Shown: piece after piece, positions 1 through 54,858 of the stretch | Layout of the letters: every line of letters begins with the position of its first letter | How positions within the stretch are numbered: the first letter of the stretch is position 1 | DNA from: Candidatus Omnitrophota bacterium | Lineage (GTDB): Bacteria > Omnitrophota > Gorgyraeia > Zapsychrales > Zapsychraceae | Length of the DNA stretch: 54,858 nucleotides | Direction: 5' to 3' | Assembly (NCBI GenBank): GCA_020053475.1 | Contig: JAGVNC010000043.1 | Coordinates: 1-54,858 of the forward strand | Translations under genes and position numbers: made by a program | The notes under the pieces: model-generated | The model's input: the letters and a program-made list of their open reading frames with translations, nothing else | Told to the model about the DNA's origin: nothing | Databases searched by the model: none

Positions 1-1719
1 ATCACGTTGCAAGCTCGTGTTGATTGGTTGGCATGTGAAGTTCCCTGTATCCCAGGCAGAGCTGATTTATCGTTGGACCTGCCTGTCAGAGAGCAATCGC
101 AACAAAATCCCGGTCAGAAAGAAAATTTTGAACGAGCGCGGGCCCAATGGCCGGTCAACGATCTTAATTTAAAAGTTACGGGGATTGACGAGGGGAATAA
201 CATCCGCCTTGTTGGGCAATTGCCCCAAGCCCTTCGGCCGGCGCGAGTCGAATTTTTTCCCTTTGAACAGGATATCATTGAACATTCCGCTCCTCAGGTA
301 TTTCGTATTTCGCAGGATAAAAAATCTTTCTCCCTGGTTCTTCAAAAGAACGGACGCAGCGCTAAACAATTGAAGCAACTGAAAGGGGTGGCTGTCGCCT
401 ATGGGGCAATGAATCATGTTCTTAAGGCGTGGGATGTAGAGGCGGCATTGACGTTGGGGAAAAGCCCAACTGGCTTTAATTCAGGTTCAGGATCGTTGTG
501 GTTGATGCTTGGCTTCGCTTTTTTAGGTGGAATGATTTTAAATTTAATGCCGTGTGTGTTCCCGATCCTTTCGATTAAGGTCCTGACGTTTATCCGCCAC
601 GCCCACGACCGGCGGGCGTTAATTAAGTCGGTTAGCGGATATACATTAGGGGTGGTTACGACGTTTGCTCTTCTGGCATTTTTTTTAATTGTTCTGCGGG
701 GTGGAGGGAACAACATCGGCTGGGGATTTCAATTCCAATCACCTTATTTTGTTTCAGGGATTAGCGTTTTTCTATTTTTGATCGCCTTAAATTTCTTTGG
801 GCTTTGGGAATGGAGATTATCTTTTAGTGTATCGCGGGCCAATCCTAATGTGTTCCATTGGAGCGAAGCGTTTTTCAGTGGCATTTTAGCAGTTATTGTG
901 GCCACCCCCTGCACGGCACCTTTTATGGGCACAGCGCTAGGATTTGCGTTCACTCAACCGACGGTTGTTAGTTTGTTGATTTTTATATTTTTAGGTCTGG
1001 GATTGGCCTTTCCTTTTGCCGGTTTGTGTTTATTCCCAGGGCTGCTCAACAAACTTCCTAAGCCCGGGCCTTGGATGGAATATTTCAAAAAGTTTTTAGG
1101 CTTTCCTTTATTAGCAACGGTCATTTGGTTATTGTGGGTGTTGGCTGGCCAAAAGGGCGTTTATGCGGTGATTGCTCAATTATTTGGCTGCCTGCTTATC
1201 GCCCTTGGATTGTGGATCCATCGGTTGGGAGGCGCTGGCCGTGTGAAAGCAAAATTTCTAGAGTGGCTCGCTTGGTTGATGATTGTGGCCGGAATCGTGT
1301 TGCCGTTAAATTATCTTCGGACAGCCTCGTCGATTCAGGGCATCATCAGTGAACAAAAAAGTAAAATTCAATGGCTGAATTTCGACCAAGAGCTTCTCAG
1401 CCGATTGCCTCAGGAAGGAAAAATTGTTTTTGTGGATTACACCGCCCGCTGGTGTTTAACATGCCAAGTGAATAAACGGCTTGTTTTAGAACATCCGGAC
1501 GTTGTCAGAAAATTTAAAGAGATGGGGATCGTGGCCATTAAGGCTGACTGGACCAATCATGATGATGAAATTACGCAAAGTTTGGCGGAATTTGGAAAAA
1601 ACAGTGTTCCTTTGTATGTCTTGATTTATCCGTCGCGTGAAGGGGTCAAAACGCAATTATTACCCGAAATATTAACTGTTAAAATTGTATTACAATCATT
1701 AGGGAAGATTAACCGATAA
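1..1719 (+). CDS. Thiol:disulfide interchange protein DsbD-like, 5' truncated by window edge
   Basis: Frame open to base 1. Begins within a DsbC-like corrector domain (WLACEVPCIPG), then a polytopic DsbD region (NLMPCVFPILSIK, ATPCTAPFMG) and a C-terminal thioredoxin-like motif (WCLTC). Confidence 0.88.
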   Translation: MTLQARVDWLACEVPCIPGRADLSLDLPVREQSQQNPGQKENFERARAQWPVNDLNLKVTGIDEGNNIRLVGQLPQALRPARVEFFPFEQDIIEHSAPQVFRISQDKKSFSLVLQKNGRSAKQLKQLKGVAVAYGAMNHVLKAWDVEAALTLGKSPTGFNSGSGSLWLMLGFAFLGGMILNLMPCVFPILSIKVLTFIRHAHDRRALIKSVSGYTLGVVTTFALLAFFLIVLRGGGNNIGWGFQFQSPYFVSGISVFLFLIALNFFGLWEWRLSFSVSRANPNVFHWSEAFFSGILAVIVATPCTAPFMGTALGFAFTQPTVVSLLIFIFLGLGLAFPFAGLCLFPGLLNKLPKPGPWMEYFKKFLGFPLLATVIWLLWVLAGQKGVYAVIAQLFGCLLIALGLWIHRLGGAGRVKAKFLEWLAWLMIVAGIVLPLNYLRTASSIQGIISEQKSKIQWLNFDQELLSRLPQEGKIVFVDYTARWCLTCQVNKRLVLEHPDVVRKFKEMGIVAIKADWTNHDDEITQSLAEFGKNSVPLYVLIYPSREGVKTQLLPEILTVKIVLQSLGKINR

Positions 1720-1740
1720 ACAACGAAAGGAAGGAAAAGG

Positions 1741-2343
1741 ATGTTGAAGCGATTTTATTTGTCCATTCTCGGGACATTGTTGATAGCAGGATTAGCCTAT
1801 GCTCAAGTCACAACGGGTGAACCGGCCAAAAACTTTACGCTCAACGATACGAATGGAAAAGAGCATAGCCTGTCGGAGCATAAAGGCCAATTTGTGGTTT
1901 TGGAATGGGTCAATCATGATTGTCCCTTTGTCCAGAAACACTACAATTCTGGCAACATGCAAAATTTACAAAAGGAATTTACAGGAAAAGGAGTTGTGTG
2001 GTTTTCGATTAACTCGTCCGCCCCTGGGAAACAAGGCAATTATTCTCCCGAAGAAGCGAACAATCTGACAAAAGAAAAGGGGGCCGCTCCCACCGCTGTT
2101 CTTCTTGATCCTGATGGAAGAGTAGGGAAGTTGTACGGCGCACAGACGACACCGCATATGTTCATTGTCAATCCGGGAGGAATTTTGATCTATCAGGGAG
2201 CCATTGATGATCAAGCAAGCGTGGACGTCAATGATATCCCGAAATCGCAAAATTATGTCAGGAAGGCGTTGGACGAAGCCATGGCTGGCCAACCGGTCAG
2301 TACGGCGGCAACCAAATCTTATGGTTGTTCTGTAAAGTATTAA
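1741..2343 (+). CDS. Secreted redoxin/AhpC-TSA family protein
   Basis: Signal peptide; thioredoxin-fold protein with HDCPFVQKHY and TPHMFIVNPGG; RBS-like AGGAAGG upstream. Confidence 0.85.
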   Translation: MLKRFYLSILGTLLIAGLAYAQVTTGEPAKNFTLNDTNGKEHSLSEHKGQFVVLEWVNHDCPFVQKHYNSGNMQNLQKEFTGKGVVWFSINSSAPGKQGNYSPEEANNLTKEKGAAPTAVLLDPDGRVGKLYGAQTTPHMFIVNPGGILIYQGAIDDQASVDVNDIPKSQNYVRKALDEAMAGQPVSTAATKSYGCSVKY

Positions 2344-2368
2344 CAGAAGTTTTAACGATATTTGTTTA

Positions 2369-2412
2369 GAAGCCCTTGGGTTTTAGAGCCATAAAATTCC
2401 GGGGGCTTTCTG
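2369..2412 (+). terminator. Possible weak intrinsic terminator after the redoxin gene
   Basis: AAGCCC...GGGCTT inverted arms with a long loop, followed by a short T-containing stretch. Confidence 0.3.
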
Positions 2413-2455
2413 TTGGAAAAGAAATTTGACAATGGGTATTTAGAAGATAACTGAG

Positions 2456-2959
2456 ATGAATATGTCAAAATTTTATAAATTTTCATTGTTTATCCTGTTT
2501 TGTTCATTTTTACTAGGGAAAGAGAATGTTTTTGCTCAAGAAACCGTTCCTTCTCCTGGGGAAAAGCTGGAAGCCGGCGAAATGACCGCTGGCAAACATT
2601 TTGCTGAGAAAATCAGGCTACAATGTCCCCAATCGGCGGATATTAGTGACATTCATCTTCAGTTGGAATTCCCCGAAGGCTATGAACTCTTAATAAAAGC
2701 CAAGCCCTATTTAAGGATATTTACTGCGGACGGGCAAATAGACGATAAATTAGACATAACTTCTTTGACACCAAGCTTTAAGATTGCTCAAGAGGTTCCC
2801 TCTGACATGCTTTATGCGGAATTGAATTTATACTACTGCAAGCATGGGGATGAAGGCCTGTGCTTAATTCGTAATATTCTATTCGAAATTCCTCTTCAAA
2901 AGTCCAATCAGCCCCGGCAGCTTAAATTAGCGTATTCCGTGCCTGCGGTAGATATTTAA
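2456..2959 (+). CDS. Secreted protein resembling the C-terminal domain of thioredoxin/NHL-repeat (NHLRC2-like) proteins
   Basis: Signal peptide; YYCKHGDEGLCLIRNILFEIPL motif. Confidence 0.5.
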   Translation: MNMSKFYKFSLFILFCSFLLGKENVFAQETVPSPGEKLEAGEMTAGKHFAEKIRLQCPQSADISDIHLQLEFPEGYELLIKAKPYLRIFTADGQIDDKLDITSLTPSFKIAQEVPSDMLYAELNLYYCKHGDEGLCLIRNILFEIPLQKSNQPRQLKLAYSVPAVDI

Positions 2960-2988
2960 GTGCAATAATCTAAAATTTTATATAGACC

Positions 2989-3017
2989 TTGACTTAATCT
3001 TTTTGAACATATATTCT
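2989..3017 (+). promoter_or_regulatory. Sigma70-type promoter: TTGACT-17-TATTCT
   Basis: -35 TTGACT 2989-2994, 17-nt spacer, -10 TATTCT 3012-3017, upstream of the PilZ gene. Confidence 0.55.
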
Positions 3018-3043
3018 ATATGTCCCCCTAAAAGGGATAAGTT

Positions 3044-3077
3044 TGCCTACCGACCCCGTACCGGGACGGTGCAGGCA
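3044..3077 (+). repeat. Imperfect GC-rich palindrome in the PilZ gene leader
   Basis: TGCCT-ACCGACCCCGTA / TACCGGGACGGTGCAGGCA arms, directly upstream of the RBS. Confidence 0.6.
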
Positions 3078-3087
3078 GGGAGCATTG

Positions 3088-3456
3088 ATGGTTAAACAAG
3101 GGAATATTGAACGCCGTAAATCTATCCGCGCCAAGAGGATTTTGAGCCTTCAAATCCGTCCATTTCGTACGCGGCGCAAGATGCCTTCAAAGTGGATTTT
3201 GACCACAACGGAAGACATGAGCATGGATGGCTTGTCTTTTTATACGGAATATGAATTTACTCTTGGGGATCTTTTGGATCTTGTGGTCGTTATGGCCGGG
3301 GCGTTGACGATCTATCAGGGATATGCCGAAGTGGTACGCGTAGAGCGTAAAAGGACAGGAGTCTATTTTTTTACAGCTGTTAAATTTTCCAGCCGGGTTG
3401 TAAAACCATCCGTCAGCCGCAAATCTATCCGCGTTAAAAGCCGCAAACGAGTTTAG
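3088..3456 (+). CDS. PilZ domain protein
   Basis: RRKSIR (RxxxR) and DMSMDG (DxSxxG) motifs. Start revised to ATG 3088 with GGGAG upstream; the ORF-track TTG start lies at the edge of a palindrome. Confidence 0.8.
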   Translation: MVKQGNIERRKSIRAKRILSLQIRPFRTRRKMPSKWILTTTEDMSMDGLSFYTEYEFTLGDLLDLVVVMAGALTIYQGYAEVVRVERKRTGVYFFTAVKFSSRVVKPSVSRKSIRVKSRKRV

Positions 3457-4829
3457 TGCCCGCTTTTAAATTCTGTGACCAAAGCCTGTAACGTCGATTT
3501 GGCATCCCCGAAAATCATTCGCGTATTATCGTAGTAAAATAGCTCGTTTTCGATTCCAGCAAATCCGGTGGCCATCGAACGTTTTAGGACAAATACAGTT
3601 TTGGCTTTATCGGCGTTGATAATTGGCATTCCATAAATAGGGCTGTTTTTATCGTGGCGGGAGGCGGGATTGACCACGTCATTCGCTCCGATGACCATGC
3701 AGACATCAACGGTTTCCATTGTCGGGTTAATGTTGTCCATTTCAAGAAGCTGTTCATAAGGGACATTTGCTTCCGCCAAAAGGATATTCATGTGCCCAGG
3801 CATGCGTCCGGCCACCGGATGAATGGCAAAGCGCGCTTCAGCACCATTTTTTTCTAAGAGTTCGGCCAATTCCTTGACAACATGTTGGGCTTGGGCGACC
3901 GCTAACCCGTAGCCGGGAACAAAAACTACCGAACGCGCTGCTTCCAAAACAAGATAAGCATCTTGAGGGCTAAGAGCTTTGATTTCCCCTTTGACAGCCG
4001 ATGATGATTGCTTTTTCACGGATCCAAACCCGCTAAAGAGAACATTTTTCAGCGAACGGTTCATCGCTTTACACATGATTTGGGTCAAAATAATCCCGCT
4101 GGCCCCTACTAAAGATCCCGCCACAATAAGCATGCTGTTGATAATAACAAAGCCTGTTGCCGCGCCGGCCATTCCTGAATAGCTGTTTAATAGCGAAATA
4201 ACGACAGGCATGTCCGCTCCGCCAATGGGGATCACAACCATCACGCCTAGGACAAGGGACAAAACAATGATAATGAGGAACAATGGGTAGTTGCCGGCTG
4301 GATTCATGCAAAAAATGATTCCTCCGATGACTAGCACAGCTAAGAGAAGGGAGTTGGCAATTTTTTGCCCGGCAAATTGAATCGGCCGGCCGGTTATTTT
4401 TTCTTCAAGTTTGGCCCAGGCCATAACGCTTCCCGTAAAAGTGACTCCGCCGATGAGAACAGCCAGATATGTGCTTACGGTAGTTAAAAGAGAACTTGCC
4501 GGAGTGAAATGGTAGCTCGCCCAGCCGACCAACAAGCTCGCCAACCCTCCTGAGCCGTTGAGGAGCGCGACCATTTGAGGCATCGCGGTCATCGCGACTT
4601 TAAGGGCCATGAAAATCCCGATGACAGACCCAATCACCAATCCGATGATAATCCACTCGAATTCCAATCCTTTTGTTAAGAGCGTCGCCACAATGGCTAA
4701 AAGCATGCCCACGGCGGAAAGGAGGTTGGCGTTACGGGCTGTTTTGGGAGAGCTCATTCTTTTTAACCCAATGATAAAAAGAATAGAAGCGATGATATAA
4801 ATAATGTTGGTGATGATCGTCAAGTTCAC
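3453..4829 (-). CDS. pntB: NAD(P) transhydrogenase subunit beta
   Basis: Full-length PntB-like sequence: polytopic N-terminus plus NADP-binding domain (VPGYGLAVAQAQHVVKEL, GAEARFAIHPVAGRMPGHMN). Confidence 0.95.
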   Translation of the reverse strand: MNLTIITNIIYIIASILFIIGLKRMSSPKTARNANLLSAVGMLLAIVATLLTKGLEFEWIIIGLVIGSVIGIFMALKVAMTAMPQMVALLNGSGGLASLLVGWASYHFTPASSLLTTVSTYLAVLIGGVTFTGSVMAWAKLEEKITGRPIQFAGQKIANSLLLAVLVIGGIIFCMNPAGNYPLFLIIIVLSLVLGVMVVIPIGGADMPVVISLLNSYSGMAGAATGFVIINSMLIVAGSLVGASGIILTQIMCKAMNRSLKNVLFSGFGSVKKQSSSAVKGEIKALSPQDAYLVLEAARSVVFVPGYGLAVAQAQHVVKELAELLEKNGAEARFAIHPVAGRMPGHMNILLAEANVPYEQLLEMDNINPTMETVDVCMVIGANDVVNPASRHDKNSPIYGMPIINADKAKTVFVLKRSMATGFAGIENELFYYDNTRMIFGDAKSTLQALVTEFKSGH

Positions 4830-5143
4830 TTTTTCTGTCCTTGCTCTTTGGATTTAAACATCTCTAGCATCCGGTTGGTGACGACGTATCCACCGACAAC
4901 GTTAATCATCGCCAGGATCACGGCGAGTGTCCCCAACGCCGTACAAAACGTACTTCCCGGGGTAAGGCCGGTCGAAAGAATCGCCCCAACAACAGTGATC
5001 CCGGAAATAGCGTTAGATCCGGACATTAACGGTGTGTGTAAGATCGAAGGGACTTTGGAAATTAATTCCACGCCGAGAAAAATAGCAATGATAAAAAGAA
5101 AAGTAAGGTCGATAAGACCCAGAGCATCCAATTGAGTTTCCAT
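4826..5143 (-). CDS. pntA2: NAD(P) transhydrogenase subunit alpha, transmembrane part
   Basis: Small 3-TM protein (PSILHTPLMSGSNAISGI) overlapping the pntB start. Confidence 0.9.
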   Translation of the reverse strand: METQLDALGLIDLTFLFIIAIFLGVELISKVPSILHTPLMSGSNAISGITVVGAILSTGLTPGSTFCTALGTLAVILAMINVVGGYVVTNRMLEMFKSKEQGQKK

Positions 5144-5163
5144 AAATTTTTGTATGTTCAGTT

Positions 5164-5231
5164 GGTCGCCAGCCGCCAGCGGCCAGTGACCAGTATTTTT
5201 GTATTTTCCTGGCGACGGGTCACTGGCGACC
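5164..5231 (-). repeat. Word-built inverted repeat between the two pntA parts, overlapping the 3' end of the upstream CDS
   Basis: GGTCACTGGCGACC (5218-5231) matches, inverted, GGTCGCCAG (5164-5172) + AGTGACC (5185-5191) once a 12-nt insertion is looped out. Confidence 0.7.
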
Positions 5232-6359
5232 GGCCACCTGTTTTAATGCTTCATTTACAATCTTGCCCTGATGCGTAATTAAACATCCCTTGATAATCTC
5301 ATCTTCCAAATTTAGTTTAAAGACTTTAGCATCTTTGTCCCAATATTCTTCCAGAAGATTGTGAAGGTTTGCCGAATACATTTGGCTGGCATGGGAAGCG
5401 ACCCGTCCCGGGAGATTGCCAAGGCCGATCATCCGTACGCCGTTAACCACGACTTCCTCGTTAAGCTTAGAGCCTTCGACATTTCCGCCCGATTCAACAG
5501 CCATGTCGACAATAATGCTTCCCGGTTTCATCTGAGCCACCATGTCTTTGGTTAACACAATGGGGGCTTTGCGTCCAAAAAGTTGCGCGGTGGTAATGAC
5601 GATATCGGATTGCGAACACACCTTCGCCATGCCTTGACGTTGTTTTTCCATCTGTTCAGGCGTTAAGGCTTTGGCGTAGCCATCTTTGGTTTGGCCGGTT
5701 TCGCCTAAATCAATTTCCACAAATTTAGCGCCCAACGATTGGACCTGTTCTTTCACTACAGGACGCGTATCAAACGCTTCAACACGTGCCCCGAGACGTT
5801 TGGCGGTGGCAATCGCTTGAAGGCCGGCCACGCCAGCACCGATAATAAAAACCCGAGCCGGTGTAATCGTTCCCGCCGGCGTCATGAGCATCGGAAAAAT
5901 TTTGTCGAGACGTTCGGCCGCAAGAATAACGGTCACATACCCAGCGAGATTCGCTTGGGAGCTAAGCGCGTCCATTTTCTGTGCCCGGGTGGTGCGAGGG
6001 ATCATTTCCATGCTAATGGCGCTTATTTGCTGCTTCGCCAATTCATCAACGAGAGACTTTTCATTGAAAGGATCAAGAAAACTGATATGGATAGAACCTT
6101 TTTTCAATAGGCCGACTTCTTCGAGGGGAGGTTTACGCAGGCGCAGAACAATATCGGAAGAGGAGAGAATCGATTTGCGGTCACCCGATACCTGGGCTCC
6201 GGCTTTTTTATAATCATCATCCGAAACACCGATGGTCGCCCCTAACCCAACTTCAACGACAATCGAAGCCCCTTTTTTGGCCAGCCGATCAACAGAGGCG
6301 GGAATCAAGGGGACACGTTTTTCTCCGGGGTGAGTTTCTTTAACAACGCCAATCTGCAC
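5220..6359 (-). CDS. pntA1: NAD(P) transhydrogenase subunit alpha, NAD-binding part
   Basis: AlaDH/PNT family sequence (GVVKETHPGEKRVPLIP, VFIIGAGVAGLQAIATAKRLGA). GTG start chosen because GGAGGTTGTC precedes it; the ORF track extends to 6443. Confidence 0.92.
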   Translation of the reverse strand: MQIGVVKETHPGEKRVPLIPASVDRLAKKGASIVVEVGLGATIGVSDDDYKKAGAQVSGDRKSILSSSDIVLRLRKPPLEEVGLLKKGSIHISFLDPFNEKSLVDELAKQQISAISMEMIPRTTRAQKMDALSSQANLAGYVTVILAAERLDKIFPMLMTPAGTITPARVFIIGAGVAGLQAIATAKRLGARVEAFDTRPVVKEQVQSLGAKFVEIDLGETGQTKDGYAKALTPEQMEKQRQGMAKVCSQSDIVITTAQLFGRKAPIVLTKDMVAQMKPGSIIVDMAVESGGNVEGSKLNEEVVVNGVRMIGLGNLPGRVASHASQMYSANLHNLLEEYWDKDAKVFKLNLEDEIIKGCLITHQGKIVNEALKQVAGRQ

Positions 6360-6436
6360 GACAACCTCCAATCTTCCTAATTTTTCTAGAATAGCAAATC
6401 GAAGAGGCAAGTCAAGGAACAATTCACATTTGTATG

Positions 6437-6465
6437 TTGACAAGCCATAGTGGCACGTATATAGT
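6437..6465 (+). promoter_or_regulatory. Near-consensus sigma70 promoter: TTGACA-17-TATAGT
   Basis: Consensus -35 at 6437-6442, exactly 17 bp spacer, TATAGT at 6460-6465, about 48 bp upstream of the reductase ATG. Confidence 0.75.
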
Positions 6466-6512
6466 ACCAGACAAGTTTAAGTTTTTATAAGATTTAATCC
6501 TGAATTTTTAAC

Positions 6513-7910
6513 ATGCCCTCTGTTTTAGGTACTCCTGAACGCCCCTTACGCGTTGCCATCATCGGTAGTGGCCCAGCCGGATTTTACGCGGCGGGATCCC
6601 TGCTCAAATCTTCTTTAAAAGTCAAGGTGGATGTCATTGATCGTTTGCCCTGCCCTTACGGACTCGTGCGTTATGGAGTGGCTCCGGATCATCAAAAAAT
6701 CAAAAATGTTATCAAGGTTTACGAAAAAACAGCGGAGCAATCAGGTTTTTCGTATTTGGGCAATGTCAATGTTGGCAAAGACATCGCAGTTCATGAGTTA
6801 AAGCGCTATTACGATGCCATGATTTTTGCCAGTGGCGCGGGGACCGATCGAAAACTAGGGATCCCTGGCGAAGATTTTTTGGGGAGCCATACGGCTACGG
6901 AATTTGTGGCTTGGTACAACGGCCATCCTGAGTATAAAAATAGAGAATTCGATCTTTCTAAAGAAATCGCTGTCATTGTGGGACAAGGGAATGTGGCGGT
7001 GGATGTCTGCCGGATATTGTCAAAGACAGTTGATGAATTAAAAAATACCGATATTGCCAAGCATGCCTTGGAGGTTTTAGCCGAAAGCAAAATTAAGGAA
7101 GTCCATATGATCGGCCGACGGGGGCCGGCTCAAGCAGCTTTTACGCCAGCGGAAATCCGTGAATTCGGTGAATTGGCGGATTGTTATCCTGTGTTTAATA
7201 ATCCGGACGACTTGAATCTTAATGAATCCAGCCAGAAGGAGTTGGAATATCCGCAGTCGGCGCCTAAAAAGAAAAATTATGAGATTTTAAAGAGTTTTTT
7301 AGATATACAACCCAATCATCGCAAACGGAAATTTGTCATTCATTTCTTTCAAAGCCCGATAGAAATTATCGGAAAAAAGAAAGTTGAAAAAGTTATCTTA
7401 GAGCGTAATGCGCTCGTTGGGTTACCCGGGCATCAGAAATCCAGAGGCACAGGCGAAAAAGTTCAATTGCCGTGCGGTATATTTTTTCGCAGCGTTGGGT
7501 ATCGCGGCCTTCCCATCCCGGGAGTTCCATTTTCAGAGCAATCGGGCGTCATCCAAAATCAAGGGGGACGAGTCACCGATAGCGAACACATTGATATGGG
7601 ATTGTATTGCGCGGGGTGGATTAAGCGCGGGCCGTCAGGCATTATTGGAACGAATAAACCGGACAGCGAAGAAACCGTCAAGCATCTTCTCCAAGATGTT
7701 CCGGCGCTAAAGCCATGCGAGATCCCGGACACAGCCAAATTAATTTCTTATTTGAAAGATAAAGAGTTGCGCGTGGTGAGCTTTGAAGATTGGAAGAAGA
7801 TTGATGCTGCTGAAGTTGAGCGTGGGGAAAAACTTGGCAAACCGCGCGAAAAATTTGTCACCATCCAAGGAATGCTTTCTGCCTGCAATCCTACCTACCA
7901 GCGGGGCTAA
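6513..7910 (+). CDS. Ferredoxin/adrenodoxin-type NADP+ reductase (FprA-like)
   Basis: [68 protein letters not shown]. Confidence 0.92.
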
Positions 7911-7917
7911 TCATCCG

Positions 7918-8031
7918 ATGGCAGGCAAAAACCTCACGTTCCACGTAGAAATTACGGAACGTCGGGATGCGACGGCCGAAGAGATCGATCACGGCCATAG
8001 TCATCATCCGAATCATCCCCATTCACATTAA
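7918..8031 (+). CDS. Histidine-rich 37-aa microprotein
   Basis: ATG 7918: [37 protein letters not shown]. Same frame as the 3' end of ORF 7783..8031. Confidence 0.5.
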
Positions 8032-8040
8032 TCTGTAAAA

Positions 8041-9861
8041 TTAATCGACAACGTAATCCGTCGGGAAGGGCTTTGTCATCAGCTCGGAGGTGGCGGGGTT
8101 TTCTTTAAGATGCGCAATGAGGGCATCGACCCCGATGCGCCGGTGATAAGCGCCCAGGCTTTCGCCCTTATTGGCGTTCTTTTTATAAAATTTGAATAAT
8201 GTGTCGATCACAATCGCGCATTTTTCGCGAGGGACAGAGCGAAGGTACATGGCGTTGCCGTCGCTTGCGATCAGCGGCGTGCCTTGGAAGCGAGCTGTTT
8301 CATCGCCGAAGAGTTTAAACTGATACCGATCTACCCCTGAACCGACAAGCCCGATCGATTTGGTAGCCGGACGAAAGCACTGACGTTCACACCCGGTGAT
8401 GCCAATCGATTCCGCCATGCCACCCCAGCCCATCGTTTCAAGTTCATCGATGAGATAAGGCTCAAATTTTTCCGAATCGGTGTATGTTAAGCGGCACGTA
8501 TCGCGGCCAACGCAAGCCCCGGAAAGAAGGCGTAATGTTGAATAGGCTTTACCGTTTCTTTCCCCAAATCCATATTTTGCCAAGTCGGCTTCAAAATCTT
8601 TTTTGGACGCTTCGGGAATATTGACGAACAAAGCGTCCTGATTGGGCGTAATCAGGACTTCAATGGGATATTTATTCATGATGTCGCGCATCATCGTTTG
8701 TAATTTTCCGTTAGGCCCATAGTCGGTGATGCGGCCGTTTTCGATAAACGCGCCATACGCCCAAAGCCCGTTGGACGGTTGTTTAGTCCAACCAAGGTGC
8801 AGATGACGACCGCCATAATCAAGGTTCTCATTTGGTTTTTGCAAAGGAAACCCTACCATCGCGCTGACTTGATCGCGGTACCAATCGATCCCCATTTTTT
8901 TCACTACATATTTAACGCGGGCCCACCAGCGATTTTGCCGGTCGCCCCATTCTTGCTGGACTTTGACAACCGCATCCAAAACTTGGAGGAGCCGCGTTTC
9001 ATCAATTTGGCACAAGGGGAGCCCCAGAGCCGCAATGGTTGGTTTCCCATTGCGCTCGCCTTGGCCGCCACCGACGTAAATTTGGAATTTGGTGACTTTG
9101 CCGTTTTCCACAACTGGTGCCACCGATAAATCATTGGTACGCAACTCAACACAATTGTCCGGGACAAGTTTACCTGTTTTCGGATCTTTATGAATGGCAG
9201 AGAGAGCGATCTTAAATTTACGATTTAACAAACTGGGGCCGTATTCGAACGACTGCTCAGGGTTGCGCACGTATTTTGGGTCGATCGCGAAAATTTTAAT
9301 GAAAGGTTCCAATGGCAATTGGAAGTAAAGCCCCAGTTTTTGGGCCCAGGCATGCGCATTGTACACATCTGAAAAGCGCGAGAAAGGGCATCCCATGACA
9401 TTGCGGGTATTATCGCCGCCACCATTCAAACTGTTGTATCCGGATTCGGCGATGCGTTTAACAATTTCACCGACATGTTCTTTTTGAATCCAGTGAAATT
9501 GGATATTCTGACGGGTGGTCAGACGGATAGAAGGGTGCCCATCAGTGTCTTTAGTATATTTTTGCGATAACTCTTCAATGATGTTCCACTGTCCGCGGTT
9601 GAGAGGCCCGCCACCGGGGATACTAATGCGGATCATGTACATCCAATCCTTTTCTTCGCCGGTTTTGGCGCGGTCAAATTCAAGATAAATGCCTAAGGAT
9701 TTGGCCAGTTGTTCGGTTTCCCAGGCAATCTCCGGTTTGATTGGATCATTGAATTCATCTTTGATCTGCTGTTGGCGCAAATGGGCCGTTAACTTATTGT
9801 TTTCCTCACGGGAAAAATCAATGCGCGGTGTCTGAAAATTGGGGTCTAATGGTTTTTTCAT
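8041..9861 (-). CDS. Siroheme/[4Fe-4S] nitrite or sulfite reductase
   Basis: CVGRDTC (C-x5-C) and CERQC (C-x3-C) siroheme-FeS motifs; N-terminal NIR_SIR half-domain (GHPSIRLTTRQNIQFHWI). Confidence 0.92.
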   Translation of the reverse strand: MKKPLDPNFQTPRIDFSREENNKLTAHLRQQQIKDEFNDPIKPEIAWETEQLAKSLGIYLEFDRAKTGEEKDWMYMIRISIPGGGPLNRGQWNIIEELSQKYTKDTDGHPSIRLTTRQNIQFHWIQKEHVGEIVKRIAESGYNSLNGGGDNTRNVMGCPFSRFSDVYNAHAWAQKLGLYFQLPLEPFIKIFAIDPKYVRNPEQSFEYGPSLLNRKFKIALSAIHKDPKTGKLVPDNCVELRTNDLSVAPVVENGKVTKFQIYVGGGQGERNGKPTIAALGLPLCQIDETRLLQVLDAVVKVQQEWGDRQNRWWARVKYVVKKMGIDWYRDQVSAMVGFPLQKPNENLDYGGRHLHLGWTKQPSNGLWAYGAFIENGRITDYGPNGKLQTMMRDIMNKYPIEVLITPNQDALFVNIPEASKKDFEADLAKYGFGERNGKAYSTLRLLSGACVGRDTCRLTYTDSEKFEPYLIDELETMGWGGMAESIGITGCERQCFRPATKSIGLVGSGVDRYQFKLFGDETARFQGTPLIASDGNAMYLRSVPREKCAIVIDTLFKFYKKNANKGESLGAYHRRIGVDALIAHLKENPATSELMTKPFPTDYVVD

Positions 9862-9962
9862 GGTGGTTAAGGGTCCGAGGAAAGGGATTTATTCCCGCCT
9901 GACGAATTTTATTATATAATAATATCCGATAGGGGGTGAATGTCAATCTTTTTTGCCAATGA

Positions 9963-11057
9963 ATGATGAAAATTACTGATCAAGAACAGGATTATGTCGG
10001 CCGCTGGTGGCACAAGCAGGAAGACGGGCGGATTTTATGTACCCTTTGTCCTCGGGCTTGTATGTTGCAAGAAGGGCAGCGGGGGTTTTGTTTTGTCCGC
10101 CAAAATATTGGCGGGAAGATGGTGTTGACGACCTACGGCCGCAGCAGTGGATTTTGTATTGATCCTGTCGAGAAAAAACCTCTTAATCATTTCTATCCCG
10201 GGACAAGTATCCTTTCCTTTGGGACCGCCGGATGCAATCTGGGGTGTAAATTCTGCCAAAATTGGAATATCAGCAAATCTAAAGAGTGGGATCGGTTGAC
10301 CGATCAAGCTTCGCCTGAAAAAATTGCCCGTGTCGCGAAATCCCTTGGCTGCCGTAGTGTTGCGTTCACTTACAATGACCCGGTTATTTTTGCTGAATAC
10401 GCGATGGACGTAGCCGATGCCTGCCGTGCCCAGGGGGTCAACGCCGTGGCCGTTACGGCTGGGTACATGACGGATGAATCTCGCCCGGAATTTTATAGCC
10501 ACATGGATGCGGCGAATGTGGATCTCAAAGGCTTTACGGAAGATTTTTATCAACGACTTACCCTAAGCCATTTACAGCCTGTCTTAGATACGCTTGTTTA
10601 TCTCAACCATCAAACAAATGTTTGGTTTGAAATCACAACACTGTTGATCCCGGGAGAGAATGACAGTGACCAAGAAATCCATGCGATGAGCGAATGGATC
10701 ATGGCCAATTTAGGGCCGGATGTTCCGCTACATTTTACCGCTTTTCATCCCGATTTTCGCATGACCGATCATCCTCACACGCCAGCCGTGACATTGACTC
10801 GAGCGCGTAACATCGCCTTGTCCAAAGGGTTGCGCTATGTTTATACCGGGAATGTTCATGACCCACAAGGGTCCAGCACCTATTGCTATCAATGCAAACG
10901 CCGCATTGTCGAGCGGGACTGGTACGTTTTGGGCGAATACCACATCAAAAACGGCTGTTGCCAGTATTGCCAGGCGCCGATTGCCGGTCATTTTGAAGAC
11001 TGGCCCGGAACGTGGGGAGCGAAGCGCTTGCCTGTCCAATTATCCGAGTTCCCTTAG
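9963..11057 (+). CDS. AmmeMemoRadiSam-system (AmrS-type) radical SAM protein
   Basis: CNLGCKFCQNW radical SAM motif, CTLCPRACML N-terminus, C-terminal zinc-ribbon-like CYQC/CQYC. Confidence 0.88.
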   Translation: MMKITDQEQDYVGRWWHKQEDGRILCTLCPRACMLQEGQRGFCFVRQNIGGKMVLTTYGRSSGFCIDPVEKKPLNHFYPGTSILSFGTAGCNLGCKFCQNWNISKSKEWDRLTDQASPEKIARVAKSLGCRSVAFTYNDPVIFAEYAMDVADACRAQGVNAVAVTAGYMTDESRPEFYSHMDAANVDLKGFTEDFYQRLTLSHLQPVLDTLVYLNHQTNVWFEITTLLIPGENDSDQEIHAMSEWIMANLGPDVPLHFTAFHPDFRMTDHPHTPAVTLTRARNIALSKGLRYVYTGNVHDPQGSSTYCYQCKRRIVERDWYVLGEYHIKNGCCQYCQAPIAGHFEDWPGTWGAKRLPVQLSEFP

Positions 11058-11168
11058 GAATTTCGTCTTTAAGGAAATGCAAAAAAAACTTTTAAATTAT
11101 TGAAAAGCCACTATACTTAAGGAAAGCAAAAAAGCTTCAAAGTTCCAACGTTTTTTAAAAGATGTTAA

Positions 11169-11220
11169 ATGCTGCCGGGGCACGGATTTCAATAATAAAC
11201 ATTTAGGAAATATCGGAGGA
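11169..11220 (+). promoter_or_regulatory. Leader element copy 1, upstream of the CBS-domain gene
   Basis: Ungapped 41/52 match by hand count to 42786-42837; ends in CGGAGG RBS. Confidence 0.65.
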
Positions 11221-11228
11221 TGATGCGC

Positions 11229-11636
11229 ATGATTCCTGTGAAGTCTGTTATGACAACGAACGTTATTTTTGTCCGGCCGGAAACTCCCATTTATGAAGCC
11301 CTGGATATTTTGAGCAATAAAAAAATCAGCGGAGTGCCTGTGGTCAATGACCAGATGGAAGTCGTTGGGATCCTTTCCGAAAAGGATGTCTTGCAACTGT
11401 TGATTGATAAAGCTTTGGACGTAAAATCAACCGTTGATAACTACATGACACGGGAAGTGGTGAGTTTTACAGAAGAAGATGATATCGTGGCGATTTGTAA
11501 ATTTTTTATCCGTAGTTATATCCGCCGGGTCCCGATTGTCCGCGACAGCAAGCTGGTCGGGATCGTCAGCCGACGGGACATTGTCAACGTGATTTTGGAA
11601 GCCAAAAGCAAAATGTCGCCGCTGCGCTATGCCTAG
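11229..11636 (+). CDS. CBS-domain pair protein
   Basis: Two CBS motifs (ISGVPVVNDQMEVVGILSEKDVL; IRRVPIVRDSKLVGIVSRRDIV). Start could also be 11220 or 11223. Confidence 0.88.
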   Translation: MIPVKSVMTTNVIFVRPETPIYEALDILSNKKISGVPVVNDQMEVVGILSEKDVLQLLIDKALDVKSTVDNYMTREVVSFTEEDDIVAICKFFIRSYIRRVPIVRDSKLVGIVSRRDIVNVILEAKSKMSPLRYA

Positions 11637-11889
11637 ACGGTTTTTTAATGACGTAGATCCATTTATGTCTGCCAAAGAAACAGGTCCTCATCTTAACCCT
11701 GTCGTTTCAGCCTTTAACAAAATCCTCGACAGCAAGATCGCCGGCACGGCGGGGATCGTTTATCCTCGGGGCCCGGGATTGATCGATAAAATCAAACCCT
11801 TAGGGTACGCTTTTTTGGTTGTTTCACAGCCTCATGCCCAAGAGAATGCCGCTAACGAGGATTTCGCCTTTGATGATACAGAAACGTAA
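11629..11889 (+). CDS. Hypothetical protein, 86 aa
   Basis: Overlaps the CBS gene end; internal ATG at 11665 possible; no family recognised. Confidence 0.4.
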   Translation: MPRRFFNDVDPFMSAKETGPHLNPVVSAFNKILDSKIAGTAGIVYPRGPGLIDKIKPLGYAFLVVSQPHAQENAANEDFAFDDTET

Positions 11890-11935
11890 CCAACAAATGT
11901 TTTTAAAAAGTTTTAACATTTAACAAGGAGTTCCA

Positions 11936-12583
11936 ATGAACACGAAGAAAAGATGGATAATCATGTTCTTGAGTATCGGTTTTACTTTCGCAGGATTCAA
12001 TAATGTCTTTGCCCAAAACGAGATTCTCCCCCCGGGCATTCCTGCGCAAGATAATTCCGTGATGAATGAAGAAATGATTCTCGAAGAAATGGCTCAGGAA
12101 GGTGGAATGGTTGAAGAGGTTGTCATTGCACTACAAGCGACTGCCGCAATTGCCGGAACCGCCGAAGGTTCACCGATGACGGGGATGGTGGAGTTTTATG
12201 AAGAACCCAATGGGTTAAGGGTAGAGGCTCAAATTGCCAATGCTCCGGCGGGTACGCATGGATTTCATATTCATGAACATGGCAGTTGTGATGATGAAGG
12301 GAAAGCCGCTGGCGGCCATTTCAATCCTGCCGGTGTTCCGCATGGCCTGCTTGCACGCGATGGAGAAGATGCCGCTCATGCCGGGGATTTAGGGAATATT
12401 ATCATTAATGAAAATGGGCAGGGGGTATTGACCGGCTTTTTACCAGGGGTACGCGTCCAGGGCGGGAATATTAACGTCGCTGGTTTGGCTGTGATCCTCC
12501 ATGAAAAAGAGGATGATTTTGGCCAGCCGACAGGAAACGCCGGCGGGCGTATCGGTTGCGGGATTATTTCGCTAGCGCAATAA
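11936..12583 (+). CDS. sodC: Cu/Zn superoxide dismutase, secreted
   Basis: Signal peptide; GFHIHEHGSCDD, GGHFNP, HAGDLGNI, GNAGGRIGCGII. Confidence 0.95.
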   Translation: MNTKKRWIIMFLSIGFTFAGFNNVFAQNEILPPGIPAQDNSVMNEEMILEEMAQEGGMVEEVVIALQATAAIAGTAEGSPMTGMVEFYEEPNGLRVEAQIANAPAGTHGFHIHEHGSCDDEGKAAGGHFNPAGVPHGLLARDGEDAAHAGDLGNIIINENGQGVLTGFLPGVRVQGGNINVAGLAVILHEKEDDFGQPTGNAGGRIGCGIISLAQ

Positions 12584-12611
12584 ATTTAATCCTCAGGACA
12601 ATCTTTTTATT

Positions 12612-13154
12612 ATGCAATTCTCACCTGAAAAATCCGTCCTTTTGATCATTGATGTCCAGGGCAACCTTGCCTACAAGATGCATGAGAAAGACAAGTTGTT
12701 TCATAATCTTACCGGCCTTATTAAAGCCGCTCAAATATTAGAGATTCCGGTTGTTTATACTGAAGAAGCCCCAGAAAAGATAGGGAAGACTGTTCCCGAG
12801 ATGGCCCATCTTCTGGGTGGTGTTCCGCATTTCTCTAAAGATACATTCAGTTGCTGTGGTGAGCCTGCTTTTTTTACGCACCTCAAATCTTTTAAACGCA
12901 AACAAGTCATTGTGGCCGGGATTGAAACGCATGTCTGTGTTTTTCAGACGGCGCTCGATCTGGTTAAAAATAAATACGACGTGCAAGTTGTGGGTGATGC
13001 CGTGTCTTCCCGGATGGAGCAGAATAAAGAAATCGCCCTGGCCCGTCTGCGCCAAGAAAGCGTGACGATTACCTGCGTTGAAATGCTTGTCATGGAACTT
13101 CTTCGCACGAGTCAACATGAAAAGTTTAGGGATGTGTTGAGATTGATAAAATAA
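12612..13154 (+). CDS. Isochorismatase-family hydrolase
   Basis: LLIIDVQGNLAYKM and GIETHVCVFQTALDLV motifs. Confidence 0.9.
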   Translation: MQFSPEKSVLLIIDVQGNLAYKMHEKDKLFHNLTGLIKAAQILEIPVVYTEEAPEKIGKTVPEMAHLLGGVPHFSKDTFSCCGEPAFFTHLKSFKRKQVIVAGIETHVCVFQTALDLVKNKYDVQVVGDAVSSRMEQNKEIALARLRQESVTITCVEMLVMELLRTSQHEKFRDVLRLIK

Positions 13155-13160
13155 AAATTC

Positions 13161-13290
13161 GTCGCTCGTTTCTCGCCGCTTGTCCCGTGGAAGGCAAAGC
13201 CTTCCCGGGATTTTAAATCCCTGAAATCGCTTTGCGATTTCAGGGGATCGCTAGCAAAATTTGAGCGGCGATAGACAAGCGACGAGCGAC
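13161..13290. repeat. Nested palindromic repeat: outer inverted arms enclosing two hairpins
   Basis: Outer gtcgctcgt...cgcttgtc / gacaagcgacgagcgac; inner CCCG-T-GGAAGGC-AAA-GCCTTCC-CGGG (13184-13209) and CCCTGAAATCGC-TTT-GCGATTTCAGGG (13219-13245). Confidence 0.8.
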
Positions 13291-13308
13291 TTATTAAAGG
13301 AGTTCCCC

Positions 13309-15267
13309 ATGCCCCCCAAATCCAGCGCCTTAAGCAACACAATGGTTGACGCTTTGTTAGAAGAGCATCGGATCTTTAAGCCGAGTGCCGATTTCAAGAA
13401 AAAGGCTTTTGTTAAAGATGTTTCTATTTACGAAAAGGCCGCCAAAGATCCGGAAAAGTACTGGGCCGAGTGCGCCAAGCGCCTGGATTGGGTTAAGCCG
13501 TGGAGCAAAGTGCTCGAATGGAAGCCACCGTTTGCGAAATGGTTCGTCGGCGGGAAATTAAACGCCAGTTACAACTGTCTGGATCGGCACATTAAAAATG
13601 GTTTAGGGAAAAAGACCGCCATCCTGTGGGAAGGTGAACCTGGCGATTCACTGAAAATTACTTATGAAGAAGCCTCTAAGGCCGTCAATAAATTGGCCAA
13701 TGCCATGAAATCGTTAGGAATTAAAAAAGGCGATCGCGTGGCGATTTATATGCCGATGATTCCCGAAGCCGCGTACGCGATGCTTGCCTGCGCGCGGATT
13801 GGAGCGGTGCATACGGTTGTCTTCGGCGGATTCAGCGCGGAAGCGTTGCGCGAGAGGATCAATGACGCTCAAGCCAAACTACTCATGACTTCTGACGGCG
13901 GGTTCCGCCGGGGGAAAATCTTGCCTTTGAAAGACACCTCTGACCAGGCCGTGGAGGATTGCGCGTCGATTAAGAATGTGATTGTCGTCAAACGCACCAA
14001 AAATAATGTGGAAATGAAGCGGGGCCGCGACCATTGGTATCACGAACTTGTGGCCAAAGAAAAAGATGTATGCGCGCCGGAGCCCATGGATGTCGAGGAC
14101 ATGTTGTTTATTCTTTATACCTCTGGGACAACGGGGAAACCAAAGGGGATCATGCACACGACCGGCGGTTATATGGTTGGGGCGGACACGACGACCCAAA
14201 TGGTGTTTGACCTGCGCGACGACGATGTTTTCTGGTGCACGGCGGATATCGGCTGGGTCACCGGGCACACTTACTTTGTGTACGGCCCGATGTCGAATGC
14301 GGCAACGCAGGTGATGTACGAGGGCACGCCGGACCATCCCGAACGCGACCGTTTTTGGAAGATCATCGAAAAATACAAAGTCACGATTTTTTATACCGCA
14401 CCGACGGCGATCCGTTCGTTTATGAAATGGGGAACGCAGTGGCCGGAGAATTGTCATTTGTCATCGTTGCGGTTGTTGGGAAGTGTCGGTGAGCCGATCA
14501 ACCCCGAGGCGTGGATGTGGTATTACACCCACATCGGGAAGGAACAATGCCCGATTGTGGACACGTGGTGGCAGACCGAGACGGGATGCATTATGATTTC
14601 AGCCCTGCCAGGAATCACTGATTTAAAACCTGGGTCCGCGACAAGGCCTTTGCCGGGCGTCAATGTCGTCATCCTTGATGATGATGGAAAAGAAATTCAG
14701 CAGGGCGGCGGGATTTTAGGAATTACTCAACCTTGGCCGTCGATGTTGCGCGGGATTTGGGGCGACCCGGAGCGTTACAAGCAGACATACTGGAGCCGCT
14801 GGCCGGGGATTTATTTCCCCGGAGATGGGGTCAAGCGCGACAAGGACGGATTTTTGTGGCTCTTGGGCCGGGTCGATGACATTATGCTCGTGGCCGGGCA
14901 CAATATTTCAACGATGGAAGTGGAAAGCGCCCTTGTTGACCATCCCAGCGTGGCCGAATCCGCGGTTGTTGGGATCAGCGATGCCATCAAAGGCCAGGCG
15001 ATTGCAGGATTCGTCATTTTAAAAGAAGGGAATAAGCCAAGCGATGACATGATCAAGACGTTAAAAGAACATGTCGCCAAGAAAATTGGCGCCATCGCCC
15101 GCCCGGAGAAAATCCTTTTTACCCCGGAACTTCCTAAAACCCGTTCCGGCAAAATCATGCGCCGGCTCTTGCGCGATATCGCCGAAGGCCGCGCGCTGGG
15201 TGACGTCACCACTCTCGCCGACGTTGCCGTTGTGCAGAATTTGAAAGAGAAATACGAAGAGGCGTAG
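13309..15267 (+). CDS. acs: Acetyl-CoA synthetase
   Basis: [41 protein letters not shown]. Start revised to ATG 13309; the ORF-track start lies in the repeat. Confidence 0.95.
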
Positions 15268-15270
15268 TTT

Positions 15271-15723
15271 ATGAATTTTTGGGACATCGATGAGGCCATT
15301 GCCCGATGGATGTATCGTTACGGGCGATTTCTTTTGAGAATATCATTGGCGATTATATTCATCTGGTTTGGGGCGCTTAAGGTTGTCAATATAAGCCCGG
15401 CGCAAGATTTGGTAACCAAAACCGTTTATTGGGTCGATCCCAAGGTGTTTATTCCTATTTTAGGGTATTGGGAAATTTTAATCGGCGTAGGGCTTTTGTT
15501 CCGCCGATTGATTCGTGTGGCGATATTTCTTTTGTTTTTACAAATGCCGGGAACAGTTTTGCCGTTATTTATTTTGCCGAATGTATGTTTTACGCAATTT
15601 CCTTTTGGCCTTACCATGGAAGGCCAGTATATTATCAAGAATCTTGTCTTGATCAGTGCGGCGCTTGTGATCGGCGGGACTGTCCGCGGCCGTGAGAACG
15701 CCGATCCATTGGTAAAAGTATAA
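15271..15723 (+). CDS. DoxX-like membrane protein
   Basis: Four hydrophobic segments; LLRISLAIIFIWFGALKV. Confidence 0.6.
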   Translation: MNFWDIDEAIARWMYRYGRFLLRISLAIIFIWFGALKVVNISPAQDLVTKTVYWVDPKVFIPILGYWEILIGVGLLFRRLIRVAIFLLFLQMPGTVLPLFILPNVCFTQFPFGLTMEGQYIIKNLVLISAALVIGGTVRGRENADPLVKV

Positions 15724-15739
15724 GATTGGCATTGGCCAG

Positions 15740-15761
15740 ATTCTCGCCGCGCGGCGAGAAT
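15740..15761. repeat. Perfect 22-bp palindrome ATTCTCGCCGCGCGGCGAGAAT
   Basis: Exact self-complementarity by direct reading. Confidence 0.85.
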
Positions 15762-15823
15762 TGTAGTGTAAAACACTGAAGATTGAATTCGCGCCATTCC
15801 GCACGAATTGACATTTATCCAAA

Positions 15824-17467
15824 TTGATCCTCATGCCGCAGAATCGTTTTCTACTTTTCATTCTTCTGGTTCTCACATTTTTCGTCTACCAGCCGGGGTT
15901 GAATAAACAATTTCTGAACTGGGACGACGAAATCCACATTACACAGAATCCGCAGGTGATTTCGCTGGCCCTATCTAATATCCGTGATATTTTTACCCAG
16001 ACTGTTAACCGCACATATATTCCCTTAACAACACTGTCGTTTGCCATCGAGCATCAATTTTTCGGGTTTAATTCGTTTGTTTTCGCTGTTACGAATGTGC
16101 TTTTGCACGCGGCCGTTGTTGCGCTTATGTTTTTCTTGGCGTTGAAGATGGGATTATCCCGCGGCGCGGCATTTTTCGCCGCGTTACTTTTCGCGATTCA
16201 TCCGATGCATGTCGAGTCGGTGGCTTGGCTGACCGAACGCAAGGACGTTTTGTATTCTGTGTTTTATCTTCTGGCGTTACATCAATATTGGAATTATTTG
16301 GAGCGGGGAAAGAGGCAGTCGTATTTTTTGTCGATCCTTTTTGCTTTATTGAGCATGTTGTCAAAGCCAATGGCGTACAGCTTGCCGTTAGTCTTATTTA
16401 TTTTTGATTGGCTCTACGGGATGCGGGAAACCGTTCGCGGGCCCCTCCGCCCGGCGTGCCCGCCCCGGCAAGCCAAAGCGGCGGGCCGGGGGATCCTCCC
16501 GCTCACTGGTTTCCCGCATCACCTATTAAACAAAATCCCATTTTTTTTGATCGTTATCCCATTGGGATTAATTACGCATTTAGCTAATCGCCATGTTTTG
16601 ACCGTGAATGCCGACGTTGGCCGGGCATTTTTGACAGCCGTCTGGACATTTACGTTTTACATCCGCAAATTCCTTTGGCCGGAAAACATTTCGCCAATTT
16701 ACAGCTTGCCTGAACCGATCAGTCTGTCCAATCCTGAGTATCTTTTGGCTGCGGGGATCTTCGCCGCTCTAATTTTCTGCACGATTTTATTCCGCAGAAA
16801 TAAATGGCTAGTGTTCGCGGCCGTGTTTTACGTTGCATCCATTATTTTACTGATCCGTTTCAACACCGCCTCAGTTTTTACTGCCGTCCAGGACCGGTTC
16901 ATGTATTTGCCTAGTTTAGGGGTTTGTTTGTTGTTTGGTTATGTTGCGGACGACGTGCTGGAATCGTGGCGGAAAAACAAAATTGCTTTCCGGTTAGGTG
17001 TCGTTTACATCAGTTTAATGTTTTTGTCGCTTTCTTGGGCAGCGACTCAACGCGTTGAAACGTGGAACAATAATTTGACATTCTGGAATCACGTTATTAA
17101 AAATAATCCCACGATTGACTTCGCTTATTATAATAGAGGGAAAGCGTATGAAAAGCAGGGACTTGTCCCCGAGGCCTTGAGTGATTACACAAAGGCGATT
17201 GAAATAAATCCGCAATTCACGAAGCCTTACAATAATCGGGCAATTTTGTTCCAGAAGCAAAGAATGTATACTAAAGCGCTGGACGATTATCAGCGCCTCG
17301 TAGCACTCGACCCTAATTCTGTTTTGGTTTATTACAATCGCGGGCTGTTGTATCTGGAATTAAAAGAATATCCCGAAGCTCTTCGTGATTTTGACAAAGC
17401 AGTGGCGCTTAACCCAAATTTTGCCCCGGCACATCACGCCAAAACCCTGGTGCCCACAGTCCGATGA
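15824..17467 (+). CDS. Polytopic membrane protein with C-terminal TPR repeats (TMTC / O-GlcNAc-transferase-like)
   Basis: NWDDEIHIT..N, HPMHVESVAWLTERKDVL motif, multiple TM segments, three TPRs. ATG at 15833 also possible. Confidence 0.85.
   Translation: MILMPQNRFLLFILLVLTFFVYQPGLNKQFLNWDDEIHITQNPQVISLALSNIRDIFTQTVNRTYIPLTTLSFAIEHQFFGFNSFVFAVTNVLLHAAVVALMFFLALKMGLSRGAAFFAALLFAIHPMHVESVAWLTERKDVLYSVFYLLALHQYWNYLERGKRQSYFLSILFALLSMLSKPMAYSLPLVLFIFDWLYGMRETVRGPLRPACPPRQAKAAGRGILPLTGFPHHLLNKIPFFLIVIPLGLITHLANRHVLTVNADVGRAFLTAVWTFTFYIRKFLWPENISPIYSLPEPISLSNPEYLLAAGIFAALIFCTILFRRNKWLVFAAVFYVASIILLIRFNTASVFTAVQDRFMYLPSLGVCLLFGYVADDVLESWRKNKIAFRLGVVYISLMFLSLSWAATQRVETWNNNLTFWNHVIKNNPTIDFAYYNRGKAYEKQGLVPEALSDYTKAIEINPQFTKPYNNRAILFQKQRMYTKALDDYQRLVALDPNSVLVYYNRGLLYLELKEYPEALRDFDKAVALNPNFAPAHHAKTLVPTVR
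16420..16520. mobile_element. Palindromic GC-rich insert with 13-bp terminal inverted repeats, in frame within the TPR gene
   Basis: GATGCGGGAAACC (16420-16432) / GGTTTCCCGCATC (16508-16520), perfect; 60 of 75 inner bases are G/C. Confidence 0.65.
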
Positions 17468-18222
17468 AAGATTCCGTCCAACAATGCGCGCAGTTTATCC
17501 GTGAAGCGGAATCGATTGTTGCTTTAACAGGGGCCGGGATTTCGACAGGTGCGGGCATCCCGGACTTCCGTGGCCCGCAAGGGCTTTACATCACCCGCCG
17601 CTACGATCCTGAGAAGGTCTTCGATATCAATTATTTTCTGCAGAACCCTAAGCCATTCTTTGCTTTTGCCAAAGACTTCATCGGGTTGGAACAAAAGATC
17701 AAACCGACATTCGCGCATCGCTTCTTGGCCGCTTTAGAAAAGCAAGGTAAACTCAAAGGCATCGTGACCCAAAATATCGACTCGTTGCATCAAATGGCCG
17801 GCAGTCAAAACGTCTTAGAAATGCACGGGAGTTTTTGGAAAAGTTATTGCCTTGAGTGCCGTCAGGAATACTCTTTTGATCAAATGAAAGAGATGCTGGC
17901 CGCAAACGATGTTGTTTCTTGTTCTTGCGGCGGTGTCATTAAGCCGGACATCGTATTTTTTGGCGAAAACGTCAAACATTTGGATCAATCAGCTCAGCTG
18001 GCCCAGGAAGCGGACTTATTTTTTGTGATCGGGTCGTCCTGTGTCGTTTATCCGGCGGCGATGCTTCCGCAGTACACTTCTGGTATCATTATTGTGGTTA
18101 ACCAAGGAGATGTAGACCGGAATTTAACCAATGTTGGATTGAAGGTGAATTATGACATCGACACATTCTTTCAAAAAGTTGCCGCAGAAATGAATCTTAA
18201 TGTTAATTTTGTTGGAAAATAA
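17464..18222 (+). CDS. Sir2-family NAD-dependent protein deacylase
   Basis: GAGISTGAGIPDFRGPQGLY, TQNIDSLHQMAG, HGS, CxxC (YCLEC; SCSC). Confidence 0.95.
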   Translation: MKDSVQQCAQFIREAESIVALTGAGISTGAGIPDFRGPQGLYITRRYDPEKVFDINYFLQNPKPFFAFAKDFIGLEQKIKPTFAHRFLAALEKQGKLKGIVTQNIDSLHQMAGSQNVLEMHGSFWKSYCLECRQEYSFDQMKEMLAANDVVSCSCGGVIKPDIVFFGENVKHLDQSAQLAQEADLFFVIGSSCVVYPAAMLPQYTSGIIIVVNQGDVDRNLTNVGLKVNYDIDTFFQKVAAEMNLNVNFVGK

Positions 18223-18240
18223 AGTTAAGGAGAAGCGCCT

Positions 18241-18675
18241 ATGCAATTAACCAGCCCAGCCTTTCAGCATAACCAAATGATCCCGGCTAAGTATACCTGC
18301 CAGGGAGAAGACATCAATCCTGTATTGCTTATCAAAGATATTCCATCTCAATCAAAAAGTTTGGTTTTGATGATGGATGACCCAGATGCGCCCGGAAGCA
18401 CCTGGGATCACTGGATTATTTTTAATATCGCGCCGACAATACAAAGAATAGAAGAAGATACTGCCCCCGGGACGCAAGGGAAGAATAGTTGGGGAAGAAA
18501 CGACTACGGCGGGCCTTGTCCACCTTCAGGCACTCACCGTTATTTTTTTAAATTGTACGCGCTGAACCAAAATCTTAATTTGAAAGAAGGCGTGCGTAAG
18601 CGTGAAGTTGAGCAAGCGATGGATGGGCATGTGATCGAAAAGGCCGAACTCATCGGGCTTTACAAAAAATTTTAG
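18241..18675 (+). CDS. YbhB/YbcL (PEBP) family protein
   Basis: MMDDPDAPGSTWDHWIIFNI, GPCPPSGTHRYFFKLYAL. Confidence 0.95.
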   Translation: MQLTSPAFQHNQMIPAKYTCQGEDINPVLLIKDIPSQSKSLVLMMDDPDAPGSTWDHWIIFNIAPTIQRIEEDTAPGTQGKNSWGRNDYGGPCPPSGTHRYFFKLYALNQNLNLKEGVRKREVEQAMDGHVIEKAELIGLYKKF

Positions 18676-18816
18676 GTCAGGGCGAGCCTTGCACGGTAGC
18701 GGCACTTTATGGTGGTTGATTTATTGCGTAAAAAATCCGATTTCATTGTTTCTTTTTTTAGAAACAGTATGTTATGATAATCCTCTAACGAATTTATATT
18801 CAATGAGTTATAAACA

Positions 18817-19499
18817 ATGGGCTCCTTATCCACCTATTTTACATCATCCGTTGGCCGTAAACAGATTGTGGCTGTCACGGGGTTATTGTTAATCCTTTTT
18901 GTCATCGGCCATCTGGCAGGCAATTTGCTGATTTTCCTTGGCCCCGAAGCATTTAATAATTACGCTAAAAAACTGGCTGGCTTGCGCCCGGGGCTTTATC
19001 TTGTTGAAGTTGGGCTTTGCTTTGTTTTTGTTGTCCATTTCTTTGTGACAGGCGTTCTTGTTTATGAAAATTATTTGGCGCGCAACACTCAGTATGGAGT
19101 CAATGCCGCCAAAGGGCAACGCTCCTGGGCGACCCGCCTGATGCCTTACACAGGAACTCTCTTGCTTGTTTTTGTCGTTTATCATCTTTTGGATTTTACT
19201 TTTATTGACAAGCACGGCCACCGCAGCATCCTTGCTGATGGGAACAGTTATGGGCTTTACGGTGTTGTCGTTAATGCGTTTGCTGACCCGGGGCACAGCA
19301 CCTTTTATATTGCCGCGATGATGGCGTTAGGATTACATTTGAGCCACGGGGTGGAAAGTTTTATCCAGACGTTTGGCTTCAATCACCCCCGTTACACTCC
19401 GATGATCAAAACATTTAGCCATATTTTTGCTCTCGTGATAAGCTTTGCTTACAGCTCGATTCCTGTTTACATTTTGCTTAATTACCCGAAAGTTCCCTG

Positions 19500-19500
<1 letters not shown>
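18817..19500 (+). CDS. sdhC: Succinate dehydrogenase cytochrome b558 subunit
   Basis: Five-TM cytochrome b558 type; overlaps sdhA. Confidence 0.9.
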
Positions 19501-21412
<1,912 letters not shown>

Positions 21413-21416
<4 letters not shown>

Positions 21417-22171
21417 GCAAAATCAACCTAACCCTCAAAGTTTGGCGGCAAAAAAACGGCCGCGAAAAAGGTGGGTTCGAAACCTACACGGCCAAAGACA
21501 TTGACACGGATATGTCTTTTTTGGAAATGCTGGATGTCGTCAACGAACAATTGACGCACGAAGGGAAAGAGCCGATCGCTTTTGATCATGATTGCCGGGA
21601 AGGGGTTTGCGGGATGTGCGGGGCAGTTATTAACGGCCAAGCTCACGGCCCTTTAAAGGGGACGACACTTTGTCAGTTGCATATGCGCAATTTTCGTAAC
21701 GGCGAAACATTGGTGATTGAACCGTGGAGGTCGCGAGGATTTCCTATTCTTAAAGATCTTGTCGTTGATCGCTCAGCCTTTGACCGAATCATCGCGGCAG
21801 GAGGGTACATCTCCGTAAAAACAGGCCAGGCTCCAGACGCTCATGCTGTTCCCGTCCGCAAAGAAGATTCAGACACGGCTTTTGACGCGGCCGCTTGCAT
21901 TGGTTGTGGCGCGTGTGTCGCGGCGTGCCCTAATGCGTCGGCAATGTTGTTCACGGCAGCTAAAGTATCGCATTTAAGTCATTTGCCTCAAGGCCAAGTG
22001 GAAGCCCCTGAACGCGTGATCAAGATGGTGGAGCAAATGGATAAAGAACGATTTGGAAATTGTTCGAATGAATATGAGTGTGAAGCGGCGTGCCCTAAAG
22101 AAATTTCCGTAGAGCATATTGCCCGAATGAATAGTGAATATCGCCAAGCAAAATGGAAGGCTAAACATTAG
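21413..22171 (+). CDS. sdhB: Succinate dehydrogenase/fumarate reductase iron-sulfur subunit
   Basis: [25 protein letters not shown], CxxxCP cluster ligands. Confidence 0.96.
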
Positions 22172-22258
22172 TAAAGGAATATCAAACATCATTGGTTAGA
22201 TGTCCACGGTTAACTAACAACGACGCGGGCTTCGTAAACGATAAACTTAAAACGAAAA

Positions 22259-23644
22259 ATGATCAATATGCATCTTCATATCGATAAAACAACTATTCTT
22301 AAACATGACGTGGCCGGCCCGCGCTACACCAGTTATCCGGCGGCCCCAGCGTGGAATGAGGACGTCACCTCAGAGGTTTATCAGGAGAGGTTAAAAAAAT
22401 TTGGGGAATCGGCGAAGACACTTTCGCTTTATTTCCACCTTCCTTTCTGCCGATCATTGTGCACATTTTGCGCCTGCAATGTCATTATTCGTCAGCCGGA
22501 TGAAAAATATGGCAATGAATACAACGCTTATCTTCTAAAGGAAATGGCAATGGTGAGCCAGGCCATTGGGAAAAAAATGACGGTTAAGCAGCTTCATTGG
22601 GGCGGAGGGACACCCACATTTTTAACTGAACTGCAAATGGAGAAATTGTTTTTAAGGACCGAAAAACATTTTAATATCGACAAGGAAGGGGAAATTGCGA
22701 TTGAAATCGATCCACGAACGATCAGCTTTGATAAGCTTAAATGCTTGCGTCAGTTGGGATTTAACAGGATTTCGTTAGGCGTCCAGGATTTTAACGCTAA
22801 GGTTCAACAGAGCGTTAATCGCATTCAGCCATTTGAGGTCGTTGAGCGTTGTACAACGTGGGTCAGGCAATTAGGATTTAAATCAATCAATTTTGACCTT
22901 ATTTATGGGTTGCCTCACCAGACAACGGAAAGTTTTCGTAAAACAGTTGATTTAGTCATGACTCTGAAGCCTAATCGCATCGCGCTTTACAGTTTTGCGT
23001 ATTTACCTTGGCTGAAAAAACATCAGCGTAAAATGGATTTATCTTCTTTGCCAACTCGTGAGACAAAGTTGGATATTTTTCTTTTGGCTCGTGATATTTT
23101 TGTCAATGATGGATATCAAGCCATCGCGATGGACCATTTTGCGTTAGCCGACGATGAATTAGCCCAAGCGTTTAATGCCGGCAAACTTTATCGCAATTTT
23201 ATGGGATACACGGTCAAGCCAGCGGATGAGTACATCGGGTTGGGGGTGAGTTCTATCGGATTTTTTGAAGACGCGTTCATTCAAAATCATAAAATATTGC
23301 GCGACTATTACGAAACGCTTGATAAAGGCCAATTGCCTGTTGAACGGGGAAAAATTCTAAGCCAAGACGACCGTATCCGACAATGGGTCATTCATTCGTT
23401 CATGTGCCATTTTGAAATTAATAAACGGGAATTTAAGGATAAATTCTTCGTTGATTTTGATGAATATTTTAGTTCAGAACGGGCTCATTTGAATCGTTGT
23501 CTAGAAGATGGATTAATTTGCATGAAGCCTGATCAAATTACCGCCTCAGGCTTGGGAAAAATTTTTATCCGGAATGTTTGCATGGGGTTTGATGCCTATT
23601 TGCCTCAAATGCAAAAAACAACTCGTTTTTCACAAACGGTTTAA
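22259..23644 (+). CDS. hemN: Oxygen-independent coproporphyrinogen III oxidase
   Basis: GPRYTSYPAAPAW, CRSLCTFCACN, HWGGGTPTFL. Confidence 0.94.
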   Translation: MINMHLHIDKTTILKHDVAGPRYTSYPAAPAWNEDVTSEVYQERLKKFGESAKTLSLYFHLPFCRSLCTFCACNVIIRQPDEKYGNEYNAYLLKEMAMVSQAIGKKMTVKQLHWGGGTPTFLTELQMEKLFLRTEKHFNIDKEGEIAIEIDPRTISFDKLKCLRQLGFNRISLGVQDFNAKVQQSVNRIQPFEVVERCTTWVRQLGFKSINFDLIYGLPHQTTESFRKTVDLVMTLKPNRIALYSFAYLPWLKKHQRKMDLSSLPTRETKLDIFLLARDIFVNDGYQAIAMDHFALADDELAQAFNAGKLYRNFMGYTVKPADEYIGLGVSSIGFFEDAFIQNHKILRDYYETLDKGQLPVERGKILSQDDRIRQWVIHSFMCHFEINKREFKDKFFVDFDEYFSSERAHLNRCLEDGLICMKPDQITASGLGKIFIRNVCMGFDAYLPQMQKTTRFSQTV

Positions 23645-23647
23645 TGT

Positions 23648-23998
23648 ATGCAAGAACAACGTGCCACTCGTCGTCATCCGATTCAATTAGCAGCCTCGTT
23701 TGGGGTCGCGGAAGATCCTTACTCTGATCTAAACCCTCAGGTTCTTAATATCTCCTCGGGGGGATTTTGCATCTCTTCTCTTCAAAAATTTAAGGTCAAT
23801 CACCCCTTGCAGATCGTCATTCAATTGGACGATGAGCCGGTGACGTTGAATGCCCGTGTCGCCTGGTGTCAATCTGAAAAGAAGCCTTCCCGCTATAAAG
23901 TCGGAGTTCAATTAACGGAAACGAACGGAGCGGATTTCAAAAAATTTTATAAATTCTACTGCAAGCAAGTGAATAAGATAAAGCCTCCTCGTCAATAA
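23648..23998 (+). CDS. PilZ domain protein
   Basis: RATRR (RxxxR) and NISSGG (NxSxxG). Confidence 0.85.
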   Translation: MQEQRATRRHPIQLAASFGVAEDPYSDLNPQVLNISSGGFCISSLQKFKVNHPLQIVIQLDDEPVTLNARVAWCQSEKKPSRYKVGVQLTETNGADFKKFYKFYCKQVNKIKPPRQ

Positions 23999-24046
23999 TT
24001 ATCCATCCGCGCGCTCTAGGATTTCTTGAACCTAAGATAGGATCGA

Positions 24047-25042
24047 ATGGCCCAGTTCCTTTTGTTAGAAGCTTTTGAAGGCACCAACAAAAAAATCCCT
24101 GTTTGGTTTATGCGTCAGGCCGGGCGGTATTTGCCAGAATATCAGCGGTTAAAAGCGAAATATTCCCTGGAAGACCTCTTTAAGACGCCTGATCTCGCCG
24201 CGCAAATCACCTGCATGCCCATCGGGATTTTAGGGGTTGATGCCGCCATTTTATTCGCGGACATTCTAACTCTCCCATCTGCCATGGGGTTTGACATCAA
24301 ATTTGATAGTCAAAACGGCCCGATTGTAAACTCTCAATTTGATATTAAGGCAATTCATGATTTTAAAGATTTGTCACACGTTACGAAAGCAATCCAGCTG
24401 GCGAACCAATCCTTGCCTAAACATATCCCCTTGATTGGCTTTGCCGGATCTCCTTATACGGTGTTAACGTATTTGTTAGAAGGAGGGAGTAGCGTGTCTT
24501 TCCACAAAACCCTTCGTTTTATTGAGGAAAATGAGAAAGCCTTTCATGCGATCATGGAACAATTAACGCACAATACTATCCGCTATTTTCAATTGCAAAA
24601 AGAAGCGGGGATTAAAGTGTTTCAATTGTTCGACCCGTGGGCCGGCCAACTGCGCGCTGCTGATTATGCGCATTGGGTGTTGCCTTGCGTTAAACATATT
24701 TTAAAAGCTGTTGATTTGCCGTCGATTTATTTTGTCAAGAATTCCAACCATTTATTGTCGTTGATGGACCAAACCCAGGCGGATTTCTTGTCGGTCGACC
24801 ATACCGTCATTTTGGGCCACAATCACGTTATTGAAAAAACAAAGAAGGGGATTCAGGGGAATTTGTTTAATGGGCTTTTGTACGCCGACAAGGAGACGTT
24901 AGAGCGGGAAATCCATGATGTCGTGGTCGGCGGCCTTAAGCATAAACGGTTCATTTTCAACTTAAGCCACGGTGTTTTTCCCGATGTCGATGTCAGCACA
25001 TTAAAGTTTATCGTTGATAAAGTTCATCAATATTCCGTCTAG
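24047..25042 (+). CDS. hemE: Uroporphyrinogen decarboxylase
   Basis: PVWFMRQAGRYLPEYQ, GFAGSPYTVLTYLLEG, NLSHGVFPD. Confidence 0.96.
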   Translation: MAQFLLLEAFEGTNKKIPVWFMRQAGRYLPEYQRLKAKYSLEDLFKTPDLAAQITCMPIGILGVDAAILFADILTLPSAMGFDIKFDSQNGPIVNSQFDIKAIHDFKDLSHVTKAIQLANQSLPKHIPLIGFAGSPYTVLTYLLEGGSSVSFHKTLRFIEENEKAFHAIMEQLTHNTIRYFQLQKEAGIKVFQLFDPWAGQLRAADYAHWVLPCVKHILKAVDLPSIYFVKNSNHLLSLMDQTQADFLSVDHTVILGHNHVIEKTKKGIQGNLFNGLLYADKETLEREIHDVVVGGLKHKRFIFNLSHGVFPDVDVSTLKFIVDKVHQYSV

Positions 25043-25044
25043 AG

Positions 25045-26412
25045 ATGAAAAAACAAATCGTCATTATTGGCGCAGGGATCAGCGGATTAAGTCTTCTGCA
25101 CTACCTCCATCAGCGTTATCTGGACAGGGAAGATGTTCAACTAACGCTGTTAGAAAAGAATGATTATGCCGGGGGGACCATCCGTTGTCTCCAGGAAAAT
25201 CGATTTCTTTTTGAGATGGGGCCCAACGGGTTTTTAGACACCAAGAAGCGCAGTCTTGAATTAGTTACCCATTTGCAGCTTACCGAGCGCCTCTTACAGG
25301 CCAGCCAGCAGAATCAAGTTCGTTATATTAATATTGGGCGTCAGTTGCACGCAATTCCCCAAAATCCCGGTGAATTTCTATTTACAAAATTGTTTACGTT
25401 GGGACAAAAATTACGGATTCTGGCTGAATGGATGATCCCTCGCCGGCCTAAGGAGGATGATAGTGTTTTTGAATTTGCTCGCCGCCGGTTAGGAAAAGCC
25501 TTTGCTGAAAAAATTTTTGATCCCATGGTTTCGGGAATCTATGCGGCCAATAGTAAACAATTGAATTTACGGGCCGCTTTTCCTACCCTCTACGAATGGG
25601 AAAATAAATATGGTTCACTATTAAAAGCGTTCATCAATATCAAGCGAGAAAAAAGAAAAGTCACTGGCTCACAAAGGGGATCCCCTGGGGCATTGATGTC
25701 GTTTGTCAATGGGATGCCTGAGATTGTCACGCGGATAGCGTCATTGTACAAAAGAAACATTCAGTTTAATCGTGACGTGCGCTCCATTTTTTGTGAAAAA
25801 GGTGTTTACTTGATTAATGCTGATGGCCAAAAATACAATGCCCACGAGCTTTACGTGTGCTCGCCGGCCTACGCGACAGCAGGGATTATCAGGGGGATGG
25901 ACGTTCATCTGTCTCAGGGGTTGGGACGTATCAGTTATGCTCCTGTCGCGGTTGTTGGTTTAGGGTATCGGAAAGAAGATATTCAAAAAATCCCACGAGG
26001 ATTCGGGTATTTGGTCCCTTCCAGTGAACAGAAGGAAGTCATCGGTGTTATTTTTGAGAGCAATATTTTTTCCAATCGATGCCCTTATAGTTCCATGTTG
26101 TTTCGCGTGATGCTCGGTGGGATGCACCATCCGGACATCCTGAAAAAGACACAGCAACAACTTGTCCTCGCTGCCTGTCGAGAAATAGAAACAATGTTTG
26201 GCATCAGCGCCCAGCCGGAACATCAATCGTTCGTTCGCTGGGAGAAAGCCATCCCTCAATACGATCAAGATTATGTGGCGGTTATCGCCGACATCAAAAA
26301 AGGCCTGTCGCGATGGCCCAATTTATTTCTCGTTGCGAATTATGTTAATGGCGTTTCTTTCAATGACTGCATTGAAAATGCTTATCAGGCAAGCCTCCGA
26401 TCAAATTGTTAG
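25045..26412 (+). CDS. hemG: Protoporphyrinogen oxidase (HemY/HemG type, FAD)
   Basis: IVIIGAGISGLSLLHYL, GPNGFLD, ANYVNGVSFNDCIENAY. Confidence 0.93.
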   Translation: MKKQIVIIGAGISGLSLLHYLHQRYLDREDVQLTLLEKNDYAGGTIRCLQENRFLFEMGPNGFLDTKKRSLELVTHLQLTERLLQASQQNQVRYINIGRQLHAIPQNPGEFLFTKLFTLGQKLRILAEWMIPRRPKEDDSVFEFARRRLGKAFAEKIFDPMVSGIYAANSKQLNLRAAFPTLYEWENKYGSLLKAFINIKREKRKVTGSQRGSPGALMSFVNGMPEIVTRIASLYKRNIQFNRDVRSIFCEKGVYLINADGQKYNAHELYVCSPAYATAGIIRGMDVHLSQGLGRISYAPVAVVGLGYRKEDIQKIPRGFGYLVPSSEQKEVIGVIFESNIFSNRCPYSSMLFRVMLGGMHHPDILKKTQQQLVLAACREIETMFGISAQPEHQSFVRWEKAIPQYDQDYVAVIADIKKGLSRWPNLFLVANYVNGVSFNDCIENAYQASLRSNC

Positions 26413-26585
26413 AAATTCATTTAGTGCTTGTATTGTCGTGAGACGATTATAAAATATTTCCTATGTTGAATAAAGTATCCTCAACAACTTTACCTGTGTT
26501 ATTTATGATGTCGTTGGGCTCAGTAAATTAATTTGTCGTTCAAAGATTCTTTCCATCTGTTAGCCAAGTCGTTAAAAACCACTCA

Positions 26586-27707
26586 ATGATCCGTTCACTA
26601 TTACAAAAAAATTTGATTATCCGCACGTTAGCGTCGTTAAGGATTACGACTGCCTGTTTATTTTTGCTGTTTATCCTCACACTCTGGGGAACAATCGCTC
26701 AAATTGATCAGGGGCTTTACCAAGCGCAGCATCGGTTTTTCTTTCCCTGGGGATTTGCGGCTTTAGGATTTATTCCTTTCCCCGGGGCAAAACTGGTTTT
26801 GTGGGTTTTATTTATCAATCTGATGTGCGTCACCATGGTACGTTTTGTTTTTAAGTGGTCTTATTTAGGGATTCTTGTCATTCATCTAGGGCTTTTGACT
26901 TATTTTGTAGCTGCATTGATCACCTATCAATCCATGAAGGAATCGAATGTTACGCTTCTCGAAGAAGGGGGAACAAATCTTTCTTCATCTTATATGGATT
27001 GGGAGATTGCGCTTTGGAAATCCGAAGAAACCAAGGAACGCCACACGACAGCCTTTGATGTGAAGAATCAGAGGGAGGAAGTGGTTTTGCCGGGGCCTAA
27101 AATCAAGATTTTTTTTGAAACGTATTATCCCAACGCTTCTGCCTTCACGGCCCAAGGGGAAATTCCGGAGAGTGGCGTATTGAATGTTTCCGGAATTGTG
27201 TCGTTGACCGCAAGGCCACTGGAACGCGAGCCGGAGAAAAACATTCCGGGCGTGGTCCTCAAGATTGAAGATTCTCTTGAAAAGAAGCATCATGTGATTT
27301 TATTCGGCTCCGAAATCAACCCCACGACAATTGCTGTTAATGGCCAAGCTTATCATGTCCAGCTACGGCGCAAACGATTCGTCTTACCTTTTGTCATTAC
27401 ATTAAAAGAATTCACCAAGAAAATGCATCCCGGGACCGAAATTGCGAAAAGTTATCAGAGTTTGGTTTCGATCAGCCATGACGATGTGATCCGAGATGTT
27501 TTAATTTACATGAACCACCCGTTACGCTTTAAAGATTACACTCTTTATCAGGCGTCTTATTCGATTGATCAAATGGGGCGCGAACGTTCCACGTTAGCTG
27601 TGGTGAAAAATTCCGGAAAATTTTTACCGTATGCCGCCAGTTTAATTACATTCGCGGGGCTTGTCATCCACTTCTTATCCATGGCGTTTAAGGGAAGGCA
27701 ACGATGA
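26586..27707 (+). CDS. resB: ResB-like cytochrome c biogenesis protein
   Basis: N-terminal TMs (LASLRITTACLFLLFILTLWGTIAQ), large extracytoplasmic domain, C-terminal TM; overlaps ccsA. Confidence 0.85.
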   Translation: MIRSLLQKNLIIRTLASLRITTACLFLLFILTLWGTIAQIDQGLYQAQHRFFFPWGFAALGFIPFPGAKLVLWVLFINLMCVTMVRFVFKWSYLGILVIHLGLLTYFVAALITYQSMKESNVTLLEEGGTNLSSSYMDWEIALWKSEETKERHTTAFDVKNQREEVVLPGPKIKIFFETYYPNASAFTAQGEIPESGVLNVSGIVSLTARPLEREPEKNIPGVVLKIEDSLEKKHHVILFGSEINPTTIAVNGQAYHVQLRRKRFVLPFVITLKEFTKKMHPGTEIAKSYQSLVSISHDDVIRDVLIYMNHPLRFKDYTLYQASYSIDQMGRERSTLAVVKNSGKFLPYAASLITFAGLVIHFLSMAFKGRQR

Positions 27708-29602
27708 AAAGGTTTAACTTATTAGCTTTTCTAATCATTATCCTCGTTTTCGTCAAAGAGGGGGTTGCCCAAACAGGAACGGGTGAAATCAAACCGTTGG
27801 GCGTTAAATCTGTTCAATCGTTGGCCGATGTGCCCATTTTAGAGAATGGGCGGATTAAGCCACTGGATACGTTCGCGCGGAATCTATTGCTGCGTTTCTC
27901 CGGGAAAACTTCTTACGAGAAAACAAGCGCCCTATCCTGGGTTATTAAGCTTTTATTCGCCCCGGATTTAACCCGTGACGATAAAATTTTTCTCATTAAT
28001 CATCCTGATATTATCGAAAGCCTGGGATTAGAGCCTGAAAAAAAACGTCGTTACAGTTTAAATCAACTGGAACCGGCCCTTGAAAAATTAACCCCCTTGG
28101 CGGCGTCGGCGCAGAAGATTGATCCCAAGGACAGAGACATCGCTGAGCAAGAGGTTATCCGCCTTTTTGAGAATCTTCAACTTTATGCGCGATTGTCATT
28201 TAATTTTTCTTTTGCATTCCCGCACGTCGACTTTCGCATTAAAGATCCCCAAAATCTTCAAGAGTTAAAATTGCCTGATCATGTTAAACAGTTTAGTTAT
28301 TTGGATTTAGCTCTCCGCGCGGAACAATTACAATCATTGATAAAGCCTTTGGAACAAAAGCCGCCTCACCAATGGACTAACGCTGACAGAGAAATTTTCC
28401 AAGCGATCAACAATCTTTTTCAGTGGACGCAATTCTACCATGACTTGCCATTGCCAATGATCCCTGATTATCGTTTGGAGAAGGAGGATTGGTATAGCCC
28501 TTGGGACATTGCGGCAATCGCATTAACGATCCCGCAAGGTCGCGACGAAATGGTCGCATTGAGGGATATGATGGCCGCTTATTGGAATGGGCAGCAAATC
28601 TCTTTTGATTTAGCCGTTAAAACATTCAAACATTCCGTATTGAAACGATTAAAGGAATCAAACCCGCATATCCTTAAAAGTATTCCTCTGGAGCTGTGGT
28701 ATAACAATCTTCAATTGTTAGCATGGGCGAAAGTTTTTTATTTGTTCATCTTTTTTCTTTTTTTGTTAGCCTTAGCGCATCGCAAAAGTTGGTATTATAA
28801 AATAGCCTGGGGATTTTTAGCTTTAGGAGGAGGGCTGCATGCGTTAAGTCTTTTGATGCGCATTACGATCATGCAGCGCCCCCCGGTCACTAGTTTGTAC
28901 GAAACATTTATTTTTGTTTCTTTTGTGATTTTTTTAGCCGGAACGATCATTGAAAAAGTCCATCGCCAATGGCTGGGCCTGGTGATTGCCAGCTTAGGAG
29001 GGGCGATCTTTTTAACGATTGCGGAAAAGTTCGCCAGTGAAGGGGACACACTGCAAATGCTGGTCGCTGTCCTTAATTCGAATTTTTGGTTAGGGACGCA
29101 TGTGCTAAGCATTACCACAGGATATGCCGGAATCTGTGCCGCCGGAATTATTGGTCACGTTTATCTTCTACAATCCATTTTCCAACGGAATAATAAACCA
29201 CTTTTAGATTCGACATCGCGTATTCTTTTGGGAACATTGGGATTTGGCTTAACCATGACGTTCTTGGGGACAAATTTGGGCGGGATTTGGGCTGATCAAT
29301 CTTGGGGGCGTTTCTGGGGGTGGGACCCTAAGGAAAACGGGGCGTTGATGATCGTCTTATGGACTGCTTTACTTTTTCATCTCAGGGTTGGTAAAATGAT
29401 AGGAAGTTTAGGGTTAGCGGTGGGTAGCATTTTAGGAATTATGGTCGTGATGTGGGCTTGGTTTGGCGTTAATCTTTTAAGTGTTGGCTTGCATTCCTAT
29501 GGATTTACTTCCGGCTTAGCGACCAATTTAATGATTTACGGCATTATCCAGATGTTATTTATTCTAATCGCCTATCCTTTGGCCCGTCACAAAATTCGAT
29601 GA
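27704..29602 (+). CDS. ccsA: Cytochrome c biogenesis protein CcsA/ResC with large N-terminal domain
   Basis: WWD-type motif WGRFWGWDPKENGALMIVLW; multiple TMs. Confidence 0.9.
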   Translation: MKRFNLLAFLIIILVFVKEGVAQTGTGEIKPLGVKSVQSLADVPILENGRIKPLDTFARNLLLRFSGKTSYEKTSALSWVIKLLFAPDLTRDDKIFLINHPDIIESLGLEPEKKRRYSLNQLEPALEKLTPLAASAQKIDPKDRDIAEQEVIRLFENLQLYARLSFNFSFAFPHVDFRIKDPQNLQELKLPDHVKQFSYLDLALRAEQLQSLIKPLEQKPPHQWTNADREIFQAINNLFQWTQFYHDLPLPMIPDYRLEKEDWYSPWDIAAIALTIPQGRDEMVALRDMMAAYWNGQQISFDLAVKTFKHSVLKRLKESNPHILKSIPLELWYNNLQLLAWAKVFYLFIFFLFLLALAHRKSWYYKIAWGFLALGGGLHALSLLMRITIMQRPPVTSLYETFIFVSFVIFLAGTIIEKVHRQWLGLVIASLGGAIFLTIAEKFASEGDTLQMLVAVLNSNFWLGTHVLSITTGYAGICAAGIIGHVYLLQSIFQRNNKPLLDSTSRILLGTLGFGLTMTFLGTNLGGIWADQSWGRFWGWDPKENGALMIVLWTALLFHLRVGKMIGSLGLAVGSILGIMVVMWAWFGVNLLSVGLHSYGFTSGLATNLMIYGIIQMLFILIAYPLARHKIR

Positions 29603-30792
29603 TTAATGTTCAACAAGCCGAAAGAATCATTACGCGTTGCATGAAGTCTTTGGGTGCAAACCGCGTTCCTTTAGAAAAGGCTTTAGGATGCGTCCTGCAA
29701 GAAAATATTACTGCAGACCGTGATTTTCCTCCCTTTGATAAGTCATTATTAGACGGAATTGCGATTCGTAAGGCGGCTTGGCAAAAAGGTGTGCGTGCCT
29801 TTAATGTTGAAGGAATTCAGCCCGCCGGAAAACCTGCCTACCAATTAAAAGGCAAAAACGGCTGCACTCAAATTATGACAGGTGCTGTTTTGACCAAAGG
29901 TGCCGATTGTGTCATTCCGATTGAAGGGATTATCATTAAAAACAAAACAGCTTATGTTGATAAGAATTTTTCTTTAACGCAGGCCAATATACGGCCCCAA
30001 GGTTCCGATTGCAAAAAAGGGCATCTCTTGATTAAAAAAGGAGCGGTGTTGGGGCCAGCGCAAATTGCCGTGATCACGGCCGTGGGAAAATCGACTGTCA
30101 ACATTGTTAAGAAGCCGTCCGTTGCGGTTGTCTCTACAGGTGATGAAATTGTTCATTTAACACAATCGGCAAAACCCTATCATGTCCGCCCGTCCAATGC
30201 CTATTTTATTAAAGCCGCGCTTCAACAATTATTTTTAGAGCGTGTGAACTTGTTTCATGCGAGGGATAACAGGCGCTCATTGAAGAAAATTATTCAAACC
30301 ATTTTAAAACGTTATGATATATTAATTCTTAGCGGAGGGGTCTCAATGGGCAAGTTTGACTTGGTCCCCGAAATCCTTTGTGCCTTAAATGTAAAAGTTT
30401 TGTTTCACAATGTTCGCCAAAAGCCAGGAAAACCGTTTTGGTTTGGATTAACACGCGATCATAAGCCGGTTTTTGCGTTGCCGGGGAATCCTGCTTCAAC
30501 CCAAGCCTGCATGTATCGTTATGTGATCCCCTATATTCAAAGAACATTAGGCTTGCCCGAACAAAAAGAATACGCTAAATTAGCCAAGGGATTTGCGCCG
30601 CAAACGCCTTTTACGTTTTTTCTTCCTATTAGAATTCAATCAAATCAATCCGGTGCTTGGCTGGCTAACCCTGTCCCAACAGGGGGATCAGGAGATATTG
30701 CCGGAGTAGGCCGGTCGGATGGATTTATGGAGTTGCCGGCCGGTGTAAAAAACGTTAAACCCGGTTTTCGAGGAAAAATTTACCGTTGGTGA
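29599..30792 (+). CDS. moeA: Molybdopterin molybdotransferase
   Basis: VSTGDEIV, LSGGVSMGKFDLV, ALPGNPAST. Confidence 0.93.
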   Translation: MINVQQAERIITRCMKSLGANRVPLEKALGCVLQENITADRDFPPFDKSLLDGIAIRKAAWQKGVRAFNVEGIQPAGKPAYQLKGKNGCTQIMTGAVLTKGADCVIPIEGIIIKNKTAYVDKNFSLTQANIRPQGSDCKKGHLLIKKGAVLGPAQIAVITAVGKSTVNIVKKPSVAVVSTGDEIVHLTQSAKPYHVRPSNAYFIKAALQQLFLERVNLFHARDNRRSLKKIIQTILKRYDILILSGGVSMGKFDLVPEILCALNVKVLFHNVRQKPGKPFWFGLTRDHKPVFALPGNPASTQACMYRYVIPYIQRTLGLPEQKEYAKLAKGFAPQTPFTFFLPIRIQSNQSGAWLANPVPTGGSGDIAGVGRSDGFMELPAGVKNVKPGFRGKIYRW

Positions 30793-30796
30793 GCTG

Positions 30797-31414
30797 ATGG
30801 AACAAGATCATTTTTTAAAGAATAATCTTTACGGGCTTATCCTCGCGGGCGGAAAAAGCACGCGGATGCAGAAGGATAAAACCGTGCTGATGTATCATGG
30901 CCGGCCTCAGTCCCATTATTGCATTGAGCTTTTGCAGCAGTTCTGCGATCAGGTATTTTTGTCCTGTCGCAAAGACCAAGCCCAGCTCAAAGGATATCAA
31001 GGGCTGCAACAAATTCATGATATCGCCCCCTTTAAGGATATTGGCCCATTAGGGGGGATTTTGTCAGCAATGTCGCAATACCCGGATCGGGCTTGGCTTG
31101 TGTTGGCGGTTGATTTGCCATTTGTCAATCGCTCCACAATCGATCATTTGTTGACATCACGTGACCCAAGAAAAATAGCGACAGCGTATCGCAGCCCTCA
31201 TGATGGGATGCCGGAGCCTTTGTGCGCTATTTACGAATCCCATGCCATGAGTGTTTTGCGGGATTTTTATGACAGGGGGATTTATTGCCCGCGTAAGATC
31301 CTCAATCATTCCGATGCCATATTAATGACATTGCCGGAGTCGACAGCGTTGGATAATGTCAACACTCCTCAAGAATATAATGATGCTTTGAAAAATTTGG
31401 AGCTCAATCAGTGA
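30797..31414 (+). CDS. mobA: Molybdenum cofactor guanylyltransferase
   Basis: LILAGGKSTRMQKDKTVL; AVDLPFVNRSTI. Confidence 0.92.
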   Translation: MEQDHFLKNNLYGLILAGGKSTRMQKDKTVLMYHGRPQSHYCIELLQQFCDQVFLSCRKDQAQLKGYQGLQQIHDIAPFKDIGPLGGILSAMSQYPDRAWLVLAVDLPFVNRSTIDHLLTSRDPRKIATAYRSPHDGMPEPLCAIYESHAMSVLRDFYDRGIYCPRKILNHSDAILMTLPESTALDNVNTPQEYNDALKNLELNQ

Positions 31415-31662
31415 TGATCAAAAAGAACGTGAAAATTATTTATTATGCGATTTTACGTGAACAGCGTAAACAATCTGAAGAAACCTGGGCTTCTCAGGCC
31501 AATACGCTCGATGAGCTGTATCAAGAGTTGAAAAATAAATATGCGTTCTCGTTGCCTACGCATTTGTTGCGTGTCAGCGTGAACAATCAATTCGCCCGAT
31601 GGAAAACACCTTTGAAGGATGGAGATACCGTCATCTTTATCCCCCCGGTGGCCGGCGGATAA
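31411..31662 (+). CDS. moaD: Molybdopterin synthase sulfur-carrier subunit
   Basis: Small ubiquitin-like protein ending DGDTVIFIPPVAGG. Confidence 0.92.
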   Translation: MMIKKNVKIIYYAILREQRKQSEETWASQANTLDELYQELKNKYAFSLPTHLLRVSVNNQFARWKTPLKDGDTVIFIPPVAGG

Positions 31663-31676
31663 TTAAAGGACATCTG

Positions 31677-32372
31677 ATGAAAAATACATTACGGATTTGT
31701 TCCTTTGGCGTGGTTGTCGCTGTTTTAGGGATGTCGATCAAGAGCTTTGCGGCCCCGGCGTACGGGACAAAAATGCCTAGAAAAAACGCCTTTAATACGG
31801 GCGTGCAAACGCACATTGTTTTTGATCGTGAACTGGAAGACCCTTTTGGGGAGATCAATAGCGAGCAATATTTCGCTCTGCTTTCGTATGGGGTTACCGA
31901 TTGGTTATCGCTAGATTTAAAGGGTGGGGTGGGGAACATCGACCAAATGCCCGGGGGCGGCGGTGAAATTCATTATCCCAAATTCATGGGAGGCGGGTAT
32001 GGATTTCGTTTAAAATTGTTCGACGATGATAAAACTGCGGCGGTTTTTGGTTTCCAGCACATCAGCATCCATCCCGAATCGGTTAAAATTAATGGAGTCA
32101 AAAACAAGGCTGTCCTCGATGATTGGCAGTGGTCTTTGTTAGCTTCTCATCGGGTCGGGAAGATAACGCCTTATGCGGGGACGAAATGGTCGCGCATGGA
32201 TTATATCCATTGGGTCAGTGATGACCGTAAACGAAAACAATCTGATTTTGGCAAAAGCATCGGATTGATCACAGGCGTCGACATCTCCTTAACGCCTGAA
32301 ACATGGGTCAACTTAGAAGGGCAGTTCTTTGATGTCGAAGCTTTTGCGGCGAGCATCAATGTATCTTTTTAG
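31677..32372 (+). CDS. Outer-membrane beta-barrel-like protein
   Basis: Signal peptide, alternating beta pattern, ends in ...SINVSF. Start revised to ATG 31677. Confidence 0.65.
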   Translation: MKNTLRICSFGVVVAVLGMSIKSFAAPAYGTKMPRKNAFNTGVQTHIVFDRELEDPFGEINSEQYFALLSYGVTDWLSLDLKGGVGNIDQMPGGGGEIHYPKFMGGGYGFRLKLFDDDKTAAVFGFQHISIHPESVKINGVKNKAVLDDWQWSLLASHRVGKITPYAGTKWSRMDYIHWVSDDRKRKQSDFGKSIGLITGVDISLTPETWVNLEGQFFDVEAFAASINVSF

Positions 32373-32374
32373 CC

Positions 32375-32677
32375 ATGACAAAGTTTTTAGATCTAGGGAT
32401 AAAAGAAATCCAGCGACAGCCGCACTGCGCAAATTGTGGCAAGATCAATCCTGGAATTACACCTTATGCAAAAATAGAAAAGGGGGGGCTGACAGCATGC
32501 TGCCACGAAGAGATTTGTTGCCATTTGGATGATTACATTTTTGGAAACGACAGTGTTGGAGTTAAGGCCTGTTGTTGGGCGATCGCCGAAAAAATGTTTA
32601 AAGTGAGAAATATCGACATCCATCAATTACCCGGCATCAGCCGCCGTCAAATGAATGAAGGAGGATCGTTTGAATAA
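32375..32677 (+). CDS. Cysteine-rich small protein
   Basis: CANC...ACCHEEICCH...ACCW; tight spacing after the previous gene and overlap with the next. Confidence 0.55.
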   Translation: MTKFLDLGIKEIQRQPHCANCGKINPGITPYAKIEKGGLTACCHEEICCHLDDYIFGNDSVGVKACCWAIAEKMFKVRNIDIHQLPGISRRQMNEGGSFE

Positions 32678-33233
32678 AAAAATGTCCTTGGCTGTGGTTG
32701 GGGCGGCCCTGCTAATATTTGAATTGATCCCCTCCTTGGCATTATCTGCCCAAAGTGCTTTTCGACCTAAGGCGACCGGGTCATTTGAGATCATTAAGGG
32801 CGTGGATGGCCTGCCCTATTGTTATGCACAAGATCTAGGAGTCATATTTTTATGTGAACCGCAATGGGGGGTGCGCATCATTGGCAAAGATATTATTGTG
32901 ATCATTTCGGAAACTCCCGCGGTTACTTTGACCATTTCGCAGCTTTCTTCTCAGTATAGGTTTCTTGGACAGTTATCGGTGGAAGAATTAAAGCGGTTAG
33001 AGCTGTACCAACAGGGGTTTTCCACGGAGCCTGTTGTTTTAGATGCTAAAAAAGCGCTGAAAATTAAAGCGTTGGCTCGCGAGAATGCACAGCGGCGCTT
33101 GGCAGATTATTTTGTTATATTGAGAGGCCGGTTGTATGGATTTCTTTTTTCCGTCCAGCCCAAAGAAGATTGGGAAGAATATCAATTGATTATCGATCGA
33201 ATTGTTAAAAGCATCCGATTCATCTCAACATGA
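32670..33233 (+). CDS. Secreted hypothetical protein
   Basis: Signal peptide; TTG start after GAGGAT; overlaps the next CDS. Confidence 0.65.
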   Translation: MNKKMSLAVVGAALLIFELIPSLALSAQSAFRPKATGSFEIIKGVDGLPYCYAQDLGVIFLCEPQWGVRIIGKDIIVIISETPAVTLTISQLSSQYRFLGQLSVEELKRLELYQQGFSTEPVVLDAKKALKIKALARENAQRRLADYFVILRGRLYGFLFSVQPKEDWEEYQLIIDRIVKSIRFIST

Positions 33234-33925
33234 CCCCACCCGTTCTTCGCATAGGCCATCGAGGGGCTAAAGGGTATGAGCCGGAAAATACTCTTTTATC
33301 ATTCCAAAAAGCCCTGGCATTAAAAGTCGATATGATTGAGTTCGATGTGTTTTCCTGCCGCAGCGGAGAAGTGGTGGTCATTCATAATAACGAGCTGCAA
33401 CCGACGACCGATGGCACAGGTTATGTGACACGCAAAACATTGGAACAGTTAAAAATCCTTGATGCCGGCAAGGGGCAAACAATCCCAACGCTAACAGAGG
33501 TTCTTGATCTGATTGATCGGCAAGCGAAGGTGAATATTGAAATCAAAAGGGCAAATGCTTCCAATGGCGTGATTCATGCGATCAATCGCTATGTCAATGA
33601 ACAAGGGTGGGCGTACAATGATTTTATCGTTTCTTCGTTTAGCCGAAAAATTTTAACAACAATCCGTAAGGCCAGCCCTCACATCCCTCTGGGCGTTCTG
33701 GCCCGGCGTCGAAGCTACACATTGTTTTCGTTTGCTCGTAAAATTCAAGCGAAGACATTGCATCTCCATCATCCGCTCGTTCGTAAAGATTTGTTAACCA
33801 AGGCCCATGCGCTAGGGTTCAATGTTTTTGCTTGGACGGTCAACACTCCGGCCAAGATTGAATATTTAATTAAAATTGGGGTTGATGGCCTATTCTCGGA
33901 TTTCCCTGATCGGATTCCTTCTTAA
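33230..33925 (+). CDS. Glycerophosphodiester phosphodiesterase
   Basis: RIGHRGAKGYEPENTLLSF, EFDV, HNNELQPTTDGTG, NIEIK. Confidence 0.93.
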   Translation: MTPPVLRIGHRGAKGYEPENTLLSFQKALALKVDMIEFDVFSCRSGEVVVIHNNELQPTTDGTGYVTRKTLEQLKILDAGKGQTIPTLTEVLDLIDRQAKVNIEIKRANASNGVIHAINRYVNEQGWAYNDFIVSSFSRKILTTIRKASPHIPLGVLARRRSYTLFSFARKIQAKTLHLHHPLVRKDLLTKAHALGFNVFAWTVNTPAKIEYLIKIGVDGLFSDFPDRIPS

Positions 33926-33927
33926 TC

Positions 33928-34650
33928 ATGAGAAAGATTTTTTTGTTGATGCTGTTTGTTGGATTTTGTTTGGCCCATGTCAATTGTTCTCTCTTGGGGC
34001 CTAAACCAGCCCATTCGCCCTATTTAAATTATCAGACGAAAACGAATTTGCGTTTGCCTTTCGAAGGGCCGTGGGTTGTTTATTGGGGAGGAGCATCCAT
34101 CGATCAAAATTTGCATGCTTCTCAACAAGACCAGCGTTTTGCTTATGGCTTTGTCAGAATCCCTTTAAATGAGGCCCCTCAACATGATGTTATTAAACAA
34201 CGCCAAACATATATAGGGAAGGGCCGTTTCAATCGTGATTATTATGCATTTGATCAATCCGTTCTTGCGCCAGGTCCCGGAAAGGTTATAAATATTGTGG
34301 ATGGCGTTGAGGATCATCGTCCGCGCTTACGCGGGCATGGGTTGAAATTAGAAAACCCTTTTGGGAATTCTATCGTGATTGACCATGAGAATGGAGAGTA
34401 TTCGTTTCTAGCCCATTTGAAGCAAGGGTCGATTGTTGTGAGCGTGGGCCAATATGTAAGTCCCGGGCAACTTCTCGGGAAATGTGGTAACAGCGGGCAA
34501 TCTTCTGAGCCGCATCTTCATTATCATTTGCAAAATTCTCCCGAGGTGCGGCAGGGCCAAGGATTGCCGGCGTATTTTCAAAATTATTCTACCGGCGGCC
34601 AGCGGATTGAACAGGGGATGCCACAGCGCGGGGAAGTGGTTAACCCTTAG
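33928..34650 (+). CDS. M23-family peptidase, putative lipoprotein
   Basis: Lipobox-like AHVNC; HLHYHL and NSIVIDHENGEYSFLAHLKQGS motifs. Confidence 0.85.
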   Translation: MRKIFLLMLFVGFCLAHVNCSLLGPKPAHSPYLNYQTKTNLRLPFEGPWVVYWGGASIDQNLHASQQDQRFAYGFVRIPLNEAPQHDVIKQRQTYIGKGRFNRDYYAFDQSVLAPGPGKVINIVDGVEDHRPRLRGHGLKLENPFGNSIVIDHENGEYSFLAHLKQGSIVVSVGQYVSPGQLLGKCGNSGQSSEPHLHYHLQNSPEVRQGQGLPAYFQNYSTGGQRIEQGMPQRGEVVNP

Positions 34651-34687
34651 AGCCTATCATTGTTATGAAAAAATAGTTGAATTACGG

Positions 34688-34716
34688 TTGATACTCTATT
34701 TCATTTTTGATATACT
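34688..34716 (+). promoter_or_regulatory. Sigma70-type promoter upstream of hemA: TTGATA-17-TATACT
   Basis: -35 34688-34693, 17 bp spacer, -10 34711-34716; GGTTGA/TCAACC arms flank it. Confidence 0.6.
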
Positions 34717-34751
34717 CAACCATAATTTACAAAACCACCCATTTGCTGCCC

Positions 34752-35816
34752 ATGAAACAAATATATGTCATCGGGATTAATCACAAAACGGCCCCTCTCG
34801 AAGTCCGTGAGAAATTTTATTTGTCTGAACCGCAACAAGACTTGTTGTTAAGTGAGTTAAAAAGTCTTCCCGCCGTTCTCGAGGCTTTTGTCATCTCCAC
34901 TTGCAATCGAACTGAAATCTATGTCAATCTTCTGGAAACATTTGATCCGGCGGTTTGCCTTTTACCCGTTTTATGCGCGGTAAAGAAAATCCCTCAGGAT
35001 GTTGATTTAGCCAAAATTTTCTATGTCCATAAAGACCAAGCTGCTGTCCGCCATTTGTTGGAGGTGGTCAGTGGGTTGGATTCGTTGGTTTTAGGAGAAA
35101 AGCAGATTTTAGGGCAGGTTAAACTAGCCATTGATCGCGCCCGCCAGCAAAATATCCTTCACACCAAATTTAACATTTTAAGTAACATTGCTATTCGTGC
35201 GGGGAAAAAAGTCCAAACAGAGACAGCAATCGGCTGGGGAGGGTCTTCTGTGAGCTGGGCCGCCATCGTTAAAGCCGAAGAAATTCTAGGGACATTAACG
35301 GACAAGACGATTTTAATGATGGGGGCAGGGAAAATGAGTGATTTGGCTGTTGGGCAAATCCAAAACAAAAATTTTAAAAAGTTATACATGATGGACCGTA
35401 CGGAAGCCAACGCCTGCGCGTTGGCTGAAAAATACGGAGGGGAAGCTGTTAGCTTTTATGATTTAAAAGATATTTTGCAAAGGATTGACCTTTGCATTTG
35501 TTCGACCAGTGCTCCTCATTATATTTTAGAGAAATCTATTGTCGCAAAGATTATGCCGCAAAGAGAATCTAACCCGCTTATCCTGATCGATATTTCGATG
35601 CCTCGCAACATCGACCCTCAAGTTGCCACAGTGCCAGGGGTTCTTTTATTTTATGTTGATGATTTGCAAGCTGTTGTTGACTCCACCATGAAAATTCGCC
35701 ACCATGCGATCCCTAGCGTTGAAAAGATTATTGCGCAAAAGCTCTCAGAGTATCAATCCAAAATCCAACAACCTCAGTCGCAATTCTATTCGGGCATTGA
35801 ATCATCGCGCGAATGA
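34752..35816 (+). CDS. hemA: Glutamyl-tRNA reductase, short C-terminus
   Basis: GINHKTAPLEVREK, STCNRTEIY, GLDSLVLGEKQILGQVK. Start revised to ATG 34752. Confidence 0.93.
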   Translation: MKQIYVIGINHKTAPLEVREKFYLSEPQQDLLLSELKSLPAVLEAFVISTCNRTEIYVNLLETFDPAVCLLPVLCAVKKIPQDVDLAKIFYVHKDQAAVRHLLEVVSGLDSLVLGEKQILGQVKLAIDRARQQNILHTKFNILSNIAIRAGKKVQTETAIGWGGSSVSWAAIVKAEEILGTLTDKTILMMGAGKMSDLAVGQIQNKNFKKLYMMDRTEANACALAEKYGGEAVSFYDLKDILQRIDLCICSTSAPHYILEKSIVAKIMPQRESNPLILIDISMPRNIDPQVATVPGVLLFYVDDLQAVVDSTMKIRHHAIPSVEKIIAQKLSEYQSKIQQPQSQFYSGIESSRE

Positions 35817-35868
35817 CGGTCAATTCTAATTTGTTTTCCTAAAGATGAATTTGTGTTAATATCTAACA

Positions 35869-37203
35869 ATGAATGTCCTTTGTTTAATTCTTTTTGCCTT
35901 TCTCGTCAACATCCCTTGCGGTTATTGGCGCGAACAATGCCCTAAATTTTCCTGGAAATGGTTCTGGTGGATCCACGCGTCGATTCCTTTTATCATCTTT
36001 ATCCGCCTGTCTTTAGCCATCCCTAGCATTTTTATCCCCATTAGTATATTCTTTGCCATTGTCGGCCAAATTGTCGGGAGCCGTTGGAAACGCCGACGCA
36101 TGTCTCAGGAAGAAAAAGAGGCTTTAACGCAAATCCCCGATCTAGAGGTTTCTTCAAAACGGAATTTTGTTAGTGACCGTGATGTCATGGTTGTTTTGTT
36201 AAATATGGGCGGGCCGCGGCGCAATAAGGATGTCCCTGAATTTCAAAAACATCTTTTTTCTGATTCACTGTTGATCCGATTTCCCTTGTCATTTTTATTC
36301 CAAAAACTATTTGCTTGGTTGTTAATTATTTCCCGCGCAAAAGCAACACAGCAACGCTATCAACTGATTGGAGGAGGAAGCCCTATTTATCGATCCACAG
36401 CCCATCAAGCCCAGGCGTTGCGTAAAGAATTAAAGAAAAGAGGGCGTTCTTTGGATGTGACATTTGGATTTAATTACAGCCCGCCTTATCCGGCGGATAC
36501 CATCCATAAGCTAAAAAATGCCGGGAAAAAGTATCTTTTGCCGGTAAGCCTCTATCCCCATTATTCCAAGGCCACGACCGGGTCCAATCTTCATTATTTA
36601 AAGAAAGCGGCTCGAGATATTGAGCCCTCCCTAAAGTTCCTGCCATTGAGCCCTTATTATTTACACGATGGATATATCCAGGCTTTTTGTGATCGTATCG
36701 CGGAACAGATTGCCCCCGAAGAATCTTTGGATGATTTTTATTTGCTTTTTTCCGCCCATGGATTGCCTCTTTATTTTTTGGCAGAAGGGGACCCTTACCC
36801 TTTCCAGATTTCTCAAACCATCGCCCAAATTTTGGCTAAACTGAACCGTACGCAAAATTGGTCCATCTGTTATCAAAGTGCGGTGGGCCCATTGCAATGG
36901 CTTAAGCCATCGACAAATGATATGCTTCACGCATTAGCCCAGAGAGGAATCGCTAAAATTTTAGTTGTTCCTATTTCTTTTGTGGGTGATCATATTGAAA
37001 CCACCTGTGAAATCGACATCGAATACCGTCATATGGCAATGCAGAGGGGAATCAAAGATTTTCGGATGGCCAAGGCCATTGAACATCATCCGCGTTTTAT
37101 TGAGGCTTTAGCAGACAGCATTGAAAGGATATTGCCTTTTGGTGCCGGACAAGAAACTGTCACTTTTTATTCGAAGTTTTCGCAAGAATCTTCGGTTCCT
37201 TAA
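35869..37203 (+). CDS. hemH: Ferrochelatase with N-terminal membrane domain
   Basis: N-terminal hydrophobic segments (PCGYWREQCPKFSWKWFWWIHASIPFIIF...), then ferrochelatase: LLNMGGPRR, FSAHGLP, ISFVGDHIETTCEIDIEY. Confidence 0.92.
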   Translation: MNVLCLILFAFLVNIPCGYWREQCPKFSWKWFWWIHASIPFIIFIRLSLAIPSIFIPISIFFAIVGQIVGSRWKRRRMSQEEKEALTQIPDLEVSSKRNFVSDRDVMVVLLNMGGPRRNKDVPEFQKHLFSDSLLIRFPLSFLFQKLFAWLLIISRAKATQQRYQLIGGGSPIYRSTAHQAQALRKELKKRGRSLDVTFGFNYSPPYPADTIHKLKNAGKKYLLPVSLYPHYSKATTGSNLHYLKKAARDIEPSLKFLPLSPYYLHDGYIQAFCDRIAEQIAPEESLDDFYLLFSAHGLPLYFLAEGDPYPFQISQTIAQILAKLNRTQNWSICYQSAVGPLQWLKPSTNDMLHALAQRGIAKILVVPISFVGDHIETTCEIDIEYRHMAMQRGIKDFRMAKAIEHHPRFIEALADSIERILPFGAGQETVTFYSKFSQESSVP

Positions 37204-37226
37204 ATATAACAAAAGGAGAGAGGACA

Positions 37227-37538
37227 ATGATCACTAAAGTATATTTACTTATTTATGGGTTGTTGCTTTTAGGCGGGGCTTACGGAGGATGGAAAGCCGG
37301 GAGTAAAGTTTCCTTGATGATGGGGCTAGTTTCCGGTGTTGCCATTTTGTTGAGCCTGGCGATTTCCATGCAAAATTCTTCTTTGGGGTATGGGTTGTGC
37401 ACAGGGATCAGCGGCCTTCTGACAATCGTGTTTATTATTCGTCTTTTGAAAACACATCAATTGATGCCTTCCGGGATGTTGCTAGCGATCAGCGTTCTGG
37501 CGTTGATTGTCAGTGCCAAAGCTTTATTAGAAAAATAA
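37227..37538 (+). CDS. TMEM14-family small membrane protein
   Basis: Four TM segments; YGLLLLGGAYGGWKAGSKVSLMMGLVSG is typical of Tmemb_14. Confidence 0.8.
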   Translation: MITKVYLLIYGLLLLGGAYGGWKAGSKVSLMMGLVSGVAILLSLAISMQNSSLGYGLCTGISGLLTIVFIIRLLKTHQLMPSGMLLAISVLALIVSAKALLEK

Positions 37539-37557
37539 TTATTTTTTTAGGATAACA

Positions 37558-37779
37558 TTGGGAACCCCCTTGGGAAAAGAATCCCCAAAGTATATAAAAC
37601 TACTGGCCCCGTTAAACATAGGGTTGAATATCATGGCAGGCATGATCGTATTTACGTTGATCGGTTATGCGATAGACCTCCGGCTGGAAAGTTTTTATAT
37701 CGCGACATTGCTGGGGATTGGGGTCGGTTTGTTTTATTGTTTTTACGAAATTTGGAAGCTCACCAAGATAGAGCAGTAA
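37558..37779 (+). CDS. AtpZ/AtpI-like protein
   Basis: Two-TM protein at the head of the atp operon (NIGLNIMAGMIVFTLIGYAIDLRL); TTG start. Confidence 0.7.
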   Translation: MGTPLGKESPKYIKLLAPLNIGLNIMAGMIVFTLIGYAIDLRLESFYIATLLGIGVGLFYCFYEIWKLTKIEQ

Positions 37780-37787
37780 TATTCTTT

Positions 37788-38165
37788 ATGAACCCACGGC
37801 AAGCCGGTATATTTTTACTCATAACCTGGATAGGGATTTATCTTGCGGACCAGGTTTTCCTGAAAACATCTTTGGGGATCATGGCGTGGAAAGGGTGGGC
37901 GATAGCGAGTTTAAATGTCGTTTTAGATGTCTTGATGCGGCATTTTAATCAAGATCGGCAGACACCGATCTTTATCATTTCATTTTTTAAGGTGACATTT
38001 TTGCGGTGGTTTGTCGTTTTATCGGCGATTACGCTCGTTTTGTGGCGGATGGAGGCGCGGGACACGTATCCGTTTCTGATGGCCTTTGGTACCTGTTATT
38101 TTTCTTATCTTTTTACATGTATTGCCTTTTGGCATTTCAAAAACATCTCTTATGGACGATCTTAA
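37788..38165 (+). CDS. AtpI-like membrane protein
   Basis: Four-TM small protein between atpZ-like and atpB; start revised to ATG 37788. Confidence 0.5.
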   Translation: MNPRQAGIFLLITWIGIYLADQVFLKTSLGIMAWKGWAIASLNVVLDVLMRHFNQDRQTPIFIISFFKVTFLRWFVVLSAITLVLWRMEARDTYPFLMAFGTCYFSYLFTCIAFWHFKNISYGRS

Positions 38166-38928
38166 AGGCCAGTTCGCGTTAGACCAGTACATTATGAATC
38201 ATGTGCAAAATGCTCAGCAATGGCATTTGCCGTTTTTGCCGCCAATACACCTTCCTGGGTTTTTAACGCTTCATGGATTAATGTTGTTAATAGCGACAGG
38301 GCTTCTTTTGATTCTTTTGTTGCGGCCCCGCCACGCCGAGTCGCGTATCCCTTCCAAATGGGGCAATGCCCTTGAAATACTCGTTTTGTTTATTAGAGAT
38401 GAAGTTGCCGTACCGTGCTTGGGGCCTGAAGACGGAAAGAAATTGACCCCATTGTTTTGTACGTTTTTTATTTTCATTTTGTTTTTGAATTTGATGGGGA
38501 TGATCCCTTTTTTCTCCACGGCCACGGCGAATTTCAATGTCACAGGTGCTTTGGCGCTGATCACATTATGTTTTATGATCTTTGGGGCCATGTACAAAAA
38601 TGGCATTAAAGGTTTTTCCCATGCGTTAATCCCTTCCGGTGTTCCTGTGCCTCTTCTTTTTCTCTTGGTCCCCATCGAATTTGTGGGCCTATTCATTAAA
38701 GCCTTCGCGCTCATGATCCGGCTTTTTGCCAATATGCTGGCCGGCCACATTGTTATTCTTGCGTTGTTGGGGCTCATTATTATTTTGGGATATTTTACGT
38801 TGCCGTTTATGTTTGTGATGGCGTTGGCCATTTATTTATTGGAAGTGTTCGTGGCTTTTCTCCAGGCATATATTTTTACGCTTTTGTCGGCGATGTTTAT
38901 TGGGCTTATGTATCACCCTGCCCATTAA
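38152..38928 (+). CDS. atpB: ATP synthase subunit a
   Basis: IKAFALMIRLFANMLAGHIV motif; start revised to ATG 38152. Confidence 0.95.
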   Translation: MDDLKGQFALDQYIMNHVQNAQQWHLPFLPPIHLPGFLTLHGLMLLIATGLLLILLLRPRHAESRIPSKWGNALEILVLFIRDEVAVPCLGPEDGKKLTPLFCTFFIFILFLNLMGMIPFFSTATANFNVTGALALITLCFMIFGAMYKNGIKGFSHALIPSGVPVPLLFLLVPIEFVGLFIKAFALMIRLFANMLAGHIVILALLGLIIILGYFTLPFMFVMALAIYLLEVFVAFLQAYIFTLLSAMFIGLMYHPAH

Positions 38929-39028
38929 AAGAAGCGTAAAACTGAATTCACGTCTTTACACGCCGCAAGGCGATAACTATAATAAGGTTAAATTTAATCA
39001 TTCATTAAACAAAGGAAAGGAAATTCAT

Positions 39029-39259
39029 ATGGAAGCAACACTCCCTTTAGGGTTATTTGCAGGTATTGGGGCTGGGTTAGTGGCTATTGGAGCAGGGATC
39101 GGCATCGGCCGATTAGCCGCTTCAGCGTTGGAGGGGATGGCCCGGCAACCCGAGGCTTCAGTCAAGCTGCAAACTGCCATGCTTATCGCGGCGTCTCTCA
39201 TTGAAGGCGTCGCTCTGTTTAGTTGTGTCATCTGTCTTTTGACAATCATCTTGAAATAA
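39029..39259 (+). CDS. atpE: ATP synthase subunit c
   Basis: GAGIGIGRLAASALEGMARQPEA hairpin and LIEGVALFS ion-binding Glu; start revised to ATG 39029 after AAGGAAAGG. Confidence 0.95.
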   Translation: MEATLPLGLFAGIGAGLVAIGAGIGIGRLAASALEGMARQPEASVKLQTAMLIAASLIEGVALFSCVICLLTIILK

Positions 39260-39277
39260 TCAACATCAATTTTTTAT

Positions 39278-39814
39278 ATGAACGAAACTCTGAATGTAGC
39301 GCAGCCATTGCATCATCCCGAGGAGGGCCAGAACACGTTATTGGCTCCTGACGCGGCTTTGTTGCTTTTGACGTGGATCACGTTTTTTACTCTTTTGGTG
39401 GTCCTGTATAAAACCGCCTGGAAGCCGATTTTAACGGCGCTTGAAAAGCGTGAAGCCATGATCCGCAAGGCTGTTGACAATGCTGAAGACGCTAAAAATC
39501 AATTGGCCAAAATCGCTGAGACGCGCGGACAGCTTATTAAAGAAGCCGATCGGGAGGCCCGAGAAATCGTTGAAGCCTCGCGCAAAGCGGCTGTTGAGGC
39601 GGCCAAGGTCATTGAGCATAAAGCCGAAGAACAAGCGCAGATCATCCTGGAGAATGCCCAGCGGGAAATTAAAGAAGCAAAAGAAGAGCTTGTTGCTGAT
39701 CTAAGAAGAGAAAGCGCTCAGGTCGCGGTCCAATTGGCCGAGAAAATTTTGGAAGAAAATTTAAACAACGAAAAAAACAATAAAATCATCGATCAGTTTA
39801 TCAAAAATTTATAA
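39278..39814 (+). CDS. atpF: ATP synthase subunit b
   Basis: Single TM plus long charged helix; position in operon. Confidence 0.92.
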   Translation: MNETLNVAQPLHHPEEGQNTLLAPDAALLLLTWITFFTLLVVLYKTAWKPILTALEKREAMIRKAVDNAEDAKNQLAKIAETRGQLIKEADREAREIVEASRKAAVEAAKVIEHKAEEQAQIILENAQREIKEAKEELVADLRRESAQVAVQLAEKILEENLNNEKNNKIIDQFIKNL

Positions 39815-40347
39815 TGGCTTCTATTGTTGCAAAACGGTATGCGTTGGCTTTCTATCAATTAGCGGAACAGTCTAACAAAATTGATGCTGTCACTAAAGAT
39901 GTTAAGCAGTTGGCTCGTCTAATTAAGGAAAGTGAAGAGTTTAAAAGATTTATTGATAATCCTGTTATCTCATCGATCAAGCGCTCCCATATCCTTAGGG
40001 ATTTGTTGCAAGGCTCCCTGGACGAATTAACACTTCGTTTCCTTATTTTTCTTGAATACAAAAAACGGTTTTCTTTCCTGCCTGGAATTTGCGCTTGTTT
40101 CGAAGAGCATTTTCTTCAGGCCCACAATGTTGCCCGTGTTGTGGTCGTCAGCCGCCAGAAACTTTCCGAATATCAAGTCAAAAATCTCGAAGCGCGATTC
40201 CAGCAAAAATTTAAGCAGGACATCCTTTTAGAGCAGAAGATTGATGAAAAACTCATCGGAGGGATTAAACTCCAATATGGTGATACCATTTATGATTACA
40301 CGTTACGCAAACACTTAGATCGATACAAAGAGGCTGTTTTAAAATGA
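39814..40347 (+). CDS. atpH: ATP synthase subunit delta
   Basis: [18 protein letters not shown]-terminal [18 protein letters not shown]. Confidence 0.93.
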
Positions 40348-40357
40348 AGGGAAGGGT

Positions 40358-41872
40358 ATGAATAAAATCAAACCAGCAGAAATTTCTCGCGTTTTACAGG
40401 AACAATTGGCCGACTTTGAAAAACGCATTGAAACCTATGAGGTGGGGACTGTCTTAAGTGTCGGCGACGGGATTGCCCGCGTTCATGGGCTGAATGCCAT
40501 CATGGCCGGCGAGCTTGTGGAGTTCCCGCATAAGATTAGGGGTATGGCCCTTAATTTGGAAGAAGATAATGTGGGGATCGCTATTTTCGGTGAAGATACA
40601 CACATCCGTGAAGGTGATCAAGTCAAACGCACGAAACGCATTGCGGCTGTCCCTGTTGGAGATGGATTAAGAGGGCGGGTTGTTGATGCACTGGGCCAAA
40701 CGATCGATGGATTGGCGCCTATTGAATCTAAAGAGCTTCGACAAATCGAAGTGAAAGCCCCGGGAATTATCGATCGTAAAAACGTCCATGAGCCCCTGCA
40801 AACAGGGATTAAAGTTATTGATGCGTTGACGCCGATTGGGCGCGGGCAGCGTGAGCTGATCCTTGGTGATCGAAAAACAGGAAAAACAACGTTGGCGGTT
40901 GATACCATTATCAACCAGCGAGGCGAAGGGGTCTTTTGTTTTTATGTCGCGATTGGGCAAAAACGCTCCACGGTAGCGCAGGTTTATGAAACATTGAAAA
41001 AATACGGCGCCATGGAATACACAACCATCATTGCCGCGACAGCGTCTGATCCTGCGCCCATGCAATTTTTGGCCCCTTATTCGGCAACGGCCATGGCGGA
41101 ATTTTACCGTGATAGCGGCCGGCACGCGCTGATTATTTACGATGATTTGACGAAACAGGCCCAAGCGTACCGGCAATTGTCCTTGTTGTTGCGCCGCCCG
41201 CCGGGACGCGAAGCTTTTCCGGGGGATATTTTTTACCTGCACAGCCGGTTGTTGGAACGCGCCGCCAAAATGAGTGACACAAAGGGAGCCGGAAGCCTCA
41301 CCGCCTTGCCTATTATTGAAACCCAAGCCGGAGATATTTCAGCCTACATTCCCACAAACGTCATTTCAATCACCGATGGTCAAATATTCTTGGAATCAGA
41401 TTTGTTTAATGCAGGACAACGGCCAGCCATTAACCCGGGATTATCTGTCTCCCGTGTCGGAGGCGATGCCCAGATTAAAGCGATGAAGCAAACAGCGGGG
41501 ACGTTGCGTTTGGATCTGGCACAATACCGCGAGCTGGAGGCTTTCTCCCAATTTGCTTCGGATTTGGATGAAGCCACGCGCAAACAATTAGAACGCGGGA
41601 AGCGGCTCATGCAAATCATTAAACAAGGAGTTCATGAACCATTGCCTGTTGTCAAACAGGTGGCCATTATTTATGCGGGGGTCAATGGATATCTCGATGA
41701 CATTCCCGTGACACAAATCAAAGAATTTGAAACTCAGCTTTTGGATGCGCTGGATTCCAATTACACTGACTTTGTTCGTTTGTTTAATAAGGAAAAAGCC
41801 TTAACCCAACCCCTGAAGGCCGCGTTGGATCAATTGCTAACCGAATTTAAGGCCCGATTCAAAAGAACATAA
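40358..41872 (+). CDS. atpA: ATP synthase subunit alpha
   Basis: [14 protein letters not shown]-loop, [30 protein letters not shown]. Confidence 0.97.
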
Positions 41873-41874
41873 CC

Positions 41875-42744
41875 ATGCCGAGCATAAAAGAATACAACAT
41901 CAAATTGCGCAGTTTAAAAAATACCCAAAAAATTACAAAAACCATGAAAATGGTTTCGGTCAGTAAATTGCGTAAAGCCCAGGAAGCCCAGGCGAAAGCC
42001 AAACAATACGCCCAAACAATTACGGAGCTGATCACACGCATTGTGGGCTCCGTTGATGATTCGTTGCATCCTCTTTTGCAATCCAAAGAGCATCTTAAAA
42101 AAGCCCTTATCCTTGTTTACACCTCCGATAAAGGGCTGTGCGGAGGGTTTAATAATAACGCCCATCAAGAAGCATTGCTGTGGATTAACCAGAATCGTAC
42201 CCGTTATTCGGCAATTGAGGTTAGTTGTGTGGGCCGTCGCAGTTACATGTTCTTTCAACAAAGGGAGAAAGTAAGAAAATATTACAAAGATTTTAGCGGT
42301 GATCCGCAATTTGATCGGGCCATGGCGATTGGGGAAGACCTTACCGAATATTTTTTAAATAATGAATACGGCGAAATTTTCATCGTTTATAACCAATTCT
42401 TCAGCCCTCTTTCCCAGAAAGCTGTTTTTCAAAAGATTATTCCTGCCGAACCGGAGGAGATTGTTAAAAAAAATGGCGGCATGGTGAGGGATTATCTCTT
42501 TGAACCGTCGGCCAAAGAATTATTAAATTTTCTCATTCCGCACTTTCTTTATTTTAAAATTTATTTTGCTTTTCTCGAAAATTGGGCAGGGGAACACGGA
42601 GCTCGCATGACCGCGATGGATAACGCGACAAAGAATGCTTCCGATTTAATTGATCGGTATACATTATTACGCAATCGCGCCCGGCAATCTCAAATCACAA
42701 CGGAATTAACGGAAATTATCTCCGGTGCTGAAGCCATTCAATAG
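41875..42744 (+). CDS. atpG: ATP synthase subunit gamma
   Basis: N-terminal KLRSLKNTQKITKTMKMVSVSKLRKAQ; C-terminal RARQSQITTELTEIISGAEAI. Confidence 0.96.
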   Translation: MPSIKEYNIKLRSLKNTQKITKTMKMVSVSKLRKAQEAQAKAKQYAQTITELITRIVGSVDDSLHPLLQSKEHLKKALILVYTSDKGLCGGFNNNAHQEALLWINQNRTRYSAIEVSCVGRRSYMFFQQREKVRKYYKDFSGDPQFDRAMAIGEDLTEYFLNNEYGEIFIVYNQFFSPLSQKAVFQKIIPAEPEEIVKKNGGMVRDYLFEPSAKELLNFLIPHFLYFKIYFAFLENWAGEHGARMTAMDNATKNASDLIDRYTLLRNRARQSQITTELTEIISGAEAIQ

Positions 42745-42785
42745 GTTTTTTATGAAAGGCCTGACGCTTACTAAATAATTTTCTA

Positions 42786-44264
<1,479 letters not shown>

Positions 44265-44282
44265 GATTAAGATGAGGGAATG

Positions 44283-44582
44283 ATGGCCGAATATTCGTTA
44301 CGATTTGTTACAGGCGCAGGTGACGTCTTTTCCGGGAATGTCGAAAGCCTTGTGGCCCCGGGGCAGCAAGGCTTGCTAGGAGTTTTGGCTCACCACGCCC
44401 CATTGATCAGCCTCTTGAAAAAAGGGGTTGTCAAAATTCGTCAGGCCAGCCAAGAATATTTTTACGTCATCCAATCCGGGATACTTGAAATTGATGGGAA
44501 AGGCAAGGCTCTTATTTTAACGGACACCGCCGTTGCGTTGAAGTCCGAAAATGAAGCCCAAGAATATTTAAAAAAAAGTTAA
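44283..44582 (+). CDS. atpC: ATP synthase subunit epsilon
   Basis: Short epsilon-like beta domain (GDVFSGNVESLVAPGQQGLLGVLAHHAPLIS). Confidence 0.92.
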   Translation: MAEYSLRFVTGAGDVFSGNVESLVAPGQQGLLGVLAHHAPLISLLKKGVVKIRQASQEYFYVIQSGILEIDGKGKALILTDTAVALKSENEAQEYLKKS

Positions 44583-44631
44583 AATTTCTTTTTTATCGCA
44601 ACTTCATTGTTATAATTGGTTCGATGCAGTC

Positions 44632-45525
44632 ATGGAAAAAGATTTTTTGAAACAGGACACGGGTAAATCTGTTGAATCAGTAGAAGGCTCTGGCGAAAAA
44701 CCGTTTTTTCGCGTCATTGTTCATTCGTTCTTTATCATTCCGTTTCTTATCGCTGTCTTTTGCCTTTTGTTGTTTGGCGCGATGCATTTATTAACCCGTG
44801 AAAATCGGGATGCTTACGATTATCTTGAGGATGTCAAAGTGGGGGGGATGACAAAACGTTGGCAAGCGGCTTTTGAATTATCTAAAATGTTAGTGAATGC
44901 TCAACAAGCCCCTAAAGAAAAAAGGTTTATCAATGAATTGATCGCGGCCTTTAATGGGGCAAAACAGGATGATCCGCGAGTACGCCAATATTTAGCTCTG
45001 GCGATGGGACGTACTCAAAACCCTGAATTTCTTAACCTCTTGCTTGAAGCGTTAGATGATGACAAAGACGAAAATTTACCGACAATCATTTACGCGTTAG
45101 GGATGCTCAAGCAAAAAGAAGCGGCCTTGGCCTTAGCAAAATTTGTTCATCATTCTAATGCCCGGATTCGTTCATTGAGCATTGCAGCCTTAGGGCACAT
45201 CGGCAATCCTTCATCGCAGCCTGTTCTTAAGCAGGGATTAATTGATGCCGAGGCGAATGTGCAATGGGGAGCGGCGTTGGCTTTAGCTCAAATGGGAGAC
45301 TTCTCGGGAAAAGATATTCTTTTTGATTTATTAGATCGCCGTTATCTCGACAATTTTAAAGAAGTAAATCCTGAAGAACAGAATCAGCTCATCATGGCAA
45401 CGATCCAATCTGCTTCCCTATTCGATGATGGGCAGCTTCAGGCTCGCATCCGTGAAATTTCTCAAACGGATAAAAATATGCAGGTGCGTGCTTACGCTTT
45501 ACAATATCTAAAATCAACACATTGA
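44632..45525 (+). CDS. Membrane-anchored HEAT-repeat protein
   Basis: One N-terminal TM, then HEAT-like repeats (RIRSLSIAALGHIGNPSSQPVLKQGL); precedes the Rieske gene. Confidence 0.75.
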   Translation: MEKDFLKQDTGKSVESVEGSGEKPFFRVIVHSFFIIPFLIAVFCLLLFGAMHLLTRENRDAYDYLEDVKVGGMTKRWQAAFELSKMLVNAQQAPKEKRFINELIAAFNGAKQDDPRVRQYLALAMGRTQNPEFLNLLLEALDDDKDENLPTIIYALGMLKQKEAALALAKFVHHSNARIRSLSIAALGHIGNPSSQPVLKQGLIDAEANVQWGAALALAQMGDFSGKDILFDLLDRRYLDNFKEVNPEEQNQLIMATIQSASLFDDGQLQARIREISQTDKNMQVRAYALQYLKSTH

Positions 45526-45538
45526 ATTTGGAGAATCT

Positions 45539-46105
45539 GTGAATACCCCAGTTACTTCCTCAAGCCAATCGGCTCCGGTCCAACCTCCCAGTCGTCCTGT
45601 TCAAAAACCCGATGATGCAAATATGGATCGCCGTTCCTTTATTAAGTGGTTGCCCTTAGGCTGGGCTGCTTTTGCGGCTGTTGTGGCCGGATATGGAACA
45701 CTTGTTTTACGATATTTATTTCCCAATGTTTTGTTTGAACCTAAACAATCCTTCCTTGCTGGAACGATTGATGATTATACAGCAGGAGAAGTTTCCGAAC
45801 GATTTAAAGAACGCTACGGCGTTTGGGTTGTGCGGGATTCCGAAAAAATTTATGCTCTGTCTACTGTATGTACGCATTTAGGATGCACGCCGAATTGGTT
45901 GGCTAGCGAGGCGAAATTTAAATGCCCGTGCCATGGGAGTGGTTTTTACAAAACGGGCATCAATTTCGAAGGCCCGGCCCCGCGGCCTTTGGAACGTTTT
46001 AAGATCTTTCTGGCTGATGACGGGGAAATCGTTGTTGATAAAACACAAAAGTTCCAGCAGGAAAAAGGGGAGTGGATCGACCCTGATTCCTATATCCTGG
46101 CCTAA
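45539..46105 (+). CDS. Rieske iron-sulfur protein
   Basis: Tat-like DRRSFIK plus TM; CTHLGC...CPCHGSGF. GTG start. Confidence 0.95.
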   Translation: MNTPVTSSSQSAPVQPPSRPVQKPDDANMDRRSFIKWLPLGWAAFAAVVAGYGTLVLRYLFPNVLFEPKQSFLAGTIDDYTAGEVSERFKERYGVWVVRDSEKIYALSTVCTHLGCTPNWLASEAKFKCPCHGSGFYKTGINFEGPAPRPLERFKIFLADDGEIVVDKTQKFQQEKGEWIDPDSYILA

Positions 46106-46119
46106 CTTAAGGAAGAACC

Positions 46120-46914
46120 ATGCCGTATTTTGATTCAGGTGAAAGTTTATTTGAGAAATTTTGTAAGACACAGGTAGGAAGGGCCATCTTCCGCACAGGG
46201 ATCCCGCGCAATCAGCGCCAGCGCATGATGATCATGCTTAATGGCGTTTTTCTGCATTTGCATCCGGTACGTTTGCCCAAACATGCGGTCAAAGTCAAAT
46301 ACACCTGGTGCATGGGGGGGTTGTCATTCTTTGTGTTTCTTGTCTTGACGGTGACGGGAATTTTATTGATGTTCTATTATCGCCCAACAGTTGAATATGC
46401 TTACGGAGACATTATCGATTTGAAGGAACAAGTCCCGCTGGGGTTGATGCGCGAAATTCATCGTTGGGGCGCCCATTTAATGGTCGTCACGGTCTGGCTG
46501 CACATGTTCCGTGTTTTTATGACAGGTTCTTATAAGCCGCCGCGCGAATTCAATTGGGTCATTGGAGTTATTTTGCTTGTCTTGACGATGCTCATGAGTT
46601 TTACAGGATATCTTTTGCCGTGGGACCAGTTAGCCATCTGGGCCATTACGGTCGGTTCCAATATGGCTGGCGCGACTCCTTTGGTCGGGGCATCCGGGCC
46701 TGGTGCGTCATTGTTGGCCATCGGCGATGTGAATTTCATTACGTCTTCGAGCGATGCCCGTTTTGCCATGCTTGGTGGGCGTTTTGTCGGCGAAGGCGCT
46801 TTATTGCGATTTTATGTTTTGCATTGTATCGGGTTGCCTTTTGTTATGATGATTTTTATGATCGTCCATTTTTGGCGGGTGCGTAAAGATGGCGGAATCT
46901 CGGGCCCAACATAA
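46120..46914 (+). CDS. Cytochrome b6-type N-terminal cytochrome b subunit
   Basis: [33 protein letters not shown]; second His pair spaced as in b6; WCMGG Cys. Confidence 0.95.
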
Positions 46915-46928
46915 GGGACAAAATAATC

Positions 46929-48047
46929 ATGGCCGAATCGATTAAGCATTTCATCAATTTTGCAGCAAACCCCAAGGTCTTATTTCCTTGTTTGCTTATT
47001 TTGACGTTGTTTATGTTCCCCGGCAACGATAAGCTGCTCGCTATTAATAAAAGACTGGGGCTATATAAATTATGGACAAAGAAGGGAGGGATTTTCCTTT
47101 TTTCATTCATGCTGCTGTTTTTTATTTTTGGGTTAACCGATCCTAATTTTCGCCTTATTGTTACCAAGCCTGACAATGTGCCTATTGTCGCGTTGCTTTT
47201 TTTGGTTAATTTTTTCTTATGGCTCAGCATGAAACAGGCTTGGGAAAATGACGCGCGCATCGCAAAGGGGCAGCCACCGCAAGAAGCTGAAGATGCCAAA
47301 GAAAAAATCCTCGTTTGGCCGGACCTCGTTTACATTGAATTCATTGCGTTGATTTTATGCTCAGCGTTATTGCTTGCCTGGGCGTGCGCGTTGCCGGCCC
47401 CTCTGGAAGAACCGGCCAACCCTTCCGTGTCACCGAACCCTTCGAAGGCGCCCTGGTATTTCTTGGGATTACAAGAAATGCTCGTTTATTTTGATCCTTG
47501 GCTGGCAGGCGTTGTTTTTCCTACCATTATTATGCTCGGCTTTATGTGTATTCCATTTTTAGATAATAATAAAAAAGGATGCGGCTACTACACTTTTAAC
47601 GAGCGTAAAATGGCTATTTCTATTTTCATGTTTCTCTGGCTGGTGCTTTGGATTTTTTTAATGACAACGGGGACATTTTTACGCGGCCCTAACTGGAATT
47701 TTTTTGGCCCTTTCGAATATTGGGACATCCACAAACTCGAAGCATTAACCAATATTAACCTATCAGAATATATTTATATGATTTTGCTTAAACAGCCGGT
47801 TCCTGAGAATATTCTTCTTCGGGAAATATGGGGGTTCCTGGCCTTGGGGCTTTATTTTGGGCTGACACCGATACTATTAGCGTTGACATTTCTAAAGAAT
47901 GTCTTTAAGCAGTTAGGCGTCTTGCGTTACAGCATCTTTACTTTTTTGCTCTTATGCGCCTTGAGTTTGCCGATCAAAATGTTTTTGCGCTGGGCCTTTA
48001 ACATTAAATATATTGTCGCTATCCCGGAATTTTTCTTTAATATTTAA
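46929..48047 (+). CDS. Cytochrome b C-terminal (subunit IV-like) with extra N-terminal TM helices
   Basis: VWPDLVYIEF, PNPSKAPWYFLGLQEMLVYFDPW, preceded by about three hydrophobic helices. Confidence 0.88.
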   Translation: MAESIKHFINFAANPKVLFPCLLILTLFMFPGNDKLLAINKRLGLYKLWTKKGGIFLFSFMLLFFIFGLTDPNFRLIVTKPDNVPIVALLFLVNFFLWLSMKQAWENDARIAKGQPPQEAEDAKEKILVWPDLVYIEFIALILCSALLLAWACALPAPLEEPANPSVSPNPSKAPWYFLGLQEMLVYFDPWLAGVVFPTIIMLGFMCIPFLDNNKKGCGYYTFNERKMAISIFMFLWLVLWIFLMTTGTFLRGPNWNFFGPFEYWDIHKLEALTNINLSEYIYMILLKQPVPENILLREIWGFLALGLYFGLTPILLALTFLKNVFKQLGVLRYSIFTFLLLCALSLPIKMFLRWAFNIKYIVAIPEFFFNI

Positions 48048-48071
48048 TTTGCTAAGAACTTCGAGGGAATT

Positions 48072-51050
48072 GTGGGGAAAGACGAACGCCACTATAATAT
48101 TAATAATCTCAACATCCTGTTTGCTTGCGCCAGTTTAATCCTTTTAAGCGCTTTGGGCTGGCTTTTTGTCAAAGATTATTCGCGCCCCTGGAAAAAACAT
48201 CAACAAGATTTTCGTGCTTTGGAAGTTGAACAAACTCGCGTCAAACTCGATTCATCTTCATCTGCATTAGCCAGCAATCCTGAGTATCAAGCCCTCCAAG
48301 AAGAGCTCACAAAAGCCCGCGAAGCTTATAACGCTCAATGCCGGCAAAATGAAGCATTGCAAAAAGAGATTAAATCTCTGCAGGCTCATGACGATTCTCT
48401 CCAGCAACAATATCGATTTACAAAGTCGGAATTCGATGCGGCGCGTTATCGTTTAGAAATTGCCAAAGAGCATCCGGGAGCCGCCGCGTACTTGGTTAAA
48501 GCCCAGAAGGAATATGCTGACGTCGAAAGCAAGTTGCACAAACTCCTGGTGGACACTCAAAGTTCCGCCGATACTCTTAAAGCGAAGAATGATGTTAATG
48601 CGCAGTGTGGTGCGCAGTTGGCCGAGTTGGAACGGAAAGAACGTGAATTAGCCCGGCAAAAGAATTTCCTTTCGCGCAAATTAGAAAACATCGATCCCGG
48701 AGAGATGACTTTCGTCAATCAAATGGCCAATTTGATCCGTGATTTGCCCATCATTGATCTGGCCAATCCCAACAACAAGATCAAGCAGGTCGTTTTAAAA
48801 GACATCCGCGAGGATGTTAACTTCCTGGAAGTCCCTAAGGTTGACCGTTGCATCACCTGCCATTTAGGAATCGATAACCCGGATTATGCGAATATGCCTC
48901 AACCTTTCAGGACGCATCCCAACCTTGAGCTTTATTTAGGAAAAGAGTCGACCCACCCCTTAGAGGAGTTCGGGTGTACGGTTTGTCACGGGGGTAGAGG
49001 AAGAGGAACGGATTTTACAACGGCAGCCCATACCCCATCATCAGAAGAACAAGCCCAGGAATGGGAGAAAAAGTATCGCTGGCAGGAGATGCGTCTTTGG
49101 GAGGAACCCATGCTTCCTTTGGCGCAGACAGAGGCAGGATGCTTTAAATGTCATGCCGGTCAAAGCACGATTAAAGGCGCTGATAAGTTAAATTTAGGCC
49201 TTGAGCTTATTGAAAAAGCCGGATGCTACGGATGCCATTTTATTGAAAAATATAAAGATTGGCCGCAGCCCGGGCCTGATTTAACAAAGATAGCGGCAAA
49301 AGTTTCTAAAGAATGGGCCTATCAATGGATTGAGAACCCCAAGGCTTTCCGACCGGATACGCGCATGCCTTCGTTCTATCATCTGTCTAATAATAGCGAT
49401 CCTGAGTCCATGATAAGGGGGGAACAGGAAATCCATGCCATCGTTCATTATTTATTCCAGCATAGTGAAGAATTCCCGATGGAAAAAATTCCTTCCACGG
49501 GAGACGCCCATCGAGGCCAAGATATTGTCGAGTCTGTGGGTTGCTTTGCCTGTCATCAAGTGGGGTCAAATCCTCAAGAGGGAAAAACAACGGCCGATTC
49601 CCTACGCCGGGAGCACGGCCCGAATCTCATTGGCTTGGGAAGGAAGACAACCAAGGAGTGGATTTATCACTGGGTCAAAAATCCTCCTCGGTATCATCCC
49701 GCTACTCGTATGCCAAATTTGCGCTTGACCGATCAAGAGGCCGCCGATGTCGTTGAATATTTAGCATCTCAACAAACTCCTGAATTTGACCAACAGGCTA
49801 TTCCTGCTTTGGATCCACAGGTGGTCGACAGGATCACGCTCGAATTTCTCAAAAAATCCCTTTCTAATAAAGCGGCCGGAGAAAAGTTAGCCGCGATGAC
49901 CCTGGATGAGAAGTTATTGTTCTCCGGGGAGAAGCTGATCGGCAGCTACGGCTGCTATGGTTGTCACACCATTGCTGGCTTTGAAGAAATGAAAAAACCG
50001 GGGACGGAGCTCACGGAAGAAGGCAGTAAGGCCCTGCATAATCTTGACTTTGGGTTTGTTCATATCGATCATACAAAGCCGGCCTGGTTTGCACAAAAAT
50101 TACACGATCCGCGCAGTTTCGACAAAGACAAAGTAAAAATATGGGAAGAGAAGTTAAAAATGCCCAACTTTTATTTTTCTGAACAAGAAATAGACGCGAT
50201 GACAACAGCGCTTTTAGGATTCGTCGAAGCTAAGGGCATCCAAGATAAGATTGTCCCCCGGACACCTGAAAATCTTTACATTGAAGAAGGGCAAAAAATT
50301 ATTCGTCAACTGAATTGCCAGTCGTGCCATATGATCGAAGGTGAGGGAGGGACAATCCAGGAGAGCGTCAAGCAGTGGCTCATCAAGCATGATGGTAAAT
50401 CTGCGGATGAGGCGGCCGCTATTGTTTTAAGTTTCAGCCCGCCTAACCTTGTTGGCGAAGGGAAGAAGGTGCAGCCACAGTGGTTGTTTGATTTCCTCCA
50501 TCAACCGACGACAATCCGCCCTTGGCTTAAAGTGCGTATGCCTACTTACACGTTCAACGCGGATCACCTCAATAGCCTCCTTCAATACTTTAACGCTTTA
50601 GATAAAGAGCCGTTCCCCTTCACGGATAATGTCGACGTTAATTTGACGCAGGAAGAGTACCTTGCTGCGGAAAAGTTATTTTCAGATGAATATTTCGATT
50701 GCGCGAAATGCCACATTGTTGGGGATAAAATGCCCGGCGGTTCACCCGAAAACTGGGCGCCTAACTTTGCGTTGGCTAAAACTCGTTTAAAGCCAGGCTG
50801 GATCCTCGAATGGATGAAAAATCCGGCAGCCCTTTTACCAGGGACGAAAATGCCGACATATTTTGATCCAGAGAATTACCATGAATCCGGGCCTCCGGAC
50901 ATTTTAAATGGCGATGAAGATACGCAAATCCGAGTGTTGCGCAATTATCTAAATACGATCGCTCCTTTGACAACTTCTCAAGAAACGAAAAAGAATCCGG
51001 AGGTTAAAGAAGCTCCCGAAACTTTAGTGGCTCCAGCCGTTTCTAAATAA
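48072..51050 (+). CDS. Octaheme c-type cytochrome with N-terminal TM and coiled-coil
   Basis: Eight CXXCH motifs (CITCH, CTVCH, CFKCH, CYGCH, CFACH, CYGCH, CQSCH, CAKCH), five MPxF/L/Y axial-Met-like motifs, GTG start. Confidence 0.93.
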   Translation: MGKDERHYNINNLNILFACASLILLSALGWLFVKDYSRPWKKHQQDFRALEVEQTRVKLDSSSSALASNPEYQALQEELTKAREAYNAQCRQNEALQKEIKSLQAHDDSLQQQYRFTKSEFDAARYRLEIAKEHPGAAAYLVKAQKEYADVESKLHKLLVDTQSSADTLKAKNDVNAQCGAQLAELERKERELARQKNFLSRKLENIDPGEMTFVNQMANLIRDLPIIDLANPNNKIKQVVLKDIREDVNFLEVPKVDRCITCHLGIDNPDYANMPQPFRTHPNLELYLGKESTHPLEEFGCTVCHGGRGRGTDFTTAAHTPSSEEQAQEWEKKYRWQEMRLWEEPMLPLAQTEAGCFKCHAGQSTIKGADKLNLGLELIEKAGCYGCHFIEKYKDWPQPGPDLTKIAAKVSKEWAYQWIENPKAFRPDTRMPSFYHLSNNSDPESMIRGEQEIHAIVHYLFQHSEEFPMEKIPSTGDAHRGQDIVESVGCFACHQVGSNPQEGKTTADSLRREHGPNLIGLGRKTTKEWIYHWVKNPPRYHPATRMPNLRLTDQEAADVVEYLASQQTPEFDQQAIPALDPQVVDRITLEFLKKSLSNKAAGEKLAAMTLDEKLLFSGEKLIGSYGCYGCHTIAGFEEMKKPGTELTEEGSKALHNLDFGFVHIDHTKPAWFAQKLHDPRSFDKDKVKIWEEKLKMPNFYFSEQEIDAMTTALLGFVEAKGIQDKIVPRTPENLYIEEGQKIIRQLNCQSCHMIEGEGGTIQESVKQWLIKHDGKSADEAAAIVLSFSPPNLVGEGKKVQPQWLFDFLHQPTTIRPWLKVRMPTYTFNADHLNSLLQYFNALDKEPFPFTDNVDVNLTQEEYLAAEKLFSDEYFDCAKCHIVGDKMPGGSPENWAPNFALAKTRLKPGWILEWMKNPAALLPGTKMPTYFDPENYHESGPPDILNGDEDTQIRVLRNYLNTIAPLTTSQETKKNPEVKEAPETLVAPAVSK

Positions 51051-51076
51051 TTTTTTTTTAAACATTTGATAAGCGC

Positions 51077-51856
51077 ATGTTAACAATCATTATACTTTTA
51101 ACCACGTTAGGGATTGCCGCTGTTTATCCTTTGTGTTTTTGGCTGAATTGGCGAGAACCACTCAAGCAGAAGTTTCATCGTTTCCATATTGGATTGCCAA
51201 CGATGCTTGCGGGTGTATTGGGGGTTTTTGTCCTACGTGACAATTTCAGTGAGAATTTCAAAATTATTTTCGGTGTTTGGTTTTTTAGTTTAATTTGGAC
51301 AACGGCGTATTCCTGGGATAAAGAATTTCTACGCGCCAAGTTTACACTCTTTCCATGTTTATTCGGTAGTTATTTACTGGCCGCTGTGGTGCAACAAATT
51401 CCGCCTCTTCAAAGTTCTCCTCTCGGGTTTTTCATGGTTCTCTTAAGTTCTTTGATTGTTTGCAGCTCATTGTATGCCATGAATTTAGGCCATTGGTATT
51501 TGAACGTTCACGGGCTTCCTCTTAAGCATTTAATCCGCGCCACTTATGCCCTGTGGGGGTTTTTAGCCTTACGATTAGCTTTTGATATCGCTGCCATATT
51601 AAGCCAAACGATCATGTTCCAAGGAGAGCAGGTAGCGCTGGGTCGATTTATTCCAACACTCGACGGATTTTTTCTTCTCGTCGCTTTATTTTTTGGAACA
51701 ATTTTCCCTTTTGTCAGCTTATTTTTTGTTAAAGAAATCCTGAATCTAAAGAATACCCAGGCCGCCACAGGCGTTCTATACGTCATCTTAGTCTCGATTC
51801 TCTTGGGCGACATGGCTTATAAATATTATCTGATTAAGTTTGGGATTGTTCTGTGA
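51077..51856 (+). CDS. Polytopic membrane protein of unknown function (GHWYLN motif)
   Basis: Multiple TM segments; NLGHWYLNVHGLPLKHL; follows the bc-complex genes. Confidence 0.65.
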   Translation: MLTIIILLTTLGIAAVYPLCFWLNWREPLKQKFHRFHIGLPTMLAGVLGVFVLRDNFSENFKIIFGVWFFSLIWTTAYSWDKEFLRAKFTLFPCLFGSYLLAAVVQQIPPLQSSPLGFFMVLLSSLIVCSSLYAMNLGHWYLNVHGLPLKHLIRATYALWGFLALRLAFDIAAILSQTIMFQGEQVALGRFIPTLDGFFLLVALFFGTIFPFVSLFFVKEILNLKNTQAATGVLYVILVSILLGDMAYKYYLIKFGIVL

Positions 51857-52272
51857 AATCAGCAGCCATCGCCCAGCATTGTCCTTTGTGCCAGCAGTTT
51901 TCTCAAATAGACATTGCGGATGGCCAGGAGGTTTGTTGCCCCCACTGTACCGGTAGATGGGGGAAGATCGAGACTCTGGAAAATATTTTTGATCGTTGCC
52001 CTTTCTGTGAATGCCGGCAGTTTTATCTCTCCAAAGATTTTAATCAGTTCCTGGGTTGTTTGATTATGTTACTGGGGATTGTGTTTGTCCCCTGGACGTA
52101 TGGGTTAAGTTTGCCGGTGTTTGCCGTCGTTGATTGGGCCCTTTATCAAAGGATCCCCACCATCGTTAATTGCTATCGGTGCGGCTGTGAATTTCGTAAC
52201 CTTAAATACCCCAAGGACTTCAAGGCTTTTATGCATCACATCGGGTTAAAGTACGATAAAGATAGAAAATAA
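51853..52272 (+). CDS. Zinc-ribbon membrane protein
   Basis: Four CxxC/CxC-type pairs (CPLC, CCPHC, CPFCEC, CYRCGC) and a central hydrophobic segment; overlaps the preceding CDS. Confidence 0.65.
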   Translation: MKSAAIAQHCPLCQQFSQIDIADGQEVCCPHCTGRWGKIETLENIFDRCPFCECRQFYLSKDFNQFLGCLIMLLGIVFVPWTYGLSLPVFAVVDWALYQRIPTIVNCYRCGCEFRNLKYPKDFKAFMHHIGLKYDKDRK

Positions 52273-52274
52273 TT

Positions 52275-52550
52275 TTGCTAAAAAATTTTGAAGTTTTGAA
52301 ATATTTTTATAACCGGGGCCTGGATGCCCCGATCGGTTTTTATCGTGGAAAACACGGTTATGAGATCGGTTTGATCATTGAAATAAATCGTGAACTGATA
52401 TTGGTAGAAATTAAATCAGGCATGACATTCGCTCCTGACTGGATAAAGAATCTCGAAATATTTCATACTAGGACAAGGAAACCCGTGGGGAATAGATTTG
52501 TTTTATACGGGGGAGAGGAAATACACACGATACGCAACATTAAAGTTTAA
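52275..52550 (+). pseudogene. C-terminal remnant of a DUF4143/AAA ATPase-type protein
   Basis: FYRGKHGYEIGLIIEINRELILVEIKSGMTFAPDWIKNLEIF resembles the nuclease-like C-terminus of DUF4143 ATPases; the ATPase part is absent. Confidence 0.65.
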
Positions 52551-52641
52551 AGTGGTACTTTAAAATAGCAAATATGTATATCACGCGTCTGCCCGAGAAG
52601 TTTTTTATCCAATCTTTCGTTTAAGATCAGAAAATAGTTCT

Positions 52642-52668
52642 TGTTATATGTTGTTATACAATGTTATA
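52642..52668 (+). promoter_or_regulatory. Three TGTTATA repeats at exact 10-bp spacing; probable antitoxin operator
   Basis: TGTTATA at 52642, 52652 and 52662, just upstream of the antitoxin RBS. Confidence 0.6.
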
Positions 52669-52691
52669 CTTTAAATAAGGGAGGTGTCATT

Positions 52692-52910
52692 ATGAACGTG
52701 CTTAAGGCCTTTCGCCTGGAAAAGAAATTGGTCGGTCGCCTGGCTAGGGTCGCCAGGGAGTCCCGTCGTTCGGAGAAATTTTACGTCGAGGAGGCCTTGC
52801 GCCTTTACCTGGAGGAATATGAGGACGCCCGGATCGCCAAGGAGCGGTTTGAAGACCCCCGGACCAGGATCATTTCCAGCCAGGAAATGAGGCAGCGGCT
52901 TGGTTTATAA
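52692..52910 (+). CDS. Ribbon-helix-helix antitoxin
   Basis: MNVLKAFRLEKKLVGRLARVARESRRSEKFYVEEALRLYLEE; GGGAGGTG RBS. ORF-track start at 52641 lies in the operator. Confidence 0.75.
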   Translation: MNVLKAFRLEKKLVGRLARVARESRRSEKFYVEEALRLYLEEYEDARIAKERFEDPRTRIISSQEMRQRLGL

Positions 52911-53172
52911 GGTTTCGTATGCCGACGGCATTGAAAAAGACCTGGCCCATTTGGACAAGCCGTTGAGGGAAAAGATCGTCAACAAGATAGAGGGATATCT
53001 GGCCAGGGACCCCCAAGGGCTGGGCAAGCCTTTGACCGGCATTTTCAAGGGTTTTTGGCGTTACCGGTTCAATGATTACAGGGTCATTTATCGCATAGCC
53101 CCCAAAGAAATTCTTATCACGGTTTTCCGCATAGGCCATCGTAGAAATGTTTACTCTAAACCGGTCAACTAG
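52900..53172 (+). CDS. RelE/ParE-type toxin
   Basis: DLAHLDKPLREKIVNKIEGYL...GFWRYRFNDYRVIYRI; overlaps the antitoxin by 11 nt; TTG start. Confidence 0.88.
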   Translation: MVYKVSYADGIEKDLAHLDKPLREKIVNKIEGYLARDPQGLGKPLTGIFKGFWRYRFNDYRVIYRIAPKEILITVFRIGHRRNVYSKPVN

Positions 53173-53175
53173 GTC

Positions 53176-53271
53176 ATGAAAAAACTCAAAAATATTTTCA
53201 TTTCCGCCATCCACCAGAACGCGGGCAAGACCACCCTGGCGCTGGGTTTCGTTATTATTTTTTTAAAATAA
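53176..53271 (+). pseudogene. N-terminal fragment of a P-loop (BioD/CobQ-like) protein
   Basis: MKKLKNIFISAIHQNAGKTTLALGFVIIFLK*: Walker A (QNAGKTT), then abrupt AT-rich sequence and a stop. Confidence 0.6.
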
Positions 53272-53358
53272 AAATTCCTGAATGCTTCTTGACAGAACCA
53301 TAGGCTTATAGTAATTGTATTAAGTATTTTTATTCAACAATTTTAAAAAGGCGCCTCG

Positions 53359-54075
53359 ATGAAATCAAAAATAATGATTTTTCTTTTATCATTAACCCTG
53401 GGAGCTAGTGCTTTGAGCTCAATGGCGCTAGCCGGCACGATTACGGGGACTGTCAACTATGAGGGAGAAGTGCCTAGGTTCAAACCGATCAAAATGGAAG
53501 CAGATCCTATGTGCCTTACGCACCACAGCGGAGAAGTGATGCCACAATCGCTTATTTTAGGGGAAGGCCAAACCATGGCTAACGTTTTTGTTCATATTGT
53601 CAGTGGTGTGGCTAAAAAAGCTTACCCTCCGCCAGCGCAGACGGCAGTGATCGATCAAAAAGGGTGCATGTATGATCCGCATGTGTTAGGTGTTATGGTT
53701 GGCCAAACAGTCAAAATTTTAAACCCCGATGGAACGCTGCATAATGTTCATGCCTTAAGCAAGGTCAATCCGGAATTTAATTTAGCGATGCCTAAATTCC
53801 GTACGGAAGTTGAAAAAAAATTTGAGAAGCCGGAGTTTATGTTTCTTTTAAAATGTGATGTCCATCCCTGGATGGGAGCTTGGATTTCCGTTATGGATCA
53901 TCCTTATTTTAATGTCACGAAACCGGACGGAAAATTTATCATTAATGATTTGCCGGCGGGAAATTATGAGATTGAAGCCTGGCATGAAAAGTTAGGGGTC
54001 CAGAAACAAACGGTGACCTTGGCCGACGGGGAATCCAAAGAACTTAACTTCACATTTGTCAAGCCTTCTAACTAA
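53359..54075 (+). CDS. Secreted cupredoxin-like protein with carboxypeptidase-regulatory-like C-terminus
   Basis: Signal peptide; LHNVH...KCDVHPWMGAW (type-1 Cu-like H, C, H, M); C-terminal KFIINDLPAGNYEIEAWHEKLG. Confidence 0.75.
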   Translation: MKSKIMIFLLSLTLGASALSSMALAGTITGTVNYEGEVPRFKPIKMEADPMCLTHHSGEVMPQSLILGEGQTMANVFVHIVSGVAKKAYPPPAQTAVIDQKGCMYDPHVLGVMVGQTVKILNPDGTLHNVHALSKVNPEFNLAMPKFRTEVEKKFEKPEFMFLLKCDVHPWMGAWISVMDHPYFNVTKPDGKFIINDLPAGNYEIEAWHEKLGVQKQTVTLADGESKELNFTFVKPSN

Positions 54076-54078
54076 CCC

Positions 54079-54858
54079 ATGAGTCATCCTAACGGACACG
54101 ACCACCACAGCGGCTCCGGCCATCATCAGTCTTTCTGGAAGAAGTATATTTTTTCCACGGATCATAAAATCATTGGCCTTCAGTACGGCTTTACTGCCTT
54201 ATTTTTCCTTCTGTTCGGCTTCTGCTTAATGCTATTAATGCGTTGGCAATTAGCCTATCCAGGACAACCCATCCCTGTTGTCGGGCATTTATTTGGTGAA
54301 GCCCGCACCCCTGGCGGTGTCATGCTTCCTGAATTTTACAATGAGTTAGGAGCCATGCATGGAACCATCATGGTCTTTTTAGCCATTGTGCCCTTAGTGT
54401 TCGCTGCCTTTGGAAACTATATCATCCCTCTTCAAATCGGCGCGCCGGACATGGCGTTCCCTCGATTAAACATGGTTAGCTATCAGTTATATTTTATCGG
54501 CGGTCTCATCATGTTGGGGAGCTTTTTTTTACCGGGGGGAGCGGCGAGCTCGGGATGGACATCTTATTCACCGTTGGCCGATATTGCTTCCATCGGGCAA
54601 ACTGCCTGGATCTTGGGGATGGTGTGTTTGATTAATTCATCGCTTCTGGGTGCGGTGAATTTTATTACGACGGTTTTTCAGCTTCGTGCCCCGGGGATGA
54701 CATTTATGCGCCTTCCGTTTTTCGTCTGGGTCCAACTCGCAACAGCTTTCTTGCTTCTCTTGGCGTTCCCTCCCTTAGAAGCAGCAGGGGTCATGCAATT
54801 GATGGACAGGGTCGCTCACACGAGTTTCTTTATGCCTACGGGATTATTGATTAGTGGA
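54079..54858 (+). CDS. Cytochrome c oxidase subunit I, 3' truncated by window edge
   Basis: Own translation: MSHPNGHDHHSGSGHHQSFWKKYIFSTDHKIIGLQYG...ELGAMHGTIMVFLAIVPLVFAAFGNYIIPLQIGAPDMAFPRLNMVSYQ. Not in the ORF track because no stop is reached. Confidence 0.95.
   Translation, partial: MSHPNGHDHHSGSGHHQSFWKKYIFSTDHKIIGLQYGFTALFFLLFGFCLMLLMRWQLAYPGQPIPVVGHLFGEARTPGGVMLPEFYNELGAMHGTIMVFLAIVPLVFAAFGNYIIPLQIGAPDMAFPRLNMVSYQLYFIGGLIMLGSFFLPGGAASSGWTSYSPLADIASIGQTAWILGMVCLINSSLLGAVNFITTVFQLRAPGMTFMRLPFFVWVQLATAFLLLLAFPPLEAAGVMQLMDRVAHTSFFMPTGLLISG

Follow-up and report, generated by a model that had tools for sequence, protein, structure and literature searches.

A dispersed, probably mobile palindromic hairpin inserted in frame in a TPR membrane-protein gene of an Omnitrophota bacterium

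Rickettsia palindromic elements (RPEs; Ogata 2000, 2002, reviewed in PMC10969869) are palindromes of ~100–150 bp that occur in many copies and lie in frame in unrelated genes, and they encode a conserved peptide (PMC10969869). GTAG and CGTC REPs are small hairpins with stems of 5–13 bp, mostly intergenic with some intragenic; the CGTC class has a CGTC tag, an 8–9 bp stem and a 4–5 nt loop, includes RPE-4 and RPE-6 and lacks a dedicated transposase, and in Xanthomonas different REPs sit at about one site of the recB gene (PMC3733652). Mitochondrial repetitive or double hairpin elements and GC clusters are compact, mobile-like and scattered, some of them intragenic and retained in RNA (PMC2800124, PMC4478555).

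The locus described here lies in a 54,858-nt contig of a Candidatus Omnitrophota genome (JAGVNC010000043.1, assembly GCA_020053475.1; hereafter the window). The host gene encodes a membrane protein with TPR domains at its C terminus (domain search), which both the earlier note and we read as TMTC/PMT-like. Homologs were present in 55/55 genomes searched; in this lineage the TPR membrane proteins form a large family of paralogs, with 19 matches in the own genome and up to 45 in relatives. The spacing from the end of a hydrophobic stretch (...DWLYG) to LLNKIPFF is constant in 30 aligned homologs from related genomes, with one distant homolog 2 residues shorter, and the window protein alone carries 27 extra residues (+81 bp). 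Because these residues are missing in 30/30 homologs, the gene has a net 81-bp in-frame insertion, in line with the suggestion of the earlier note that residues foreign to the protein had been added here. The homologs have a short, variable linker of 7 residues at this point, and the left arm of the element encodes MRET where they have RKxS/T. Since the element itself measures 101–106 bp, more than the net gain, ~20–25 bp of ancestral linker were replaced. The ORF stays open across the element, translating it as RETVRGPLRPACPPRQAKAAGRGILPLTGFPHH, and in the host protein the segment may be no functional domain but a passenger linker that is tolerated.

The palindrome itself agrees with the earlier description of it: perfect 13-bp inverted repeats (Table 1) separated by 75 nt, 60 of them G/C, with an inner stem GCCCGCC/GGCGGGC at 16458-16464/16480-16486. 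Its GC fraction is 0.75 versus 0.44 in the remainder of the host gene, and its predicted RNA fold (-69.2 kcal/mol, z = -4.8) was equalled by 0/200 shuffles. By a composition-based estimate, 0.11 perfect 13-bp inverted repeats with a spacer of ≤120 nt are expected by chance in the window; taken together with the other copies in the own genome, the feature is far beyond chance. An independent scan of the window returned one other arm pair of equal score, imperfect, at 13159-13285. This long inverted repeat contains several hairpins (GGGATTTTAAATCCC, CTGAAATCGCTTTGCGATTTCAG) and immediately precedes an acetyl-CoA synthetase-like ORF; a similar string of hairpins adjoins the C89 copy (L003 1339-1440). 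By comparison with relatives, the ends of the element are probably at GGG and CACC. The window copy is nested, with a 33-nt hairpin (module C) exactly in the loop of a conserved core (core A), and looks like a shortened version of an outer frame seen in relatives (frame B) around core A around module C. No target-site duplication was found in its flanks.

Table 1. Features of the host gene, the window copy and related copies, with the basis of each assignment.
Feature	Position	Strand	Basis or remark
Host ORF, membrane protein with C-terminal TPR repeats	15824..17467 (start 15824 or 15833)	+	ORF list, TPR domains, 30 aligned homologs
Left arm, perfect inverted repeat GATGCGGGAAACC	16420..16432	+	inverted-repeat scan
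Right arm GGTTTCCCGCATC	16508..16520	+	inverted-repeat scan
Probable full palindromic element GGGATGCGG...CCGCATCACC, net +81 bp in frame	16418..16523	+	ends placed from the relatives' frame GGGTCCTGCC...GCGTCACCC
Conserved core A, 5' half GGGCCCCTCCGCCCGGCGTG	16439..16458	+	copy comparison
Conserved core A, 3' half GATCCTCCC	16492..16500	+	copy comparison
Module C, 33-nt hairpin CCCGCCCCGGCAAGCCAAAGCGGCGGGCCGGGG within core A loop	16459..16491	+	elsewhere only in own-genome copy C76
Own-genome copies	contigs C8 (window), C14, C32, C62, C76, C89		DNA search and core pattern search
Frame-B modules CGGGTCCTGYC...GCGTCACCCG	L003:1339-1440, L004:1570-1660		own genome; enclose unrelated hairpins in place of core A
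In-gene copies	window TPR protein, C76, C32 (MoaE-ThiF), L034 (CcsA-like), L038 (RimO), L048 (glycosyltransferase), L062 (flavodoxin)		

Second copies, for which the earlier note had proposed a search, were found both in the own genome and in relatives. A DNA search located four further places in the own genome and a core pattern search brought the total to six real copies, which have in common the core GGGCCCCTCCGCCCGGYGTGGATCCTCCC, somewhat degenerate in C76. Module C sits exactly between GTG and GATCC of the core in C8 and C76 and in no other of the 384 genomes of the phylum; with only these two copies, both in the own genome, it was rejected as a widespread independent family. The tip of the hairpin, ~27 nt, is nearly invariant and includes a 9-nt loop as well as CCCC and TCCT, which are C/T-rich sides of internal loops. 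Beyond it, arm pairing extends up to ~30 bp and the arm sequence varies among copies. In a set of 47 copies with arms >30% different, 866/1316 arm positions were paired within copies versus 543 ± 19 with partners shuffled (z = 17); the set includes a few chance matches, so this signal is only diluted. Among the 11 copies of the low-GC metagenome-assembled genome (MAG) MGRI, identity between copies is 99% for cores, 51% for inner arms and 29% for outer arms. These copies thus form a family with one almost invariant tip and complementary but sequence-variable arms, and a tip that is constant while the arms drift yet stay complementary is the signature of a hairpin structure that is itself the mobile or selected unit. 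Frame B (CGGGTCCTGCC...GCGTCACCCG) surrounds many copies in relatives, and in the own genome it occurs near two copies, enclosing quite different hairpins. In G059 the flanks of the copies (L057, L096, L192) are long and conserved (TTCTTGATGGCCTGGAGG...CCTCCAGGYCATCTTCACAT), and this version, present in 16 copies, is larger and MITE-like. Near the C32 copy lies a ~110-bp palindrome (L010:548-663) unrelated to core A, which miRNA precursor models match on both strands. The hairpin family appears to be previously undescribed: Rfam covariance models gave only sub-threshold miRNA-model matches on palindromes and no family, and a literature search by sequence string returned no match for the element.

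The family is patchy across distantly related groundwater bacteria. The core was present in 20/384 genomes of the phylum (nearly all MAGs, one genome per species), with 1–22 copies each and over many families, and a reversed control pattern gave 0 matches. Only one of 31 other genomes of the own family (G028) carries it. Group II intron domains scoring above Rfam gathering scores lie ~0.5 kb from the G028 copy (L016:2001-2136, minus strand); G028, an incomplete genome, has no match to the reverse transcriptase profile RVT_1. A scan of one genome per species yielded at least 100 stretches with the core; among the matches listed, nearly all are from Candidatus Omnitrophota and 'Deltaproteobacteria' MAGs and there is no record from Rickettsia. 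Matches in Streptomyces and other actinomycetes have no complementary arms and were discarded as chance, and a few in Clostridia and elsewhere look like chance as well. Phages and plasmids were considered as vectors and rejected, with no exact core in IMG/VR, none in INPHARED phages and only chance-level partial matches in PLSDB.

A simple ORF model places 67 of the 81 copies between genes, often tens of bases or less from the end of one, and their orientation relative to neighbouring genes is inconsistent. The copies in real genes (Table 1) have the core in sense orientation in 7/7 cases. All six frames of the core are free of stops, which helps to explain its tolerance in genes, not its sense orientation. 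Two further copies in the own genome are also in frame: the C32 copy is in the linker of a MoaE-ThiF fusion whose homologs are mostly shorter there, and the C76 copy begins an N terminus, presumably translated, and shares the reading frame of the window copy. The core is translated in three frames (C8, C76, L038 and L048 in one, L034 in another, C32 and L062 in the third). RimO of G061 carries an in-frame copy in a variable linker where 21/21 aligned relatives have no element, and in relatives of G061 (L194, L195, L196) the same linker holds different short in-frame palindromes (GGGGTCAGACCC/GGGTCTGACCCC; GGATTGTCCCC/GGGGACTGTC), so that this linker either attracts insertions as a hot spot or tolerates them.

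Empty sites, also sought in the earlier note, were found at the protein level for the window copy and RimO, and at the DNA level for other copies in a congener. The DNA comparison covers one genus-like group (CSMAG_2758, here G060, with CSMAG_2684, CSMAG_2709 and KR13; flanks 82–98% identical), and in the window's own genus the comparison is at the protein level. The orthologous places of 13 copies were examined in 1.16 Mb of G060. Four are occupied (L111; L062; L056/L076; L068-4060), those of L083-660, L119 and L068-1066 are empty, the element is also missing at L060 and L084, and that of L126 has only its right half. At the L032/L065 site, G060 has frame B with a small palindrome CCCGATATAATCGGG instead of core A, and CSMAG_2709 has nothing. 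Occupied, empty, partial and tip-swapped sites thus indicate that copies are gained and lost within the genus and that tips are exchanged or replaced inside the frame, and this pattern of presence and absence suggests that the family is mobile. Possible short repeats resembling target-site duplications occur at L119 and L083; none is consistent across copies. Orthologous pairs had at first pointed to a core under purifying selection (Poisson 2e-7); this claim was withdrawn because both members of each pair had been found by a core-demanding search, and the less biased G060 pairs differ in the core at some positions and include one core-deleted remnant.

Compared with the described systems, RPEs appear closest in behaviour and CGTC/GTAG REPs closest in form. 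The new family shares with RPEs the palindrome size, the many copies, the recurrent in-frame insertion in unrelated protein genes and the lack of a known transposase. The RPE likeness proposed in the earlier note therefore holds for a selfish-looking palindrome that tolerates in-frame insertion, as a likeness of kind by description, but does not extend to membership: the host is not Rickettsia, a conserved tip is combined with variable arms and nested modules, and different genes read the core in each of the three frames, so that, unlike RPEs, it encodes no conserved peptide. Like REPs, the copies are small hairpins, mostly intergenic and some intragenic, the CGTC class likewise having no dedicated transposase, and the different palindromes in the RimO linker recall the REPs of Xanthomonas recB. 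Unlike REPs, the arms reach ~30 bp and a 27-nt tip is conserved. The CGTC tag is not conserved at the window copy, in which GCATCACC stands in place of the GCGTCACC of relatives; the arms are far longer than in that class and the loop is 9 nt or nested. As a lead, CGTC-REP stems of the type ATTCCCGC/GCGGGAAT CCA presumably resemble the arms GCGGGGAAYCC of C89 and of one G043 copy (G043a). The element is similar to bacterial MITEs in being short and non-autonomous-looking with terminal inverted repeats (13 bp and perfect), but it lacks a consistent target-site duplication, its inverted repeats differ between copies, and no parent transposon with the same ends was found in the own genome. Mitochondrial hairpin elements are also compact, mobile-like and scattered, some within genes, a resemblance of kind only, as those are mitochondrial and their sequences unrelated.

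We consider it likely that the window copy is a dispersed non-coding palindromic element that moves as a hairpin and entered a short, variable linker of the TPR membrane protein without loss of frame. The folded hairpin would be the mobile form, most likely as single-stranded DNA at a replication fork, and the element would be non-autonomous, with a trans-acting recombinase or transposase that recognises its conserved tip. Preferred sites of insertion may be linkers that are flexible, gaps between genes and the tips of palindromes already present, and the fast-drifting arms could be kept complementary by templated repair of quasi-palindromes or by selection for folding. Some findings count against this explanation: no mobiliser was found with the Y1_Tnp and RVT_1 profiles tested in the 20 carrier genomes, no target-site duplication is consistent, and the element is longer than the net gain; nor does purely passive insertion explain the sense orientation of all in-gene copies. 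That orientation would suit a functional RNA or DNA motif, its invariant tip being the binding site of some host protein such as a nuclease, terminator or nucleoid factor, with copies kept for mRNA-end regulation and in-gene copies as by-products, as would the near-identical core over distant families and phyla, the maintained arm pairing and the frequent position of copies near gene ends. We think such a function improbable, given the patchy presence, the frequent empty sites between congeners, the lack of consistent orientation of intergenic copies, the in-frame copies in unrelated housekeeping genes, the bias in core conservation at orthologous sites noted above and the lack of an Rfam family.

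Mobilisation as a REP-type repeat by a RAYT (Y1/IS200-like) transposase would account for copies both between and within genes and for an imperfect hairpin with internal loops, features also of REPs (PMC3733652), and the own genome has three Y1_Tnp matches. However, Y1_Tnp is absent from 7/20 carriers (G043, G057, G059, G060, G061, G062 and G368), high-copy carriers among them (G059, G061 and G062, with 9–26 copies); a GTAG tag at copy ends is not shared among the copies compared; and the conserved part is the tip of the hairpin, not its foot, which leaves this route very improbable. Reverse-transcriptase-based mobilisation was not supported, RVT_1 being missing from 19/20 carriers, the own genome included. 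Snap-back synthesis, by which host DNA next to each insertion is duplicated in inverted form, would fit the low-GC MAG, where arms are unrelated between copies and nearly perfect within a copy. Host-derived arms were at first favoured from the MRET and RKxS/T correspondence and dropped for the window copy once its arms proved to resemble those of C89 and one G043 copy; the arms here thus belong to the element. The inner arms of the low-GC MAG, half identical between copies, and the missing arm sequence at the empty G060 sites also argue against snap-back, which we regard as quite unlikely. Template switching can give rise to long palindromes, and an expansion or palindrome born locally in the host gene, or an assembly artefact, might look similar at a single locus; that this core turns up at numerous unrelated loci of many MAGs from several studies already refutes this origin, to which we assign next to no probability.

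Within the favoured mobile-hairpin explanation, a more specific reading is tentative and, on balance, doubtful: in these 'Russian-doll' hairpins, a recombinase that is neither a RAYT nor a reverse transcriptase would recognise internal-loop modules GCGGG-4nt / 4nt-CCCGC and insert hairpins into hairpin tips. Such elements would grow by nesting, swap tips at one site, cross phyla and add in-frame linkers to proteins. Earlier descriptions made protein-coding palindromes almost peculiar to Rickettsia. The family described here is independent of those and spans phyla, and its empty, occupied and tip-swapped sites are defined, so that one can test by what the tip is recognised and whether one palindrome inserts into another.

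Follow-up and report, generated by a model that had tools for sequence, protein, structure and literature searches.

The question raised by this locus is whether a bacterial TMEM14-family protein, encoded directly behind a ferrochelatase with a membrane domain, takes part in heme synthesis, and how old such a role might be. The substrate of TMEM14 proteins is unsettled, with porphyrins considered for animal mitochondria and fatty acids for plastids. A bacterial lineage that keeps TMEM14 in a heme operon, behind a ferrochelatase with a membrane domain of its own, offers a simple organelle-free system for testing that substrate. The stretch analysed here (the window, 54,858 nucleotides) is the entire contig C8 of an Omnitrophota draft genome of 2.03 Mb that is 96% complete. 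On its forward strand hemA, hemH, a TMEM14-family gene and the ATP synthase operon, whose gene order is the same in relatives, follow one another, and hemN, hemE and hemY lie upstream together with the cytochrome c maturation genes resB and ccsA (Table 1). HemA, rightly placed just upstream of hemH in the preliminary description, matched PF05201 and PF01488, and the C-terminal dimerisation domain PF00745 was not detected in it by the domain search. The genome carries three HemA copies in all, two of which adjoin multiheme cytochrome gene clusters, on contigs C38 (L245) and C35 (L246).

Table 1. Coordinates of the heme, TMEM14 and ATP synthase features in the window
Feature	Position	Strand	Evidence
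hemN, hemE, hemY	22259..26412	+	Radical_SAM/HemN_C, URO-D and Amino_oxidase matches
resB and ccsA, system II cytochrome c maturation	26586..29602	+	PF05140 and PF01578 matches
hemA, glutamyl-tRNA reductase	~34752..35816	+	TIGR01035, E 5.7e-102, covering positions 1-335 of 416
N-terminal domain (NTD) of HemH, predicted three-helix membrane domain, residues 1-77	35869..36099	+	Homologues, AlphaFold2 helices, dN/dS
HemH linker, residues 78-104	36100..36180	+	Low model confidence; raised dN/dS
Ferrochelatase domain and C-terminal tail	36181..37203	+	PF00762; fold match
TMEM14-family (PF03647) four-helix membrane protein	37227..37538	+	PF03647, E 2.5e-15
atpI-like gene and F-type ATP synthase operon	37558..44264	+	PF09527 match; atpB, E, F, H, A, G, D frames

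We examined the enzyme encoded by hemH (35869-37203, 444 residues). PF00762 spans residues 108-420 with an E value of 8.7e-95 and 317.8 bits against a curated cut-off of 27, and TIGR00109 scores 273.8 bits against 124.6; the core begins at about residue 105-108. The active-site motifs SAHGLP (His297) and DHIET (Glu377) are intact, and both catalytic residues are invariant across 21 HemH relatives. The closest solved fold to the model is human ferrochelatase (Foldseek E value 2e-26, 32% identity, TM score 0.82 by target length). By score, catalytic residues and fold, the window HemH is a member of the ferrochelatase family, with iron insertion as its predicted reaction.

The extension with hydrophobic segments in front of a complete ferrochelatase, noted in the preliminary description, is present, and it measures about 105 residues and not 90. 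AlphaFold2 places helices at residues 2-21, 29-36/38-49 and 55-77, most of them at pLDDT 75-93, and assigns low confidence to the linker around residues 91-100. Basic residues flank the helices (R21, K26 and K30, and R72-R77), a pattern that suggests a topology with the N-terminus outside and the enzyme in the cytoplasm. The three predicted helices and the conserved fusion bear out the description of a membrane-domain HemH. The NTD matched no Pfam or NCBIfam family in the domain searches; a weak match to heme exporter protein B (E value 0.089) was taken as chance, as were those to ArlX and KASH.

It could be argued that the extension is untranslated and that hemH starts later, since no clear ribosome-binding site was seen before the ATG at 35869. 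An earlier start is not available, because the frame is open just three codons above this ATG (447 versus 444 residues). A later one is highly improbable and is refuted by the sequences themselves: in close relatives the NTD is under purifying selection, with dN/dS values of 0.07-0.20, compared with 0.06-0.12 for the enzyme, the fused open frames run to 425-464 residues across three families, and the NTD is homologous to stand-alone proteins. This conservation of the extension makes a later start untenable. The linker shows dN/dS values above both flanking domains in the majority of pairs.

The NTD is fused to HemH in 15 genomes from three families. In a first sample, the window's family had five genomes with ferrochelatase, and whole-genome searches found the fusion in every one; the order survey described below added further copies, some from family f53 and a divergent copy from f3 among them. 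Eight stand-alone NTD proteins were also found: seven genomes from other families encode one of some 80-90 residues, and genome G241 has a further copy. The domain thus occurs unfused in other Omnitrophota; it was absent from the 32 genomes of other phyla that were searched. In the hemH tree each of the two deep branches includes fused proteins, fitting an ancient fusion with several losses, and some HemH proteins that lack the NTD retain the linker.

These relatives with a linker and no NTD are what would be expected if the NTD were an unspecific membrane anchor, free to decay or be lost, with no role in heme handling; we consider this an even matter, and it is compatible with our preferred reading of TMEM14. 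The fused proteins of G211, G220 and G222 agree with it: motif residues, His36 and Arg46 among them, are missing there while the hydrophobicity is kept. The stand-alone genes agree as well: contrary to the expectation that stand-alone copies would be found near heme genes, none adjoins them. However, the window's family retains the full motif N..G..R....S..W....H...P.....R....GQ..G, which is more than hydrophobicity would require. Two of the Omnitrophota genomes with stand-alone NTD genes have CbiX-family chelatase genes tail to tail with them (L019, 8431-9265; L022, 7526-8618).

The gene behind hemH starts after 23 bp, is preceded by a strong ribosome-binding site (AAAGGAGAG) and encodes 103 residues. 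PF03647 scores 57.4 bits against a cut-off of 24.8, and the model contains four helices (residues 2-24, 27-49, 51-76 and 82-102; pLDDT 83.6), in agreement with the four-segment TMEM14 protein described before; a Foldseek search with this model gave no significant match among solved folds. A profile of the TMEM14 proteins of the window's order matches human TMEM14C (2LOS) at an E value of 3e-12, compared with 2.6e-8 for TMEM14A. The proteins of the order form one separate clade (support 94/89) and have diverged to about 40% identity.

We then compared gene neighbourhoods across 83 genomes of this order of uncultured Omnitrophota. Ferrochelatase was found in 39 genomes, TMEM14 in 25, hemA in 54 and atpB in 62, absences resting on draft genomes. 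In 24 of its 25 genomes TMEM14 is found behind hemH or hemA in the same orientation, the sole unlinked case being G248. It follows hemH in 17 genomes, 16 times directly and once, in G244, after 547 bp, and in the other seven it directly follows hemA, hemH there having moved or being missing. G244 aside, the linked genes overlap by 16 bp at most and stand no more than 139 bp apart, with overlaps or gaps below 15 bp in 13 linked cases. Linkage to hemH spans six families (f1, f3, f4, f52, f53 and f54). Recurrent linkage to heme genes thus holds within the order. Both findings that the preliminary description named as counting against it, a later hemH start and the lack of recurrence, failed to appear here. 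An earlier phylum-wide survey of 191 genomes had yielded only two linked cases and by itself would have pointed to no recurrence, a picture that the order-level survey overturned. In some genomes of the order the cluster hemH gives way to a second, distant ferrochelatase type, which is mostly encoded elsewhere in the genome; examples are found in G121, G206, G207 and G241 (L070, L241, L240 and L221), and in G121 it is about 25% identical.

Ferrochelatase is found in 23 of the 25 TMEM14 genomes (Fisher p=3.5e-8, kinship ignored), and hemA in all of them. The two membrane elements are separable: seven genomes have a fused HemH and no TMEM14, and several others have TMEM14 and no NTD, so neither depends on the other.

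Since TMEM14 also adjoins atp genes in most genomes of the order, a membrane or ATP-synthase role is conceivable. TMEM14 could be a part of the ATP synthase operon, a small protein beside AtpI serving Fo assembly or ion balance, with the heme genes merely upstream. The linked gene usually stands just ahead of that operon, its next neighbour being atpI, atpB or a gene of the Na/H-exchanger family, and all 25 TMEM14 genomes carry atpB. However, the association with hemH persists among atpB-bearing genomes (Fisher p=6e-6), whereas among genomes with hemH the association with atpB is weak (p=0.06), kinship being ignored in both tests. Of the 26 genomes that carry atpB without hemH, 24 have no TMEM14, and the remaining two possess other heme genes. 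In G222 a block of hemA, the NTD-hemH fusion and TMEM14 stands apart from the atp operon, whereas in G248 hemH abuts atpB and TMEM14 is sited elsewhere. We therefore regard an ATP-synthase role as unlikely. TMEM14 also remains with hemA where hemH has left the cluster (G206, G207, G216 and G217). At L015 (5291-6985), L205, L208, L217 and L221 the interval separating TMEM14 from the atp genes encodes a protein that joins a Na/H-exchanger domain to a PTS EIIA domain.

Outside the order the picture differs. A pattern scan of 85,462 species genomes, which misses divergent proteins such as the window's own, returned 65 TMEM14 loci, mostly from cyanobacteria, Melainabacteria, Verrucomicrobia, Planctomycetes and Myxococcales, with few Omnitrophota. 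Flanks of up to 10 kb, some shorter (mean locus 15 kb), were searched by tblastn with hemH, hemA, hemE, hemN, hemY, hemB, hemC, hemD and hemL. Heme genes were found only at L076, which is the linked contig of G107, a genome of the window's family; the 64 other loci gave no clear heme gene in these flanks, the lone weak match being a hemL-like aminotransferase in L135 (29% identity). Ferrochelatase is present in 25 of 32 such genomes, so the missing linkage does not result from gene absence. TMEM14 genes from other Omnitrophota orders likewise have no heme neighbours at their loci, and our literature search found no papers on bacterial TMEM14 with heme genes. The recurrence of the linkage stands for six families of one order and was not seen at the loci searched in other orders and phyla. 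Among the scanned loci, TMEM14 of Obscuribacterales adjoins genes resembling succinate dehydrogenase subunits (L077, L085, L087, L099 and L100), and L094, L095 and L102, labelled Akkermansia and Methylacidiphilum, have almost the same TMEM14 protein in almost the same surroundings, pointing to a mislabelled bin.

The varied, clade-specific neighbourhoods of TMEM14 elsewhere could mean that the protein is a FAX-like carrier of fatty acids or lipids that stands among the heme genes through inherited gene order, with no bearing on function and no connection to the HemH anchor. FAX1 of plants, another member of the family, is a fatty-acid exporter (PMC4344464), and every linked case belongs to one clade. 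Nevertheless, the pair has been kept despite the divergence of TMEM14 and changes in its neighbours, and TMEM14 presence tracks hemH; we find the carrier of fatty acids rather doubtful. Linkage, co-occurrence, the NTD fusion in three families and the closer profile match to TMEM14C speak for a heme role, with a weight that we judge to be moderate.

Our preferred reading, in which we place middling confidence, is that an anchored HemH completes heme at the inner membrane, a step that TMEM14 would serve by handling porphyrin or heme. The NTD would hold the cytoplasmic ferrochelatase at the inner membrane, as its predicted helices and topology suggest. TMEM14 would most probably move or hold hydrophobic porphyrin(ogen) or heme between HemY, HemH and the ResB/CcsA exporter. 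In a bacterium all heme steps can run in the cytoplasm, so no porphyrin need cross the membrane. Specific transport by TMEM14 is a tentative prediction. Equally speculative is the fuller proposal that TMEM14 is a porphyrin(ogen) or heme carrier in contact with the anchored ferrochelatase, in which case the involvement of TMEM14C in heme synthesis is either older than mitochondria or has arisen on two occasions within the same family. In mammalian work, TMEM14C is needed for protoporphyrinogen IX import and was proposed as the transporter (PMC4673221). Another study suggests, on weak evidence, that it belongs to a heme complex centred on FECH; in a table passage there it is seen in a single column and stands at zero in the others (PMC4545792). 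The authors of work on Toxoplasma gondii could not directly demonstrate porphyrin transport (PMC7511413).

Regarding age, the preliminary description suggested that a porphyrin-handling role of TMEM14 may be old. An old, general link between bacterial TMEM14 and heme is not supported: the proteins of the order are one clade and heme linkage is missing at the loci searched elsewhere, so one recruitment explains the data better. From the single clade we infer a single origin; the arrangement would have arisen in the ancestor of this order and been kept beside hemH or hemA in six families.

Finally, we compared the locus with known systems. Relatives such as G071 (L071), from the same Omnitrophota order, have the same arrangement of hemA, hemH and atp genes but neither the NTD nor TMEM14. 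Human TMEM14C shares PF03647 with the window protein, is its best profile match and is implicated in protoporphyrinogen IX transport; it shifts its substrate between mitochondrial compartments, whereas the bacterial host has none and transport here is a prediction, and a genomic link to heme is seen within this order only. Plant FAX1 belongs to the same Pfam family but differs in its plastid fatty-acid export and in having no heme link. The CAB ferrochelatase of cyanobacteria and plants is likewise fused to a membrane-spanning (HLIP-like) domain, in its case a C-terminal helix with the chlorophyll-binding motif ExxNxR (PMC8529089). The window HemH instead has three predicted N-terminal helices, no photosynthesis genes were seen, and ExxNxR was not found in it, which sets it outside the CAB type. 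PufQ of Rhodobacter sphaeroides is a small membrane protein that interacts with ferrochelatase and for which a part in fixing that enzyme to the membrane and directing porphyrin flux was proposed (PMC5725709); unlike the NTD, it is a separate single-helix protein linked to bacteriochlorophyll synthesis, and no sequence relation was noted. The NTD, from an unnamed family, would thus be a third tie of ferrochelatase to the membrane, besides the CAB helix and PufQ.
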